The notes under the pieces were generated by a model. That model did no database searches. It was not told the origin of the DNA and was given only the letters and a program-made list of their open reading frames with translations. DNA of 64,000 nt from Pelagibacteraceae bacterium AG-349-L23 (GTDB lineage Bacteria > Pseudomonadota > Alphaproteobacteria > Pelagibacterales > Pelagibacteraceae), in contig QCDD01000002.1 of assembly GCA_003281045.1 (NCBI GenBank), positions 23,148 through 87,147 on the forward strand, given 5' to 3'. A program made the translations under genes and the position numbers. Shown in pieces: positions 1 to 64,000 of the stretch (positions are counted from its first letter, which is position 1; the number at the start of each line of letters is the position of its first letter).

Positions 1-153
1 AGCTGGTGGAACACCTAGAAAAATTAGAAAAGGTGTCATTAAAAAACCACCCCCAACTCCAAATAGTCCTGATAAAATTCCAACTAAAGCACTTAATAAA
101 ATGATTTCAATAGCAGTAACATGTACTTGTGCTATTGGTAAAAATACTTCCAT
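1..153 (-). CDS. TauE/SafE family sulfite exporter, N-terminal part (runs off left edge)
   Basis: Own translation of the reverse strand: MEVFLPIAQVHVTAIEIILLSALVGILSGLFGVGGGFLMTPFLIFLGVPPA, typical TauE/SafE start with GxGGGxxxxP motif; downstream of the apr genes on the same strand. Confidence 0.75.
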   Translation of the reverse strand, partial: MEVFLPIAQVHVTAIEIILLSALVGILSGLFGVGGGFLMTPFLIFLGVPPA

Positions 154-183
154 TTAAAATAATTAACTTTTTTAAAAAAAAAT

Positions 184-318
184 TTATTTAAAAGTTAAAA
201 AAGTTCCAAATAATATTACACCCCAGCAAGCTAGTATTGCTGAAAAAATTCCTGTTTTAATTAATGCTGTTTTATAATTTAAGATTTTTTGTAGAATTTT
301 TATATTTGAAAGGTGCAT
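184..318 (-). CDS. Small (44 aa) single-TM protein in apr operon
   Basis: Own translation: MHLSNIKILQKILNYKTALIKTGIFSAILACWGVILFGTFLTFK*, hydrophobic helix, fits the gap between the 116-aa gene and tauE. Confidence 0.5.
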   Translation of the reverse strand: MHLSNIKILQKILNYKTALIKTGIFSAILACWGVILFGTFLTFK

Positions 319-361
319 CTATATCCTCAATAGCACCAGCAGAAAAATTGTCAAACTTTAA

Positions 362-712
362 TTAATAAATTGTAGCTCCAAAAATTTTTACCTCTCCATC
401 CTCAACACCAAGCACTAGCCTTCCTAAAAATTCTCCAGGCACCTCCTTGTTAGTCTGCTTAATCAATACAGTAATATGATCACCTCTTCTTAAAGTTCCA
501 AACGGTTCGTAGGTCTCATTTAAATTGGTGATAATCTTGTTGTTAGCCCATTGCTTCCCAAGCTCTACTTCGTTAGCCCCAAACAGCATTTGAGTAGAGA
601 AATCTCTGGTAAAGCCGCCATAATCTTTCATATTTGAGGCCCTTACGAGATTTTCCCAAAAAGGCTTGGCTATCGTGAATATCTCCTCGTCAGATTTTTT
701 CAAAAGGTCCAT
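362..712 (-). CDS. Conserved-looking hypothetical protein (116 aa) downstream of aprA
   Basis: ORF track; co-directional, 21 nt after aprA stop. Confidence 0.7.
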   Translation of the reverse strand: MDLLKKSDEEIFTIAKPFWENLVRASNMKDYGGFTRDFSTQMLFGANEVELGKQWANNKIITNLNETYEPFGTLRRGDHITVLIKQTNKEVPGEFLGRLVLGVEDGEVKIFGATIY

Positions 713-733
713 AAAGAGGTTTGGAATATGGTG

Positions 734-2593
734 TTACGAAGCCTTCTTCTTCTCTTTTTCATCAACGATATGATAAACAGGCACTTTCTCCAGAGTAAAT
801 TTTCCTGTTTCAGGGTCTCTTCTAGAAACTGTTAAGCAATGCCAATTTTCATCATCAAGTTTCATATGATCGCCTCTGTAATAATAACCTGGCCAACGAG
901 TTTCCTCTCTAAATAATGTATGCTCTGTTACACATTGTGAGGTTAGAGTTCTGTGTTTAAGCTCCCAAGCTCTCATTAATTGATGGTAATCTTCAGCTCC
1001 CACGTTTTCCAAATCTTCTTGCAACCACTCTAGAAGTTCAAGAGCCCTCTTAAGCATATTGCCGTTCGTCATGTAATTTGAGGTAATTCCCCCGACATAC
1101 TCATCCATAATTTTTTGAAGTCTTTGTAGTCCTTGTATTGGAGAAATATAGCTTGGTGAAACAGTTCCACCAGTGATCTCGTTTTGAGCTACTGTGTAAG
1201 TCTCTAAAGGTTTATAAACTGCCTTTTTAAAATCCTCACATTGTTTATCCGTAACATTAATTCCTTCTGCTTTTTTATCCTCTATATATTTAACTGCTGC
1301 TTTTGCGGCTAATCTTCCTTCAGTAAAAGAACCTGATGAAAATTTATGAGCACTACCCCCTACTGTATCTCCAGCACCAAAAAGTCCATCGATTGTAAGC
1401 ATTCTATTATAACCCCAGAAATATTCTGGTGGAGATAGATCTTCTGGTCCACTTACCCAAGCTCCAGAGCATGTTGCGTGTGATCCCATTACGTAAGGCT
1501 CGGAAGTTGTTAATTCAGGATTTGTATACTTGGGATCAATATTTTGAGATGCCCAAACTACTGCTTGACCAACTGTCATACCTAAAAAGTTTTCCCAACC
1601 TACTGTTTCTAAATGAGGATCTTGGAAAGCTTCTTTAGTTACCATATGTATCGGTCCACCACCTGCAGCAACTTCTTGAATAAAGGCGTGGTTTCTCAAA
1701 CAAGTGGGAGTCGGATGATGATCGATATATTCTCCAACTAATTCTTTAGTTTGCTCATACCATTTTTTTTCATAATTTTCGCCATTAGCATTTTGTGTGT
1801 ATGTTTTTAAATGTAAAAAATATGCTCCAACTGGTCCATAACCATCTTTAAATCTACACAATACAATTCTATTTTCCATTTGAGTCATCTTTGCACCTGC
1901 TGCAATAGGTAAAGCATAAGCAGATCCATTGCTCCATGGTGCATACCAAGTTCTTCCCATGCCTTCTCCAACCGCTCTTGGTTTAAAAATATGTGATGCT
2001 CCACCAGCTGAAACTATAACTGCTTTCGCTCTGAATACATGAAAATCACCTGTTCTCATATTAAAACCAACTGCGCCACCAATTCTATTTTCTTGAGACT
2101 CATCCATTAACAAATGAGTAATCATTATTCTGTTGTAAATTTTATCTGCAGATTTTTTAGCTGCCTCAGCAACAATTGGCTTATAGCTTTCGCCATGAAT
2201 CATTATTTGCCATTTACCTTCTCTTAGATATCTTCCAGTTTTTTCATTTTTCATCATTGGAAGACCCCACTCATCAAACATATGAACAGTTGAGTCTACA
2301 TGACGAGCCATGTCATAACCCAAATCTTCTCTAACCATTCCCATTAAATCATTTCTGGCATACCTTACATGGTCTTCAGGTTGATTTTCATCCCATTGCA
2401 TACCCATGTAACAATTGATTGCGTATAAACCTTGTGCGACCGCACCACTTCGATCAATGTTTGCTTTTTCAACACAAACAATCTTTAAATCTCTCCCCCA
2501 ATGTCTGGCCTCAAATGTTGCTCCTGTGCCAGCCATTCCACCACCAACAACTAATACATCACACTCCTCATAATGTGTTTTGTGCTTAGCCAT
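734..2593 (-). CDS. aprA: Adenylylsulfate reductase alpha subunit (FAD)
   Basis: 619 aa, FAD-binding N-terminus (CDVLVVGGGMAGTGATFEARHWG), followed by AprB-like ferredoxin and AprM-like membrane protein genes. Confidence 0.93.
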   Translation of the reverse strand: MAKHKTHYEECDVLVVGGGMAGTGATFEARHWGRDLKIVCVEKANIDRSGAVAQGLYAINCYMGMQWDENQPEDHVRYARNDLMGMVREDLGYDMARHVDSTVHMFDEWGLPMMKNEKTGRYLREGKWQIMIHGESYKPIVAEAAKKSADKIYNRIMITHLLMDESQENRIGGAVGFNMRTGDFHVFRAKAVIVSAGGASHIFKPRAVGEGMGRTWYAPWSNGSAYALPIAAGAKMTQMENRIVLCRFKDGYGPVGAYFLHLKTYTQNANGENYEKKWYEQTKELVGEYIDHHPTPTCLRNHAFIQEVAAGGGPIHMVTKEAFQDPHLETVGWENFLGMTVGQAVVWASQNIDPKYTNPELTTSEPYVMGSHATCSGAWVSGPEDLSPPEYFWGYNRMLTIDGLFGAGDTVGGSAHKFSSGSFTEGRLAAKAAVKYIEDKKAEGINVTDKQCEDFKKAVYKPLETYTVAQNEITGGTVSPSYISPIQGLQRLQKIMDEYVGGITSNYMTNGNMLKRALELLEWLQEDLENVGAEDYHQLMRAWELKHRTLTSQCVTEHTLFREETRWPGYYYRGDHMKLDDENWHCLTVSRRDPETGKFTLEKVPVYHIVDEKEKKKAS

Positions 2594-3063
2594 TAATAAT
2601 AAACACCTTTTTTAAAAGACTCTTTTGGAACCGTTGGTAATTCTTTATTGGTATTTAATCCTTCTGGCTCACTATATAATCTTTGTGAATTAATTTCTCC
2701 TTGATTAGGAGTATCACCTTCAGCAAGTTTAGGAATAAATTTTCCCCAAGGTTTTGTTGTTATAGGTGAAACAAAGTTTTTCTCTGTTCCGTTTCTAAAT
2801 TTAATTTTCCAAGAGATAGTTCCTTTTTCTTCTTCTCTTCTAACTCTAACGCTGTGACCCATCGGGGCAAAATCAGCATACCCTCTCACATCAATTGCAT
2901 GATTAGGACATGCTTTAACACACGAGTAACATTCCCAACAAAAGTTCGGTTCAATATTTTTTGCTCTTCTTATATTCTCGTCAATGTGCATGATGTCTGA
3001 AGGGCATATATCTACGCAATGACCACAGCCATCGCATCTTGTCATGTATACAAAAGTTGACAT
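2593..3063 (-). CDS. aprB: Adenylylsulfate reductase beta subunit (2x[4Fe-4S])
   Basis: CDGCGHCVDICP and CWECYSCVKACP ferredoxin motifs; abuts aprA. Confidence 0.93.
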   Translation of the reverse strand: MSTFVYMTRCDGCGHCVDICPSDIMHIDENIRRAKNIEPNFCWECYSCVKACPNHAIDVRGYADFAPMGHSVRVRREEEKGTISWKIKFRNGTEKNFVSPITTKPWGKFIPKLAEGDTPNQGEINSQRLYSEPEGLNTNKELPTVPKESFKKGVYY

Positions 3064-3096
3064 AATTTTTATTTTTCTTCCTTTCCTATTAACATA

Positions 3097-3891
3097 TTAA
3101 TAATGTTTTGGCTCTTCTCTTTTTATACCCAGGCCAAATTGTTCTGGGGCATCAGCTGGTGGAGGTAAATTATCCCTAGATCCATCTGCCTCTGCTAAAT
3201 TTTTTTGAATAGCTGCTCCAGGTTTATAAAACATGTGAGCGAATTTCGACCAATAAACACCACCGAATAAAATTAAGTTAGATGCAACAAATAAAATTAA
3301 AAATAAATAAGACAAACCTATTTGCCCATTAAATTGTGTGAATGACCAAGCTAACCCAAAAGTTGAACACGCAAGTAGTGCTAAAACAAATAAATCAGCT
3401 TTTATAATCCTATACCAAGGATGAGCTTCTGCTGAAACATCAACTCTTAAAAAAAACCAAAACCAATATCCACCTAAACATGTTAATATTGCTCCTGCAT
3501 GCCAAATCATTGACCAAGTTTGAGAACTTGGTTTATCAGCACCTGTGTAACAAAAAACTAGAATAGCTGAAGACACCCAAAATAAAATTGTGCCATACAT
3601 TCCTAGAACATGGGCCAGTCTTCTTTTACCAAACCCTAATTCAGAAGTTGTGCCAATATCAACAACTGTTGTTTTAGCAATGACAGAAACTTTTTCTCCA
3701 ACCCCTAATTTTTTTGTTGCTGAAAGCTTTGCTTTTTTCGCGTTGTTAAAAAAATAAGTCAAATTTTTATGATGTATCATTTGAATAATAGTTCCTACTG
3801 CAATCAACAAAACCATAGCAATAATGAAAGATTGCATTGCAAAGGGTGAGATAGTTTCTGATAAAATTGAAAATGGATTGTTACTTAACAT
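3097..3891 (-). CDS. aprM: APS reductase membrane anchor AprM-like protein
   Basis: Multi-TM protein upstream of aprBA in the same operon. Confidence 0.8.
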   Translation of the reverse strand: MLSNNPFSILSETISPFAMQSFIIAMVLLIAVGTIIQMIHHKNLTYFFNNAKKAKLSATKKLGVGEKVSVIAKTTVVDIGTTSELGFGKRRLAHVLGMYGTILFWVSSAILVFCYTGADKPSSQTWSMIWHAGAILTCLGGYWFWFFLRVDVSAEAHPWYRIIKADLFVLALLACSTFGLAWSFTQFNGQIGLSYLFLILFVASNLILFGGVYWSKFAHMFYKPGAAIQKNLAEADGSRDNLPPPADAPEQFGLGIKREEPKHY

Positions 3892-4002
3892 TTCCGCCTT
3901 TTGTTAAATTTTGAATTAGTTTTAAAGTTTTATATCTAGTTGAATTTATAGTTCAACCTCAAACTGGGGTCAATTTGTCTTTTATAACAGGCTAATTATT
4001 AT

Positions 4003-4986
4003 TTAATAATGTTGTTTACTTGGAATGACTGATCTCACACCACCTTGAGGATTATCTACATCACCTTTTCTTCTAGGAATCAGATGAATATGACAATGCA
4101 TAATTGTTTGACCAGCAATCTTTCCAGCATTCATACCAATATTGAAACCCAAAATTTTTTTATCTTTTTTTAAAATGATGTTCCTCATTTCTTTTATAAG
4201 TTCATTGCATGAATTAATTTCAGCTTGATGTAAGCCAAAATAATCTACAACATGTCTTTTTGGAATTATTAAAGCATGAAATTTTGTTACCGGGTAACTA
4301 TCAAAGGTAGCGTAAGCTAGCTCATTCTCAAGATGCTTTCCCTTAACTTTATTTTTGCAAAATATACAATTAGGAACTCTTTTTTTAAAATTTTCCCTTA
4401 CATCTCTAAAGTCAGTTTTGCTTTTGTTTTTTTTCATAGAATTACAGCTATAACAAAGAGCTTGAAAGTTGCTTAATTCATCTTTTCCACCTAAAGATTT
4501 TGGAAATATATGGTCAACCTCTAAAGCTTTTACGTCATTTGATACGCCACAAGCCTCACATCTTGTTTTGGCTCTCTCTAGTACTTGCCATCTTACTGAG
4601 CTTGGAATTATTCCAGAAGACTTTGATCTATGTTGAAAGGTTTTTTGGCCTCTAGTTTTTAAAAAATTATTGATCTTATCATCACACAATTTTATCAATT
4701 CATTTTTTTCAGTTATAGATAATGAATTAAATTCTCTTAAAAAATAAAAGTTTTTATCTCTGTTAATAATTTCTAAATTTTTTGTTAATACCTTTCCTGG
4801 CATCAACTTAACAATATCATCATAATATTTAATAGCCCAAGGATCATATGATAAAATTTCTTTAGCTATATTTTTAGAATTATTTCTACCATTATTGTTT
4901 ATTAATGATTTAATCATCACAGGTTGGTAGATATGTGACATTTTCATTTTATTTTGAATGTAATTTTTTAATAATCTAAAAGACAT
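4003..4986 (-). CDS. HNH endonuclease-HIT hydrolase fusion protein
   Basis: Central HNH/zinc domain (CEACGVSNDVKALEVDHIFPKSLGGKDELSNFQALCYSCN) followed by HIT domain with HCHIHLIPRR motif. Confidence 0.85.
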   Translation of the reverse strand: MSFRLLKNYIQNKMKMSHIYQPVMIKSLINNNGRNNSKNIAKEILSYDPWAIKYYDDIVKLMPGKVLTKNLEIINRDKNFYFLREFNSLSITEKNELIKLCDDKINNFLKTRGQKTFQHRSKSSGIIPSSVRWQVLERAKTRCEACGVSNDVKALEVDHIFPKSLGGKDELSNFQALCYSCNSMKKNKSKTDFRDVRENFKKRVPNCIFCKNKVKGKHLENELAYATFDSYPVTKFHALIIPKRHVVDYFGLHQAEINSCNELIKEMRNIILKKDKKILGFNIGMNAGKIAGQTIMHCHIHLIPRRKGDVDNPQGGVRSVIPSKQHY

Positions 4987-5749
4987 ATTGTTTGTTTCTT
5001 TTTATTTCTTTTAGAAAAATTTTATTTAAATTATTATAGGTCTTAAGATTTTTCCTTTTCCATTTAAGCTCATTTATAGTTCTAACTGAGGCAACCCCTT
5101 TACCAGAACCTATCAATAATATTTCATCATAATTTTTTATCTCTTTAAGTAAAATATCTTTCTTAAAAATCTTTCTTATTTTTGTTTTGAAAAATTTATA
5201 AGTATTTCCCTCATAATAATCCTTTTTAGGAGTAAAAAATTTTTGATTTTTAACAAATAATAAATTTGAGGTTCCAGTTTCTAATAATTTCTTATTTGAT
5301 ACCAACGCTATATCTGATTGGGAGTTATCCATTTTAGATAGATAAGATAAGATCTTTTTATATTTTAGATTTTTAAATTCTGGTTTTTCTCTTTTTAATT
5401 TTACTAATCTCAAATTAAAATTTAATTTCGGTTTAACTCTTTTTCTTAAAGAAATTGAAATAATTTTCTTATTTATAGCAATTCTCAAAAGATGATTATA
5501 TTTCCTCTTTTTGGATAAATTTTTATTTATTATTTTTAAAATATCTGACTTTAAAGATTTCTTTTTAATTTGGTATTTTTTTAATGATAAAATTAAGTTT
5601 TTTAAATGATTATCAAAGAATAAAGCTTTCGCTGGTTTGCCAAAAATCCACACCGTTGTAAAAATTCCATGATCCCCCCAAAGATCTTGGAATTCTATCT
5701 GTTTTAAGTCTTTAAGCCGATAAGATTTTTTTAATAAGTAGGTTACCAT
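4976..5749 (-). CDS. pabC: Aminotransferase class IV / aminodeoxychorismate lyase-like
   Basis: Class IV aminotransferase pattern (ALVSNKKLLETGTSNLLFVKNQKFFTP), operon with pabA and pabB. Confidence 0.7.
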   Translation of the reverse strand: MVTYLLKKSYRLKDLKQIEFQDLWGDHGIFTTVWIFGKPAKALFFDNHLKNLILSLKKYQIKKKSLKSDILKIINKNLSKKRKYNHLLRIAINKKIISISLRKRVKPKLNFNLRLVKLKREKPEFKNLKYKKILSYLSKMDNSQSDIALVSNKKLLETGTSNLLFVKNQKFFTPKKDYYEGNTYKFFKTKIRKIFKKDILLKEIKNYDEILLIGSGKGVASVRTINELKWKRKNLKTYNNLNKIFLKEIKRNKQYVF

Positions 5750-6269
5750 TGATAGTTAAAAAAGATTCTGGGTGAAATTGAAATCCATAAATTTTTTCCT
5801 TTTGATTTTCAAATGCCATTGCAACTTTTGAATTTAAACATCTCATAGTTATCTCAAAATTATTAGATTTGAAAGGTTCTTTTAATTTTAAAGAATGATA
5901 CCTGCCAACTTTAAATATTTTTCCTTTTTTAAATAAAGATTTATTAGTGATTACTTTTATATTTGATTGAAAACCATGATAAATTTTTCTTTGTTCAACA
6001 ATTTTTGCACCTTCACAAAATAAGATGTGTTGAAATCCTAAACAAATTCCTATGATTTTCTTTTTACCTTTATATTTTTTATAAATTTTTGAAGTGATTG
6101 GATAATTTTTTGGATTACCTGGTCCAGGTGAAAAAATTATTGTAGATGCGTGCTTAATTTTATTTTCGTTAACTTTATCATAGTTATCGCACTCAACTTT
6201 ATCAAACAAAGCAAATTGATGAACTACATTATGAGTAAAAGAGTCGTTATGATCAATTACATAAATCAT
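5712..6269 (-). CDS. pabA: Aminodeoxychorismate/anthranilate synthase glutamine amidotransferase component
   Basis: GATase class I motifs: SPGPGNP, GICLGFQ, FQFHPES. Confidence 0.85.
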   Translation of the reverse strand: MIYVIDHNDSFTHNVVHQFALFDKVECDNYDKVNENKIKHASTIIFSPGPGNPKNYPITSKIYKKYKGKKKIIGICLGFQHILFCEGAKIVEQRKIYHGFQSNIKVITNKSLFKKGKIFKVGRYHSLKLKEPFKSNNFEITMRCLNSKVAMAFENQKEKIYGFQFHPESFLTINGNLLIKKILSA

Positions 6270-7417
6270 TTAAATAAATCTATTAACGCTTTAGCTTTAA
6301 GAAAATTTTCATTAAATTCATGATTGGCATTACTATCGACGACAACACCTGAAGCAACTGAAATTTCAGATATATTTTTAAAATTTAAAATTGAGCGTAT
6401 TATTATGTTAAATCTCATATCACCATTGAATTTTATGTAGCCAAAACTACCTGTATAAATATTCCTGTTTTCTTTTTCCTGATTATTTAAAAGATTAAGC
6501 GTATTTATCTTTGGACACCCAATAACTGAACCCCCGGGCATCATTGCTTTTATTATTTCAAAATTATTTATATTCTTTTTTAATTTACCCTTGATGAGGC
6601 TGACATAATGAAAAAGGTCTTTATATTCCTCTACGATTTTTTGTTTAGATAGTTTTACAGTGCCCACTTTACAAATTCTTGATAAATCATTCCTTTCCAT
6701 ATCAACAATCATATTGTGCTCTTTGGTTTCTTTTAAATTTTTTCTAAAATAATTTAATGCTTTTATTTTATTCAAATGCTTGGTTTTTTTTACAGTTCCA
6801 GCTATTGGTTTTGTAGATATATCACTCCCCTTTTTTGTAATTAAAGTTTCTGGGGAACAGCTTATTATTGAATAATTATGATCTTTAATCATAAAAGCCT
6901 CGGGAGCTAGATTAGTATTAGATAACCTCGAAAAAAAATCTAACGGGTTAATTTTTGACTTTGTTTTATATTTAGTGCAAATTTTAATTTGATATGTTTC
7001 ACCACTTTTTATTTTTTTCTTAAATTTATTGAATATTTTTGTATAATTTTTTCTATTAATATTTATTTTAAAATTACCTGATTTAAAATTTTCGAAATCA
7101 TAATTTAACTTGTTACTTAGCTTGATCTTTTTTTCTGGTTTATAGAAAATACCTTTGGGAAAATTTAAATTCTTCTGTTTTGGGATTTTAACATCAATTA
7201 GATTATTCAATAACTCATATCCAAAAAAACCGATAAAAAGGTCAGTATCTTTTGATTTCTTTTTATTTTTTTTAGTTAAAAAACTTTTAATATTTTGATT
7301 ATTTAAAATAATTTTTTTTGAAAAATTAGTATAAAGGTTAAATCCTTTTTTAGATTTATAAATAATATAGGGTTTTCCTGACTGATGTATCTCTGTTAAT
7401 TGATTTAATCTGTTCAA
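6266..7417 (-). CDS. pabB: Aminodeoxychorismate synthase component I
   Basis: Chorismate-binding motifs (SCSPETLI, KPIAGT, MIVDMERNDLSRIC, MMPGGSVIGCPK). Confidence 0.85.
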   Translation of the reverse strand: MNRLNQLTEIHQSGKPYIIYKSKKGFNLYTNFSKKIILNNQNIKSFLTKKNKKKSKDTDLFIGFFGYELLNNLIDVKIPKQKNLNFPKGIFYKPEKKIKLSNKLNYDFENFKSGNFKININRKNYTKIFNKFKKKIKSGETYQIKICTKYKTKSKINPLDFFSRLSNTNLAPEAFMIKDHNYSIISCSPETLITKKGSDISTKPIAGTVKKTKHLNKIKALNYFRKNLKETKEHNMIVDMERNDLSRICKVGTVKLSKQKIVEEYKDLFHYVSLIKGKLKKNINNFEIIKAMMPGGSVIGCPKINTLNLLNNQEKENRNIYTGSFGYIKFNGDMRFNIIIRSILNFKNISEISVASGVVVDSNANHEFNENFLKAKALIDLFK

Positions 7418-7418
7418 A

Positions 7419-8639
7419 TTATTCTGTTTTTAGTCTTAAAACTGGTTCTTCTCTAATTGGTAGATGAATTATTGCTGCAAAAACTGATAATGCAATTGCT
7501 AAATACCACGCATAATCATATGACCCATATAGATCATAAAATAAACCCCCTAGATAAGCGCCAAAAAAAGATCCAACTTGGTGACTTAAAAAAACAATTC
7601 CATACAGAAGACCTAAATACTTTGTCCCAAACAGGTGAGCTACAATTCCACTTGTTGCAGGCACTGTCGATAACCATAAAAAACCAAAACTTGCACCAAA
7701 TAAAAATGCATTAATATTACTTGCGGGCATAAATATAAAAAAAATTATAGAAACACCTCTTAAAAAGTAAATTGCACTAAGGATAATTTTCTTACTCATT
7801 TTTGCAGAGAGGTAGCCACTTAATAGTGAACCAAAAATATTAAATAAACCGATCAAAGATAAAATTGCTGCTGCAGTCCAATCCTCAAGACCTCTATCTA
7901 TCACATATTTAGGTACATGTGTTCCAACCAAAGTTATATGAAAACCACATACAAAAAACCCTGATACAAGTAAAATATAACTTTTAGTTTTAAAAGCTTC
8001 TGAGAGAGCTTCCTTAAAAGATTGATCTGAACTTTTTTCGACACTTTCCGTTTTAGATGGAGATCTAACAAAATATGCTGCAACTAAACCAGATAACAAA
8101 AATAAGCAAAAAACAAATAATGTATAGTTCCAACCAAACTCTGTGAGAGAAAAATTAGTAAAAATTGGTGAAAGAAAGTAACCAAATGATCCAACAGCAG
8201 TAACAAAACTCATTGCAATCGTTCTTGTAGATAATGGAAAATGTTTACCCACAACTGACATAGGAATACTTATTGCCGTTCCACCAAGACCTATTCCTAT
8301 TAATAAACCCATATGGATTTGAAAAAATATTCCAGTATTTGGACCCGTGTATAAAAAATAAACACCTAAAGTATAAAATATAAATGCTCCGATTATAGCT
8401 ATATGTCCTCCGTATTTATCTGCTATAGCTCCGAAGATAGGACCTGTTATTCCCCACATCAACATCTGCATCCCAATTGCAAAACCAAATGCGGTGTTGC
8501 TTATCTTTAAACTCTCGTTGAAGTCCATAAAGAACAAACCAAATGTTTGTCTGACACCCAAAGAAATCAAAACAACAAAGCATGCAGCAAATAAAGTTAC
8601 TATCGCTGTTTTTGAACGAAAAAATTTTTCAGAACTCAT
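7419..8639 (-). CDS. MFS transporter
   Basis: 12-TM protein with MFS motif (GAIADKYGG). Confidence 0.85.
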   Translation of the reverse strand: MSSEKFFRSKTAIVTLFAACFVVLISLGVRQTFGLFFMDFNESLKISNTAFGFAIGMQMLMWGITGPIFGAIADKYGGHIAIIGAFIFYTLGVYFLYTGPNTGIFFQIHMGLLIGIGLGGTAISIPMSVVGKHFPLSTRTIAMSFVTAVGSFGYFLSPIFTNFSLTEFGWNYTLFVFCLFLLSGLVAAYFVRSPSKTESVEKSSDQSFKEALSEAFKTKSYILLVSGFFVCGFHITLVGTHVPKYVIDRGLEDWTAAAILSLIGLFNIFGSLLSGYLSAKMSKKIILSAIYFLRGVSIIFFIFMPASNINAFLFGASFGFLWLSTVPATSGIVAHLFGTKYLGLLYGIVFLSHQVGSFFGAYLGGLFYDLYGSYDYAWYLAIALSVFAAIIHLPIREEPVLRLKTE

Positions 8640-9811
8640 CGTAAATGTCTTAAAGCTTGTTTGATATCAGCAATCAAATCATTAGGATCTTCAAGACCTA
8701 TATGTAATCTTACTAAATGTTCATCTTTTGGTAAGTTCATATATTTTCTTTTACCAGTTTCTCTAAATTCTTGATGAAGCGCTAAACTCTCAAATCCACC
8801 CCAACTATAGCCATAGCCAAACAATTTCAGTGAATTAACAAATTTTCGAACAGAATTAATATTCTTAGCTTTTATTTTTAATCCCATTAAACCTGACGCT
8901 CCAGAATAATATTTTTTCCACATTCTAAAATTTTGTGAATTTTTTTTGAAAGGATATAACAATTTAATTCTTTTATTTTTTGATAAAAATGCTGCAACTT
9001 TTTTAGCATTTTCTCTATGTCTGTCTAACCTCACGTCTAACGTTCTTAATCCCCTAGTTATTAAATAAGCATCATCAGGTCCTAATCTAAGACCAGTAAT
9101 TTTTTCTGCTGCTTTAACTTTAGAAAACACCCTTTTATTCACTGCTAAACTTCCACCCATAACATCTGAATGCCCAGAATAATATTTAGTTGCAGAGACA
9201 ATTGACATATCAAAACCAAGTTTAATTGGTTTTAAGTAATAAGGGGTACCCCAAGTATTATCAATTGCAGTGTATAGCTTATGCTTTTTTGCAATCGAAA
9301 TAATTTTACCCAAGTCTTGAAAATCAAAAGTATTACTTCCAGGATTTTCTACAAAAATCAATTTTGTTTTCTTTGTAATATTGTTTTTTAATGTATTGAG
9401 GTCATGCGGATTATAAAAAACTGTCTTTATATTAAAATCTTTTAAATAATCTTCAGTTAAAATTCGTGTAGGACTGTAAACTGGATCTGCAACTAACATT
9501 TCATCTCCAGGTCTAACAAGGCTGAATATTGCTAAAAAAACCGAGCCAAAACCTGTTGGTGTCGTAAAAACATGATAACTTTCCTCAAGTTTTGTTAAAA
9601 TTTTTTGTAATATATAAGTAGTAGAGGTCCCTTGTCTGCCGTAATCAAAATGACCACCTGTTGGATTTCGTAGAGCTTTTTTTTGAGTTTTTCTTATATG
9701 TTGCATAGACTTAAATATTATTGTTGATGCTCTAACCACTGGTGGATTTACTGATTGGTTATGAAAATCTTTTGCAGTGTGTTTTAAAAATGTCTTAAAA
9801 GATTTACCCAT
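8636..9811 (-). CDS. metC: Cystathionine beta-lyase (PLP-dependent trans-sulfuration family)
   Basis: PLP lysine region SATKYYSGHSDVMGG; Met at 9811 (MGKSFKTFLKHTAKDFHNQSVNPPVVRAS) preferred over the track start at 9850. Confidence 0.85.
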   Translation of the reverse strand: MGKSFKTFLKHTAKDFHNQSVNPPVVRASTIIFKSMQHIRKTQKKALRNPTGGHFDYGRQGTSTTYILQKILTKLEESYHVFTTPTGFGSVFLAIFSLVRPGDEMLVADPVYSPTRILTEDYLKDFNIKTVFYNPHDLNTLKNNITKKTKLIFVENPGSNTFDFQDLGKIISIAKKHKLYTAIDNTWGTPYYLKPIKLGFDMSIVSATKYYSGHSDVMGGSLAVNKRVFSKVKAAEKITGLRLGPDDAYLITRGLRTLDVRLDRHRENAKKVAAFLSKNKRIKLLYPFKKNSQNFRMWKKYYSGASGLMGLKIKAKNINSVRKFVNSLKLFGYGYSWGGFESLALHQEFRETGKRKYMNLPKDEHLVRLHIGLEDPNDLIADIKQALRHLR

Positions 9812-9883
9812 AAAAAAATTGATATGATTAACGGACAATGCTATATCCATATCAAAAATTCAATAAATTAATGAAAAGGATTA

Positions 9884-9967
9884 ATGAGTTACCCAAAGAA
9901 ACATAGAGGCCGAAGAAAAATGGGGTCGAAAAAAAGAAGAGCTAGAAAAAAAAATAAGAAAAAATAG
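9884..9967 (+). CDS. 27-aa hyperbasic small protein, possibly ribosome-associated
   Basis: Own translation MSYPKKHRGRRKMGSKKRRARKKNKKK*; AAAAGGA Shine-Dalgarno-like sequence just upstream; ends next to the mnmA stop. Position of the TAG was set using the track coordinate of the mnmA stop. Confidence 0.6.
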   Translation: MSYPKKHRGRRKMGSKKRRARKKNKKK

Positions 9968-9968
9968 C

Positions 9969-11087
9969 TTATTCCTTTATCCAGCCGCCTCCTAATACTT
10001 TATAACCTAAAGCATCTTTATTATAGAAAACACATGCCTGGCCTGGTGATATTCCATCTTCAGGACTTTCAAGGTTTACATTCGCACCATTTTGATCACT
10101 TAGGTTAACGTTTGCTTTTAGCAATTTACCAGTAGATCTAACTTTTACAAAAATGCTGGATTTAAATTCTTGATCATTTGCTAATAAATTAACATTTTTT
10201 AATAAAATATCTTTCTTTCCTAAATATTCTTTTGGTCCAACAATTATTTCATTTTTTTCAGAATTAATTTTAATAACGTATAAAGCTTCTTTGTCAGAAA
10301 CTTTTATTCCTTTTCTTTGACCAATAGTAAAATTTATAATTCCATCGTGAACACCAATTACATTACCTTTAAGATCTTTTATGTTTCCTTTTTTAAATGA
10401 GTCTGGTCTGAATTTTTGAATTACTGATGCATAATCTCCACCAGGTACAAAACATATATCCTGGCTGTCTGGTTTATCAGCAACATTAAGTTCTAGTTTT
10501 TTGGCAATTTCACGTGTTTCATTTTTATGAAGACCACCTAATGGAAATCTTAAATAATCAAGTTGTTCTCTAGTAGTATTGAAAAGAAAATAACTTTGAT
10601 CTCTATTCTCGTCGATAGCTCTGTACATATTTGTATTATTATTTGAAGTAACACTTTTCACATAATGACCAGTGATTAAAGCATCAGCATTTAAATCTTT
10701 AGAAACTTCAAATAAATCCTTAAATTTTACTGTTTGATTACATTGAACACAAGGTATTGGAGTTTCACCTTTTAAGTAGCTATCAACAAAGTTGTCTATA
10801 ACTCCTTGCTTGAACTTATTTTGATAATATAAAATTTTATGTTCTATATCTAGTTTTTGAGCAACTCTTTTTGCATCCATGATATCTTGACCAGAACAAC
10901 ATTGCTTTGACTCCGCGACCTGCTTTGCATCGTCATAAAGTTTTAAAGTAATGCCAATTACGTCATATCCTTCTTTTTTCATCATGCCTGCGACAGTTGA
11001 TGAATCTACACCTCCAGACATTGCAACAACTACTTTTGTGTCTGATGGTTTTTTGTTTAATCCTATTGAATTTAATTCTTTATTCAT
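9969..11087 (-). CDS. mnmA: tRNA-specific 2-thiouridylase MnmA
   Basis: [10 protein letters not shown]-loop, CVQCN, GHYVK, DQSYFLF, GQRKGI. Confidence 0.95.
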
Positions 11088-11128
11088 TTGATGGTATTTA
11101 TACTTATTTCTAATATAAGTTAAATTAA

Positions 11129-11299
11129 ATGATATTAGATTTTGAACCAGGAGACAAAGTTATCAATCCCTCTAATAAAAACTGGGGTATAGGTCAAGTT
11201 CAATCAATTATAAAAGAAAAAGTGACAGTTAATTTTGAAAATGTTGGAAAAAAAGTAATAAATACTAAAAATATAGAATTAATAAAGATCAATGAATAA
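11129..11299 (+). CDS. DUF3553 family protein (56 aa)
   Basis: Own translation [56 protein letters not shown], resembles DUF3553 small alphaproteobacterial proteins. Confidence 0.75.
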
Positions 11300-12062
11300 T
11301 TTGAATTTAAAAAAGATTGTCGAAAATCTAATTGGTACATTTATTCATGCAGGAAAAATTTCTTTAGATTTAAGAAAGCAAGGACTTATAAAAAAAATTA
11401 AAGCCGATAATACTCCTGTTAGTAATGGAGATTTAGAAGTTAATAAAATTGTTTCTCAAAAAATTAAAGAATTAACACCTGAACTTCCCATCATTTCAGA
11501 AGAGACCTCTGATAATAAATCAATAAACAATCTTGAAAACTTTTGGCTAATTGACCCCATAGATGGCACCTATGACTACATAAATAATCTAGAGGAATTT
11601 ACAATTAATGCTGGATTAATAATTAACAAAAATCCAGTAGCTGGATTAATTTATGCCCCCTCAAAAAAAAGAATGTTTTATTCCTATGGACCAAATCATG
11701 CCTATGAGTTTACTAATGGAGAAACAAAGAATTTAAATTGTTCTGAAAATTTTGATAAAAATGATGTAAAATTTGTATCTTATTCAAACAATATTAAACC
11801 TGAAATAAAAAAATTACATAAAAAATTTAATGTGAAAAAATATGTGAGAATGAAAAGTTCTCTTAAATTTTGTGTCATTGCTGCTGGTGAATATGATGGA
11901 TATGTGGCTGAGCCTAGAGCTTGTGAATGGGATATAGCGGCTGGTCATGCTATTTTACAACATGCCGGAGGAATAATTACAGATTTTGAAGGCAAAGAAA
12001 TTAAATATGGAAAGAAAAATTTTAAAAATCCAAGTTTAATCTTAAAAAATAAAAGTATTTGA
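11292..12062 (+). CDS. Inositol monophosphatase family / 3'(2'),5'-bisphosphate nucleotidase (CysQ-like)
   Basis: ISEET, WLIDPIDGTYDYIN, WDIAAGHAIL motifs. Confidence 0.85.
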   Translation: MNNLNLKKIVENLIGTFIHAGKISLDLRKQGLIKKIKADNTPVSNGDLEVNKIVSQKIKELTPELPIISEETSDNKSINNLENFWLIDPIDGTYDYINNLEEFTINAGLIINKNPVAGLIYAPSKKRMFYSYGPNHAYEFTNGETKNLNCSENFDKNDVKFVSYSNNIKPEIKKLHKKFNVKKYVRMKSSLKFCVIAAGEYDGYVAEPRACEWDIAAGHAILQHAGGIITDFEGKEIKYGKKNFKNPSLILKNKSI

Positions 12063-12063
12063 T

Positions 12064-12207
12064 ATGGATGAGCAATTAAGAGTAATACTTATAATTATTG
12101 TATCAGTATCTATTTTTGGCTTATTGGTATTTGTATATGTCAAAAATTATATCAGAAATAAAATCAATCAATTAGTTGAAGAAGAAAAGAAAAAAAAATT
12201 AAAGTAG
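12064..12207 (+). CDS. Small (47 aa) single-TM protein
   Basis: Own translation MDEQLRVILIIIVSVSIFGLLVFVYVKNYIRNKINQLVEEEKKKKLK*. Confidence 0.5.
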   Translation: MDEQLRVILIIIVSVSIFGLLVFVYVKNYIRNKINQLVEEEKKKKLK

Positions 12208-12762
12208 TTTTATAATTTTTAAATAATCATCTTTTTTTAATTCCATAACTTTTTTTGATGTCTCAAAGTCGAAGCCATTTCTTGCCAATAAAGAGATATC
12301 CTTTTTATAAAAAAGTGGTCTATTATCATCAATCCTAGCGGGTCCAATTCTTTTCTTTTTACAAATTTTAATTGCCGAAAAAAAATCTTGATCTGAATTA
12401 TCTTCATTAATTTTATTGACTGTGTCTTTTATAAATTCATCATTAACACCTTTGCCAATTAAGTAATTTCTGATTTTATTAATCGAACTTCCTCTTCGGA
12501 TCATACTTTTGGCTTTACTTTCAGAATAAAATTTATCATTGATGAATTTATTTTTTTCTAAATCAGATAAAACAATATCAATTAAATTTGTCACATCCTG
12601 TTTTTTTACATTTGGAACAGATAATTTTAGATATTTTTTTAGTAAATATGTTCTTAATTGTTGTTTAGATGGAGCATATTTTTCAACATATGCTAAAGCA
12701 AAATTTCTCATTTCATCTACAGTCACCTGAAATGTTTTTCTCTTATTTCTTATAGGAATCAT
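12199..12762 (-). CDS. recX: RecX family regulatory protein
   Basis: RecX-like pattern (YLLKKYLK..., FINDKFYSESKAKSMIRRGSSINKIRNYLIGKGV). Confidence 0.75.
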   Translation of the reverse strand: MIPIRNKRKTFQVTVDEMRNFALAYVEKYAPSKQQLRTYLLKKYLKLSVPNVKKQDVTNLIDIVLSDLEKNKFINDKFYSESKAKSMIRRGSSINKIRNYLIGKGVNDEFIKDTVNKINEDNSDQDFFSAIKICKKKRIGPARIDDNRPLFYKKDISLLARNGFDFETSKKVMELKKDDYLKIIKLL

Positions 12763-12790
12763 TGTAAGATCTAATATAATATAATTTAAA

Positions 12791-13264
12791 ATGATCGAAC
12801 AAATTTATGCTTACTTTACAATTGAAATTCTCTACTTCTGGGTGAATTTAGGAGTTTTGCCTTTTTGGTTAGTATTAATATTTTTTCCACAATCAAACTT
12901 TACAAAATATTTTGTTACTTCTATTTTTCCAATCACATTATTAGGAGGTGCTTACATATTTGTGCTTTATAAAGCTTATTTAAGTGCTTATGATTTCGAT
13001 AGTAATTTTGAATTATATTTAAGTATTAGTAATTTATCAGGTTTGTTTTCAAGTAATATTTTTTTAATGTTATTTTGGATCCACTTTGTATCAATTAATT
13101 TATTTGTCGGTGGCTGGATTGTTAGAGACTCACAAAAGTTTTTTATAAATAAGGTTCTTGTTGGCATCCCATTAATAATCACTTATTTAATTGGTCCTTT
13201 AGGCATCTTTATTTATTGGCTGATTAGAATATTTTACGCAAAAAGTGTTAACCTATATGAGTAA
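12791..13264 (+). CDS. ABA4-like (DUF4281) membrane protein
   Basis: 4-TM protein with FWIHFVSINLFVGGWIVRDSQ and IGPLGIFIYWLIR, typical of ABA4-like family. Confidence 0.7.
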   Translation: MIEQIYAYFTIEILYFWVNLGVLPFWLVLIFFPQSNFTKYFVTSIFPITLLGGAYIFVLYKAYLSAYDFDSNFELYLSISNLSGLFSSNIFLMLFWIHFVSINLFVGGWIVRDSQKFFINKVLVGIPLIITYLIGPLGIFIYWLIRIFYAKSVNLYE

Positions 13265-13841
13265 AATCATCGATTTTTACTTCGATTTTATTAGTCCATA
13301 TTCTTACATTGCCTATAAAAAAATTAAATCAATGCAGAATAAAAATGGGGTTGATTTTAATTATAAACCTATTTTGCTAGGTGGTTTACATAAGTTAGGT
13401 AACATAACTGCTCCTGCTTTTAATGAACGAAAAATGAAAAATATGAAGAATGATTGCGAAATTATAGCTAACAAAAATAATATATCTTTTAAATGGAACG
13501 AAAAATTTCCGATTAATACCCTTTACTTAATGAGAGGATTTATTTCAATCGATGCAAATAAAAAAAGTGAATACTTTGATATTTGTTTTGATGCCTATTG
13601 GAAAAATAATATAGATATATCAATCGAAGCTAACGTAAACGAAATTTTAGATAATTGTAAAATTGATAAAAAAAAATTTTTTGAAGATATAAGTAATCAA
13701 AAAGTAAAAGATGAATTAAAAAGTTTAACTGACAAAGCTTTTCAAAATGACGTATTCGGTGCTCCAACCTTCATAGTCAACAATAAACTTTTTTGGGGAC
13801 AAGATAGACTTGAATATGCTTTAGAAGAGTGTATTTCTTAA
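13257..13841 (+). CDS. 2-hydroxychromene-2-carboxylate isomerase / DsbA-family oxidoreductase
   Basis: FYFDFISPYSYIAYKK and VFGAPTFIVNNKLFWGQDRL motifs; internal Met at 13257 preferred over the track start at 13245. Confidence 0.85.
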   Translation: MSKIIDFYFDFISPYSYIAYKKIKSMQNKNGVDFNYKPILLGGLHKLGNITAPAFNERKMKNMKNDCEIIANKNNISFKWNEKFPINTLYLMRGFISIDANKKSEYFDICFDAYWKNNIDISIEANVNEILDNCKIDKKKFFEDISNQKVKDELKSLTDKAFQNDVFGAPTFIVNNKLFWGQDRLEYALEECIS

Positions 13842-14221
13842 ACAATCTTAAATTTACTATTTCTAATAGATCCAAACCCACCATCAATGTGTGAAACTTT
13901 TTCAAACCCCATATCTTTAAGAGTTTTTGCAGCCAATGCTGATCTCATACCGCCAGCACAGAAAAGAACCATTTCTTTATTCATATCTAATTTTCCATCT
14001 TTAAAATATGGACTATCAGGATCTAACCAAAATTCTAACATTCCTCGCGGAATATGATTTGAATTTTCAACTCGCCCATCTCTTTCAAGTTCTCTTATAT
14101 CTCTAATATCAATTAGATTACATTTATCTTCATTCATCATTGATAATGCTTCGTCTGGTGAAATTGTTTTAATTTCGCTTAAAGCTTCTGTGACTAATGT
14201 TTTTGACGATTTTATATTCAT
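13838..14221 (-). CDS. Rhodanese-like domain protein
   Basis: LIDIRDIRELERDG and LFCAGGMRSALAAKTL catalytic loop. Confidence 0.85.
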   Translation of the reverse strand: MNIKSSKTLVTEALSEIKTISPDEALSMMNEDKCNLIDIRDIRELERDGRVENSNHIPRGMLEFWLDPDSPYFKDGKLDMNKEMVLFCAGGMRSALAAKTLKDMGFEKVSHIDGGFGSIRNSKFKIV

Positions 14222-14268
14222 AGAACTAAATTTATTATATAGTTTTTTTTGAAATCACATAAATAAAA

Positions 14269-15255
14269 ATGAATAAAATTTGTATCGTTTATACACATCA
14301 TAAATTAGGTGATTTAATCTGGCAATTACCCTACATAAAAGCTATAAGTCAACATCATCAAACAAATATAGATTTAATTGTCAGAGAAAAAACTCAAGCC
14401 CAAAATATTCTTAAAGACTTAAAACATATAAATCAAATTTTTTATAATGATTTTAGAAAAGGTTTATTTTATTGGATTGATGTATTCAAATTAATAAAAG
14501 TATTTAAATCTGAGAAATATGATTTTGTTTATATATTAGATAAAGTCAATAAACCTGCCATCGCAGCTAAAATAGCAAAAATTAAGAATATTATTGGACC
14601 GGGATTTAAAAACCAAAAGAAATGGCTTACTGTTAAAAATTTTCTTAATGAGGAGGATCTAAAATTAAATTATTCTGAAAGATCTCAAAAACTACTTAAG
14701 ATTAATTCGATAACAATAGAGAATAAATATCCAAATTTGGAAATTGATGTTGAGAGTCTCAAAAAAAACAATTCGGACCTTCTTGTTGATGGAAAGAAAA
14801 TTGCTTTTGGGGTCGATTCTTTTGAAGATTACAAAATGTGGTATGAGGAAGATTTTATCAAACTTGCGGATCTTTTGTTCGAAAAAAAATTATTTGATTA
14901 CATATATCTTATTTGTAGCCCTGAAAAATCTCACATTGCAAAAAAAATAATTGCTGAGTCTAATAAAAATTATTTTATCGATTGTTCTAATAAAGATCTA
15001 CAAGGAGTAATATTAGCAATAAAAAATTCAGATTTTTTTCTTGGAAATAATTCAGGTCCATTAAATCTTGCAGCTGCTCTTGGAATTAAATCATTTGGAT
15101 TAATTGCCAATGACCCAGTGAGTGAGCTAAAATATAGTAAAATTATTCCAATAGTTCCAACGGATTATGTGGATAATGTTTGGTATAGGGACAGAAATGG
15201 GATGAAAAATCTTAAGTCAGATGAAGTGTTTAATCAGGTGATTGAAAATTTGTAA
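14269..15255 (+). CDS. Glycosyltransferase family 9 (heptosyltransferase-like)
   Basis: LGDLIWQLPYIKA start, FFLGNNSGPLNLAAALGIKSFGL motif. Confidence 0.8.
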   Translation: MNKICIVYTHHKLGDLIWQLPYIKAISQHHQTNIDLIVREKTQAQNILKDLKHINQIFYNDFRKGLFYWIDVFKLIKVFKSEKYDFVYILDKVNKPAIAAKIAKIKNIIGPGFKNQKKWLTVKNFLNEEDLKLNYSERSQKLLKINSITIENKYPNLEIDVESLKKNNSDLLVDGKKIAFGVDSFEDYKMWYEEDFIKLADLLFEKKLFDYIYLICSPEKSHIAKKIIAESNKNYFIDCSNKDLQGVILAIKNSDFFLGNNSGPLNLAAALGIKSFGLIANDPVSELKYSKIIPIVPTDYVDNVWYRDRNGMKNLKSDEVFNQVIENL

Positions 15256-15280
15256 TCATTTAAGTTTTATGAAAATAAAA

Positions 15281-15309
15281 AAAGCCCCTTGAGGGAGGGG
15301 CTTTTTTTT
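15281..15309. terminator. Bidirectional rho-independent terminator
   Basis: AAAGCCCCTTGAGGGAGGGGCTTTTTTTT; GC stem with T-run on both strands between convergent GT9 gene and amtB. Confidence 0.9.
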
Positions 15310-15337
15310 CGTTTAACTAACTTTAAGAGAGAATTTT

Positions 15338-15389
15338 AGGGACCCTTCGATGAGTAATCGCGGAGATACACAGAGAGCGAAGAGTCCCT
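15338..15389 (-). other. Long hairpin in amtB 3' UTR (possible sRNA or 3' processing element)
   Basis: AGGGACCCTTCG / CGAAGAGTCCCT arms pair over 12 bp (one G-U) with 28-nt loop, upstream of the terminator at 15281-15309. Confidence 0.5.
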
Positions 15390-15401
15390 TATTGTTAACA
15401 A

Positions 15402-16703
15402 TTAGTCACGTATTGCATATGCAATCACGCCAGTTTCAGTGACATCAGTACCTTTGGTTTCACCTTCTTTACTTAACCTTAGGCCAATTGTTGCCTTAAT
15501 AGCGCTAAACACTATGTAAGCTACAATAAACACAAATATGTTTACTGATAATACACCGATCAACTGAGTACTAAAATTTGCACCAGAATTTGTTGCAGGC
15601 ACAATCAACGTACCCCAAATTCCAGCAAATAAGTGAGCAGGAATAGCACCAACTACATCATCAATTTTTAATGAGAATAATAGTTTAGTACCATACACTA
15701 CGATTAATCCACCCACAGCACCAATTAAAATTGCAGCAAATGGTGATGGTAATAATGGTTCTGCAGTTACAGCAACCAAACCACCGATACATCCATTTAA
15801 CATTTGAACTACGTCAGTTTTACCAAAATGCAATCTTGTTATAACTGCTGCACCCATAACACCACCTGCACCAGCAAGGAATGTGTTAATAAATATTTTA
15901 GATACAGCGATTGCATCAGTAGCTGTTCCCAATGCTAATTGTGAACCACCATTAAATCCAAACCAACCTAGCCATAAAATAAATACTCCAATTGTTACTA
16001 ATGGTATTGATGATGCTGCAAACGGTTTAAGTGGCGCTGGAGCCCCAGATTTAGTAAATCTTCCTAATCTTGGACCAATTATCATTGCACCAGCTAAAGC
16101 AGCTGCACCACCGGTTGAGTGTACTAAGGTTGAACCAGCAAAATCAGAAAATCCTAACTCTGCTAACCAGCCTCCACCCCACTGCCAACCCATTACGATT
16201 GGATAAATAATTCCTGATAGAACTGCAGCAAATGTAAAGAATGGCCATAGCTTAATTCTTTCAGCCATTGTACCTGATACGATTGAAACAGTAGTTGCAC
16301 AGAATACCATTTGGAAATACCAATCTGAACCATCGGAATAACCTGTATCTATTTTACTGCCATCTGCCCATGGAATAAATTTTCCAATATATCCACCTGG
16401 ACTGATACCGTAAGCTAAGTTATAACCTACAAGCCAGAACATTATACCTGCAATTGAGAATAAACCTATATTTTTTGCACAAATAACGGATACACTTTTT
16501 GATGTAACCATTCCAGACTCTAGCATAGCAAAACCACATGCCATGAACATTACTAGAAATCCACAAATCAAAAATAATAAGGTATTAAAAATAAAACCTA
16601 CTTCAGCAGAAACTGTTGTATCTGCCATACCTGCACTACTCATGTTCAATAAAAAAATTAAACTAATAAGTGGCGCACTTATTTTTTTTATTAATTTAGT
16701 CAT
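15402..16703 (-). CDS. amtB: Ammonium transporter
   Basis: 433 aa Amt family; ESGMV, GWFGFNGGS, HSTGGAAALAGA motifs. Confidence 0.95.
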   Translation of the reverse strand: MTKLIKKISAPLISLIFLLNMSSAGMADTTVSAEVGFIFNTLLFLICGFLVMFMACGFAMLESGMVTSKSVSVICAKNIGLFSIAGIMFWLVGYNLAYGISPGGYIGKFIPWADGSKIDTGYSDGSDWYFQMVFCATTVSIVSGTMAERIKLWPFFTFAAVLSGIIYPIVMGWQWGGGWLAELGFSDFAGSTLVHSTGGAAALAGAMIIGPRLGRFTKSGAPAPLKPFAASSIPLVTIGVFILWLGWFGFNGGSQLALGTATDAIAVSKIFINTFLAGAGGVMGAAVITRLHFGKTDVVQMLNGCIGGLVAVTAEPLLPSPFAAILIGAVGGLIVVYGTKLLFSLKIDDVVGAIPAHLFAGIWGTLIVPATNSGANFSTQLIGVLSVNIFVFIVAYIVFSAIKATIGLRLSKEGETKGTDVTETGVIAYAIRD

Positions 16704-16776
16704 AAGACCTCCCTGTTATTGAGAAAGTTTGTATTTTAATAATTCCTAAAAACTAACGCTGATTATGAAAATTGGG

Positions 16777-16793
16777 TATGCAGATTTTGCATA
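16777..16793. promoter_or_regulatory. Candidate nitrogen-regulatory dyad upstream of amtB
   Basis: TATGCA-GATTT-TGCATA perfect inverted repeat 74 nt upstream of the amtB start; near-identical dyad upstream of glnA. Confidence 0.55.
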
Positions 16794-16798
16794 TAGAA

Positions 16799-16830
16799 AC
16801 AGCCTTAACGCTTTTTGACGTTAAGGCTGT
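16799..16830 (-). terminator. Hairpin terminator downstream of hup
   Basis: Perfect 12-bp inverted repeat ACAGCCTTAACG...CGTTAAGGCTGT next to hup stop (weak T-tract). Confidence 0.65.
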
Positions 16831-16838
16831 AAAATTAA

Positions 16839-17114
16839 CTATTTATTGAATACTTCTTTTAAAGCTTTGGCAGGTAAGAATTTAACCTTTTGCGATGCAG
16901 CAATTTGAATTTGCTCACCAGTTCTAGGGTTTCTTCCAACTCTCGCTTTTCTCTTAGCCACTTTATATGTACCAAATCCTGCAATTTTGACTGAATCATC
17001 AGCTTTTAGTGCATCTAAAATAGTGTTGGTAATCGTGTCAAAAGTTCTTTCAGCATCAGCTTTACTTAGGTTTAAAGCGCCTGATAATTTGACAACTAAT
17101 TGTTTTTTGTTCAT
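16839..17114 (-). CDS. hup: HU-family DNA-binding protein
   Basis: AGFGTYKVAKRKARVGRNPRTGEQIQIAA signature. Confidence 0.95.
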   Translation of the reverse strand: MNKKQLVVKLSGALNLSKADAERTFDTITNTILDALKADDSVKIAGFGTYKVAKRKARVGRNPRTGEQIQIAASQKVKFLPAKALKEVFNK

Positions 17115-17266
17115 TTTAGCTCCGGTTTTATTAGGTTAATTACCATCTTTATCAAAAGTATTGATAAATCAAGCCTTTTTTTAGTATCTAGCTCAAAGTT
17201 ATACACAATATCTGGTATAGTAAAAAAACCGTAATTTTAAAGGGTTATTTGAAGATATAAATTTAA

Positions 17267-18379
17267 TTAACTAAATAAGCCAAGATCTTTGAGATCATTA
17301 AATGTGGTAAATATCATTAAAGTTAAGAGCAAAAACATCCCGATTCGAAAAAAACTCTCTTGCGTTTTTTGTGATAAAGGACGTCCCAACACCTTTTCGA
17401 AAGCATAAAACATCAAATGACCTCCATCCAACATTGGTATCGGAAATAAATTAATTAATCCTAAACTTATAGAAATGTAAGCCATCATGCTAATAAATGC
17501 CAACAAACCAAACTCTGCTACTTGACCTGAAATTTTAGCAATTCTAATTGGTCCACCAAGTTGTGAGGTATCAGCCTTTCCAAAAATCATCGCACCTATA
17601 TATTTAAGTGAGGATATACTCACAAAATACACCTCATTTGCTGCGTGGTATACAGCTTGTGCGGGACCTAATTTTACATGATTTATCTCGTTGTTGTAAG
17701 CGCTTAATTTAATTCCAACGATCCTTTTGTTAATCTTATTTCCAAGATTATCTTCACTTAAAACCATTTTAGGTTTTACTTTTAATAATATTTCGTCATA
17801 TGAACGTTTAACCTTAAAATTTATAAAATCATCTGTTGATAAAGTTATAAATTTAGAAACATCCATAATACTTTTAACTTCATTTCCATCTATCTCTAAA
17901 ATAATATCATTTTGTTTCAAACCACCAATCATTGCGGGACTATCTTTTTGTACCTCATTGATCATTGCAGGAGTAAAATCTTTTCCTGCAAAAGTATAAA
18001 TAGAAAAGAAAATTAGTAATGCGAGTAAGAAGTTTGCTAATGGTCCACCAAAAACAATTAAAGCTCTTTGATATAGTGGTTTTAAAACGAATAATTTTTT
18101 TCTGTCTTCTTCATTATACTTTTCAATTAATTTTTCTTGGTCAGCTTGGGAAAAGACATTTCGATCTCCAAAGAATTTTACATACCCACCAAGAGGTATC
18201 CAACAAATTTTCCATCTTGTTCCAGATTTATCATTCCAACCAAATATCTCTTTTCCAAATCCAATTGAAAAATCAGTTACTGCAACACCATATCTTTTTG
18301 CAAAATAATAATGGCCGTATTCATGGATGAATACCACAATCATAATAAGTATCAAAAATGGTAAAACATAATCTATCAT
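17267..18379 (-). CDS. rseP: RIP metalloprotease RseP (site-2 protease)
   Basis: HEYGHYYFAKRYGV zinc site, PDZ domain, NLFPIPMLDGGHL. Confidence 0.92.
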   Translation of the reverse strand: MIDYVLPFLILIMIVVFIHEYGHYYFAKRYGVAVTDFSIGFGKEIFGWNDKSGTRWKICWIPLGGYVKFFGDRNVFSQADQEKLIEKYNEEDRKKLFVLKPLYQRALIVFGGPLANFLLALLIFFSIYTFAGKDFTPAMINEVQKDSPAMIGGLKQNDIILEIDGNEVKSIMDVSKFITLSTDDFINFKVKRSYDEILLKVKPKMVLSEDNLGNKINKRIVGIKLSAYNNEINHVKLGPAQAVYHAANEVYFVSISSLKYIGAMIFGKADTSQLGGPIRIAKISGQVAEFGLLAFISMMAYISISLGLINLFPIPMLDGGHLMFYAFEKVLGRPLSQKTQESFFRIGMFLLLTLMIFTTFNDLKDLGLFS

Positions 18380-18380
18380 C

Positions 18381-18929
18381 TTAGATGGATTGTTTTTTAA
18401 TTAATTCTTTAATTTGATTTATCATCATATCTGGTGATCTCATTGTGGGATATATCTCTTTAGCTTTTTCATAACTCTTAATTGCCTTATTATAATTTTT
18501 TAATTGAATATTTACAAGACCTTGTCCAGCAAGAGCGCCGAAATGCCTTTTTTCTAATTCTAAAACTTTATCAATATCTTTTTGCGACTTTTCAAAATTA
18601 CCAGATAAATAGAATACAGTTGCGCGTTTATTCCATGCCTCAGCCCATAATGGATCTAAATTTATTGCTTTAGAAAATATATCTATTGCTTGATTATATT
18701 TCGATTGATTTACTAAACTTGATCCTTCATTTAATAACATTGTTAAACTTTCATCATTTGGATGTGTGCTCCATAGTTGCCAAATTTCTTGTTCAACTTT
18801 ATATGCGGCCGAGTAATTCTGAGTTTTTAAATCATCAAACAATTGATTTAGTTTTTTAATTCTTTCATCTGCAATTGAATTATTTAAATATGAAAATACA
18901 ATTATAAAAATGATAAAAATTTTTTTCAT
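18381..18929 (-). CDS. TPR-repeat protein with signal peptide
   Basis: N-terminal hydrophobic signal and TPR repeats (AIDIFSKAINLDPLWAEAWNKRATVFYLSGNF). Confidence 0.8.
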   Translation of the reverse strand: MKKIFIIFIIVFSYLNNSIADERIKKLNQLFDDLKTQNYSAAYKVEQEIWQLWSTHPNDESLTMLLNEGSSLVNQSKYNQAIDIFSKAINLDPLWAEAWNKRATVFYLSGNFEKSQKDIDKVLELEKRHFGALAGQGLVNIQLKNYNKAIKSYEKAKEIYPTMRSPDMMINQIKELIKKQSI

Positions 18930-18934
18930 CAGAA

Positions 18935-19099
18935 TTAAAAGTATAATAAAATCAGCACTGTTAATACAAATAAAAAGGCTGCAGTTAAAATAACTAAATT
19001 AATTTTAACTTTAAATTTTTGGTAAATTTTCTCATTAATCTTTTCCCAAAAAAGAACTATCAAAAAGAATATGACTGCAGGAATTATAAATTTAAGCAT
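18935..19099 (-). CDS. Small (54 aa) two-TM membrane protein
   Basis: Own translation MLKFIIPAVIFFLIVLFWEKINEKIYQKFKVKINLVILTAAFLFVLTVLILLYF*. Confidence 0.5.
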   Translation of the reverse strand: MLKFIIPAVIFFLIVLFWEKINEKIYQKFKVKINLVILTAAFLFVLTVLILLYF

Positions 19100-19105
19100 A
19101 TTTTT

Positions 19106-20536
19106 TTAATTTTTATCACCTACATAAACTGAAACACCTCTCAGATTTATGTCGACATCAAATTTTTTATGTAAGGGAGGAAAAGCTCTTTGAGAACAAT
19201 CTAATCTATCGCAGGTTCTACATGACACACCTATTGGAATTTCTGATGACTTTTCACTCAAGTTAACATTTTCAGTGTATACAAAATCTTTAGCATATTT
19301 AGCTTCACATCCTAACCCTATAGACAAAATACTTTTTGCTTTTCCAAATCTTCCAATCCCTTTTTCAACAGTTCGTGCAATACAAACATATTTTTCGCCA
19401 TTGGTCATTTTACTTACAGCGCTTTGAATAACTCCAGGTCTTGTAAATGCAGAATAAACATTCCATCTTGGACACGCACCACCATATCGTGGGATCTCAA
19501 TTCCAGACAAAGAAAATCTTTTAGAAATATTTCCAGCCATATCAACCCTTAAAAAATGAAATGGAATTCCGGGTAGTTTTGGATCTTGCAAACAGGTTAC
19601 TCTATGGGCTACTTGTTCAAAAGATGTTGCAAAAGTATTTTGTAATAATTCAAGATCGTATTTAAGTTTTTTACACTCTGAATGAAAAAGTTTGTAAGGC
19701 ATTAATATTGCAGCACCACAATAATTAAGCAAAGCAATTTTAGTTAATTTTTTAGACTCTTCTGACGGAAAAGTAAATTTGGTTAAATAATCATCAATTT
19801 CTTTAATTGCTCCCTCTTGTGCAATTTGTGCAGCTGCATGAAGTTTTTTTGTTTCAAGAGAACTATAATCACTCAACAGAAGTTCTTTTTTACTTTTGTT
19901 ATAAATTTTAGAAAAAGGTTTGTTTTCTTCTGGAATAACATCTTTGACAATAATGTCATATTCAGATTTTAAATGATCACAAAGAGCAACATATCTTGTA
20001 CGATTATTTTTTTGAACTTTTTCAAAAACTTTATTGGCAAAATCCTCTAATTTTGGAAAATAGTTTTTATTTTCTTGAAGAAAGTCAGAAATAACTTCAC
20101 CTGGAAATGAGTTCTTTCTATTATCAACAATTTTTCCAGAAATTTTTTCAATCTTATTTACTAATTCATGGTCTTTTTTTTTTAAAATATCTCCTAATCT
20201 TACAATTGCTTTTCCAATTTTTGGATTAGTCCCCACAAGATCTTTGACCTCTGGCCCCAAAATATCAAGATCCTCAAATAATTTATCATCTAAAATTTCT
20301 GATAATGTATTTTCTAAATTTACGTCATCTTTTGATGTTAATTGAGAAAGTTCGATATTTAACTTTTCGCAAATTTTTAAAAGTAGATCCCCATCAATTT
20401 TTCTTTTCCCCCCCTCGATTAAATTTAAATAACTAGGAGAAATATTTATTTCTTGAGCAAGTTTATTTGCTTGAAGACCCAGTTGACGTCTAAAAGCCTT
20501 GATTTTTGGTCCTATTTTTAAATCATTTTGACTCAT
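19106..20536 (-). CDS. XRE-family short-chain acyl-CoA/glyoxylate regulator (RamB/PccR-like)
   Basis: N-terminal HTH (NKLAQEINISPSYLNLIEGGKRK), IrrE-like middle region, Cys-containing C-terminus (IGVSCRTCDRLDCSQRAFPPLHK); divergent from aceA. Confidence 0.85.
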   Translation of the reverse strand: MSQNDLKIGPKIKAFRRQLGLQANKLAQEINISPSYLNLIEGGKRKIDGDLLLKICEKLNIELSQLTSKDDVNLENTLSEILDDKLFEDLDILGPEVKDLVGTNPKIGKAIVRLGDILKKKDHELVNKIEKISGKIVDNRKNSFPGEVISDFLQENKNYFPKLEDFANKVFEKVQKNNRTRYVALCDHLKSEYDIIVKDVIPEENKPFSKIYNKSKKELLLSDYSSLETKKLHAAAQIAQEGAIKEIDDYLTKFTFPSEESKKLTKIALLNYCGAAILMPYKLFHSECKKLKYDLELLQNTFATSFEQVAHRVTCLQDPKLPGIPFHFLRVDMAGNISKRFSLSGIEIPRYGGACPRWNVYSAFTRPGVIQSAVSKMTNGEKYVCIARTVEKGIGRFGKAKSILSIGLGCEAKYAKDFVYTENVNLSEKSSEIPIGVSCRTCDRLDCSQRAFPPLHKKFDVDINLRGVSVYVGDKN

Positions 20537-20544
20537 ATTTTCTA

Positions 20545-20634
20545 TTTGTAAATTTTGTAAATTTATATTTACAATTATTTTCCTTAATTTACAAGCTTTT
20601 TATCCTTTTTTGTAGATTTTGTAAATTTTGTAAA
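20545..20634. promoter_or_regulatory. Tandem 9-bp TTTGTARAT operator-like repeats
   Basis: TTTGTAAA at 20545 and 20554; TTTGTAGA/TTTGTAAA at 20609, 20618, 20627; inverted copies (ATTTACAA) near 20567 and 20587. Confidence 0.6.
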
Positions 20635-20647
20635 TTATAAGATTTAC

Positions 20648-20809
20648 ATGATTGATAAACAAAAAAACACAGAAAATGAGGCTCAAATCATAAAAAATGA
20701 AGACCTTGCTAGACATAATAGCAGAGGAATTTACATGAGAGATGATCATTGTGATTGGGGTTCAAGTGGAATGAAAGATTTAGTTGAGACTCTTAACGAC
20801 TCTAACTAA
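20648..20809 (+). CDS. Small hypothetical protein (53 aa)
   Basis: Own translation MIDKQKNTENEAQIIKNEDLARHNSRGIYMRDDHCDWGSSGMKDLVETLNDSN*, between regulator and aceA. Confidence 0.45.
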   Translation: MIDKQKNTENEAQIIKNEDLARHNSRGIYMRDDHCDWGSSGMKDLVETLNDSN

Positions 20810-20861
20810 ATTCAATTTTACTTTTTCATTTTAATTTTAACTTCTGAGGTAACTACAAATT

Positions 20862-22136
20862 ATGAGTGCAGAAAACATCTCATACGAACTAAAAAGATTT
20901 GCAGGCATTAAAAGAGATTATACCCCCGATGAAGTTGAAAGATTAAGAGGCTCAATAAAAATAGAATATTCCCTATGTAAACAACAATCAGTTAAACTTT
21001 GGAAACTTCTTAATACAGAAAATTATATTAGTACTTTAGGATCTTTATCAGGAAATCAAGCAGTTCAACATGCCAAAGCTGGTCTAAAATCAATTTATCT
21101 AAGTGGTTGGCAAGTGGCTGCAGATGCTAATAGTGCTGGCGAAATGTACCCAGATCAATCTTTATATCCCTATGATAGTGCTCCAAAACTTGTAGAATCA
21201 ATGAATAATGCTTTGCTAAGAGCGGACCAAATTCAACATATGGAACTTAAAGATGGTGATATGAAAAAAGAGAAAAGAATTGATTATATGCTTCCAATAA
21301 TTGCTGATGGTGAAGCAGGTTTTGGAGGTCCATTAAATGTTTTTGAACTTACAAAAAAGTTTATTAAAGCTGGTGCAGCAGGTGTTCATTTTGAGGATCA
21401 ATTAGCTAGTGAAAAAAAATGTGGCCATATGGGCGGGAAAGTGCTTGTACCAACAGGGACTATGATTAAAAATTTAAAAGCTGCAAGATTGGCAGCTGAT
21501 ATTGCTGATGTGCCATTAATAATTTTAGCTAGGACAGATGCAAATGCCGCGAAACTTATTACAAATGATTTTGATGAAAACGATAAACCTTTTTTAACTG
21601 GTGAAAGATCTCCAGAAGGATTTTACTATGTAAAATCAGGAATTGAACAAGCAATTTCAAGAGGATTAGCATATGCGCCTTACTCAGACTTAATTTGGTG
21701 TGAAACAGCTACCCCAAATCTTGAAGAAGCTAAAAAATTTGCAGATGCAATTCATGAAAAATTTCCTGGAAAACTTTTAGCGTATAATTGTTCTCCATCA
21801 TTCAATTGGAAGAAGCATTTATCAGATGAGGAAATTGCTTCATTTCAAAAAGAAATAAGTAAAATGGGCTATAAATTTCAATTTATAACGCTGGCTGGTT
21901 TTCATACACAAAATATCGCAATTTTTGAATTAGCAGAAAAATATAAAAAAGAAGGTATGGCCGCTTATTCAAAGATTCAACAACAAGAATTTGCTCGAGA
22001 AAAAGATGGTTACACAAGTGTAAAACACCAAAGAGAAGTGGGCACATCTTATTTTGATGCTGTTTCTAATACAATAAGTAGTGGAAAGAGCTCAACTACA
22101 GCAATGGAAGGCTCAACCGAGTCTGAACAATTCTAA
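20862..22136 (+). CDS. aceA: Isocitrate lyase
   Basis: 424 aa; [14 protein letters not shown] catalytic motif, [19 protein letters not shown]. Confidence 0.95.
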
Positions 22137-22165
22137 TAAAACAATTCCTCTTATATATTAGTCTA

Positions 22166-22193
22166 TTAACTGGCCCAGAAATGGGTCAGTTAA
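22166..22193. terminator. Hairpin terminator after aceA
   Basis: TTAACTGGCCCA-GAAA-TGGGTCAGTTAA, 12-bp stem with one G-U and GAAA tetraloop, followed by ATTTTCT. Confidence 0.75.
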
Positions 22194-23106
22194 ATTTTCT
22201 AGTGATAAATCTAAATTTCCAAAAAAGATTTTTAATTAATCTCTTTAAAATAAAATTATCAGCCATTTTTTTTCTATTTTCTTTGTCAATTATGATTTCA
22301 TTAATTTGAAACTTGCAGGCACCTCTAATATCAAAATAATCTTTTTTGTCTAATTCAGGAAATTTTTCATAATAATTATTGGTAATATGTTCAATGAAAG
22401 AATCTGGATGTGGTTGATTATTTTCTTCAGGAATTAAAGTTGCTTTGAAATAATCCATACTAAGAGCGTGGAAACCAATAGATGATCTCTCTGTAATACC
22501 ATAATTATGCCTAAAGTTATGGGCTCTTTTTTCAAATGACCACCATTTGGATTTTAAAAAAGTTTCAAATTGTTTTTTTGTATAGATCCAGAAACAACAA
22601 TAATTTTCTAAGTCATTAATGATGAAGTTTTGACCCTCTATTTCAAAAAATTTGTCTAATTTTTTTGAAATATGAATGCTATGCTTTTGATTAGTTTTGT
22701 TATTCATTTCATATATCAAAAAACCTAAATGAAACCCTTTATTTGCTAATAAATCTTGATATTTTAGCCAATATTTTAGATTAACTTCTGAGAACTTAAT
22801 ATCGTGCTCCAAGTAAGAGAAATATTCATAATCATTTTTTTGCTCTTCCATTAATGATCTACATTTCCAGGTTAAATATCCTTTGGTTAGGTCAACATCA
22901 TTTAATTGGTGTTTGACTATTTTAGCATTTAAATTTTTATCGTCCAAAAAATCATTATGTGTATGAATAAAAATATCATTTTTAATTGAAAGTGATTTTA
23001 AGTTTACAATATTTTCTTTTAAGTAATCAAAACGTCGTAAATTTCTATAACCTTCTTTTTTTTCGGGATTTGGATTGTAAAAAGGTATATGAATAGATAT
23101 AGACAT
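22186..23106 (-). CDS. Hypothetical, possible glycosyltransferase-like protein
   Basis: ORF track; acidic YLEHDIKFSE segment resembling a nucleotide-sugar-binding DxD region; next to glycan genes. Confidence 0.5.
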   Translation of the reverse strand: MSISIHIPFYNPNPEKKEGYRNLRRFDYLKENIVNLKSLSIKNDIFIHTHNDFLDDKNLNAKIVKHQLNDVDLTKGYLTWKCRSLMEEQKNDYEYFSYLEHDIKFSEVNLKYWLKYQDLLANKGFHLGFLIYEMNNKTNQKHSIHISKKLDKFFEIEGQNFIINDLENYCCFWIYTKKQFETFLKSKWWSFEKRAHNFRHNYGITERSSIGFHALSMDYFKATLIPEENNQPHPDSFIEHITNNYYEKFPELDKKDYFDIRGACKFQINEIIIDKENRKKMADNFILKRLIKNLFWKFRFITRKFN

Positions 23107-23147
23107 TATTTATTTTAAAATTATAAACATATTTATAACATTTAATA

Positions 23148-24101
23148 ATGAAAAAAATTCTAATAACAGGAGGCACTGGTTATTTAGGAAGGAATTTAGC
23201 TAATTTTTATAAGAAAAAATATAAAGTATTTCTAGGTGCTCGTAATAATAAACAAAATTTCTTAGTTAAGAATTTAACAAATTGTGAGGTAGTACCTCTA
23301 GATGTTTCTAACATTGAGTCAGTCAATGATTGTTTGAATTATACTAAACCTGATATTGTAATTCATGCTGCAGCTACAAAATTTGTAGATTTATCAGAAA
23401 AATTTCCATTTGAATGTATAGATATAAATATAGTCGGATCTACCAATATTGTTCGCGCTTGTATTAACAAAAAAGTTCCAACAGTTATAGGTGTTTCAAC
23501 CGACAAAGCATCACCACCAATCAAAAATATTTATGGTTTAAGCAAGTCTTGTATGGAAAGGCTTTTTTCATCAATAAAATCTTATAGTAAAACTAAATTT
23601 ATTTGTGTGAGATATGGTAATGTGACATGGTCTACTGGATCTGTTCTTCCAATTTGGAAGCAAATGTATAAAAAAAATAAGACTATACTTACTACTGGTC
23701 CTTACATGAGACGATTTTTTTTCTCAGTTAACGAAGCAGTAAATTTAATTGATCAAGCTCTAAAACTTAAAAGTAAATTAAATGGGAAAATTCTTTCAGC
23801 TGAAATGAAATCTGCAAAAATGATTGATTTCTTAAAAGTCTGGACAAAAAAGTTTGGGGGTAAATATAAGATAATTCAATCCAGAAAAGGTGATCGAGAA
23901 GATGAATATCTAATTGGTGAGGACGAATTGAAATATGCTAAAGAAATGAAAATTAAGAATAGAAAGTATTTTGTAATTGATTTTAATAATCTTTTAAAAA
24001 AACCACTAAAACAAATTGTATCCTCTAAAAATGCAAAGAGATTAGCGCAGTCTGAAATTGAAAAAATTATTAAATTTGGACTGAAATCCAATGACTTATA
24101 A
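23148..24101 (+). CDS. NAD-dependent epimerase/4,6-dehydratase (polysaccharide biosynthesis)
   Basis: GGTGYLGRNLA Rossmann motif, VSTDKASPPIKNIYGLSKSCMERL. Confidence 0.8.
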   Translation: MKKILITGGTGYLGRNLANFYKKKYKVFLGARNNKQNFLVKNLTNCEVVPLDVSNIESVNDCLNYTKPDIVIHAAATKFVDLSEKFPFECIDINIVGSTNIVRACINKKVPTVIGVSTDKASPPIKNIYGLSKSCMERLFSSIKSYSKTKFICVRYGNVTWSTGSVLPIWKQMYKKNKTILTTGPYMRRFFFSVNEAVNLIDQALKLKSKLNGKILSAEMKSAKMIDFLKVWTKKFGGKYKIIQSRKGDREDEYLIGEDELKYAKEMKIKNRKYFVIDFNNLLKKPLKQIVSSKNAKRLAQSEIEKIIKFGLKSNDL

Positions 24102-24774
24102 AAAAATAAATCATGCTTTCATAATGGCAGCTGGTCGTGGGGCAAGATTAATGCCCCTTACAAAAAAAATTCCAAAAGGCTTAGTCAAATTTAGACAAAC
24201 TTCATTAATAGCTAGAGGTATTAGAAGACTGAAAAAATATATAAAGTTCATTCATATTTCTGTTGGTTATAAAGGACCTATTTTAGCTAAACATTTAATT
24301 GAAGAAAAAGTTTCATCAATAATTAATACAGATACAAAAGGAAATTCTTGGTGGATATTTAATTCAATATTTAAATCCTTTGACTCACCAATATATGTTT
24401 TAACTTGTGACAATGTTACAAATATAAACTTTAAAAAAATTGAAAAAGATTACTATAAAAAAGGTCAACCACTATGTATGTTAATCCCCACTAAACCAGT
24501 AAAAGGGTTAAAAGGAGATTATATTTTTAGAAAAAAAAATTTAATTAGCAGTTTATCAAGAGCTAAAAAGTCAGAAATTTATTGTACAGGCATTCAAGTT
24601 TTAAATCCAAAAAGAATTAATAAAAAAATAACGCCAACAGAGGATTTCAACATTCTCTGGAAAAAACTTATTAAAATTAAACAACTATACGTATCTGATG
24701 TGATGCCAAGAAAATGGTATACAGTTGATGATGTGGAAAATTACAAAAATCTAAAAAAATTTTTTGATAAGTAA
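24091..24774 (+). CDS. Nucleotidyltransferase (sugar-1-phosphate)
   Basis: AAGRGARLMPLTKKIPKGLVKF signature. Confidence 0.85.
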   Translation: MTYKKINHAFIMAAGRGARLMPLTKKIPKGLVKFRQTSLIARGIRRLKKYIKFIHISVGYKGPILAKHLIEEKVSSIINTDTKGNSWWIFNSIFKSFDSPIYVLTCDNVTNINFKKIEKDYYKKGQPLCMLIPTKPVKGLKGDYIFRKKNLISSLSRAKKSEIYCTGIQVLNPKRINKKITPTEDFNILWKKLIKIKQLYVSDVMPRKWYTVDDVENYKNLKKFFDK

Positions 24775-24776
24775 AT

Positions 24777-25739
24777 CTATAGTTTAACTATCTTAGTTGA
24801 CGCAATTTTTTTTTCAAAAAAATCTATAATATTTTGAACTGTCTCCTCACTCATTTTTTCCAAGCACTCTTTAGTAAAAGTTGCTGCATGCGGACTTAAT
24901 ACCACCCTTTTATTCTTTAATAATGGATTGTCTTTATCAGGTGGCTCTTTTTCAAACACATCAATACCAGCAAAAGATATCAATTTCTCATTTAAAGCTT
25001 TATTCAAATCATTTTCATTTACAACTCCACCCCTTGCAGCATTAATCAAAATTGCAGATTTTTTCATTAAAGATAATTCTTCAAATGAAATCATATTTTT
25101 TGTGTCTTTGTTTAAAGGAACACACAGAGATATGATATCTAAGATTTTAAGTCCTTCACTTAAATTTGAAATTTTCTCACCTCCTAAATCTGATATAGTT
25201 TTTTCGTCAACATAAGGGTCATAAACTAAAACTTTCATTTCAAAACCCAAACATTTTTTGATTAACTTTTTACCAATTCTTCCACACCCAACAATCAAAA
25301 TTTTTTTACTAAAAAGTTCGAAATTATCATTTATATTTAAATGTATAGCTTTGTAAAAATTTCCTTCTCTAACCATAGTATCAAACATTGCTCTTCCTTT
25401 ATAAATATTTAGTATCATGAACATTATGTGTTCGGCAGGTGAAGTAGAAGTAGAATTATGGGTAACTAATAAGCTAATATTATTTTCTTTCAAAAACTTA
25501 ACATCAACATTGTCATAACCAACACCATGACGAGAAATAACTTTTAAATTCTTACATTTGCTCAGAATTTCTGCGTCAAGTTTTCCTCTTCTTAAGGTTA
25601 CTCCATCAAATTTGGGTAATTCTTTTTTAAGATTTTCTCTTGATAAATCATTTATTATTTCATATGAAAAATTTTTTTTTTGATCAAATAATTTGAGACC
25701 TTTTTCATTCATAGTATCGATTATTCCGATTTTATACAT
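24777..25739 (-). CDS. D-2-hydroxyacid / phosphoglycerate dehydrogenase-like
   Basis: GCGRIGKKL, INAARGGVVNENDL, LSPHAATFT. Confidence 0.85.
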   Translation of the reverse strand: MYKIGIIDTMNEKGLKLFDQKKNFSYEIINDLSRENLKKELPKFDGVTLRRGKLDAEILSKCKNLKVISRHGVGYDNVDVKFLKENNISLLVTHNSTSTSPAEHIMFMILNIYKGRAMFDTMVREGNFYKAIHLNINDNFELFSKKILIVGCGRIGKKLIKKCLGFEMKVLVYDPYVDEKTISDLGGEKISNLSEGLKILDIISLCVPLNKDTKNMISFEELSLMKKSAILINAARGGVVNENDLNKALNEKLISFAGIDVFEKEPPDKDNPLLKNKRVVLSPHAATFTKECLEKMSEETVQNIIDFFEKKIASTKIVKL

Positions 25740-25744
25740 AAAAA

Positions 25745-26512
25745 TTATGATTTAATATTATATCCCTTTTTTAAAAGTATAGTAACAACACTTACACAGA
25801 TTGTTAAAAATAAAATCATTAAAATGATACTTGTCCAAATATTAAAATCTGAGATACCATAAAATGAATATCTCAAACCATTTATAAGATAAACAACTGG
25901 ATTAAAATAAGTAACTATTTGCCAAAATTCAGGCAACATATCTAAAGAATATAAACTGCCACCTAAAAATACCATAGGAGTAATTACCAATGATGGAATA
26001 ATCGACATTTGTTCAAAATCTTTGCTGAGTAAACCAATTAAAAAACCAAAAAGAGCAAATGTAAAAGAAACAAGAACTAATAAAAAAATCATTAAAAGTG
26101 GAAATTGAACTTGTACATCAGCAAAAAATTGTGCTGTTAGAAAAATTACTCCCCCAACTATAAGTGTTTTAGTTGCTCCAGCACTTACGAATGCCAAGAC
26201 AATTTCAAAAGAAGATATGGGTGCTGCTAAAATTTCATAAATAGTTCCATTAAATTTAGGAAAGAAAATTCCAAAAGAGGTGTTACTTATTGATTGAGTT
26301 AACAGAGTTAACATAAGCAAACCTGGGACTATAAAAGATCCATAACTAATTCCATCGATTTTTTGAACATAACCTCCAATAACAGACCCAAAAACTATAA
26401 AATATAATGATGTTGAAATTACTGGTGATAAAAGTGATTGACCTAAAGTTCTTCTAAATCTATCCATTTCATGAAAGTAAATAGCTTTAAATCCATATAA
26501 ATTAATTTTCAT
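25745..26512 (-). CDS. ABC-2 type transporter permease
   Basis: 6-TM ABC-2 permease, coupled to the ATPase upstream. Confidence 0.88.
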
Positions 26513-27437
26513 TATTTTCCTTTACCAAAGTTACAAAAATTTTTTCTAAACTACTTTGTTCTGTTTTTAAATCTCTAAGTTTTAATCCTGAGTCTTTAAT
26601 ATCTTGTAAAAGATTTGTAATCCCAGTCCTTTTTTCTTTAAGGTTATAAGTGTATTCTAAAGACATTTTATTACTTCCAACAATTAAATTATATTTTTTT
26701 AATAAATCAGGGATATTTTGAATTTTCTCTTGTAACTCCACAGATAAAACTTTTCGACCCATCTTTTTTATTAATTCTTTCTTTTGTTCAACAATTATAA
26801 TCTCACCCTGGTTTATAACCCCAACACGATCAGCAATTGCTTCGGCTTCTTCAATGTAATGTGTGGTCAAAATAATTGTCACACCTGTTTCTCTTAAAGA
26901 CCCAACCACCTTCCACATCTCTTGTCTCAGCTCAACATCCACACCAGCGGTAGGTTCATCTAAAAATAAAATTTTTGGTTCATGTGAAAGTGCTTTAGCA
27001 ATTAAAACTCTTCTTTTCATTCCACCCGATAATTTTCGCAAGATTAAATCTTTTTTATCCCAAAGACTTAGTTGTTTTAAGACTTTTTCAATATGTTTTG
27101 GTTCTGGTTTTTTTCCATACAAACCTCTTGAATATGAAACGTTATTAAAAACAGTTTCAAATTGCTCTAAAGTTAACTCCTGAGGAACGAGTCCTATACG
27201 TGATCTTGTTTCCCTATAATCCTCAATGATATCAAAGTCTTCAACTGTAACTTTTCCTGATGATGGTTTTACAATACCACAAATAATACTAATCAAAGTA
27301 GTTTTACCTGCGCCATTGGGTCCAAGCATCGCAAAAATTTCCCCTTTTTTAATATTGAGATTTATATTTTTTAAAGCATTAAAGCCGTTATCATAAACTT
27401 TTGAGAGATTATTAATTACTATTTGATTTTCTGACAT
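26502..27437 (-). CDS. ABC transporter ATP-binding protein
   Basis: Walker [30 protein letters not shown]. Confidence 0.93.
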
Positions 27438-27478
27438 TCGGTCAGTTATATAACTATTAATTCACTTAATACAATCGA

Positions 27479-28924
27479 CTAAAATTTGATCTTTTTAGCT
27501 TTAAGAACCAAAAATGGTAAAAAAGTTGCAATGATAAAAGACAGAAATAATAATGACTGAGATATAAATGGATTAAATATTTCTTTTGATAACAAAATAC
27601 CAACTAATAAACTTTTTGAGAAATCTGGTGAAGGAAATAACAAAATTCCGGCCACAAACCCAATAAGAATTGATTTATATGCGGTTTTTTCATCAATCTT
27701 ATTATAAAAACTATAAAAAATTGTTATCACGAACGCACAACAAAATAAGTCAGCCAGTAAAAACAAATATAAAATATCAAAGCCATAAGATGCAATAGCA
27801 AAAGATATTATGGACAAAAATACAATAATATATTTTGAAAAATTTATATAATTAGTCTTTTTTTTAAATTCAAATGTAGCTTTTCCATCGACTATAATTA
27901 AACTTGATATTGCATTAATTAAAGTATCTACTGTTGAGATAGTTAACGCTAGACCTAAAATAATAATCACTATTGATAAAAATATCGCTTGTTCATTCAG
28001 TAATAAGTAAAAAAAACTAAGATCGGGCCTTATTGATGAATTGAGTGAAAAACCAACGAGTCCTGTAAAACCCATAAAAAAAACAATCGGTACAATCATC
28101 AAAAAAGATATAATTAAACTTTTTTTTAAAGTTTTATAATCTTTTGCTGCATAAATACGTTGCCAATTACCTTGATGAAATAGATTTGTTGCTGCTACAG
28201 CAATAAAAAAAGTTAAACCAGAAGTATAACCAGGCAAATAAGATCCGCTTAAAAGATGTGGGTTTTTTTCTTTTACAAAATCAAAAGAAAATTTTGATCC
28301 TGTGAAAGACAAAATATATATTAAAGAAATCAATAATAATAAACCAATGACAAACATTTGAATGTTATCGGTCAATATTGAAGCTTTTAATCCACCATAT
28401 AAAGTATAAGTTAAAGTGCACAATAGCACAATTAAAGCAGTGAACCAAAGTTCAGTACCTGAAATATAGTTAATCAAAACTGCAACCGCTGTAACTTCAG
28501 CACATAAGAAAATAAACATATAAAAAATTGTCATCAGCAAAATAAGTTTAAATAAACTTTTACCAAATTTTTTTCTTAAAAATTCAATGAGCGTGGAACC
28601 TTGAGGAAACTCTTTTCTAATTTTTTTTCCAAGATATATAAAAAAAAACATTGGAAAAGCTGTCCCAAGGGAATATCCAATTACTGCACCTAAACCGCCC
28701 CAAGTTGCGGCTGAAGCAGGACCAAAAAGAATCCAAGCTCCAAGTGCAGACGCTGTCAAACTTGTTGTTAATGAGAGAAATCCAATATTTCTATTTGCAG
28801 TTAAATAATTTTTTAACCCCTGATAGTTTTTAGAATAATAAATTCCAAATGATAAAAAAATTAAACATATAACAATTACTAAAGATAATGCGGTAGATTG
28901 AGTTAAAAAATATGTTTTATCCAT
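27479..28924 (-). CDS. thiV: Sodium:solute symporter, predicted HMP/thiamin-precursor transporter
   Basis: SSS-family multi-TM protein with a TPP riboswitch directly upstream; matches the thiV arrangement described for Pelagibacter. Confidence 0.8.
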   Translation of the reverse strand: MDKTYFLTQSTALSLVIVICLIFLSFGIYYSKNYQGLKNYLTANRNIGFLSLTTSLTASALGAWILFGPASAATWGGLGAVIGYSLGTAFPMFFFIYLGKKIRKEFPQGSTLIEFLRKKFGKSLFKLILLMTIFYMFIFLCAEVTAVAVLINYISGTELWFTALIVLLCTLTYTLYGGLKASILTDNIQMFVIGLLLLISLIYILSFTGSKFSFDFVKEKNPHLLSGSYLPGYTSGLTFFIAVAATNLFHQGNWQRIYAAKDYKTLKKSLIISFLMIVPIVFFMGFTGLVGFSLNSSIRPDLSFFYLLLNEQAIFLSIVIIILGLALTISTVDTLINAISSLIIVDGKATFEFKKKTNYINFSKYIIVFLSIISFAIASYGFDILYLFLLADLFCCAFVITIFYSFYNKIDEKTAYKSILIGFVAGILLFPSPDFSKSLLVGILLSKEIFNPFISQSLLFLSFIIATFLPFLVLKAKKIKF

Positions 28925-28925
28925 T

Positions 28926-28993
28926 GTTCCCTTTCTGAATTACCGGACAGGTTCATAGGGTTTAATCTCAGTCTGTTAAGACACCCCTTTAAA
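28926..28993 (-). promoter_or_regulatory. TPP riboswitch (THI element)
   Basis: Reverse strand AAAGGGGTGTCTTAACAGACTGAGATTAAACCCTATGAACCTGTCCGGTAATTCAGAAAGGGAAC carries GGGGUG, CUGAGA, ACCC-U-UGAACCUG and the 3' GGGAA element. Confidence 0.92.
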
Positions 28994-29058
28994 CATATTA
29001 ATTTATTTTATTTAATTAGAAAAGAGCAAATTAAAATTTCGAAATTAATTTGAATTGA

Positions 29059-29649
29059 TTATAGTTTTATTTTATCAATTTGTGCGTGAGCTTCTTTAAT
29101 TGATTTTTCATAATCTAGAGCCATTTGATCCGCACTAATTATCTCAACTTTTTCTATACCAAAGAAATTTAAAATAAATTTCAACCAAGGAGTTAAAAAG
29201 TCTTCATTACTATTTAACTTAGTTCCTCCTGATGTAATTACTAAATAAGCTTTTTTATTTTTTAACAAACCTTCTCTTCTACCATTAGGTTTAAATTTAA
29301 ATGTTTCTCCAATTCTTGCCGCCAAATCCGACCAAGCTTTTAAAGTTGCAGGAGGACCATAATTATAAATTGGTGCTGAAATTATTATAATATCACTCTC
29401 TTTGAGTTCTTTTACGAGTTGATTGGAGAGCTCAAACATTTTTTTGTGATTTTCATTTTGATCTTTTTCGTCAATATTCATTCCAGATTCCGTTAAACCA
29501 CTCACAAAAACCATTTCTTCATTTAGGTCTCTATATATAACCTCATCTTCAGGTTTTTTAATTTTTTCTAGTAACTTTTTAGCTAAAGCTCTTGAGGTCG
29601 AACCTTCTTTTCTAGCGCTTGAGTCAATTTGATAAATCTTCATAAACAA
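29059..29649 (-). CDS. azoR: FMN-dependent NADH-azoreductase / flavodoxin-fold oxidoreductase
   Basis: IDSSARKEGSTSRAL start, ISAPIYNYGPPATLKAWSD. Confidence 0.85.
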   Translation of the reverse strand: MFMKIYQIDSSARKEGSTSRALAKKLLEKIKKPEDEVIYRDLNEEMVFVSGLTESGMNIDEKDQNENHKKMFELSNQLVKELKESDIIIISAPIYNYGPPATLKAWSDLAARIGETFKFKPNGRREGLLKNKKAYLVITSGGTKLNSNEDFLTPWLKFILNFFGIEKVEIISADQMALDYEKSIKEAHAQIDKIKL

Positions 29650-30357
29650 TCATCCAAAATTTTGCAAAAAAGGAAATATGTTAAGTAAATAATAACCTAA
29701 TGCTTGTAACTGATTTGTTAATATTAATATACCGGTAATTAATAATATTACACCACCAATTTTTGAAATTAAATTAATGTTCTTTTTGAAATTTTTTGAA
29801 AAAATTAAAAATTTTTGAATTAAATAACCTGATAAAATAAATGGTAACGCAAGACCTAAAGAATAAAATGATAAAAGTATTATACCTCTATTGATACTCT
29901 CTTCTGTTGAGGCAAGTGCTAAGATTGATCCAAGAATAGGGCCTATGCATGGTGTCCAACCAAAAGCAAAAGCCATACCGATTAATATTGGGCTAAAAAA
30001 ATTAGTGTTACTATTTGTGTGAAGTCTTTTTTCATAATTCAAAAATTTTAAATTTATAATTCCAATTAAGTGTAAAGAAAAAATACAGATAACTAATCCA
30101 GCACCAATTCTTAATTCATTTGAATTTTGTAATAATACTTGGCCTAAAAAAGTTGAAGCAGCTCCAAAAATAATAAAAACAATTGAAAAACCAATTGTAA
30201 AAAGAATGATAGGAATTAAGTTTATATTTTTTTTTTCTATTAAATCATTTAATGAAGTGCCAGAAACATAAGAGATATAACCAGGTATTAATGGTAATAC
30301 ACATGGGGATAAAAAACTTATCAAACCCGCACCTAAAGCAATAAAAATTTCTAACAT
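29650..30357 (-). CDS. ccdA: Cytochrome c biogenesis protein CcdA
   Basis: LSPCVLPLIPGYISYVSG and FGWTPCIGPILG motifs. Confidence 0.9.
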   Translation of the reverse strand: MLEIFIALGAGLISFLSPCVLPLIPGYISYVSGTSLNDLIEKKNINLIPIILFTIGFSIVFIIFGAASTFLGQVLLQNSNELRIGAGLVICIFSLHLIGIINLKFLNYEKRLHTNSNTNFFSPILIGMAFAFGWTPCIGPILGSILALASTEESINRGIILLSFYSLGLALPFILSGYLIQKFLIFSKNFKKNINLISKIGGVILLITGILILTNQLQALGYYLLNIFPFLQNFG

Positions 30358-30376
30358 CTAATAAATAAAATTTATA

Positions 30377-31225
30377 TTATTCCTTGTAAGGAACAACCTG
30401 GTGTTTTTGAGTGCCAAGTTTATCAACACCCAAAACTACTTCCTCACCTCCTTTTAAAAAGTGAGGTGGTTTCATATTTTCTCCAACACCTGGGGGTGTT
30501 CCGGTGCAACAAATGTCACCAGGGTGTAAACTCATACATGAGCTCATATAAGAAACCAATGTTTTTACATCAAATATCATATGTTTGGTGTTTCCTGTTT
30601 GCATTCTTTTGCCATCAACATCTAAAAACATATTCAAGCTTTGAAAATCAGTAATCTCATCTTTTGTCACAATGTAAGGACCAATTGGGCCAAATGTATC
30701 AAAACCCTTTCCTTTATCCCAAGTTAAACCTCTATTCTTTTGAAAATCTCGTTCGCTCACATCGTTCACTAAAAAAAACCCAAGAACATGATCCATGGCA
30801 TTTTCAACACTTACATTTATGGCTTTTTTTCCGATAACAAAACCTAACTCAACTTCCCAATCCGTATGATTAGACCCCTTAGGAACAATAATTGGATCAT
30901 TAGGTCCAGCTATACAACTAGTGAATTTTGAGAAAATTATAGGTTCTTTTGGTATTGGCAAATTTTGTTCTTCGGCATGATCTTTAAAATTTAAACCAAT
31001 ACCAATAAATTTTGATGGGTTAGAAACGCATGCACCTATTCTAGAACTTGAATCGAGCTTTGGTAAACTTGAAATATCAGCTTTTTTTATTTTCTCTAAT
31101 GTATCAAAATTCAATGTGTCAGGGTTTAAATCATTAATTACTGATGACAAATCTCGGTAATTGTTTTCACTATCTATGATTGCTGGTTTTTCTTCACCCA
31201 CACTACCTATTCTACATAATTTCAT
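30377..31225 (-). CDS. Fumarylacetoacetate hydrolase family protein
   Basis: IGIGLNFKDHAEE, DWEVELGFVIG, CTGTPPGVG. Confidence 0.88.
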   Translation of the reverse strand: MKLCRIGSVGEEKPAIIDSENNYRDLSSVINDLNPDTLNFDTLEKIKKADISSLPKLDSSSRIGACVSNPSKFIGIGLNFKDHAEEQNLPIPKEPIIFSKFTSCIAGPNDPIIVPKGSNHTDWEVELGFVIGKKAINVSVENAMDHVLGFFLVNDVSERDFQKNRGLTWDKGKGFDTFGPIGPYIVTKDEITDFQSLNMFLDVDGKRMQTGNTKHMIFDVKTLVSYMSSCMSLHPGDICCTGTPPGVGENMKPPHFLKGGEEVVLGVDKLGTQKHQVVPYKE

Positions 31226-31286
31226 ATTTTTCTTCCTAGACTTTAATAATTAGCTCCTTTTGTAGTAAATGAATTTTATTCACTAG

Positions 31287-32189
31287 TCAATAATTTGTGG
31301 TTCTTGCTAATCGAGCTGCACCCCGAACACCGCTTGCATCACCGAATTTGGGTTTTAAAAAAGTCCCCTCAAACTCACCCCCTGCTACAAATTTTTTCAT
31401 TTTTTGTTTAATTTCATCTAAAAAATTTATTTCGTTAGATACCCCACCCCCGAAAACAAACACATCTGGATCAATAATATTAACAACAGTGGCTAAAGAC
31501 ATAGCGAGTTGATCTTTATATTTGTCAATTAATTTTTCAGCATCTAAATCAAGTTTTCTATGCATCTCAAATATCTTTTGGGCAGATAAATCCTTTTTAA
31601 ACTGGTTTTTGAATGCTTTAGAAATACCTATACCTGCAACAAAGTTCTCTATTTCCCCAGCTCTTAAATTAGTTTTTTTTATTTGAACACCTTCAATACA
31701 AGCACTTGGTATTTGATTATGTCCCCATTCTCCAGTAATACCATTAGGTCCATTGACAATTCGTTTATCTATAACTAAACCGCCTCCAACACCAGATCCA
31801 AGAATTACCCCAAAAACAATTTTATAATGTTTTCCAGAACCATCTATTGCTTCTGATAAAGCAAAACAGTTTGCATCATTTTCACAATAAATTTCTTTGC
31901 CAATCTCACTCCTTAAATCTCTTTGTAAAGGTTTGCCATTTATCCAAAAAGAATTAGGGGCATTTTTAACTAGTCCTGTTTGAATAGAATGAATCCCTGG
32001 ATGACACACACCCACTGGTAGTTCTTTACCAGCTTTACGCTCAAGTTCGATAACTATTTTTTTAATTATGGATAATGTATCTTTATAATTTTTTGGAACT
32101 TCAGTTCTTTCTCTATGATGCTCATTGCCAACATCATCTAATAACACATACTCTATTTTACTTGCCCCAAGATCAATACCAATCTGCAT
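31287..32189 (-). CDS. ROK family sugar kinase
   Basis: IGIDLGASKIEY, ENDANCFALSEA, GSGVGGGLVIDKRIVNGPNGITGEWGH. Confidence 0.88.
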   Translation of the reverse strand: MQIGIDLGASKIEYVLLDDVGNEHHRERTEVPKNYKDTLSIIKKIVIELERKAGKELPVGVCHPGIHSIQTGLVKNAPNSFWINGKPLQRDLRSEIGKEIYCENDANCFALSEAIDGSGKHYKIVFGVILGSGVGGGLVIDKRIVNGPNGITGEWGHNQIPSACIEGVQIKKTNLRAGEIENFVAGIGISKAFKNQFKKDLSAQKIFEMHRKLDLDAEKLIDKYKDQLAMSLATVVNIIDPDVFVFGGGVSNEINFLDEIKQKMKKFVAGGEFEGTFLKPKFGDASGVRGAARLARTTNY

Positions 32190-32192
32190 ATT

Positions 32193-33353
32193 TTATCTCA
32201 TCAATTTATTTATTTCTTTATTAATAAAAAGTTTTGGAATTTTGCATGTTGTACTAAGTCTAATTGGTTTATTTGTTTTAGCGGATTGCATAGTTGATTG
32301 TATCAAGTCAAGAACATGCAAAGATACTTCTCCATTACATCTATGTATCTTTTTTTTATCAATACAATAAGCCATTTCTGCAAGACCAACTCCTCTGTAA
32401 TTAGCGTTCGTAGGTGACTCATTTGCTCTAGAACTTTGTGTTCTAATATTAATTTTTCCTAGCGGCATTTGATTTGTTTTAAATTCTTTCCATGGGCTTC
32501 CTAATTTTTTACATACATAAACTGAACCACCGAACATATTAGGATCTGGCACAATCATTGAACCTTTGGTTCCATAAAGTTCAATATGATTTCTTTGATG
32601 AGCTATAACATCAAAAGATAAAGTGAGTCTGATTATGCTTCCATTTTCAAATATGATTGTTGTAAAATATGTAGTTGGACATTCTACCTTAATTCTTTTT
32701 CCCTTTTTAGGACCAATACCAATTGTTCTAAATCGTGAACCTTTCATTAAACTTGCTGCTTTTACCTCTTTTGCTGGACCCAATAAATTTACTAATGCTG
32801 TGAGATAATAAGGTCCCATATCAATTACTGGACCACCTTCTTTTTTTGCAAACCATGGTTCTGGGTCTGGATGATAAGATTGAACCCCTGGAAAAGCAAA
32901 AATCGCATTACCTAAATTTACTTTACCGATACTTTTACCTTCTAATAATTCTTTCGATTTTTGATTGCCACCTCCAAGAAAAGTATCTGGAGCATTTCCT
33001 AAATATAATTTCTTTTTTTTTGAGAGCTTTAATAATTCTTTTCCGTCTTTTAAATTAATTGCTAATGGTTTTTCTGAGTATACATGTTTTCCATTTAACA
33101 AAGACTTTTTTGCAATTTGGTAATGAACTTTTGGAGGGGTTAGATTTAGTATTATTTCAACCTGTTTATCTTTAAGTAAATTACTTACCGAAACTGCTTT
33201 AATCTTATAAATTTTAGCACATTTCTTAGCTGCTTTTTCTTTAACATCTGCACACTTAATGATTTTAAAATTTTTGAAATATTTGTGAGCTCTGAAATAT
33301 GTTTCTGCGATATGACCACAACCAATTAAGCCAACTTTAAATACTTTGCTCAT
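32193..33353 (-). CDS. Gfo/Idh/MocA family oxidoreductase
   Basis: GLIGCGHIAETY, YSEKPLA, GGPVIDMGPYYL. Confidence 0.88.
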   Translation of the reverse strand: MSKVFKVGLIGCGHIAETYFRAHKYFKNFKIIKCADVKEKAAKKCAKIYKIKAVSVSNLLKDKQVEIILNLTPPKVHYQIAKKSLLNGKHVYSEKPLAINLKDGKELLKLSKKKKLYLGNAPDTFLGGGNQKSKELLEGKSIGKVNLGNAIFAFPGVQSYHPDPEPWFAKKEGGPVIDMGPYYLTALVNLLGPAKEVKAASLMKGSRFRTIGIGPKKGKRIKVECPTTYFTTIIFENGSIIRLTLSFDVIAHQRNHIELYGTKGSMIVPDPNMFGGSVYVCKKLGSPWKEFKTNQMPLGKINIRTQSSRANESPTNANYRGVGLAEMAYCIDKKKIHRCNGEVSLHVLDLIQSTMQSAKTNKPIRLSTTCKIPKLFINKEINKLMR

Positions 33354-33358
33354 TAGGG

Positions 33359-35203
33359 TTATACTCCCTGTCTTTGTTTTGCTTTACCTTCTTTGTGTAA
33401 TTTTAGAGCTTTTTCATTTTCTTTAGTTTTGGGAATTTCTAAAGTTGGACTTTCCCAATAAGCTGATCCTTCAAGCCATTGATAGGAATGAGTTTTGATT
33501 GAAATAACATAAGTCACTTTTGATTTCTTCGCTCTTTTGAAAGCTTCCTCTAATTCACTGATAGAATTTACCTCTTCAGACTTTGCCCCCATACTTTCTG
33601 CATGTTTTGCAAAATTTACTTTTACTAAATTTGAAACATTTGAACTCTCAAATAAACAATTAAATTCTTTTCCACCTTTAAATAATTGAAGTCTATTAAT
33701 GACAGCGTGACCACCATTATCACAGACAATTACAATTAGTTTATTATTAGTTATTACAGATGAATATATATCTGAATTATAAAGTAAATATGATCCATCA
33801 CCTACAAATGTGATAACTTCTTTGTTTGGGTTGGCCATTTTAATTCCTAAAGCTCCAGAAATTTCATAACTCATACAACTAAAGCCCCACTCTGTTTCAT
33901 GAGTATTAAGTTCTCTTGGTCTCCAAATTTGAACAACTTCACCTACCAAACCTCCAGCTGCAGTGACAGCGATATCACTTGGATCAGAGTTTCTATAAAT
34001 AGCACCAACTGCATGAGCATAACTTGGAAGTTTTTGATTAGTTGGTCCACTTTCTTTATCAACATATTCATTCCAAGATTTAAGTTCATCTCTGGATTTT
34101 TTATGCCATTCCTCGGGTGCTTTCCAATCACCTAAAGCTTGTGATAGTTCATTTAGAGAAACTTTTGCATCTCCAATAATTGATTGTGCCATATGCTTAC
34201 TAGCATCAAATCTTGCAACATTAATTGATACTAGTGAAAAGTTTGGATTTTCAAAATTGGACCATGACCCAGTTGTGAAATCTCCTAACTTAGTTCCAAT
34301 AGCAATCGCTAAATCGGTTTTTTTTGCAAAGTCGTTTGCTGCTTTTCCTCCTAAACCTCCGATAGGTCCCAAAAAATGAGAATGATCTCTTTTCATAGAA
34401 GAATAACCCATTACAGTTTGTGTTACAGGTATATTATGTTTAATTGCAAAAGTAGAAAGTTCCTCCATTGCATCTGAGTAAAAAACACCTCCACCAGAAA
34501 TTATGATTGGATTTTTTGATTTTTTAATTTTTTCAGCTGCTTCTTTAATTTGAAAATCATCAGGTCTTGGTCTTCTTATATTATGGATTTTTTCTTTAAA
34601 AAAATCCTCAGGGTACTCAAAAATTTCTCCTTGTATATCCTGACATAAAGATATGCATACTGGACCACAATCAGCTGGGTCTAATAAAACTTGTACAGCT
34701 TGGGGAAATGTTTGTAAAATTTGTTCTGGTCTAGTTATTCTATCAAAATATTTTGTAACTGGTTTAAAAGCATCATTTTGAGTAATTCCTGGATTATTAA
34801 AATGTTCTACTTGTTGTAAAACTGGATCAGGCATCCTGTTTGCGTAAGTATCACCCGGAAGAAATAAAATTGGCAGTCTGTTACTCATCGCAACTGCTGC
34901 AGCTGTTACCATATTTGTAGAGCCAGGACCTACTGAACTTGTTGCTACAAATACTTGTTTTCTTCTTTTTGCTCTAGCGTAAGCAATTCCTGTTAAAGCC
35001 ATGTTTTGCTCGTGATGACCTCTATAAGTTGGAAGTTTATCTTTATTTTCCTCTAAAGCTTGTCCTAAACAAGCTACATTACCATGACCAAATATTCCAA
35101 AAGCACCAGCGAATAAAGGTTCTTTTTTACCATCGATAAGAATTTTTTGAGAAGTCAGGAACTTTACAATTGCATGAGCACATGTAAGCTTTATTTTTTT
35201 CAT
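33359..35203 (-). CDS. iolD: 3D-(3,5/4)-trihydroxycyclohexane-1,2-dione hydrolase, TPP-dependent
   Basis: 614 aa; GIFGHGNVACLGQAL, YRGHHEQNMA, FVGDGSYLLYNSDIYSSV typical of IolD. Confidence 0.92.
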   Translation of the reverse strand: MKKIKLTCAHAIVKFLTSQKILIDGKKEPLFAGAFGIFGHGNVACLGQALEENKDKLPTYRGHHEQNMALTGIAYARAKRRKQVFVATSSVGPGSTNMVTAAAVAMSNRLPILFLPGDTYANRMPDPVLQQVEHFNNPGITQNDAFKPVTKYFDRITRPEQILQTFPQAVQVLLDPADCGPVCISLCQDIQGEIFEYPEDFFKEKIHNIRRPRPDDFQIKEAAEKIKKSKNPIIISGGGVFYSDAMEELSTFAIKHNIPVTQTVMGYSSMKRDHSHFLGPIGGLGGKAANDFAKKTDLAIAIGTKLGDFTTGSWSNFENPNFSLVSINVARFDASKHMAQSIIGDAKVSLNELSQALGDWKAPEEWHKKSRDELKSWNEYVDKESGPTNQKLPSYAHAVGAIYRNSDPSDIAVTAAGGLVGEVVQIWRPRELNTHETEWGFSCMSYEISGALGIKMANPNKEVITFVGDGSYLLYNSDIYSSVITNNKLIVIVCDNGGHAVINRLQLFKGGKEFNCLFESSNVSNLVKVNFAKHAESMGAKSEEVNSISELEEAFKRAKKSKVTYVISIKTHSYQWLEGSAYWESPTLEIPKTKENEKALKLHKEGKAKQRQGV

Positions 35204-35256
35204 AATTGTAGATATATTCTCTTAAAATTTCGCTTAATTAACCATAAAATAAAAAT

Positions 35257-36700
35257 TATGTATAGTAAATTTGGGCAATTCATTGATGGTAAGTGGCAAC
35301 AAGCGGAAAAAAAAGAAACTTACGATGTTATAAATCCTGCTACGGAAGAAATTATTGGCCAAGCATCTAAAGCGTCTTCAGCTGATGTTCAAAAAGCTCT
35401 TAAATCTGCAGAGAAAGGTTTGGAAGTTTGGAAAAACACATTACCTTGGCAGAGATCATATATTATTAGAAAAATTGCTGATCTTCTAAGAAAAAAACAA
35501 GACATTTTAGCAAGATGGTTAACAATTGAAGTTGGAAAACCTTTGGCAGAGGGAATTGGCGAAACTGGTGGGGCTGCTGATATTTTTGAGTGGAATGCTG
35601 AAGAAACAAAAAGAATTTATGGACAAACAGTCGAAAGTCGATTTCCAGATACGAGAGTTCATGTTTATTATCAGCCAGTTGGAGTTGTAGCAGCTTTAGT
35701 GCCATGGAATTTTCCTTTAATTCTAGCAGCAAGAAAAATTTCAACAGCATTAGCTGCCGGATGTTCAGTAATTTGTAAGCCTGATGTAATTACGCCAGGA
35801 ACAGTAATGGAGTTAGTAGATATTTGTAAAGAAGCGGGAGTCCCTCCTGGAGTTGTAAACTTATTATCAGGAGATCCTGAAAGTATTTCAAATGAGTTGT
35901 TAGAGTCTGATGTTATTAAAAAGGTTTCAATTACTGGATCAACAAGAGTAGGTAAATTAATCTTAAAAAAGGCCGCAGACAAAGTTCAAAGAGTCACAAT
36001 GGAGCTTAGTGGACACTCACCTTTTATAGTTTTTGATGATGTTGATATAAATAAAGTTGCAGATATGGCAATTACTGCAAAATTTAGAAATAATGGTCAA
36101 GTTTGTATTTCACCTAATAGATTTTATATACAAGAAAATAAAAAAGACGAATTCATTAATGCGTTTATTGAAAGAACAAAAAAATTAAAAATTGGAAATG
36201 GTTTAGATGAAGGAGTTCAATTAGGTCCTTTAACAACTGCAAAAAGATTAGGAGAAATCGAAGAATTAGTTGAAACAACAAAAAAAGAGGGAGCAAAAGT
36301 TTTATTGGGTGGAAAAAGACCCCAAGGTTTTAACAAAGGATATTTCTATGAGCCAACAGTTTTTGACAATGTAAAAGACAATTTTACAATAATGAAACAA
36401 GAACCATTTGGACCATTAGTTCCAATGTTGTCGTTTAAAACTTTTGACGAAGTAGTCGAGAGAGCCAATAATAATGATTTAGGATTATGTAGTTATATTT
36501 ATACAAATTCTATGGATAAAGCTCATAAAGCTTCAGAATTAATGGAAACCGGTACTGTTGCGGTTAACACTCCTGCAGTTGCGATAGCCGAAGCACCTTT
36601 TGGAGGAATTAAACAAACTGGATATGGACGTGAAGGTGGTTCAATGGCAATTAAAGATTATCTAAATATTAAGTACACTCACCTTGGTTTAAAATCTTAA
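35257..36700 (+). CDS. Aldehyde dehydrogenase (semialdehyde dehydrogenase-like)
   Basis: VTMELSGHSPFIVFDD, FRNNGQVCISPNR; real start likely MYSKFGQFIDGKW since the track start at 35147 overlaps iolD. Confidence 0.88.
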
Positions 36701-36701
36701 A

Positions 36702-37493
36702 ATGAGACCAAATAAAATAAGAAAGATGATGAGAGGAGGTGAGCCAATAATTAATGGATGGCTTCAAATTCCTAGTTCTTTTTCTGCAGAGGTAATGTCA
36801 AATCAGGGATGGGACTCTATTACGATTGATATGCAACATGGTGTTATAGATTACCCTTCTGCATTACAGATGTTGCAAGCTATATCAACTACTGATGTAA
36901 CCCCACTTGCAAGAGTGAATTGGAATGAACCTGGGCAGATCATGAAAATTCTAGATGCCGGATGTTATGGAATAATTTGCCCAATGGTGAGTAATAAATC
37001 TGAAGCTGAAAGATTTGTTCAAGCATGTTTATATCCACCAAAAGGTTATAGAAGTTATGGCCCAATTAGAGGTTTAATATATGGTGGAAGTGATTATGGA
37101 GATCATGCGAATAATGAAATTTTAAAACTAGCAATGATAGAGACTAAAGAGGCAATAGATAAACTAGATGAGATTATGACAACACCGGGCTTAGATGGAA
37201 TTTATATTGGACCTGCAGATTTAAGCTTAGCTTTGGGTGAAAAACCTTCATTTGATAAACCAGAAAATTCAGGGACATATAAAGAGATTTTGAATATCTT
37301 GGAACATGCAAAAAAAAATAAAATTTTTGCAGGTATTCATAATGCTAGTCCAGAGTATGCAAAAAAAATGCTTAATTTAGGATTTAATTTGGTAACCATT
37401 GGATCCGATCAAAGGTATATGAGTGCAGGTGCAAAAGAAGCTGTATCTAAATTAAAATCAATCAAATCAAAAGAAGACTCTAAAGCTTACTAA
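36702..37493 (+). CDS. HpcH/HpaI aldolase family
   Basis: GWDSITIDMQHGVIDY, GCYGIICPMV, GIYIGPADLSLALG. Confidence 0.9.
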   Translation: MRPNKIRKMMRGGEPIINGWLQIPSSFSAEVMSNQGWDSITIDMQHGVIDYPSALQMLQAISTTDVTPLARVNWNEPGQIMKILDAGCYGIICPMVSNKSEAERFVQACLYPPKGYRSYGPIRGLIYGGSDYGDHANNEILKLAMIETKEAIDKLDEIMTTPGLDGIYIGPADLSLALGEKPSFDKPENSGTYKEILNILEHAKKNKIFAGIHNASPEYAKKMLNLGFNLVTIGSDQRYMSAGAKEAVSKLKSIKSKEDSKAY

Positions 37494-37499
37494 ATTTAA

Positions 37500-38465
37500 G
37501 TGTCAGATAAAAAAAAAATTTTGATAATTCAACCTATTCATAAAGCGGGGATAGATCTCATAAAGAATAACACAAATTATGATTATGAGATTATTGAAAA
37601 TATAGATGATAAAGATATTAAACAAAAAATTTTGGAGTGTGATGGTCTATCAATTAGAACGGCAAATTTATCTAGCGAATTAATCAATATATCAAAAAAA
37701 CTTAAGATTATATCTCGCCATGGCGTTGGGTACGACAATATTGATCTCAAGTCTTCTAAAGAAAAAAATATCACTTTGGCAATTACGGCTACAGCAAACG
37801 CTGTTGCGGTGGCAGAACATGTTATGTTTATGTTGCTCAATATATCGAAGAGAAAAAATATGTATGATGAGGCTGTTAAAACAGGAAATTTTTCTAATAG
37901 AAACAGACTTCCAAAAACAATTGAACTTTGGAAAAAAAATATTTTAATTGCTGGATTTGGAAGAATAGGTCAATCTTTAATTAGAAGATGCAAAGGATTT
38001 GAAATGAATGTTTTTGTTTATGATCCATTTGTTTCAAAAGATATTATTGAGGAATTGGGTGGAAAAAAAGTTGAGGATCTTACAGAAGCAGTAAAATCTA
38101 TGGATGCCATTTCTTTACATATGCCTCTTAATGAAAAAACGAAAAATATTATTAATTATGACTTACTTAAAACAATGAAGAAAAATTGTATAATTATTAA
38201 TGCTGCAAGAGGTGGAATGATTAATGAGAATGACTTAGATAAAGCATTAAATGAAAGTCTTATATTTGGTGCAGGTTTAGATGTTTTTGAAACAGAACCA
38301 CCTAAAGAGAATAATCCTTTGCTAAAAAACAATAAAGTTTTTTTAAGTCCTCATACCGCTGCATTTACTGAGGAATGCATGATAAGAATGGGAAAGGAAA
38401 CAATACAAAATATAATTGATTTTTTCGAAAAAAAATTAGACAAATCAAAAATTATTAAATTTTAA
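37500..38465 (+). CDS. D-2-hydroxyacid / phosphoglycerate dehydrogenase-like (GTG start)
   Basis: GFGRIGQSL, INAARGGMINENDL, LSPHTAAFT; paralogue of 24777..25739. Confidence 0.87.
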   Translation: MSDKKKILIIQPIHKAGIDLIKNNTNYDYEIIENIDDKDIKQKILECDGLSIRTANLSSELINISKKLKIISRHGVGYDNIDLKSSKEKNITLAITATANAVAVAEHVMFMLLNISKRKNMYDEAVKTGNFSNRNRLPKTIELWKKNILIAGFGRIGQSLIRRCKGFEMNVFVYDPFVSKDIIEELGGKKVEDLTEAVKSMDAISLHMPLNEKTKNIINYDLLKTMKKNCIIINAARGGMINENDLDKALNESLIFGAGLDVFETEPPKENNPLLKNNKVFLSPHTAAFTEECMIRMGKETIQNIIDFFEKKLDKSKIIKF

Positions 38466-38467
38466 TT

Positions 38468-38968
38468 ATGCGAATTAATTTCAAAAATTTTGGACTATTA
38501 GAAGCATTAGTGTTGTTATCGTTGGTATATGTGGTTGGAATGTTGATTTGGACCGCAAGTACAAGGCCTGCAGTTGAAGCAAAAGCTAACTTAGTCAAAG
38601 AAAATCATAAGAAAGTAGTCGATTTTATCAATGGAGAAATAAATAATTGCGGGAATAATGATGAAGGTAAATTAACTGTTTGGGGTGATCCCTGCAATGG
38701 CGAATGGTCTTCATCTAAAGTTGTGAATTATATAAACAAAAATCTTAATATAGAGAATCCTTTTTCAGAGGATACTAAAGTAAAAACTGATCCTGATCCT
38801 AGAATTAAAGCAGAAGGTAAAGCTGGGCAATCAGTTGAGATGGGTGTGATATTTGTGATGTCATCAAATTTTTTACCTGATCCTGGATCTGAATGGGTTG
38901 TGGGTACTTGTTTTAAATCTCCATGTGTTGCTGCTGGAAATAATGAACTAACTTCACTCTATAGATAA
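38468..38968 (+). CDS. Hypothetical membrane-anchored, pilin-like protein
   Basis: Short N-term plus one TM helix (FGLLEALVLLSLVYVVGMLIW), Cys-containing extracytoplasmic domain. Confidence 0.6.
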   Translation: MRINFKNFGLLEALVLLSLVYVVGMLIWTASTRPAVEAKANLVKENHKKVVDFINGEINNCGNNDEGKLTVWGDPCNGEWSSSKVVNYINKNLNIENPFSEDTKVKTDPDPRIKAEGKAGQSVEMGVIFVMSSNFLPDPGSEWVVGTCFKSPCVAAGNNELTSLYR

Positions 38969-39871
38969 TCAATTTTTATAAATTTCAATTTCAGATTCTT
39001 TTAATGTATCTGTAAGATATTTATAACCAATTTTGGCATACTCTAACGGATTTGCTTTTGCCGGATCCTGCTCTGCCTCAACCACTAACCATCCTGAATA
39101 ATTATTATTTTTTAATACATTAAATAAAGGTTGATAATCAATACAGCCATCTCCTGGTACTGTAAACGCACCCTCTAAAAAAGCACCTCTAAAACTTAAA
39201 TCCTCTTTTAAAGATTTTTCCAGAACTTGTTTTCTTATATCTTTACAATGGACGTGCAAAATTCTTTCATGATAATTTTGTAATATGTATTTTGAGTCCC
39301 CTTTTGCAAATAACATATGTCCTGTATCTAATGTTAATTTTACACTTTCATGAGTATTTTCTATAAGTCTTTCAGTATCTTTTTGGGTTTCAATTATTGT
39401 TCCCATATGATGATGATATGCTAAAGGCATCCCCTCATCCTCTAAATATTTTCCTAGTTCAGAAATTTTTTCACAAAACTTCTGCCATTCATCCTTTTCC
39501 ATTTGAGGCCGAGTTGATAATTTCCTGTTGGGATCTCCTTGTATAGAACCAGAAACTTCCGCGAAAACTATACAAGGTGCATCACAATCTTTAAATAAAT
39601 CTAGTTGTTCTTGAATAGATTTTTTTTCTTCCTCAACAGAATTTTTTCTTAAATTTGCACCATACCATCCTGAGCAAAGTTTAAGATTAAATTGGTCTAA
39701 TTTTGGAATTAATTCAGAAGATTTCTTTGGAAATTTTCCACCAGACTCTATGCCTATATAGCCTGCTTCATTGGCTTCTTTTAAACATTGTTCCAATGTA
39801 GTTTCACCACCTAACTCAGGCATGTCATCATTACTCCATGCAATGGGTGCAACTCCTAATTTTACTGACAT
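38969..39871 (-). CDS. iolE: myo-inosose-2 dehydratase
   Basis: GVAPIAWSNDDMPELGGETTLEQCL, YHHHMGTIIET, LTLDTGHMLFA, HVHCKDIR. Confidence 0.93.
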   Translation of the reverse strand: MSVKLGVAPIAWSNDDMPELGGETTLEQCLKEANEAGYIGIESGGKFPKKSSELIPKLDQFNLKLCSGWYGANLRKNSVEEEKKSIQEQLDLFKDCDAPCIVFAEVSGSIQGDPNRKLSTRPQMEKDEWQKFCEKISELGKYLEDEGMPLAYHHHMGTIIETQKDTERLIENTHESVKLTLDTGHMLFAKGDSKYILQNYHERILHVHCKDIRKQVLEKSLKEDLSFRGAFLEGAFTVPGDGCIDYQPLFNVLKNNNYSGWLVVEAEQDPAKANPLEYAKIGYKYLTDTLKESEIEIYKN

Positions 39872-39915
39872 AAGAAATTTTATTAGTTAAGTTATTATTT
39901 TAATACAAATTTTAA

Positions 39916-40917
39916 ATGATTGATATAGCTTTATTTGGACTTGGTAGAATTGGTATTATGCATGGAAAAAATTTAATGCGTAGTAAAGATTTTAATCTTA
40001 AATATATTTATGACATTGAACAAAAATTATCAAAAAAATATTCAAAAACATTAAAAACAAAAGCTATTAACAATCCGTCTGTGGCTTATAAAGATAAAGA
40101 TATAAAAGCTATTTTTATTGCCTCAACAACATCGACACATATTAGATTAATTTTAGATAGTGTTAAAAATAGAAAAATTATCTTTTGTGAAAAACCACTG
40201 GATTTAAGTATTAAAAAAATTGAGTCCTGTAAAAAAAAAATTAATAAATTTAATCCAAAAATACAATTAGGTTTTAATAGACGATATGATCCAACACACA
40301 ATAATTTAAGAAAACAATTACTTAGTGGAAAAATAGGTAAATTAGAAAAAATTATTATCACTAGTCGTGATCCTGCCCCACCAACTATGAAATATCTAAA
40401 AGAATCTGGTGGTATTTTTAGAGATATGATGATCCATGATTTTGATCTTGTTAGATTCTACCTAGGTAATGATGAGCCTGTAAAAATAATAGCTTCTGGT
40501 AGCAACATATCAGACAAAAGATTTGATAAAATAAAAGATTTTGAATTAGCATCTACCATAATTAGATCTAGAGCTGGTGTTCAGTGCATAATAACTAATT
40601 CCAGACATTGTAGTTTCGGTTATGATCAAAGAATAGAATTATTTGGATCAAAAGGTATGTTAATTTCAGAAAATAAAAGACAAAACGAGACATCTTTATA
40701 TTCTGCACAATCAACTTCGAATAAATCTCCTTTGCTTAATTTTTTTATTGAGAGGTATAAAGATGCTTATAAAAATCAACTAAAGGATTTTGCAAAATTT
40801 ATAAGTAAAAAAATTCAACCTCTTGCAGGATTTGAAGAAGGAAGAAAAGCTCTGATAATTGCGAATGCAGCTCAAAAATCTTTACGATCAAAAAAGTTTG
40901 AAAAACTTAATCTTTAA
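39916..40917 (+). CDS. iolG: Inositol 2-dehydrogenase-like (Gfo/Idh/MocA)
   Basis: FGLGRIGIMHGKNL, CEKPLDL, GFNRRYDPTHNNLR, GGIFRDMMIHDFDLVRF typical of IolG. Confidence 0.87.
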   Translation: MIDIALFGLGRIGIMHGKNLMRSKDFNLKYIYDIEQKLSKKYSKTLKTKAINNPSVAYKDKDIKAIFIASTTSTHIRLILDSVKNRKIIFCEKPLDLSIKKIESCKKKINKFNPKIQLGFNRRYDPTHNNLRKQLLSGKIGKLEKIIITSRDPAPPTMKYLKESGGIFRDMMIHDFDLVRFYLGNDEPVKIIASGSNISDKRFDKIKDFELASTIIRSRAGVQCIITNSRHCSFGYDQRIELFGSKGMLISENKRQNETSLYSAQSTSNKSPLLNFFIERYKDAYKNQLKDFAKFISKKIQPLAGFEEGRKALIIANAAQKSLRSKKFEKLNL

Positions 40918-41018
40918 TTGAATCAACCCTTAGTAGAAAACAACCTGTCTGCTTTACAACTAAATGATATTTTGATTAGATTTTATTTTTAAAAGTTAAC
41001 TTTAATTAGAGGAAAATA

Positions 41019-41942
41019 ATGAAAACAATAAAAAACTTTATATTAGCTTTAGCTGCATGGGCAATGATGTCTGTATCTGCTTTAGCTGTAGATATAATTG
41101 TGGTTTCTCATGGTCAAGCAAACGACCCTTTCTGGTCAGTTGCTAAAAATGGAGTTGATGCTGGATGTAAAGACATGGGAGTGTCTTGCAAATACACAGC
41201 ACCAGCTACTTTTGACATGGTAGAAATGGCAAAATTAATTGATAATGCTGTATCACAAAAACCGAAAGGTATAGTGATAACATTACCAGATGCTGCTGCT
41301 TTAGGAAAATCAGTTAAAGCTGCAATAGCTGCTGGTATTCCTGTAATATCAATGAACTCTGGATCTGATGATTATGCATCTTTAGGAATTAGTGCACACG
41401 TTGGACAAACTGAGTTTGAAGCAGGTGTTGGTGGTGGACAAAAAATGAAAGCCGCTGGTGGAAAAAAAGCATTATGTGTTAACCATGAGGTAGGAAACGT
41501 TGCACTTGATAGAAGATGTGCTGGTTTCAAAAAAGGTTTTGGTGGATCTGTTGATATTTTAGGTACTTCAAATGACCCAACAGAAATTCAAAAAGCTGTT
41601 GCTGCAAAATTAGGTGGTGGATATGACACTATTCTAACTTTAGGTGCTGGATTGTCTGGTGAAGCAGCTTTGAAAGCACTTGAGTCAGCTGGAAAAGTTG
41701 GTTCTGTAAGATTAGGAACATTTGATATGTCTCCAAATATGTTAAAAGCTGCTGCTGCAGGAAAAGTAGAGTTTTTAATTGACCAACAGCAATATCTACA
41801 AGGATATTTGCCAATAGCTATCTTTGGACAATATATGAGATGGGGAACAATGCCAGCAGGTGTAGTAATGACTGGACCTGGGTTTGTTACTCCTGACAAT
41901 GCTTCTAAAGTAATTAAATGGGCAGCTCAAGGTTATAGATAA
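41019..41942 (+). CDS. Sugar/inositol ABC transporter periplasmic binding protein
   Basis: Signal peptide, RbsB-like fold (VVSHGQANDPFWSVAKNGVDAGC). Confidence 0.88.
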   Translation: MKTIKNFILALAAWAMMSVSALAVDIIVVSHGQANDPFWSVAKNGVDAGCKDMGVSCKYTAPATFDMVEMAKLIDNAVSQKPKGIVITLPDAAALGKSVKAAIAAGIPVISMNSGSDDYASLGISAHVGQTEFEAGVGGGQKMKAAGGKKALCVNHEVGNVALDRRCAGFKKGFGGSVDILGTSNDPTEIQKAVAAKLGGGYDTILTLGAGLSGEAALKALESAGKVGSVRLGTFDMSPNMLKAAAAGKVEFLIDQQQYLQGYLPIAIFGQYMRWGTMPAGVVMTGPGFVTPDNASKVIKWAAQGYR

Positions 41943-41953
41943 AAATATGAATT

Positions 41954-41988
41954 AAAGGCCTGACTAATATTAGTCAGGCCTTTTTTTT
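41954..41988 (+). terminator. Strong intrinsic terminator between binding-protein and permease genes
   Basis: Perfect palindrome AAAGGCCTGACTAATATTAGTCAGGCCTTT followed by T-run. Confidence 0.93.
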
Positions 41989-42014
41989 AATCATCTTTAA
42001 ATTATAATTTTTAT

Positions 42015-43142
42015 ATGTCTGTAAAATCAGAGAGTATTCAATCTAAAAAAGATAGTGGACAAGATGAAAGACTTAAAAAAATTTCACCTCTTAGAGTTTT
42101 ATTAAACAGACCAGAGCTTGGTGCTTTGGGTGGTTCAATTTTAGTTTTTATTTTTTTTGGAATAGTTGCTGGTGACACTGGAATGTTTAGCGCTTATGGG
42201 ACATTAAATTTTTTAGATGTTTCAGCTAATTTAGGAATTATTGCTATTGCTGCTGCAATGTTAATGATCGGTGGAGAGTTTGATTTATCAATTGGATCAA
42301 TGATTGGTTTTGCAGGAATCTGTATCGCTATACCTGCAATTTATTGGGGCTGGCCTTTATGGACGAGTATTATTTTTGCTTTTGCTATGGCAGTACTAAT
42401 TGGTTATTTCAATGGAATAATGGTAGTAAAAACTGGTCTTCCATCCTTTATCGTAACTCTTGCAATGTTGTTCATTTTAAGAGGAGCAACTTTGGCTATT
42501 ACGAGATTAATTACAGGAAGAACTCAAGTACCAGGGTTAAGAGTTTTAATAGAGAATGATCCAATTGCTTGGTTGTTTGCAACAGATACTTTTCAATGGT
42601 TGTTCACATGGCTAGGATCGATGAAATTAATTGCACTGAGAACTGACGGTACACCATTAGCTACAGGTATTCCACCATCAGTAATATGGTTTATTGCTCT
42701 TACATTATTTGCGACTTGGATACTTATGAAAACTAGATATGGAAATTGGATATTTGCATCAGGTGGAGATAAAGTTGGTGCTACAAATGTCGGTGTACCT
42801 GTTGGAAGAGTAAAAATAAGTCTATTTATTGGAACAGCTGTAGCATCGACAATATTTGCTTGTATTCAAGTGTTAGATGCAGGTTCAGCAGACACTATGA
42901 GAGGAACTTTAAAAGAATTGGAAGCAATAGCAGCTGCCGTGGTTGGTGGTTGTCTTTTGACCGGAGGTTATGGCTCTGCCATCGGAGCAGCATTGGGTGC
43001 TATTATTTTTGGCACTGTATCAATGGGAATTTTTTATACAGATGTTGATACTGATTGGTTTAAGGTTTTTTTAGGTGCTATGATGTTAATTGCAGTAGTA
43101 TTCAATAATTATATTAGAAAAAAAGTTACGGAGACTAAGTGA
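42015..43142 (+). CDS. Sugar/inositol ABC transporter permease
   Basis: Multi-[16 protein letters not shown] signature of CUT2 permeases. Confidence 0.9.
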
Positions 43143-43936
43143 TGTCTGAATATTTAGTTCAATTCAATAATATAAGTAAATTTTTTGGTAAAGTAATTGC
43201 TTTGAAAGATGTCACTATGAAACTAAAAAAAGGCGAAATAATGTGCTTACTTGGTGACAATGGAGCTGGAAAATCTACTTTGATAAAAACTTTAGCAGGC
43301 GTTCATAAACCTGATGAAGGTGAAATTATTTTTGAAGATCAAAAAATAGTTTTTGACTCACCACGAGATGCTTTGGATATTGGGATAGGTACTGTTTATC
43401 AAGATTTAGCATTAGTTTCCCTTATGAGTGTTACTAGAAATTTTTTTATGGGCAGAGAGCCACAAAAAGGTTTACCTTTTTTCAAAACTTTTGACATTGA
43501 AAAAGCAAACACTATAGCTGCAGAAAGAATGGGACAAATAGGTATCGATGTGAGAGACCCATCACAAGCTGTCGGCACAATGTCTGGAGGTGAAAGACAA
43601 TGTCTCGCTATTTCTAGAGCAATTTATTTTGGAGCAAAAGTTTTAGTATTAGATGAACCAACGTCAGCATTGGGTGTACATCAAGCTTCAATGGTCCTGA
43701 AATATATTGTTAAAGCAGCATCACAAGGCTTAGCTGTAATTTTAATAACACACAACGTTCATCATGCTTATCCTGTTGGAAATAGTTTTACAGTTTTAAA
43801 TCGAGGAAAAAGTATGGGAACATTTAAAAAAAAAGATATATCTAGAGAAAAACTTTTAAGCATGATGGCAGGTGGTGAGGAATTAGATAAGTTAGAAGTC
43901 GAACTTAAAGAAATGGACCGAATAGAAAATAATTAG
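43139..43936 (+). CDS. Sugar ABC transporter ATP-binding protein (single-domain, FrcA-like)
   Basis: GDNGAGKST Walker [26 protein letters not shown]. Confidence 0.92.
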
Positions 43937-44003
43937 ACAAATATACCACTTCTACATACATAAATTTTGCTGTAATATTTTTAAAAAAAGAAAGGGGTAA
44001 CAT

Positions 44004-44330
44004 ATGAAAGCATACATAATGGGAAACTACACTGAAAAAGCTTTTCAAGGTTTTTTAAAAGATCCTAAAAGTGATAGAAAAGCAGTAGTTGAACAATTAA
44101 CAAAAGCTATGGGTGGAACAATGCATAGTATGGATATAGTAAGAGGTCCATATGACTTTATTGTTGTTAATGAACTTACAACATTTGAAGACTTTGCAGC
44201 AGTAAAACTTGTAGTAGAAGCATCAGGAGCAGTTAAAAATTTAACAATGTTAGAAGCTATTGATTTTAATAAAGCTACTGTTAAAGCAAGTGAAGTTGCA
44301 TCAGGTGCATACAAAGCACCAGGACAATAA
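44004..44330 (+). CDS. GYD domain protein
   Basis: 108 aa, MKAYIMGNYTEKAF... GGTMHSMDIVRGPYDFIVVNEL GYD-like pattern; strong AAAGGGG RBS. Confidence 0.75.
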   Translation: MKAYIMGNYTEKAFQGFLKDPKSDRKAVVEQLTKAMGGTMHSMDIVRGPYDFIVVNELTTFEDFAAVKLVVEASGAVKNLTMLEAIDFNKATVKASEVASGAYKAPGQ

Positions 44331-44338
44331 ATAGATTA

Positions 44339-44366
44339 TTACTTCCAGTACGCGGGCTGGAAGTAA
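44339..44366 (+). terminator. Hairpin downstream of GYD gene
   Basis: Perfect 10-bp inverted repeat TTACTTCCAG...CTGGAAGTAA followed by T/A-rich tract. Confidence 0.7.
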
Positions 44367-44372
44367 ATTTAT

Positions 44373-44843
44373 TTACTTTTTCAATTTAGAAGAAAACTTA
44401 AGGTTTGTATTATCAAACTTTTCTTTATTGTTTTTAATATAATTATCCATAATTTCTAATTTATCTCCTTCGAATTCTGAGACTTTTCGAGTATTTAAAT
44501 CAACATATAATGCAAGGACTTCAATCGTTGATGCTAGATATTGCTTTTGCTTATGGATCATTTCCATTTTGTACTGTAACCTTTTTTTATCGTGATCAAA
44601 AAAAACTAAATTTACATCTACTTCGTCATTCATCTTTAGTTCTTGATTATAGGTAATATGAGACTCAACAATCATTGTGCTTTTTCCAGTAGTCCTCGCT
44701 GAATGCTCGCCCATTTTAAAGGAGTCATTTAATATATCTGCCCCATATTTATCAAAGATTAAAAGATAATAAGAAACATTCATATGATTGTTATAATCAA
44801 TCCAATCTTTCACAATTTTTTGTGAACTTAAAAAAATCGACAT
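44373..44843 (-). CDS. Acyl-CoA thioesterase (4HBT hotdog family)
   Basis: VKDWIDYNNHMNVSYYLLIFDKYG and HITYNQEL hotdog pattern. Confidence 0.8.
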   Translation of the reverse strand: MSIFLSSQKIVKDWIDYNNHMNVSYYLLIFDKYGADILNDSFKMGEHSARTTGKSTMIVESHITYNQELKMNDEVDVNLVFFDHDKKRLQYKMEMIHKQKQYLASTIEVLALYVDLNTRKVSEFEGDKLEIMDNYIKNNKEKFDNTNLKFSSKLKK

Positions 44844-44857
44844 TGTAAAATAAAAAT

Positions 44858-45229
44858 TTAATGATTTGGATTATCGTTATCCACTACGAGACATATTTCA
44901 GATTTAGTTAAAAATCTTCTTCCAGTTCCATTATCTAATGAAAACATTCCGCCAATTCCTTTTACGGCATCTATTGTAAGATCAGTATGTTTCCATTTTT
45001 CATATTGATCACCATTCATATAGAATGGAACACCACCTATTTCTCCAAGTTTAATATCATTGTCTCCCAATGGAAATTCACCTTCTTGGAAACACATAGG
45101 AGCACTCCCATCACAACATCCACCTGATTGATGAAACATTAATTTTTCACCATATTTTTCTTTAAGTTCAGATAATAAACTCAGTGCCGAATGTGTTGCA
45201 GATACTTTCATATTTTTTCTCTGGCCCAT
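44858..45229 (-). CDS. DUF779 family protein
   Basis: HQSGGCCDGSAPMCF motif; adjacent to aldehyde dehydrogenase as usual for the family. Confidence 0.85.
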   Translation of the reverse strand: MGQRKNMKVSATHSALSLLSELKEKYGEKLMFHQSGGCCDGSAPMCFQEGEFPLGDNDIKLGEIGGVPFYMNGDQYEKWKHTDLTIDAVKGIGGMFSLDNGTGRRFLTKSEICLVVDNDNPNH

Positions 45230-45263
45230 GATATCGAATCATGGACCAGTATATATTATTTGA

Positions 45264-46808
45264 TTAAAAGAAGCCTAATTTTTTCTCAGCGTAAGAAACA
45301 TGAAGATTCTTATTCTGTCTGTAATGATTAAGCATCATTTTGTGAGTTTCTCTGCCAACTCCAGATTGTTTGTATCCACCAAATGGTGAGTGAGCTGGGT
45401 ATGCATGATAACAATTAGTCCATACTATCCCTGCTTGTATTGCTCTACCCATTCTATAAGCAATATTACCATTTCTAGTCCATACAGCTGCTCCTAAACC
45501 ATAAAGAGTATCATTGGCAATTTTTAATGCCTCTGCTTCATCTTTAAATTTAATTACAGACACAACAGGTCCGAAGATTTCTTCTTGAGATATTCTCATA
45601 TCATTTTTTGCTTCAAAAACAGTTGGTTGAATGTAATTACCTTTTTCCAATCCACTGTTAAGTTTTGCAACACTTCCTCCTGTTAGGACTTTCGCACCTT
45701 CTTTTTTCCCTAGATCAAGATAAGATTTAATCTTCTCCATTTGTTCTACGGAAGCTTGTGCTCCAATCATGGTTTCCATTTTTAAAGGGTTGTCTTGAAC
45801 AACAGCTTTTGTTCTAGCTATAGCTCTTTCCATGAATTTATCATAGATCGACTCTTGAACTAAAGCTCTACTCGGACAAGTACAAACCTCACCTTGGTTA
45901 AGATTGAACATAACGAAACCTTCAATACATTTATCGAAGAAATCATCATCTTTATCCATGATATCCTCAAAGAAAATGTTTGGAGATTTTCCACCTAATT
46001 CCAAAGTTATCGGAATTATGTTTTGTGCAGCATACTGCATTATCAATCTTCCAGTTGTTGTTTCACCAGTAAATGCAACTTTAGCAACTCTTTTTGATGA
46101 TGCTAAAGGTTTACCTGCCTCTAATCCAAAACCACTAACAATGTTGACAACTCCTGGAGGTAATAAGTCTCCAATAAGTTCCATCATCACCATTATGGAT
46201 GCTGGCGTTTGTTCAGCTGGTTTTAAAACTGAACAGTTACCTGCAGCAAGAGCTGGTGCTAGTTTCCATGTAGCCATAAGTAATGGGAAGTTCCAAGGAA
46301 CTATTTGACCAACTACTCCTAAAGGTTCAGGTATGTTGTAAGAGTATTGAGAATTGCTAATTTCTGCAATTGATCCCTCTTCTGCTCTTATTACACCAGC
46401 AAAATATCTCCAATGATCAACAACCAAAGGTAAATCTGCTGCCATACATTCTCTTATTGGCTTTCCATTATCTAAACATTCAGCTGTTGCGAGTAAGTTT
46501 AGATTTTTTTCTAAAACATCAGCGATCTTATATAATATGTTTGATCTTGTCGTGATGTCTGTTTTTCCCCACTCTGGGAAGGCTGCGTGAGCTGCATCTA
46601 ATGCTGCTTCTACGTCTTTTTCATCTGATCGTGCAACTGAACAGATTTTCTCATTTGAGATCGGGCTAACATTATCAAAATACTTGCCTGATTTTGGTTC
46701 TACAAATTTTCCATTAATGTAGTTTCCATATTTTGCTTTGAACGGAAATTTAACCTTTAAATGAGAAGTATCTAATACAGATGACACTTTCATTGCTTCT
46801 GCACTCAT
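45264..46808 (-). CDS. NAD-dependent aldehyde dehydrogenase (acetaldehyde/ExaC-like)
   Basis: [29 protein letters not shown]. Confidence 0.92.
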
Positions 46809-46900
46809 TTTTTTCTCCTCTTATTATTTATATAAATTAATTAAAGACCTTTTTGGGAATGATGTAAATGGGTCAATAATGTTTTCAACTAAGAATTGTA

Positions 46901-47800
46901 TTAATCGAGCTTTATTTTACTAACTTTATTATCTGCTTTTCTCACAAAATAAATTCCTGCTGATACTGCAATGAGAGATATCAAAACTTTGAAAGTGATC
47001 AATTCCTTCAGGAAAATATAACTCAAGATAGTTCCGAAAATTGGAATTAAATATGAAACTTGTGACTGAAATATCAGTCCATTATTAACTAAAATTCTAA
47101 ATCTCAATAACCATGCAATTCCAGTAGAAACTAAGCCAAGATATATCACGGATATTGTAGAGTCTAACCTTGGCGATACATTCCATGGTTGTTCAACAAT
47201 ACTTACAATAGGTATCAAAATCAAAACTGCCCAAACCAGAATTGAGCCAGTTACATTTTCATTTTTTTTCTTACTAATTTTTAAGGTTAGAACACCACCT
47301 ATTACATAACAAGTTGAGCCTAATAGAATTAGTATTGCGGAAAAAAAATTATTTTCATTAATCAAAATATTATCAGAAAATAAGTAAAGTATTCCAGAAA
47401 AACCTATTAAGATTCCAATTGTTTTGATAAAATTGAATTTCTCATTTTTTGTATAAAAATGACCAAGCACAGTTGAACTTAATGGTGTAGTTGACATCAA
47501 TATTGCTGCCAAATTACTTTGAACTGATTGTACACCGTAGGCAATTAAAAAAAAAGGAGCTACTAAATTTATAAATCCTATCATTGCAAACCAATACCAA
47601 TCTTTTGAAAAAGCTTCGATCTTTATCTTTTTATAATAACAAAGTAACAAAACTGGTATTGCTCCAAAAAACACTCTTAAAAATGCAATGGTAATTGGTC
47701 CGAATGAATAGGTTGCAATTTTGATATTAAAAAAAGCTGATGCCCATATTAAGGCTAACAAAATTAATAAAAGATAATCTAATAGTTTTGGTTGTCTCAT
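46901..47800 (-). CDS. EamA/DMT family transporter
   Basis: 10-TM EamA pattern (LIWASAFFNIKIA; LRVFFGAIPVLLL). Confidence 0.88.
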   Translation of the reverse strand: MRQPKLLDYLLLILLALIWASAFFNIKIATYSFGPITIAFLRVFFGAIPVLLLCYYKKIKIEAFSKDWYWFAMIGFINLVAPFFLIAYGVQSVQSNLAAILMSTTPLSSTVLGHFYTKNEKFNFIKTIGILIGFSGILYLFSDNILINENNFFSAILILLGSTCYVIGGVLTLKISKKKNENVTGSILVWAVLILIPIVSIVEQPWNVSPRLDSTISVIYLGLVSTGIAWLLRFRILVNNGLIFQSQVSYLIPIFGTILSYIFLKELITFKVLISLIAVSAGIYFVRKADNKVSKIKLD

Positions 47801-48276
47801 TCAGTAATATCTTCAATTGTTCCTTTTGTAATTTTCTTTAAATCTGAGTAATTGATTTTAAATATACAATTTGGATGACCTGCGGCTGCAAACAAAAAAT
47901 CAAACCTATGTAAAGAATTGTCTATATAAATATCAACATTTTCTAAATGACCTACTGGTGAAACGCCACCAATTGTAAAACCAGTGATTTTTTTTACATC
48001 CTCAGCAGTAGCCATTGAAACATCATTAAATTTAATATTCTTTTTAATTTTTTTTAGGGAAGCTTTCTTATCTCCAGCAACCAAAAATAAACTAAACTTA
48101 TTATCTGTTTTAAAAAGTAAGCTTTTAACTATAGCTCCAACTTCACATCCTAAAGAAGATGCGGCTTCTAAAGCAGTCCTTGCAGAAGTTTCTAAAATAC
48201 TAACACTTAAATTTTGATCAAATTCTTTAATAATTTTACCGACCCTTCGAATTGGTTCTTTATCAAGTAATGTCAT
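47797..48276 (-). CDS. YbaK/EbsC-type aminoacyl-tRNA deacylase
   Basis: GCEVGAIVKSLLFKTD, TIGGVSPVGH. Confidence 0.88.
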   Translation of the reverse strand: MTLLDKEPIRRVGKIIKEFDQNLSVSILETSARTALEAASSLGCEVGAIVKSLLFKTDNKFSLFLVAGDKKASLKKIKKNIKFNDVSMATAEDVKKITGFTIGGVSPVGHLENVDIYIDNSLHRFDFLFAAAGHPNCIFKINYSDLKKITKGTIEDITE

Positions 48277-48323
48277 TATTCAACTCTGAATTGTTAGTAT
48301 TATTATTCTTAAAATTATACACT

Positions 48324-48340
48324 TATGTAAAAAATGCATA
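48324..48340. promoter_or_regulatory. Candidate nitrogen-regulatory dyad upstream of glnA
   Basis: TATGTA-AAAAA-TGCATA, 77 nt upstream of the likely glnA ATG; matches the dyad at 16777-16793. Confidence 0.55.
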
Positions 48341-48416
48341 GGTGTTATTAAGTAAAAGAGGATTATTTATCAGTCTTTATTTGGTATCACAACCCACTGA
48401 ATTACAGAGGAGATAT

Positions 48417-49823
48417 ATGAGCGCAAAAGATGTATTAAAAGTTATAAAAGACAAAGAGATCGATTACATTGACCTAAGATTCACTGACCCTAGAGGTAAA
48501 CTTCAACACGTTACAATGGATACTAAGGTAGTTGACGAAGATATGTTAAACGAAGGAATTTTCTTTGACGGCTCCTCAATTGCAGGTTGGAAAGCTATCA
48601 ATGAATCTGACATGATTCTAAAGCCTGATTTAAGCAGAACAGTTGTTGATCCATTTACATCTCATAATACATTAAACATTTTTTGTGATATTTTGGATGC
48701 AATAAAAAAAGATCCTTACGAAAGAGATCCTAGAGGAACAGCAAAAAAAGCTGAGGCATATTTAAAAAAATCCGGAATTGGTGATAAAGCATTTTTTGGT
48801 CCAGAAGCTGAGTTTTTTGTATTCGATGATGTAAGATTTAAAAATGACATGAATGAAACTGGCTTCAAAATTGATAGTACTGAAGGCCCTTACAACACTG
48901 GAAAAAAATATGAAAATGGAAATATGGGACATAGACCTGGTATTAAAGGTGGTTACTTCCCAGTTCCTCCTGTTGATAGTGCACAAGATATGAGAAGTGA
49001 GTATTTGAAAGCAATGAAAGACATGGGTATTAAAGTTGAGAAACATCACCATGAAGTTGCTCCAAGTCAGCATGAACTTGGAATGTATTTTGGAACTTTA
49101 GTTGATCAAGCAGATAACTTGCAACTATATAAGTATGCAGTTCATATGGTTTCACATTCATTTGGAAAAACTGCAACTTTTATGCCTAAACCAGTAAAAG
49201 GTGATAATGGATCAGGTATGCACGTGCACCAATCAATTTGGAAAGGAAATACAGCATTATTTTCAGGAGATAAATATGCTGGCTTATCTGATTTGGCTTT
49301 ACACTATATTGGTGGAATTTTAAAACATGCAAAAGCTATAAATGCATTTTCAAACGCAACAACCAATAGTTACAAAAGATTGATCCCAGGATTTGAAGCA
49401 CCAGTGTTATTAGCGTACTCAGCAAGAAACAGGTCAGCTTCATGTAGGATCCCTATTACTCTTAGTAAAAAGGCTGCGAGATGTGAAATTAGATTTGGTG
49501 ATGCAGCTGGAAACCCATATTTAACTTTTGCAGCAATGCTTATGGCTGGACTAGATGGTATTAAGAATAAAATTGATCCAGGTAAATCTTTTGATAAAGA
49601 TCTTTATGCTTTATCTGAAAATGAAGTTAAAAAAATACCTACTGTTTGTGGCTCATTAAGAGAAGCAATGGAAAGTTTGGATAAGGACAGAGATTTTTTA
49701 AAACAAGGTAACGTTTTCACTGATGATCAAATAGATGCTTACATTGCTTTAAAATTTGAGGAAATACATAATTTCGAACACACACCACACCCAATAGAGT
49801 TCGACATGTATTATAGTTGTTAA
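48417..49823 (+). CDS. glnA: Glutamine synthetase type I
   Basis: [30 protein letters not shown]; start at [10 protein letters not shown] with GGAG RBS (track start at 48342 is over-extended). Confidence 0.95.
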
Positions 49824-49826
49824 AAA

Positions 49827-49997
49827 TTATTGTCTGGTAGTGGCAATCTTATTTTTGCCAGGACCTTTTTTAACAACGTAATTTTGAGTTCCATTAGCTC
49901 CTGTTTCAACAGATTTGATTAAAGATCTTTGAAGGCTTTTTCTTTTTTCTTTTCTGTCTTCAGACGCTAATAAATTTCTAAATTCAAAAACGTTCAT
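49827..49997 (-). CDS. Small hypothetical protein (56 aa)
   Basis: Own translation MNVFEFRNLLASEDRKEKRKSLQRSLIKSVETGANGTQNYVVKKGPGKNKIATTRQ*. Confidence 0.5.
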   Translation of the reverse strand: MNVFEFRNLLASEDRKEKRKSLQRSLIKSVETGANGTQNYVVKKGPGKNKIATTRQ

Positions 49998-50063
49998 GTA
50001 ATAATTATATACTAGATATGCATTTTAAGCAATACAGCTATGCAACTTATGGGATACTAAATT

Positions 50064-50402
50064 TTATTCTACTTTAAAGGATTCCCCGCAACCACATCTC
50101 TCTGTTTCATTGGGATTATTGAACACAAAAGTTGAGGAAAAATCCTCTTTTTTGTAATCCATTTCAGTACCTAATAAATACATCACTGCAGCAGAATCTA
50201 TAAAAACCTTAACTCCTTTGTCCTCAATAACCTCATCATTCGGGTTAAGTTCTTTAGAATATTCCATTACATATGACATGCCTGCGCATCCTCCAGATTT
50301 AACTGAAACTCTCACTCCTAAAGCATCTTTTTCAGCACTAGACATGATTTCTTTAATTCTGTTTGCTGCATTTTCACTTAATTTAATTATAGGATTCATC
50401 AC
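50064..50402 (-). CDS. sufA: Iron-sulfur cluster assembly protein, A-type carrier (HesB/IscA)
   Basis: VKSGGCAGMSY and C-terminal CGCGESF. Confidence 0.92.
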   Translation of the reverse strand: MMNPIIKLSENAANRIKEIMSSAEKDALGVRVSVKSGGCAGMSYVMEYSKELNPNDEVIEDKGVKVFIDSAAVMYLLGTEMDYKKEDFSSTFVFNNPNETERCGCGESFKVE

Positions 50403-50695
50403 AAATTTAACTCCAACTTAGCAGCATCTGACATCATATCTTTATTCCAAGGCGGATCCCAAACTAGTTGAAGATCAACATCATCAATTTCCTCAACTTG
50501 CATAACTCCTTCTTTTACTTCTTTTGGTAAACTCTCTGCAACAGGACAATTTGGTGTAGTTAAGGTCATTTTAATTTCAGCTTTTTTTCCTTTTACTTGA
50601 ATATCATAAATTAAACCAAGTTCATAAATATTAACTGGTAATTCAGGATCATAAACTTTTCTAATTTCATTTATAATTTTTTCTTTTATTTCCAT
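50399..50695 (-). CDS. sufT: SUF-associated DUF59/MIP18 family protein
   Basis: RKVYDPELPVNIYELGLIY, MTLTTPNCPVA, DPPWNKDMMSDAAK. Confidence 0.9.
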   Translation of the reverse strand: MEIKEKIINEIRKVYDPELPVNIYELGLIYDIQVKGKKAEIKMTLTTPNCPVAESLPKEVKEGVMQVEEIDDVDLQLVWDPPWNKDMMSDAAKLELNL

Positions 50696-50699
50696 AATA

Positions 50700-51164
50700 T
50701 TAATCTTCTGTACTCACTTGCTTTCCATCATCTTCCATTGCAGAAATCAAAGTATGCCATGATAAAGTAGCACATTTTACTCTCATAGGATATTGTTTTA
50801 CTCCTGATAGACACATTAGTTTTGTTTTATCATCTTCCTCTAAAATCGTAGACTTTAATTCAGGATTTTCTTTTATCATTCCAAGAAAATCATCTATGAT
50901 CTCCTTTGCTTCATTGTCACTTTTGCCTTTAATCAAATCTGTCATTATTGAAGCTGAGGCCATTGATATTGCACAACCACTTCCTTCAAAAGAAATATCT
51001 TCAACTTTTCTTTGATTATTCAATTTTAGATAAACGTGTACATTATCCCCACATAAAGGATTATTCCCTTTCGCATCTTTGTTAAAATTCTCAGTCTTTC
51101 TCAAATTCCTTGGATTTTTTCCATGTTCTAAAATTATTTCTTGATATAATTCTTTTAAATTCAT
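50700..51164 (-). CDS. sufU: Iron-sulfur scaffold protein SufU-like
   Basis: NPLCGDNVHVYLK, GSGCAISMASASIM, KCATLSWHT. Confidence 0.9.
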   Translation of the reverse strand: MNLKELYQEIILEHGKNPRNLRKTENFNKDAKGNNPLCGDNVHVYLKLNNQRKVEDISFEGSGCAISMASASIMTDLIKGKSDNEAKEIIDDFLGMIKENPELKSTILEEDDKTKLMCLSGVKQYPMRVKCATLSWHTLISAMEDDGKQVSTED

Positions 51165-52381
51165 TTTAAATCAAAAATTTTTTTACATTTGTTTATAGAC
51201 TCATTTAGTTGATCAAAATCACTTTTAGTATTATAGACACCTACTGATGCTCTTGCACTTGCAGGTATTTCAAGTTTGTCGTGTAATATTTGACAGCAAT
51301 GGTGTCCAGCTCTAATAGCTACTCCATCTTCGTCAAGTATTGTCGCTATGTCATGTGGATGTACCCCCTCAATCGTAAACGATATCACACCGCCTTTATT
51401 TTTTGGATTACCAATTAATTTTACTGAATTATTCTTTTTTAAAATTTCTTGACCATATTCTATTAATTCTTTTTCATGTTTAATTATATTTTCAATCCCA
51501 ATACTTTCTAAAAATTTGATAGACTTATCAAAAGCTATGACTTGTGCAGTGGCCATAGTGCCTGCTTCATACTTATTTGGAAGATCACCATAAGTGATAC
51601 GATCTTTTTTAACTTCTTTAATCATTCCACCACCACCTTGATAAGGTGGTAATTCTTCAAGCCATTTTTTTTTTCCATACAAAATTCCAAGTCCAGTCGG
51701 TCCATACATTTTATGACAAGAAATTGCATAAAAATCACAGTCCAGATCTTGCACATCAAGTTTCAAATGTGGTGCACCTTGACATCCATCTACAACAACA
51801 ATTATATCTTTTGCGTGTGCAATCTCAGTAATCTCTTTGATTGGTAGGATTGCGCCAGTGACATTCGATAGATGATTAATGGCAATCACCTTTGTTTTTG
51901 GTGTAATTTTTTTTTCAATATTTTCAATTGGAATTTCTCCATCTTCATTTATTTCAGCAAAATTAATCTTTATATTTTTTGATTTTCTCAAATAGTGCCA
52001 TGGTACATAATTTGAATGATGCTCTAACTCAGTGAGTAAAATTTCGTCACCTTCATTCAAATACTTTTGGCCAAGTGTATTAGCAACTAAATTGAGGGCT
52101 TCAGTTGCACCCTTAGTAAATACAATCTCATTTTTATCTTTTGCATTAATATATTTTTGTACAGAAGATCGTGTATTTTCATATAAATTTGTAGCTGCCA
52201 CTGCCAAATAATGAATACTTCTGCCCACATTTGAAAATTCTTTAGTATAGAATTCGTTTATTCTATCAATAACAACTTTAGGTTTTTGAGAAGAATTAGC
52301 ACTGTCCAAATAAACTAGATCATTGTTTTGTATCTTTTCATCAAAGATAGGAAACTCTTTTTTAATATTATCTATGTTCAT
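51161..52381 (-). CDS. sufS: Cysteine desulfurase
   Basis: YLDSANSSQKP, SCHKMYGPTGLGILYG, RAGHHCCQ. Confidence 0.95.
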   Translation of the reverse strand: MNIDNIKKEFPIFDEKIQNNDLVYLDSANSSQKPKVVIDRINEFYTKEFSNVGRSIHYLAVAATNLYENTRSSVQKYINAKDKNEIVFTKGATEALNLVANTLGQKYLNEGDEILLTELEHHSNYVPWHYLRKSKNIKINFAEINEDGEIPIENIEKKITPKTKVIAINHLSNVTGAILPIKEITEIAHAKDIIVVVDGCQGAPHLKLDVQDLDCDFYAISCHKMYGPTGLGILYGKKKWLEELPPYQGGGGMIKEVKKDRITYGDLPNKYEAGTMATAQVIAFDKSIKFLESIGIENIIKHEKELIEYGQEILKKNNSVKLIGNPKNKGGVISFTIEGVHPHDIATILDEDGVAIRAGHHCCQILHDKLEIPASARASVGVYNTKSDFDQLNESINKCKKIFDLK

Positions 52382-53625
52382 TTTTTTAAACCAATCATTT
52401 TTTTTAACAAATCTTTAATTTCACCATCAGTAATCTTTTCGATTACATCAAGCAAAAAACCATTTATCAATAGTCCTTTAGCTTGTTTATAATTTAGTCC
52501 TCTAGACATTAAATAAAAAATTGAATTATCATCAAGACTACCAGATGCTGATCCATGAGAACATTTAACATCATCAGCATAAATTTCTAATTCTGGTTTT
52601 GCGTTAAACTCTGAGGTTTCATCTAACAAAATTGCTTTACTTAATTGATATCCATCCGTTTTCTGAGCCTTTGAGTCTACATATATTCTTCCTTGATAAG
52701 CAGACTTTGTATTTTTTCCAAGCACACTCTTAATTAACTGATAGCTTTTTGTATTTTCAACCAAATGATTTATGGTAGTTCTTATTTCGTGCTGTTTATT
52801 ATCATCTAACGAAAAAATACCATTTATAAATGCTGAAGAATATTCACCTTTTAGATTACAATTTATCTCATTTTTGAAATAATCTGAACCTGCAGAAAAA
52901 ACAAAAGTTTCAGAAATACTATTTTGTTTTTGATTAATATTATTAAATGAATATTTTAAATTTTTATTCAACGACTTATCAATTTTATAATTTTTAAGAA
53001 TCGCATCTCTATCCAAATTAAAATTGTAAAAAATATTCATAAAATTTTTTTCACTATCATCACTAAAGAAATCTATTAATTTTAGTGAGCTATTTTGCTC
53101 AAGCTCAAAATCTAACCTTAAATTAATATTCTTTGATTTCATTTTCTCATTGGTTAAATGATAAATGATCAAAGGTTTTTTTAATGAGTAGTCTTTTTTA
53201 ATTAAAATTTTAAAATGTTTGTTACTTAATGCAATATTCAAATCAATTAATGAATTGTTGTTTTCAGACTTATCAATTGTGTAAGAGTCCTCAATTATTT
53301 CAATCTGTTTTTTATCCTCATAACTAAAGTCAATTTTTTCAACTCTTCCGTTAATAAAAATAATTTTATTATGTTCTAAATCATCAATAAAAATTGATGG
53401 ATCAATCTTATTTTCAATTGAATAATCATTATAAAAGCTCAAATCTGAAATATTATTACTAATAATTTGATTTATATCTAAAAACTTCCAATTTTCTTGT
53501 TTTCTATTTGGGAAACCATTTTCAATAAATTTATTTAAGTAAGACTTTTTTATCTCAATATCTCTATTAGAAAAATTAGAAACTTCTTGAATTTTGTTAA
53601 AATCTATTTTTAATTGTTCTTTCAT
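52378..53625 (-). CDS. sufD: Fe-S cluster assembly protein SufD
   Basis: YADDVKCSHGSASGSLDDNSIFYLMSRGL. Confidence 0.93.
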   Translation of the reverse strand: MKEQLKIDFNKIQEVSNFSNRDIEIKKSYLNKFIENGFPNRKQENWKFLDINQIISNNISDLSFYNDYSIENKIDPSIFIDDLEHNKIIFINGRVEKIDFSYEDKKQIEIIEDSYTIDKSENNNSLIDLNIALSNKHFKILIKKDYSLKKPLIIYHLTNEKMKSKNINLRLDFELEQNSSLKLIDFFSDDSEKNFMNIFYNFNLDRDAILKNYKIDKSLNKNLKYSFNNINQKQNSISETFVFSAGSDYFKNEINCNLKGEYSSAFINGIFSLDDNKQHEIRTTINHLVENTKSYQLIKSVLGKNTKSAYQGRIYVDSKAQKTDGYQLSKAILLDETSEFNAKPELEIYADDVKCSHGSASGSLDDNSIFYLMSRGLNYKQAKGLLINGFLLDVIEKITDGEIKDLLKKMIGLKK

Positions 53626-54360
53626 CTAATTAAAACTCTCATATCCTTTTTTTTCTAATTCTTCTGCAAGTTCAGGTCCACCTGATTTAATAATTCTTCC
53701 ATTCATTAAAACATGAACGAAATCTGGCTTAATATAATCTAATAGTCTTTGATAATGAGTAATGATTAAAAAAGAATTTTCATTATTCCTTAATGTGTTT
53801 ACACCATCTGCAACTATTTTTAGAGCATCTATATCTAAACCTGAGTCTGTTTCATCTAAAATTGAAAGTTTTGGCGCCAGCATTGACATTTGTAGAATTT
53901 CATTTTTCTTTTTTTCTCCACCCGAGAAGCCTACATTTAATTGCCTATTAAGTTTTTCTTCATCAAATTTAAGTTCCTTAGCTTTTTCTTTTACGAGTTT
54001 TAAAAACTCAATAGCATCAAGTTCTTTTTGTCCACGAGCTTTTCTAATTGCATTTAGAGAAGTCTTTAAAAAAATATTAGTATTCACCCCAGGAATTTCT
54101 AAAGGGTATTGAAAGGCTAAAAATATACCTTTGTGCGCTCTTTCCTCTGTTTCAAGTTCAAATAAATCTTTATTTTCAAATAATATTTCTCCAGATACCT
54201 CGTAACCTTTTTTTCCCGATAAAATGTTAGATAAAGTGCTTTTTCCAGAGCCATTAGGACCCATTATTGCATGAACTTCACCTGGGTTTATATTTAGTGA
54301 AAATCCTTTTAAAATTGACTTATTTTCAACATTTGCGTTTAAGTTATTAATTTTAAGCAT
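53626..54360 (-). CDS. sufC: Fe-S cluster assembly ATPase SufC
   Basis: GPNGSGKSTLS, FSGGEKKKNEILQM, LDETDSGLDIDAL. Confidence 0.96.
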   Translation of the reverse strand: MLKINNLNANVENKSILKGFSLNINPGEVHAIMGPNGSGKSTLSNILSGKKGYEVSGEILFENKDLFELETEERAHKGIFLAFQYPLEIPGVNTNIFLKTSLNAIRKARGQKELDAIEFLKLVKEKAKELKFDEEKLNRQLNVGFSGGEKKKNEILQMSMLAPKLSILDETDSGLDIDALKIVADGVNTLRNNENSFLIITHYQRLLDYIKPDFVHVLMNGRIIKSGGPELAEELEKKGYESFN

Positions 54361-55820
54361 TAACCCACGCTCCCTTCAAGACTAATTCCGACAAGTTTTT
54401 GTGCCTCTACAGCAAACTCCATCGGTAATTGCTGAAGAACTTCTTTACAAAATCCATTAACGATTAACCCAACAGCTTCCTCAGGATTTAATCCTCTTTG
54501 TTGACAATAGTGCAATTGCTCTTCACTTATTTTTGACGTTGTTGCTTCATGAGCAACATTTGAGTCAAAATTTTTGTTCTTTATATAAGGAACAGTGTGT
54601 GCTCCACATTTATTTCCCATTAAAAGAGAGTCACATTGAGTATAGTTACTAGAATTTTTTGCTTTTGAATTTATATCTACTAATCCTCTATATGTCATAT
54701 CAGAAAATCCAGCACTAATACCTTTGGAAATTATTTTGCTTTTAGTATTTTTACCAAGGTGGATCATCTTTGTTCCAGTATCTGCTTTTTGATGATTATT
54801 TGTAATTGCTATTGAATAAAATTCTCCAATTGAGTTATCACCCTTTAAAATACAACTAGGGTATTTCCAAGTTATAGCAGAACCTGTCTCTACCTGTGTC
54901 CAAGAAATCTTAGAATTTTTTCCCTTACAAAGTCCTCTTTTAGTTACAAAATTATAAATTCCCCCTTTTCCATTTTCATCTCCAGGGTACCAGTTTTGAA
55001 CAGTTGAATATTTAATCTCTGCATCATCAAGAGCTATTAGTTCAACGTTAGCAGCGTGTAATTGATTTTCATCTCTCATCGGTGCGGTACAGCCCTCCAA
55101 ATAACTCACATAACTTCCTTTATCAGCAATAATCAAAGTTCTTTCAAATTGACCAGTTTCAGATGCATTAATTCTGAAATAGGTTGAGAGCTCCATTGGA
55201 CACTTTACACCTTCGGGAATATAAACAAATGATCCATCGGTAAAAACTGCGGAGTTTAATGTCGCAAAAAAGTGATCTGTTGTTGGAATTACTTTACCTA
55301 AATATTTTTTTACTAAATCAGGATGTTTTTGTATTGCTTCTGACATTGAACAAAAAATGATTCCATGTTTTGTTAATTCACCTTTAAACGTTGTGGCTAC
55401 TGAGACAGAATCAAATACCGCATCTACAGCTATTCCATTTAATCTTGCTTGCTCTTGAAGGGGAATTCCTAATTTATTATAGGTTTCTAAAAGTTTAGGG
55501 TCTAATTCATCTAAGCTCTTGGGTTTATCCTTCATGCTTTTCGGAGCCGAATAGTAATATAAATCTTGATAATCAATTTTAGGATACTTAGGTTTTTGCC
55601 AGTTAGGTTCTTTGAGAAGTTTAAATCTTTCAAATGCTTTTAATCTAAAATCCAACATCCATTTCGGTTCTTTTTTAATATTTGAAATAAACTTAATTAC
55701 ATTTTCATTTAGACCTTTTGGTGCTTTAATATTTTCAATATCAGTTGTAAAACCGTATTTATAATCTTTTAAATTTTCTATATCTTTTTCTCTGGTATCC
55801 ATTTTATAATCTTCTTTCAA
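54360..55820 (-). CDS. sufB: Fe-S cluster assembly protein SufB
   Basis: [47 protein letters not shown]. Confidence 0.96.
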
Positions 55821-56229
55821 AGTTTTCTTTTACTAAGTCATCTAAACTTTTTTTATCAAAAAAATTATTAATGTGAGTTTCAAGTTCATCCCAAAGATTG
55901 TGGGTTAAACATTTTGTAGATTTACCATTGCATCCTTTTTTTGACTCTTTTTTACATTGAACAGTTTTTACTTTTTCATCTACTGCATCAAAAATATTTG
56001 TTAATTTTATTTCTTTAGCTTTCCTATTTAAAATATATCCACCTTGAGTTCCTCTAACACTTTGAACAATTTCTTTTTTTCTCAATTTTGAAAAAATTTG
56101 TTCTAAATAATCTAACGAAATGCCTTGTCTTAAAGATATATCCCTCAGAGAAACTGGATTAATTCCATCAAATCTAGCCAGATCCACTAAAGCCATTACC
56201 GCATATCTGCCTTTAGAAGTTAGTCTCAT
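55804..56229 (-). CDS. iscR: Rrf2-family Fe-S regulator (IscR-like)
   Basis: [18 protein letters not shown]; heads the suf operon; Cys-rich loop ([16 protein letters not shown]). Confidence 0.92.
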
Positions 56230-56249
56230 AATTCCTTATTTTACAGGGG

Positions 56250-56277
56250 TATATATAAACCTGACCAAAATAGTCAA
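56250..56277 (-). promoter_or_regulatory. Candidate suf operon promoter with IscR-like dyad
   Basis: Reverse strand TTGACTATTTTGGTCAG dyad; -35 TTGACT, 16-nt spacer, TATATA -10. Confidence 0.6.
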
Positions 56278-56363
56278 GTATCATGAGTAAAAAAAAGCTA
56301 ACATTTTGTCACGCAGTTGTGATAAACCTAATTTTTTTTTGAGAATAATAATCAATAACAATT

Positions 56364-57020
56364 ATGGAAAATAAAATATTAGAAATATTTATTCCAGGAC
56401 CTGCAGGTAGACTTGAAGCCAAATATTATAAGAGTAAAAAAAATACTTCACCAATAGCTTTAGTTTTACAACCACACCCTCAGTATGGAGGTACAATGAA
56501 TAATAAAGTTGTTGTAGAAACTTTTCATACTTTTATGGATAATGATTTTTCAGTTTGCAGAGTAAATTTTAGAGGTGTGGGAAAGAGTGATGGAGAATTT
56601 GACAATGGTCAAGGTGAATTAGCAGATGCTGCTGCAGCTCTTGATTGGTTAGAGAGAGAAAATTTTGATAATTCTCAGTGTTGGGTTTCAGGTTTTTCCT
56701 TTGGGTCATTGATTGCTATGCAACTGTTAATGAGGAGACCAGAAATAAATAGATTTGTCGCTATCTCTCCCCAGCCAAATGTTTATGATTTTTCATTTTT
56801 GTCTCCGTGTCCAACTTCTGGGATAATGATCTACGGAAAAAAAGACGAATTGGTGCCTGTTGAACATATCAATGAACTAAATAAAAGATTAAGTGCACAA
56901 AAAGGTATTAAAGTTGAATTTCAATCAATCTCAGAAGCAAATCATTTTTTTTCAAAAAATGAGAACGCACTTTCAAAATCTCTTGATAAATACATAAAAA
57001 AAGAAACAGCTTTGTATTAA
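56364..57020 (+). CDS. Alpha/beta hydrolase
   Basis: QPHPQYGGTMNNKVV, VNFRGVGKSDGEFD, GFSFGSL nucleophile elbow. Confidence 0.88.
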   Translation: MENKILEIFIPGPAGRLEAKYYKSKKNTSPIALVLQPHPQYGGTMNNKVVVETFHTFMDNDFSVCRVNFRGVGKSDGEFDNGQGELADAAAALDWLERENFDNSQCWVSGFSFGSLIAMQLLMRRPEINRFVAISPQPNVYDFSFLSPCPTSGIMIYGKKDELVPVEHINELNKRLSAQKGIKVEFQSISEANHFFSKNENALSKSLDKYIKKETALY

Positions 57021-58162
57021 AAATTTTTGACTAAAACTCCACCAGTTACCGATTTTTGACATCTAGTCGTATTTGGAAATGAAATCGGCATACCTTTTAG
57101 TGATCTTATAGCTAAAAAAGCAAAAGCTTGGGACTCGATAAAGTCTCCATCTAATTCGTATTGATCAATTGAATTAAGATTTATATCATCAAAATTACTT
57201 TTTATACTATCTAAGAGATATTTATTTTTTCTTCCTCCCCCACATACTAACCATTTACTTTTTTGAGAATTATTCTTATTGTGAATAAAACTCATTCCAT
57301 TAGAAATTAATTTAGCGGTGAAATCAGTAATAGTTGCAGCACCATCTTCTAATGAAAGTCCTTTTGCAAAAAAAATATCAAAATTTTTAATATCTAAAGA
57401 TTTTTCAAAATTAGATTGTTCAGTAAAATTGTCCAAAGCTTGATTTAAAATTAGTTTATCTGTTTTTCCAGATCTTGCTACTAAACCTTCTTTGTCATAC
57501 CCTTTTTTTGAATTTTTTCTCATCCATTCGTCTATCAAACAATTGCCAGGTCCAATATCACAGGCAAAAATTTTTTTCTCTAAATCTAAATTATTATATT
57601 CTATTGTAGAGGTAACATTAGAAATACCTCCAATATTAAGAATATTTATAGGAAAACCCAAATTAAATTTTTTATTTAATTCATTTGCTAAAGCATTATG
57701 AAAGATTGGTGCTAGAGGAGCACCCTGCCCCCCATTTTCTAAATCATTTTGTCTAAAATTATAAATAACTTTCTTTTTCGTTAATTGAGATAGAAGCAAT
57801 CCGTCACCCAATTGTTTTGTAATTTTTTTTTCTGGAGCATGAAATATTGTTTGACCATGTAAACCAATTAAATCAACATCAGATTTTGATAATTCAAGAC
57901 ATTTATTAACAGCCTTAAAATGAAATAAAGTTATTTCTCTTTCTAGATCTTTGATTTCAACTTGATTTTTGGTTAAATCATCTGGACTTAAGATTTTATC
58001 CCTAATTTTAAGTATTCTTTTAGTTAATTCTTCATCATATTGAAAGTATTTATCGATTAATATTGAAAATTCTTGATTACCATCTGACTTAATTATGGAT
58101 ACATCTACTCCATCTGATGAGGTACCACTCATTAAACCCATTGCTGTATAAATCTCATCCAT
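57017..58162 (-). CDS. anmK: Anhydro-N-acetylmuramic acid kinase
   Basis: AMGLMSGTSSDGVDVSI, LHGQTIFHAP, NIGGISNVT. Confidence 0.94.
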   Translation of the reverse strand: MDEIYTAMGLMSGTSSDGVDVSIIKSDGNQEFSILIDKYFQYDEELTKRILKIRDKILSPDDLTKNQVEIKDLEREITLFHFKAVNKCLELSKSDVDLIGLHGQTIFHAPEKKITKQLGDGLLLSQLTKKKVIYNFRQNDLENGGQGAPLAPIFHNALANELNKKFNLGFPINILNIGGISNVTSTIEYNNLDLEKKIFACDIGPGNCLIDEWMRKNSKKGYDKEGLVARSGKTDKLILNQALDNFTEQSNFEKSLDIKNFDIFFAKGLSLEDGAATITDFTAKLISNGMSFIHNKNNSQKSKWLVCGGGRKNKYLLDSIKSNFDDINLNSIDQYELDGDFIESQAFAFLAIRSLKGMPISFPNTTRCQKSVTGGVLVKNF

Positions 58163-58209
58163 TCTTATTTTTTTTTATTAAATAATGTATATTGTGGAAC
58201 TATAAACTT

Positions 58210-59439
58210 ATGGATAAATTTTTAAAAGAATTTAAAGATAGAGGCTACTTCTATCAATGCACGAATGAAAATGAATTATCCAAATTAATAAATAAAGAAA
58301 AAATTAAAGGTTACATAGGTTTTGATTGTACTGCTGAAAGTCTTCATGTTGGAAGCTTACTTCAAATCATGTGTCTTAGACTTCTTCAAAAATATGGGCA
58401 CAGACCTATTGTCTTATTAGGTGGAGGGACTACTAGAATTGGAGATCCTTCAGGTAAAGACAAAACAAGGAGAATTTTAACTGAAAAAGAAATAGATAAA
58501 AATACAAAAAATATTGAAAGAATATTAAAAAAATTTTTAAATAATAACGATCCAAAAACAAAACCTATTTTTGTGAATAATTATTCCTGGCTTAAAAATT
58601 TAAATTATATTTCATTTTTAAGAGAAATAGGAAAACATTTTACAATTAATAAAATGCTCACTTTCGAAAGTGTTAAAACTAGATTGGATAGAGAACAATC
58701 TTTAAGTTATATGGAATTTAATTATATGATTTTGCAAGCTTATGATTTTTTAGAGCTTAATAAAAAAGAGAATTGTTCCTTACAAATAGGAGGTTCTGAT
58801 CAATGGGGAAACATTGTCAATGGAACAGAGCTTATAAAAAGGTATTCTAGTAAACAAGCTTATGGTTTAACTACCCCTCTTATTACATTATCCTCAGGAG
58901 CAAAAATGGGAAAAACTGAGTCAGGTGCTATTTGGTTAGATGAAAAATTATTATCATCATATGACTATTGGCAATTTTGGAGAAATATCGATGACAGAGA
59001 TGTAATAAAATTTTTAAAAATGTTCACAGATTTAGATATTGAAGAAATTGATAAAATGAAAGATGAAGACATTAATAAACTTAAAATTAGACTAGCTAAC
59101 GAGACAACTACTATGCTTCATGGTTTAAAAGCTGCTAAAAGTTCAGAACAAGCGGCAAAAGAAGCTTTTTCAGGAACTTCGCTTGGTTCAAATTTACCTT
59201 CAATTAAAATTAAGAAAACTGATATTAAAAATAAAATGAGTATTATAGATCTTGTGATCTTATCTAAATTAGAAAACTCAAAAAGTGAAATCAGACGTCT
59301 TATTAGAGGAAATGCAATAAAACTGAATGATGAAATTATATCTCAAGAAAATCTGATTATTTCTTATGAATTATTCAGACAAAATTATTTAAAACTTTCT
59401 GTGGGAAAAAAAAGACATTTAAAAATTGAGTTAAGTTAA
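58210..59439 (+). CDS. tyrS: Tyrosyl-tRNA synthetase
   Basis: YIGFDCTAESLHVGSLLQI, GGSDQWGNI, GAKMGKTESG (KMSKS-like). Confidence 0.94.
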   Translation: MDKFLKEFKDRGYFYQCTNENELSKLINKEKIKGYIGFDCTAESLHVGSLLQIMCLRLLQKYGHRPIVLLGGGTTRIGDPSGKDKTRRILTEKEIDKNTKNIERILKKFLNNNDPKTKPIFVNNYSWLKNLNYISFLREIGKHFTINKMLTFESVKTRLDREQSLSYMEFNYMILQAYDFLELNKKENCSLQIGGSDQWGNIVNGTELIKRYSSKQAYGLTTPLITLSSGAKMGKTESGAIWLDEKLLSSYDYWQFWRNIDDRDVIKFLKMFTDLDIEEIDKMKDEDINKLKIRLANETTTMLHGLKAAKSSEQAAKEAFSGTSLGSNLPSIKIKKTDIKNKMSIIDLVILSKLENSKSEIRRLIRGNAIKLNDEIISQENLIISYELFRQNYLKLSVGKKRHLKIELS

Positions 59440-61622
59440 TTCTTTTTAATTTTTTCCAATGTTCTTGTAATAAATCTGGGTGTTAAAGTTTTGACAGGAT
59501 TTACTGAAGTTTTTAAATTTTTTGGAGGACCTTTGATCTTAAAACTTACTCCAAATACTCCCTCACCGGTTTTTTTTCCAACTAATATTTCACCTAGCAT
59601 AGGTAATGAACCAATAAAATTATTAATTGTTGTGGCTGGCACCAATGTGCCCTTTAAACTAATTAATTTGTTTTTTTCAACATAGCCCTCCATTAAAATA
59701 GATATTGCAGGACCAATCGCATAAATTTCTTCTATTGTCATTAAATCACCCTCATTTTTAAAATTCATTTCAAATTCCGTAAAACGTATACCTTCTCCAG
59801 ATAAAATATCCGCAATACCTTGTAAGGATGCTAACGTGAGAATCTTTGTCAATATAGGTAGCTCTTTTAATTTAAAATCATAAATTTTTATTTGTGAAAC
59901 AGATTTTTTTGATTTTTTTGAACTGAAAAAATCGAGTGATCCTTCATCAAAACCCTTTATAAATTTATATCTTTTTACGAAGGGTTTTGCCTCGTCAACA
60001 AACAAAGTGGTAATTTTATTATTATTATCTTTATTTATTGTGAGTTTTAGTTTTTTATTTTTTGAAAAGCTTCCAATTAAATCAGCTTTATATATTTCTT
60101 TATTTTTGATTAAAATATCACCTTTGAAATTTGATAAATAATACTCGCTATCTAAAAAAATTTTTTTTACATCAATTTTCAAATTACCGTTAATATCTAT
60201 AATTTTAGTGTCTTTATCGTCATCTGATAACAAATCCTCAATTAAATTATCAGCATTAAAACTCGACCCAGTTAAAAAATATTTTTTTTTATTCCTTTTT
60301 AATCTGATTGAGTTTTTTTGTTTATCATCATCAAGATAATCTAATTCTACTTCATCTAATCTAGAAATTTGAAATTTTTCATTTAAGACTAGATCTTTTA
60401 TCTTAATATAGTTTTCATCTTCTTTAAGATTAAAAGTTTCGATTACAAGTTCATTATTTCTATTTTTAGATCCTTTTAAATTTAAAATAATTGTATTTTT
60501 CTCCTTTTTTTTGTAATTCAAATAATCAACTTTAAAAGGATTGTCTTTTATTTTTAGAGTAATTTCAAAATTTTCAGTTTTATTCTTATTTGAAAAAAAA
60601 TACTCTATGTCATCATTTTCATTTTGATAATTTAAATTTCCATTTCCTTGAATAGTAAAATTATTTTTTTCATATTGTAATTTTATTTTTTGATCTAAGA
60701 GAGAAATTGTTTTTTTTTGTTTAGGAAAAAATTTTTTAAATTTGAAATTATTAGGTATTATTAATTCATGAACTAGTATTACTGAATTAATTTTGAAATT
60801 TTCAAATTTAAATCCTTTTTGTATTTCAAAAGAAAAATTATTATTGGAAGTTAATGATATTTTTTCTATTTCAAAATTGGGTAAAAATGGTTTGACTAAT
60901 AAATCTATATTTCTTTTATCTAAATCAGACTTTTTATGTGCAAAGGTACCATCTACAATAAAATCATCATTCCTTTTTTTTATTGATACTTTTTCTGAGG
61001 AAAATCCTATTTTATCAAATTTAAAATTAAGATCTTTAACTAAAAAATTATTTCTACTATAGTCAAAGGTAAAGTCTAATTTGCGAAGATCGTATTTTTT
61101 TAATACATTTAATTCAACATCTTTCACAAGACCATTGATCTCATAATTGCTTTTAATATTTCCATTTAAATCAAATTCTAACTTTATATCAGCAATCAAA
61201 TATCCTTTTTTAATGGCTTTTTCCATTATGAACAGTTCAGGAGTATTTTGAAATGATCTTAAAAAAGAAATTAAGTTTTTTAACTCAAGAGATTTTGATG
61301 AAATCTCTAAATTTTCAATTGAAAACTTATCTTCTATTAAGGACTTTAACGAAAGTTGTGTTTTTATATTTTCAATTTCTATTTTTTTACTTTGATTTAT
61401 TAAGTTAGTGCCAATTGTTTTGGCTTGAAGTTTAAATTGAAATGGATCTAAAATTAATTTTATTTCTTTTAATTCAATTTCTAAATTCTTATCAAATTTT
61501 CGAATTTTTTCTGTTATTTGACTATTAAATTTATCAGTCTCAATTCCAAAAATACTTAGATATGATATAGAAATTAATATTATTAATATTATAGTTATTA
61601 AAATTTTAAATAATATTTTCAT
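59436..61622 (-). CDS. AsmA-like C-terminal domain protein (large envelope protein)
   Basis: N-terminal TM helix, long beta-rich protein with C-terminal GIADILSGEGIRFTEFEMNFKNEGDLMTIEEIYAIGPAISILMEGYV. Confidence 0.75.
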   Translation of the reverse strand: MKILFKILITIILIILISISYLSIFGIETDKFNSQITEKIRKFDKNLEIELKEIKLILDPFQFKLQAKTIGTNLINQSKKIEIENIKTQLSLKSLIEDKFSIENLEISSKSLELKNLISFLRSFQNTPELFIMEKAIKKGYLIADIKLEFDLNGNIKSNYEINGLVKDVELNVLKKYDLRKLDFTFDYSRNNFLVKDLNFKFDKIGFSSEKVSIKKRNDDFIVDGTFAHKKSDLDKRNIDLLVKPFLPNFEIEKISLTSNNNFSFEIQKGFKFENFKINSVILVHELIIPNNFKFKKFFPKQKKTISLLDQKIKLQYEKNNFTIQGNGNLNYQNENDDIEYFFSNKNKTENFEITLKIKDNPFKVDYLNYKKKEKNTIILNLKGSKNRNNELVIETFNLKEDENYIKIKDLVLNEKFQISRLDEVELDYLDDDKQKNSIRLKRNKKKYFLTGSSFNADNLIEDLLSDDDKDTKIIDINGNLKIDVKKIFLDSEYYLSNFKGDILIKNKEIYKADLIGSFSKNKKLKLTINKDNNNKITTLFVDEAKPFVKRYKFIKGFDEGSLDFFSSKKSKKSVSQIKIYDFKLKELPILTKILTLASLQGIADILSGEGIRFTEFEMNFKNEGDLMTIEEIYAIGPAISILMEGYVEKNKLISLKGTLVPATTINNFIGSLPMLGEILVGKKTGEGVFGVSFKIKGPPKNLKTSVNPVKTLTPRFITRTLEKIKKN

Positions 61623-62714
61623 TATGTTTGATACAGCGATTGTTCTAAAAATTCATCAATTTCACCATCTAAAATCTTATCTGGATTAGAGCTTTCAAAG
61701 TTCGATCTATTATCTTTTACTAATCTATATGGTTGTAAAATATAAGATCTTATTTGATGTCCCCAACCTATTTCAGATTTTGATGACTCAGTATTCTCAT
61801 TTTCTTTTTCTTTTTTTTTTATCTCAAAGTCATAGAGTCTTGCTTTAAGCATACTCATGCATGTTTCTTTATTTTTATGTTGAGATCTTTCATTTTGACA
61901 TTGAACTACAATTTTAGATGGTAAATGGGTAACTCTAACTGCACTGTCAGTTGTATTAACATGTTGACCACCAGCGCCACTAGATCTGTAAGTATCTATC
62001 CTCAAATCTTTATCTTGAATTTCAACATTGATATTTTCATCCACCACTGGATAAACCCAAATACTAGCAAAACTAGTATGACGTCTTGCACCTGAGTCAA
62101 ATGGCGAAATTCTTACTAATCTGTGAATTCCAGACTCTTTTTTTAACCAACCAAATACATAATCACCTTCGATTTTAATTGTTGAGGATTTTATACCTGC
62201 CTCATCACCCTTGTGTTCACTTATTAATGTTGATTTATAATTTTTATTATCTGACCATTTTAGATACATTCTTCTCAACATATCTGCCCAATCTTGGCTC
62301 TCAGTGCCTCCGGCGCCGGCATGAATTTCTATGTAACAATCAAAAGAGTCAGACTCATTTGATAAAAAACAATTGATTTTATTTTTTTTTGCTAATTTTC
62401 TTAAATTCCTAATATTTTCTAAAACTTCATTTTGTATATTTGTGTTATTTTCTTCTATCGCAAGTTCATATAAATCACTTAGGTCTTTTAGTTGATTTAA
62501 AGAACTTTTGTAAGAACCAAGCAAATCCTCATACAATTTTTTTTCTTTAAGTATTTTTTTTGAGTTGGCCTTATCCTGCCAAAAATCAGGATTAAGAATT
62601 GTTTTATTATGACTTTGTAATTTAGAATCTATCTTGTTTTTATCAAAGATACTCCTTAACTCTTTGATTTATTTTTTCTATCTCTTTTTTATAATCTGTG
62701 TATTTATGATCCAT
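61622..62714 (-). CDS. prfB: Peptide chain release factor 2 with programmed +1 frameshift
   Basis: GGQ motif region (RSSGAGGQHVNTTDSAVR); upstream 23 codons MDHKYTDYKKEIEKINQRVKEYL end at TGA (62645-62643) in AAGGAGTATCTTTGAT; +1 shift gives DKNKIDSKLQ... into the tracked ORF. Confidence 0.93.
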
Positions 62715-64000
62715 TAATAAAACTTTAATATATTATTCGTATCTAATCTATTATTATTTGAATATAGCACTTTACCATTAATAACATTCTTGCTTTTATA
62801 TGCTTCTAAAATTGTATCTTTAGACGAAAATTTTGCTTTTTGACCTGTCGTCGGGTCAATTACCATCATTGTAATTCCATCAGCAACTTTAAATGGTCGA
62901 GCGTCAGATTTTTTGATAGCTGATTCGATAAATTCTTTAAAAATTGGTAATGCTGTTTTTGAACCAGTTTCAAATTTACCTAATGGTTGTGGGTTATCCA
63001 TTCCAACATATACTCCAATAACATAATTTGAAGTAAAACCAATAAACCATGCGTCAGTGTTTTTATTAGTTGTTCCTGTTTTGCCTGCAAGATTCAAATT
63101 TAAATCTCTTAATTTTTTCCCTGTACCTCTTTTTACAACACCTTCTAATAATGAGGTAATTTGATACGCTGTTTGTGAAGAAAATACTTGTTTAAAATTA
63201 TTACCTACATCAGGAAAGTCTTTACTCGTATATGAAAGTTTATCACAATTTAGGCATAATCTATTTTCATTATTTAAAATTGTGTTTCCCTGACTATCTT
63301 GAACACGATCAATCAAAATTGGTAAAACTAATTTTCCTCCATTTACAAAAGCTGAATACGCAGAAGTAAGTTTTAACAAAGTTGTTTCAGCAGAACCCAA
63401 CGAAATAGATAAAAGCTCTTCAGGATTTTCATAAATGCCAAGATTTTTTGAAAATTTGGCAACTTTATCTACACCCAGGTTTTGTGCAATTCTTACTGTC
63501 ATTAAATTTCGTGACTTTTCCAAACCAATTCTTAAAGTTGATGGCCCGTAAAATTTTTTTCCATAATTTTCTGGCTTCCACATTTTTAGATCAGATCCTT
63601 GATCCAATACTAAAGGCGCGTCTAAAACTAATGATGAAGGTGTATAATTATTTTCAAGAGCTAAAGCATAAACGAATGGCTTGAATGCTGAACCGGGTTG
63701 CCGTAAAGCTTGTGAAGCTCTATTAAATTCACTATTTCTAAAACTAAATCCACCATTAAGAGCAACAACTCTTCCTGTGAAAGGGTCCATAACAACAATA
63801 CCACCATTAATTTTTGGCAACTGTTTAAGGCTAAACTTATTATTTCTTATATTTTTAACATAGACTACATCTCCGACTTTAAAAAGATCATCTAATTCTT
63901 TTTTAGTCCAAGAGATATTATTATAATCAATAATTCCTTTTATTTTATCTTTTGTCTCTATTTGTAAAGAAAATTTAGAAATTTTTTTTATTATTGCAAT
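62714..64000 (-). CDS. mrcA: Penicillin-binding protein 1A (class A, bifunctional), partial at right edge
   Basis: RQPGSAFKPFVYALALE, SRNLMTVRIAQ, AGKTGTTNKNTDAWFIGFT; reading frame continues upstream past MPKINGG to the window end. Confidence 0.9.
   Translation of the reverse strand: MAIIKKISKFSLQIETKDKIKGIIDYNNISWTKKELDDLFKVGDVVYVKNIRNNKFSLKQLPKINGGIVVMDPFTGRVVALNGGFSFRNSEFNRASQALRQPGSAFKPFVYALALENNYTPSSLVLDAPLVLDQGSDLKMWKPENYGKKFYGPSTLRIGLEKSRNLMTVRIAQNLGVDKVAKFSKNLGIYENPEELLSISLGSAETTLLKLTSAYSAFVNGGKLVLPILIDRVQDSQGNTILNNENRLCLNCDKLSYTSKDFPDVGNNFKQVFSSQTAYQITSLLEGVVKRGTGKKLRDLNLNLAGKTGTTNKNTDAWFIGFTSNYVIGVYVGMDNPQPLGKFETGSKTALPIFKEFIESAIKKSDARPFKVADGITMMVIDPTTGQKAKFSSKDTILEAYKSKNVINGKVLYSNNNRLDTNNILKFY

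Follow-up and report, generated by a model that had tools for sequence, protein, structure and literature searches.

The window analysed here, a stretch of 64,000 nucleotides from the small and AT-rich genome of Pelagibacteraceae bacterium AG-349-L23 (contig QCDD01000002.1, positions 23,148 to 87,147), holds a tiny gene in the spacer between two larger ones. These are a metC-like gene for a PLP enzyme (8636..9850, reverse strand) and mnmA, encoding a tRNA 2-thiouridylase (9969..11087, reverse strand), both named from sequence. The 118 bp that separate them are mostly filled by an open reading frame (ORF) on the forward strand (9884..9967), which starts with the ATG at 9884, ends with the TAG at 9965-9967 and encodes the 27-aa protein MSYPKKHRGRRKMGSKKRRARKKNKKK. 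With the metC-like gene as divergent and mnmA as convergent neighbour, the ORF stops 1 nt away from the stop of mnmA. Its product is hyperbasic, with 10 lysines and 6 arginines (16/27 residues, 59% K/R), and its listing as a protein gene draws on the sequence, on orthologues and on relatives in phages.

A Shine-Dalgarno-like AAAAGGA (9874..9880, forward strand) lies 3 nt 5′ of the ATG, and under a permissive pattern a Shine-Dalgarno-like triplet or longer match occurs no more than 20 nt from the start codon in 151 of 169 orthologous loci. Scans for promoters of the sigma-70 type and for terminators found none. The window sequence agrees with what a previous sequence-only reading had described, namely a 27-aa ORF with 16 basic residues between a metC-like gene and mnmA, preceded by a good Shine-Dalgarno; its wording of a “gene-sized gap” was generous, since the spacer holds the ORF but only just fits it. 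Farther along the window, a 56-aa ORF (11129-11299, forward strand) shows a strong match to DUF3553 (PF12073, E 5e-24), together with a weak Tudor/CarD-like similarity.

A conserved protein-coding gene in two orders

The 169 orthologous loci all span exactly 27 codons, with no indel at any position, A-tract included. They comprise 140 different DNA sequences but no more than 19 different proteins, and among 30 loci compared codon by codon nearly all changes are synonymous. Over the 169 loci, mean pS is 0.57 and mean pN 0.041 (pN/pS 0.072), with synonymous divergence near saturation. The ORF is a real, conserved protein-coding gene under extreme purifying selection. The opposite reading, that a basic ORF arose by chance in an A-rich stretch between genes, could appeal to the short length and to the AT-rich, A-tract-rich sequence and to nothing else; the low pN/pS, the intact frame in every locus and the conservation across orders and phages refute it, leaving its probability at practically nil. 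Frame-disrupting indels in the A-tract and a lack of conservation in related genomes, the two outcomes that the sequence-only reading had named beforehand as refuting, were both looked for and did not occur, and its idea of a tiny, conserved and overlooked protein has strong support from selection and conservation.

The protein is present in 248 of the 297 genomes of the window’s order and in 9 genera of the family Pelagibacteraceae. The ORF is missing from six near-complete genomes of the window’s own genus, where the absences look like missing regions, because five of them have no mnmA match either and in the sixth mnmA is cut by a contig end. The five genomes without the tiny ORF and without any mnmA match (G093, G248, G251, G244, G278) are an observation in their own right: mnmA is normally conserved, and the joint absence reflects either a recurrent assembly gap or a real loss of the region. 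A different case is a partial copy (L081; contig 21 of genome G178, 11460-11501) in a genome that is 95% complete, where only residues 1-14 match, within an open frame of 18 codons; it is possibly a decayed copy, a truncation or the effect of a contig end. The metC-like gene adjoins the ORF in about 149 of the 169 loci; mnmA adjoins it in 49 and lies farther away in 97, another stretch being placed between them.

A sister family of the same SAR11 order (f2) has no detectable copy, and therefore a ribosome of close relatives manages without the 27-aa protein, which speaks against the ribosomal reading proposed below. A class-wide search recovered two more alphaproteobacterial families with the gene, whose products are MGYPKKHRGRRKIGSRKRRAKRRAKKK and MGYPKKHRGRRKRGSKYRRNKKRQKKK. 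Both belong to one second order, in which 120 of 150 genomes, all 20 near-complete genomes and all 7 genera are positive. The gene neighbours there differ from those in SAR11, so that the protein functions in trans, without any operon tie. No further clear member turned up in two Pseudomonadota samples, of 398 and 399 genomes; in the second, which was searched with a profile that includes the phage types described below, SAR11 alone was clear, the remainder being weak partial matches, mostly within longer frames. The 27-aa protein is essentially universal in Pelagibacteraceae and in one other alphaproteobacterial order.

Phage-borne relatives

The sequence-only reading did not reach as far as phages, and the most surprising part of the analysis is that they carry the same family. 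A first scan of IMG/VR detected 36 contigs with close relatives, and a scan with a wider profile detected at least 108 contigs with relatives, 80 of them retained; the counts are lower bounds, and most IMG/VR contigs are fragments. The 80 loci encode 65 distinct proteins, such as MPHPHKNRPRKGRRKLGSKKRKARSNRRKR, often with a strong Shine-Dalgarno upstream. A group of phage loci (L200, L206-L209, L213-L216, L222-L224, L226-L231) is organized in another way: the start codon overlaps the stop codon of the gene before it (TAATG), there is no clear Shine-Dalgarno, and the product has a longer C-terminal tail, as in RRRIRLGLRIRKRKK.

The gene lies in real phage DNA. It was recovered in whole IMG/VR records of 79-188 kb, and some of the contigs carry a GroES gene and a capsid gene that is 66-68% identical to those of pelagiphages HTVC023P/HTVC027P, while others have genes for endonuclease I, the UvsX recombinase, the Dda helicase or IMP dehydrogenase nearby. 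Searches of annotated and of cultured phages were negative: 13 annotated phages related through the neighbouring genes had no copy in their whole records, with 13 of 13 positive-control contigs detected by the same search, and a tblastn search against cultured phages gave no match, which shows little because its low-complexity filter was on.

The phage relatives share the pattern P-x-K...GRRK-x-GS-x-x-R, and ten columns (M1, P4, K6, GRRK, GS and one R) are invariant in cells and phages alike. Three phage contigs encode a protein that agrees with the one from the second order at every one of 25 residues (100% identity), over DNA that differs by 16-22%. A gene common to phage and host, and kept constant by a single target, would be expected to show such a pattern.

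The composition of the protein does not by itself point to the ribosome as that target, because any hyperbasic peptide binds nucleic acid. The protein could be a general nucleic-acid-binding or condensing peptide at work in both cells and phages, for instance a nucleoid protein or a helper of packaging or recombination, which would suit not only its composition but also the phage copies found beside UvsX, Dda helicase, endonuclease I or capsid genes. Nevertheless, peptides selected for charge only should drift, and here ten columns are invariant, among them the non-basic P, G, G and S; moreover, the neighbours vary from one phage group to another and so indicate no single DNA process. We regard such a general role as unlikely.

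A further alternative places the ancestral gene in phages, as a peptide for the takeover or inhibition of translation, with the bacterial copy as a domesticated form that protects the host or has become housekeeping. The larger and more varied phage family and the identity that phage and bacterial proteins can reach both speak for it, and it is kept alive by the finding that bS22 and eL41, the small ribosomal proteins treated below, inhibit cell-free translation of E. coli when free (PMC10085706). Against it, a gene that hardly any member of two bacterial orders lacks looks like housekeeping, and identity with the bacterial protein favours substitution over poisoning. This origin therefore seems very improbable to us.

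Comparison with known small ribosomal proteins

The family is undescribed in the libraries searched. Neither the 27-aa protein nor its relatives in phages and the other order match any Pfam or NCBIfam model, the family is absent from PHROGs, the PDB returned no matching chain by sequence or by profile, and none of the paper texts searched contains its core motifs. Several misannotated coding sequences, which go unnamed in the main text, had been noted when the spacers of Pelagibacter ubique were screened at an early date (PMC2704228).

The best known protein of such size and charge is bS22, which shares with mitochondrial mS38 and eL41 a single small-subunit pocket that h27, h44 and h45 form (PMC10618245, PMC7005279, PMC6582356, PMC10085706). 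Published bS22 proteins have 28-33 aa, and a K/R share of 55-65% is general in bS22 and eL41 (PMC10085706), so that the SAR11 protein, with 27 aa and 59% K/R, falls within the yardstick of about 25-35 aa and 55-65% K/R. The bS22 of Borrelia went unannotated until cryo-EM and is 61% K/R (PMC10618245).

The closest known systems are the bS22 of Flavobacterium johnsoniae (7jil), a chain of 9i5v described as AURKAIP1/COX24 domain-containing, and Borrelia bS22 (8fmw), all with 28-30 aa and about 60% K/R, similar to the 27-aa protein. As in our family, the Flavobacterium and Borrelia proteins have no Pfam or NCBIfam match, and K-[IVM]-[GAS]-[ST]-x-K-R-[KR] is common to both sides. They differ at the N-terminus, which reads MP-x-GKKRKRH in these bS22 proteins and M[GSA]YPKKHRGRRK in the 27-aa family, and the THKRKK and NRHKK of the former are not conserved in the latter. 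Actinobacterial bS22 and mitochondrial mS38 resemble the window’s protein in size class, in basic character and in a methionine after a K/R run. However, the RKLL-RTR part and any PF08213/NF047430 match are missing from the 27-aa protein, and that methionine is replaced by Q, I, V or R in its relatives. The eL41 protein (eS32) of eukaryotes and archaea has about 25 aa, most of them K/R, and would be alike in its type of pocket too, should the model set out below hold. Finally, bTHX, which binds the 30S head, has 27 aa, starts with MG and ends with KKK, just as the SAR11 protein does.

For the numerical comparison, the reference sequences of bS22, eL41 and bTHX agree letter for letter with PDB chains. 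Against composition-keeping shuffles, the SAR11 protein matched none of actinobacterial bS22, eL41 and bTHX significantly, and its match to the bS22 of Bacteroidota and Borrelia was borderline; single-sequence shuffles against bS22 gave mostly p 0.03-0.6. With an ungapped matrix of the phage proteins, the bS22 of Flavobacterium, of 9i5v and of Borrelia fell into one register, K-[VIM]-[AS]-T facing K-[IV]-G-S, at scores short of significance (p 0.19-0.31); the three agreements are not independent because the three proteins are relatives. The family profile, tested with permuted columns, reached p 0.010 (300 permutations) and p 0.019 (2,500 permutations) against the Bacteroidota/Borrelia type, values uncorrected for the four reference families tried, through an alignment that runs along K-[IVM]-[GAS]-[ST]-x-K-R-[KR]; without the first four columns the same comparison gave p 0.057. 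Against actinobacterial bS22 the profile gave p 0.29, and the accepted actinobacterial and Bacteroidota types of bS22 gave p 0.39 with each other in this test, without any mutual match. These figures are suggestive: they allow, and slightly favour, a link to Bacteroidota-type bS22 without establishing it.

Two other homologies were considered and rejected. For bTHX (S31), the similarity to Thermus Thx is not above that of shuffled controls, so the bTHX-like alternative offered by the sequence-only reading falls to chance level. For eL41/eS32, shuffles and profile showed nothing beyond composition against the solved eL41.

The main suggestion of the sequence-only reading, an AURKAIP1/COX24-type protein, fares better in part: size, composition, stand-alone conservation and carriage by phages all fit, whereas PF08213 has no match, neither for the protein nor anywhere in the window’s genome, so that membership is only plausible. 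The search for alphaproteobacterial homologues that it had proposed likewise returned conservation in two orders together with a negative AURKAIP1/COX24 HMM and a negative bTHX comparison. Cryo-EM has proven the bS22 proteins of Flavobacterium (7jil_5) and Borrelia (8fmw_V), yet neither Pfam COX24_C nor NCBIfam ribo_bS22 recognizes them, and because they fail as well, the missing PF08213/NF047430 match is not counted against the bS22 idea. A match to these models defines only the actinobacterial/mitochondrial branch of bS22. As a working idea we treat the family as bS22-like, and do not file it as bS22.

The same comparisons leave room for a ribosomal or ribosome-assembly protein at a new site, outside the bS22 pocket and invented independently by these bacteria and phages. 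The family-specific pattern PxK..GRRKxGS..R and the lack of a significant match to actinobacterial bS22, eL41 and bTHX would agree with such a site, and so strict a conservation is in keeping with a fixed RNA target. On the other side stand the resemblance, a weak one, of K[IVM][GAS][ST]xKR to the Bacteroidota/Borrelia type of bS22 and the fact that the known site for peptides so sized and charged is the bS22 pocket. A new site therefore seems to us rather unlikely.

A putative small-subunit protein of SAR11 and of phages

What best fits a tiny, K/R-rich protein that hardly changes within whole bacterial orders, has no operon linkage and also occurs in phages is a ribosomal protein. On balance, by a slim preference, we favour a stand-alone rRNA-binding protein of the small subunit, of the bS22/mS38/eL41 kind, sitting in the h27-h44-h45 pocket and also carried by phages. 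We infer that the peptide would bind RNA, and the ribosome in particular, as a short, K/R-rich and probably mostly helical element that fills exactly this conserved rRNA pocket (h27/h44/h45 of 16S), touching H67-H68 of 23S. Its presence there would make the decoding-side neck and the subunit interface rigid.

Ribosomal proteins that are small and exchangeable, bS21 and bL12 among others, are known to be encoded by phages (Mizuno et al. 2019, PMC6375957), and the phage bS21 is supplied to host ribosomes (PMC6375957). The 27-aa family resembles these proteins in being small, likely exchangeable, common to host and phage, and host-like in sequence. The purpose of its carriage would be a similar one, with the phage-encoded copy probably supplied to host ribosomes in infection, as for bS21. 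Mizuno et al. 2019 do not mention bS22 in their main text (PMC6375957). It is a tentative proposal, at slightly less than even chances, that the family is an undescribed ribosomal protein family, fixed in the SAR11 ribosome and among the commoner phage-encoded translation proteins, which bacteria and phages exchange in matched form.

The consequences would reach beyond this locus. The bS22 profiles miss structurally proven bS22, and therefore many bacteria whose pocket has been taken for empty may in fact have it filled. SAR11 bacteria are among the most numerous and abundant in the sea, and if a protein that no list includes sits close to the decoding centre of their ribosomes, then something is missing both from ribosome-based annotation and from models of how SAR11 translates. 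A phage family for the same protein would extend the short list of virus-carried ribosomal proteins, and would give a testable case of phages re-equipping the ribosomes of their hosts.
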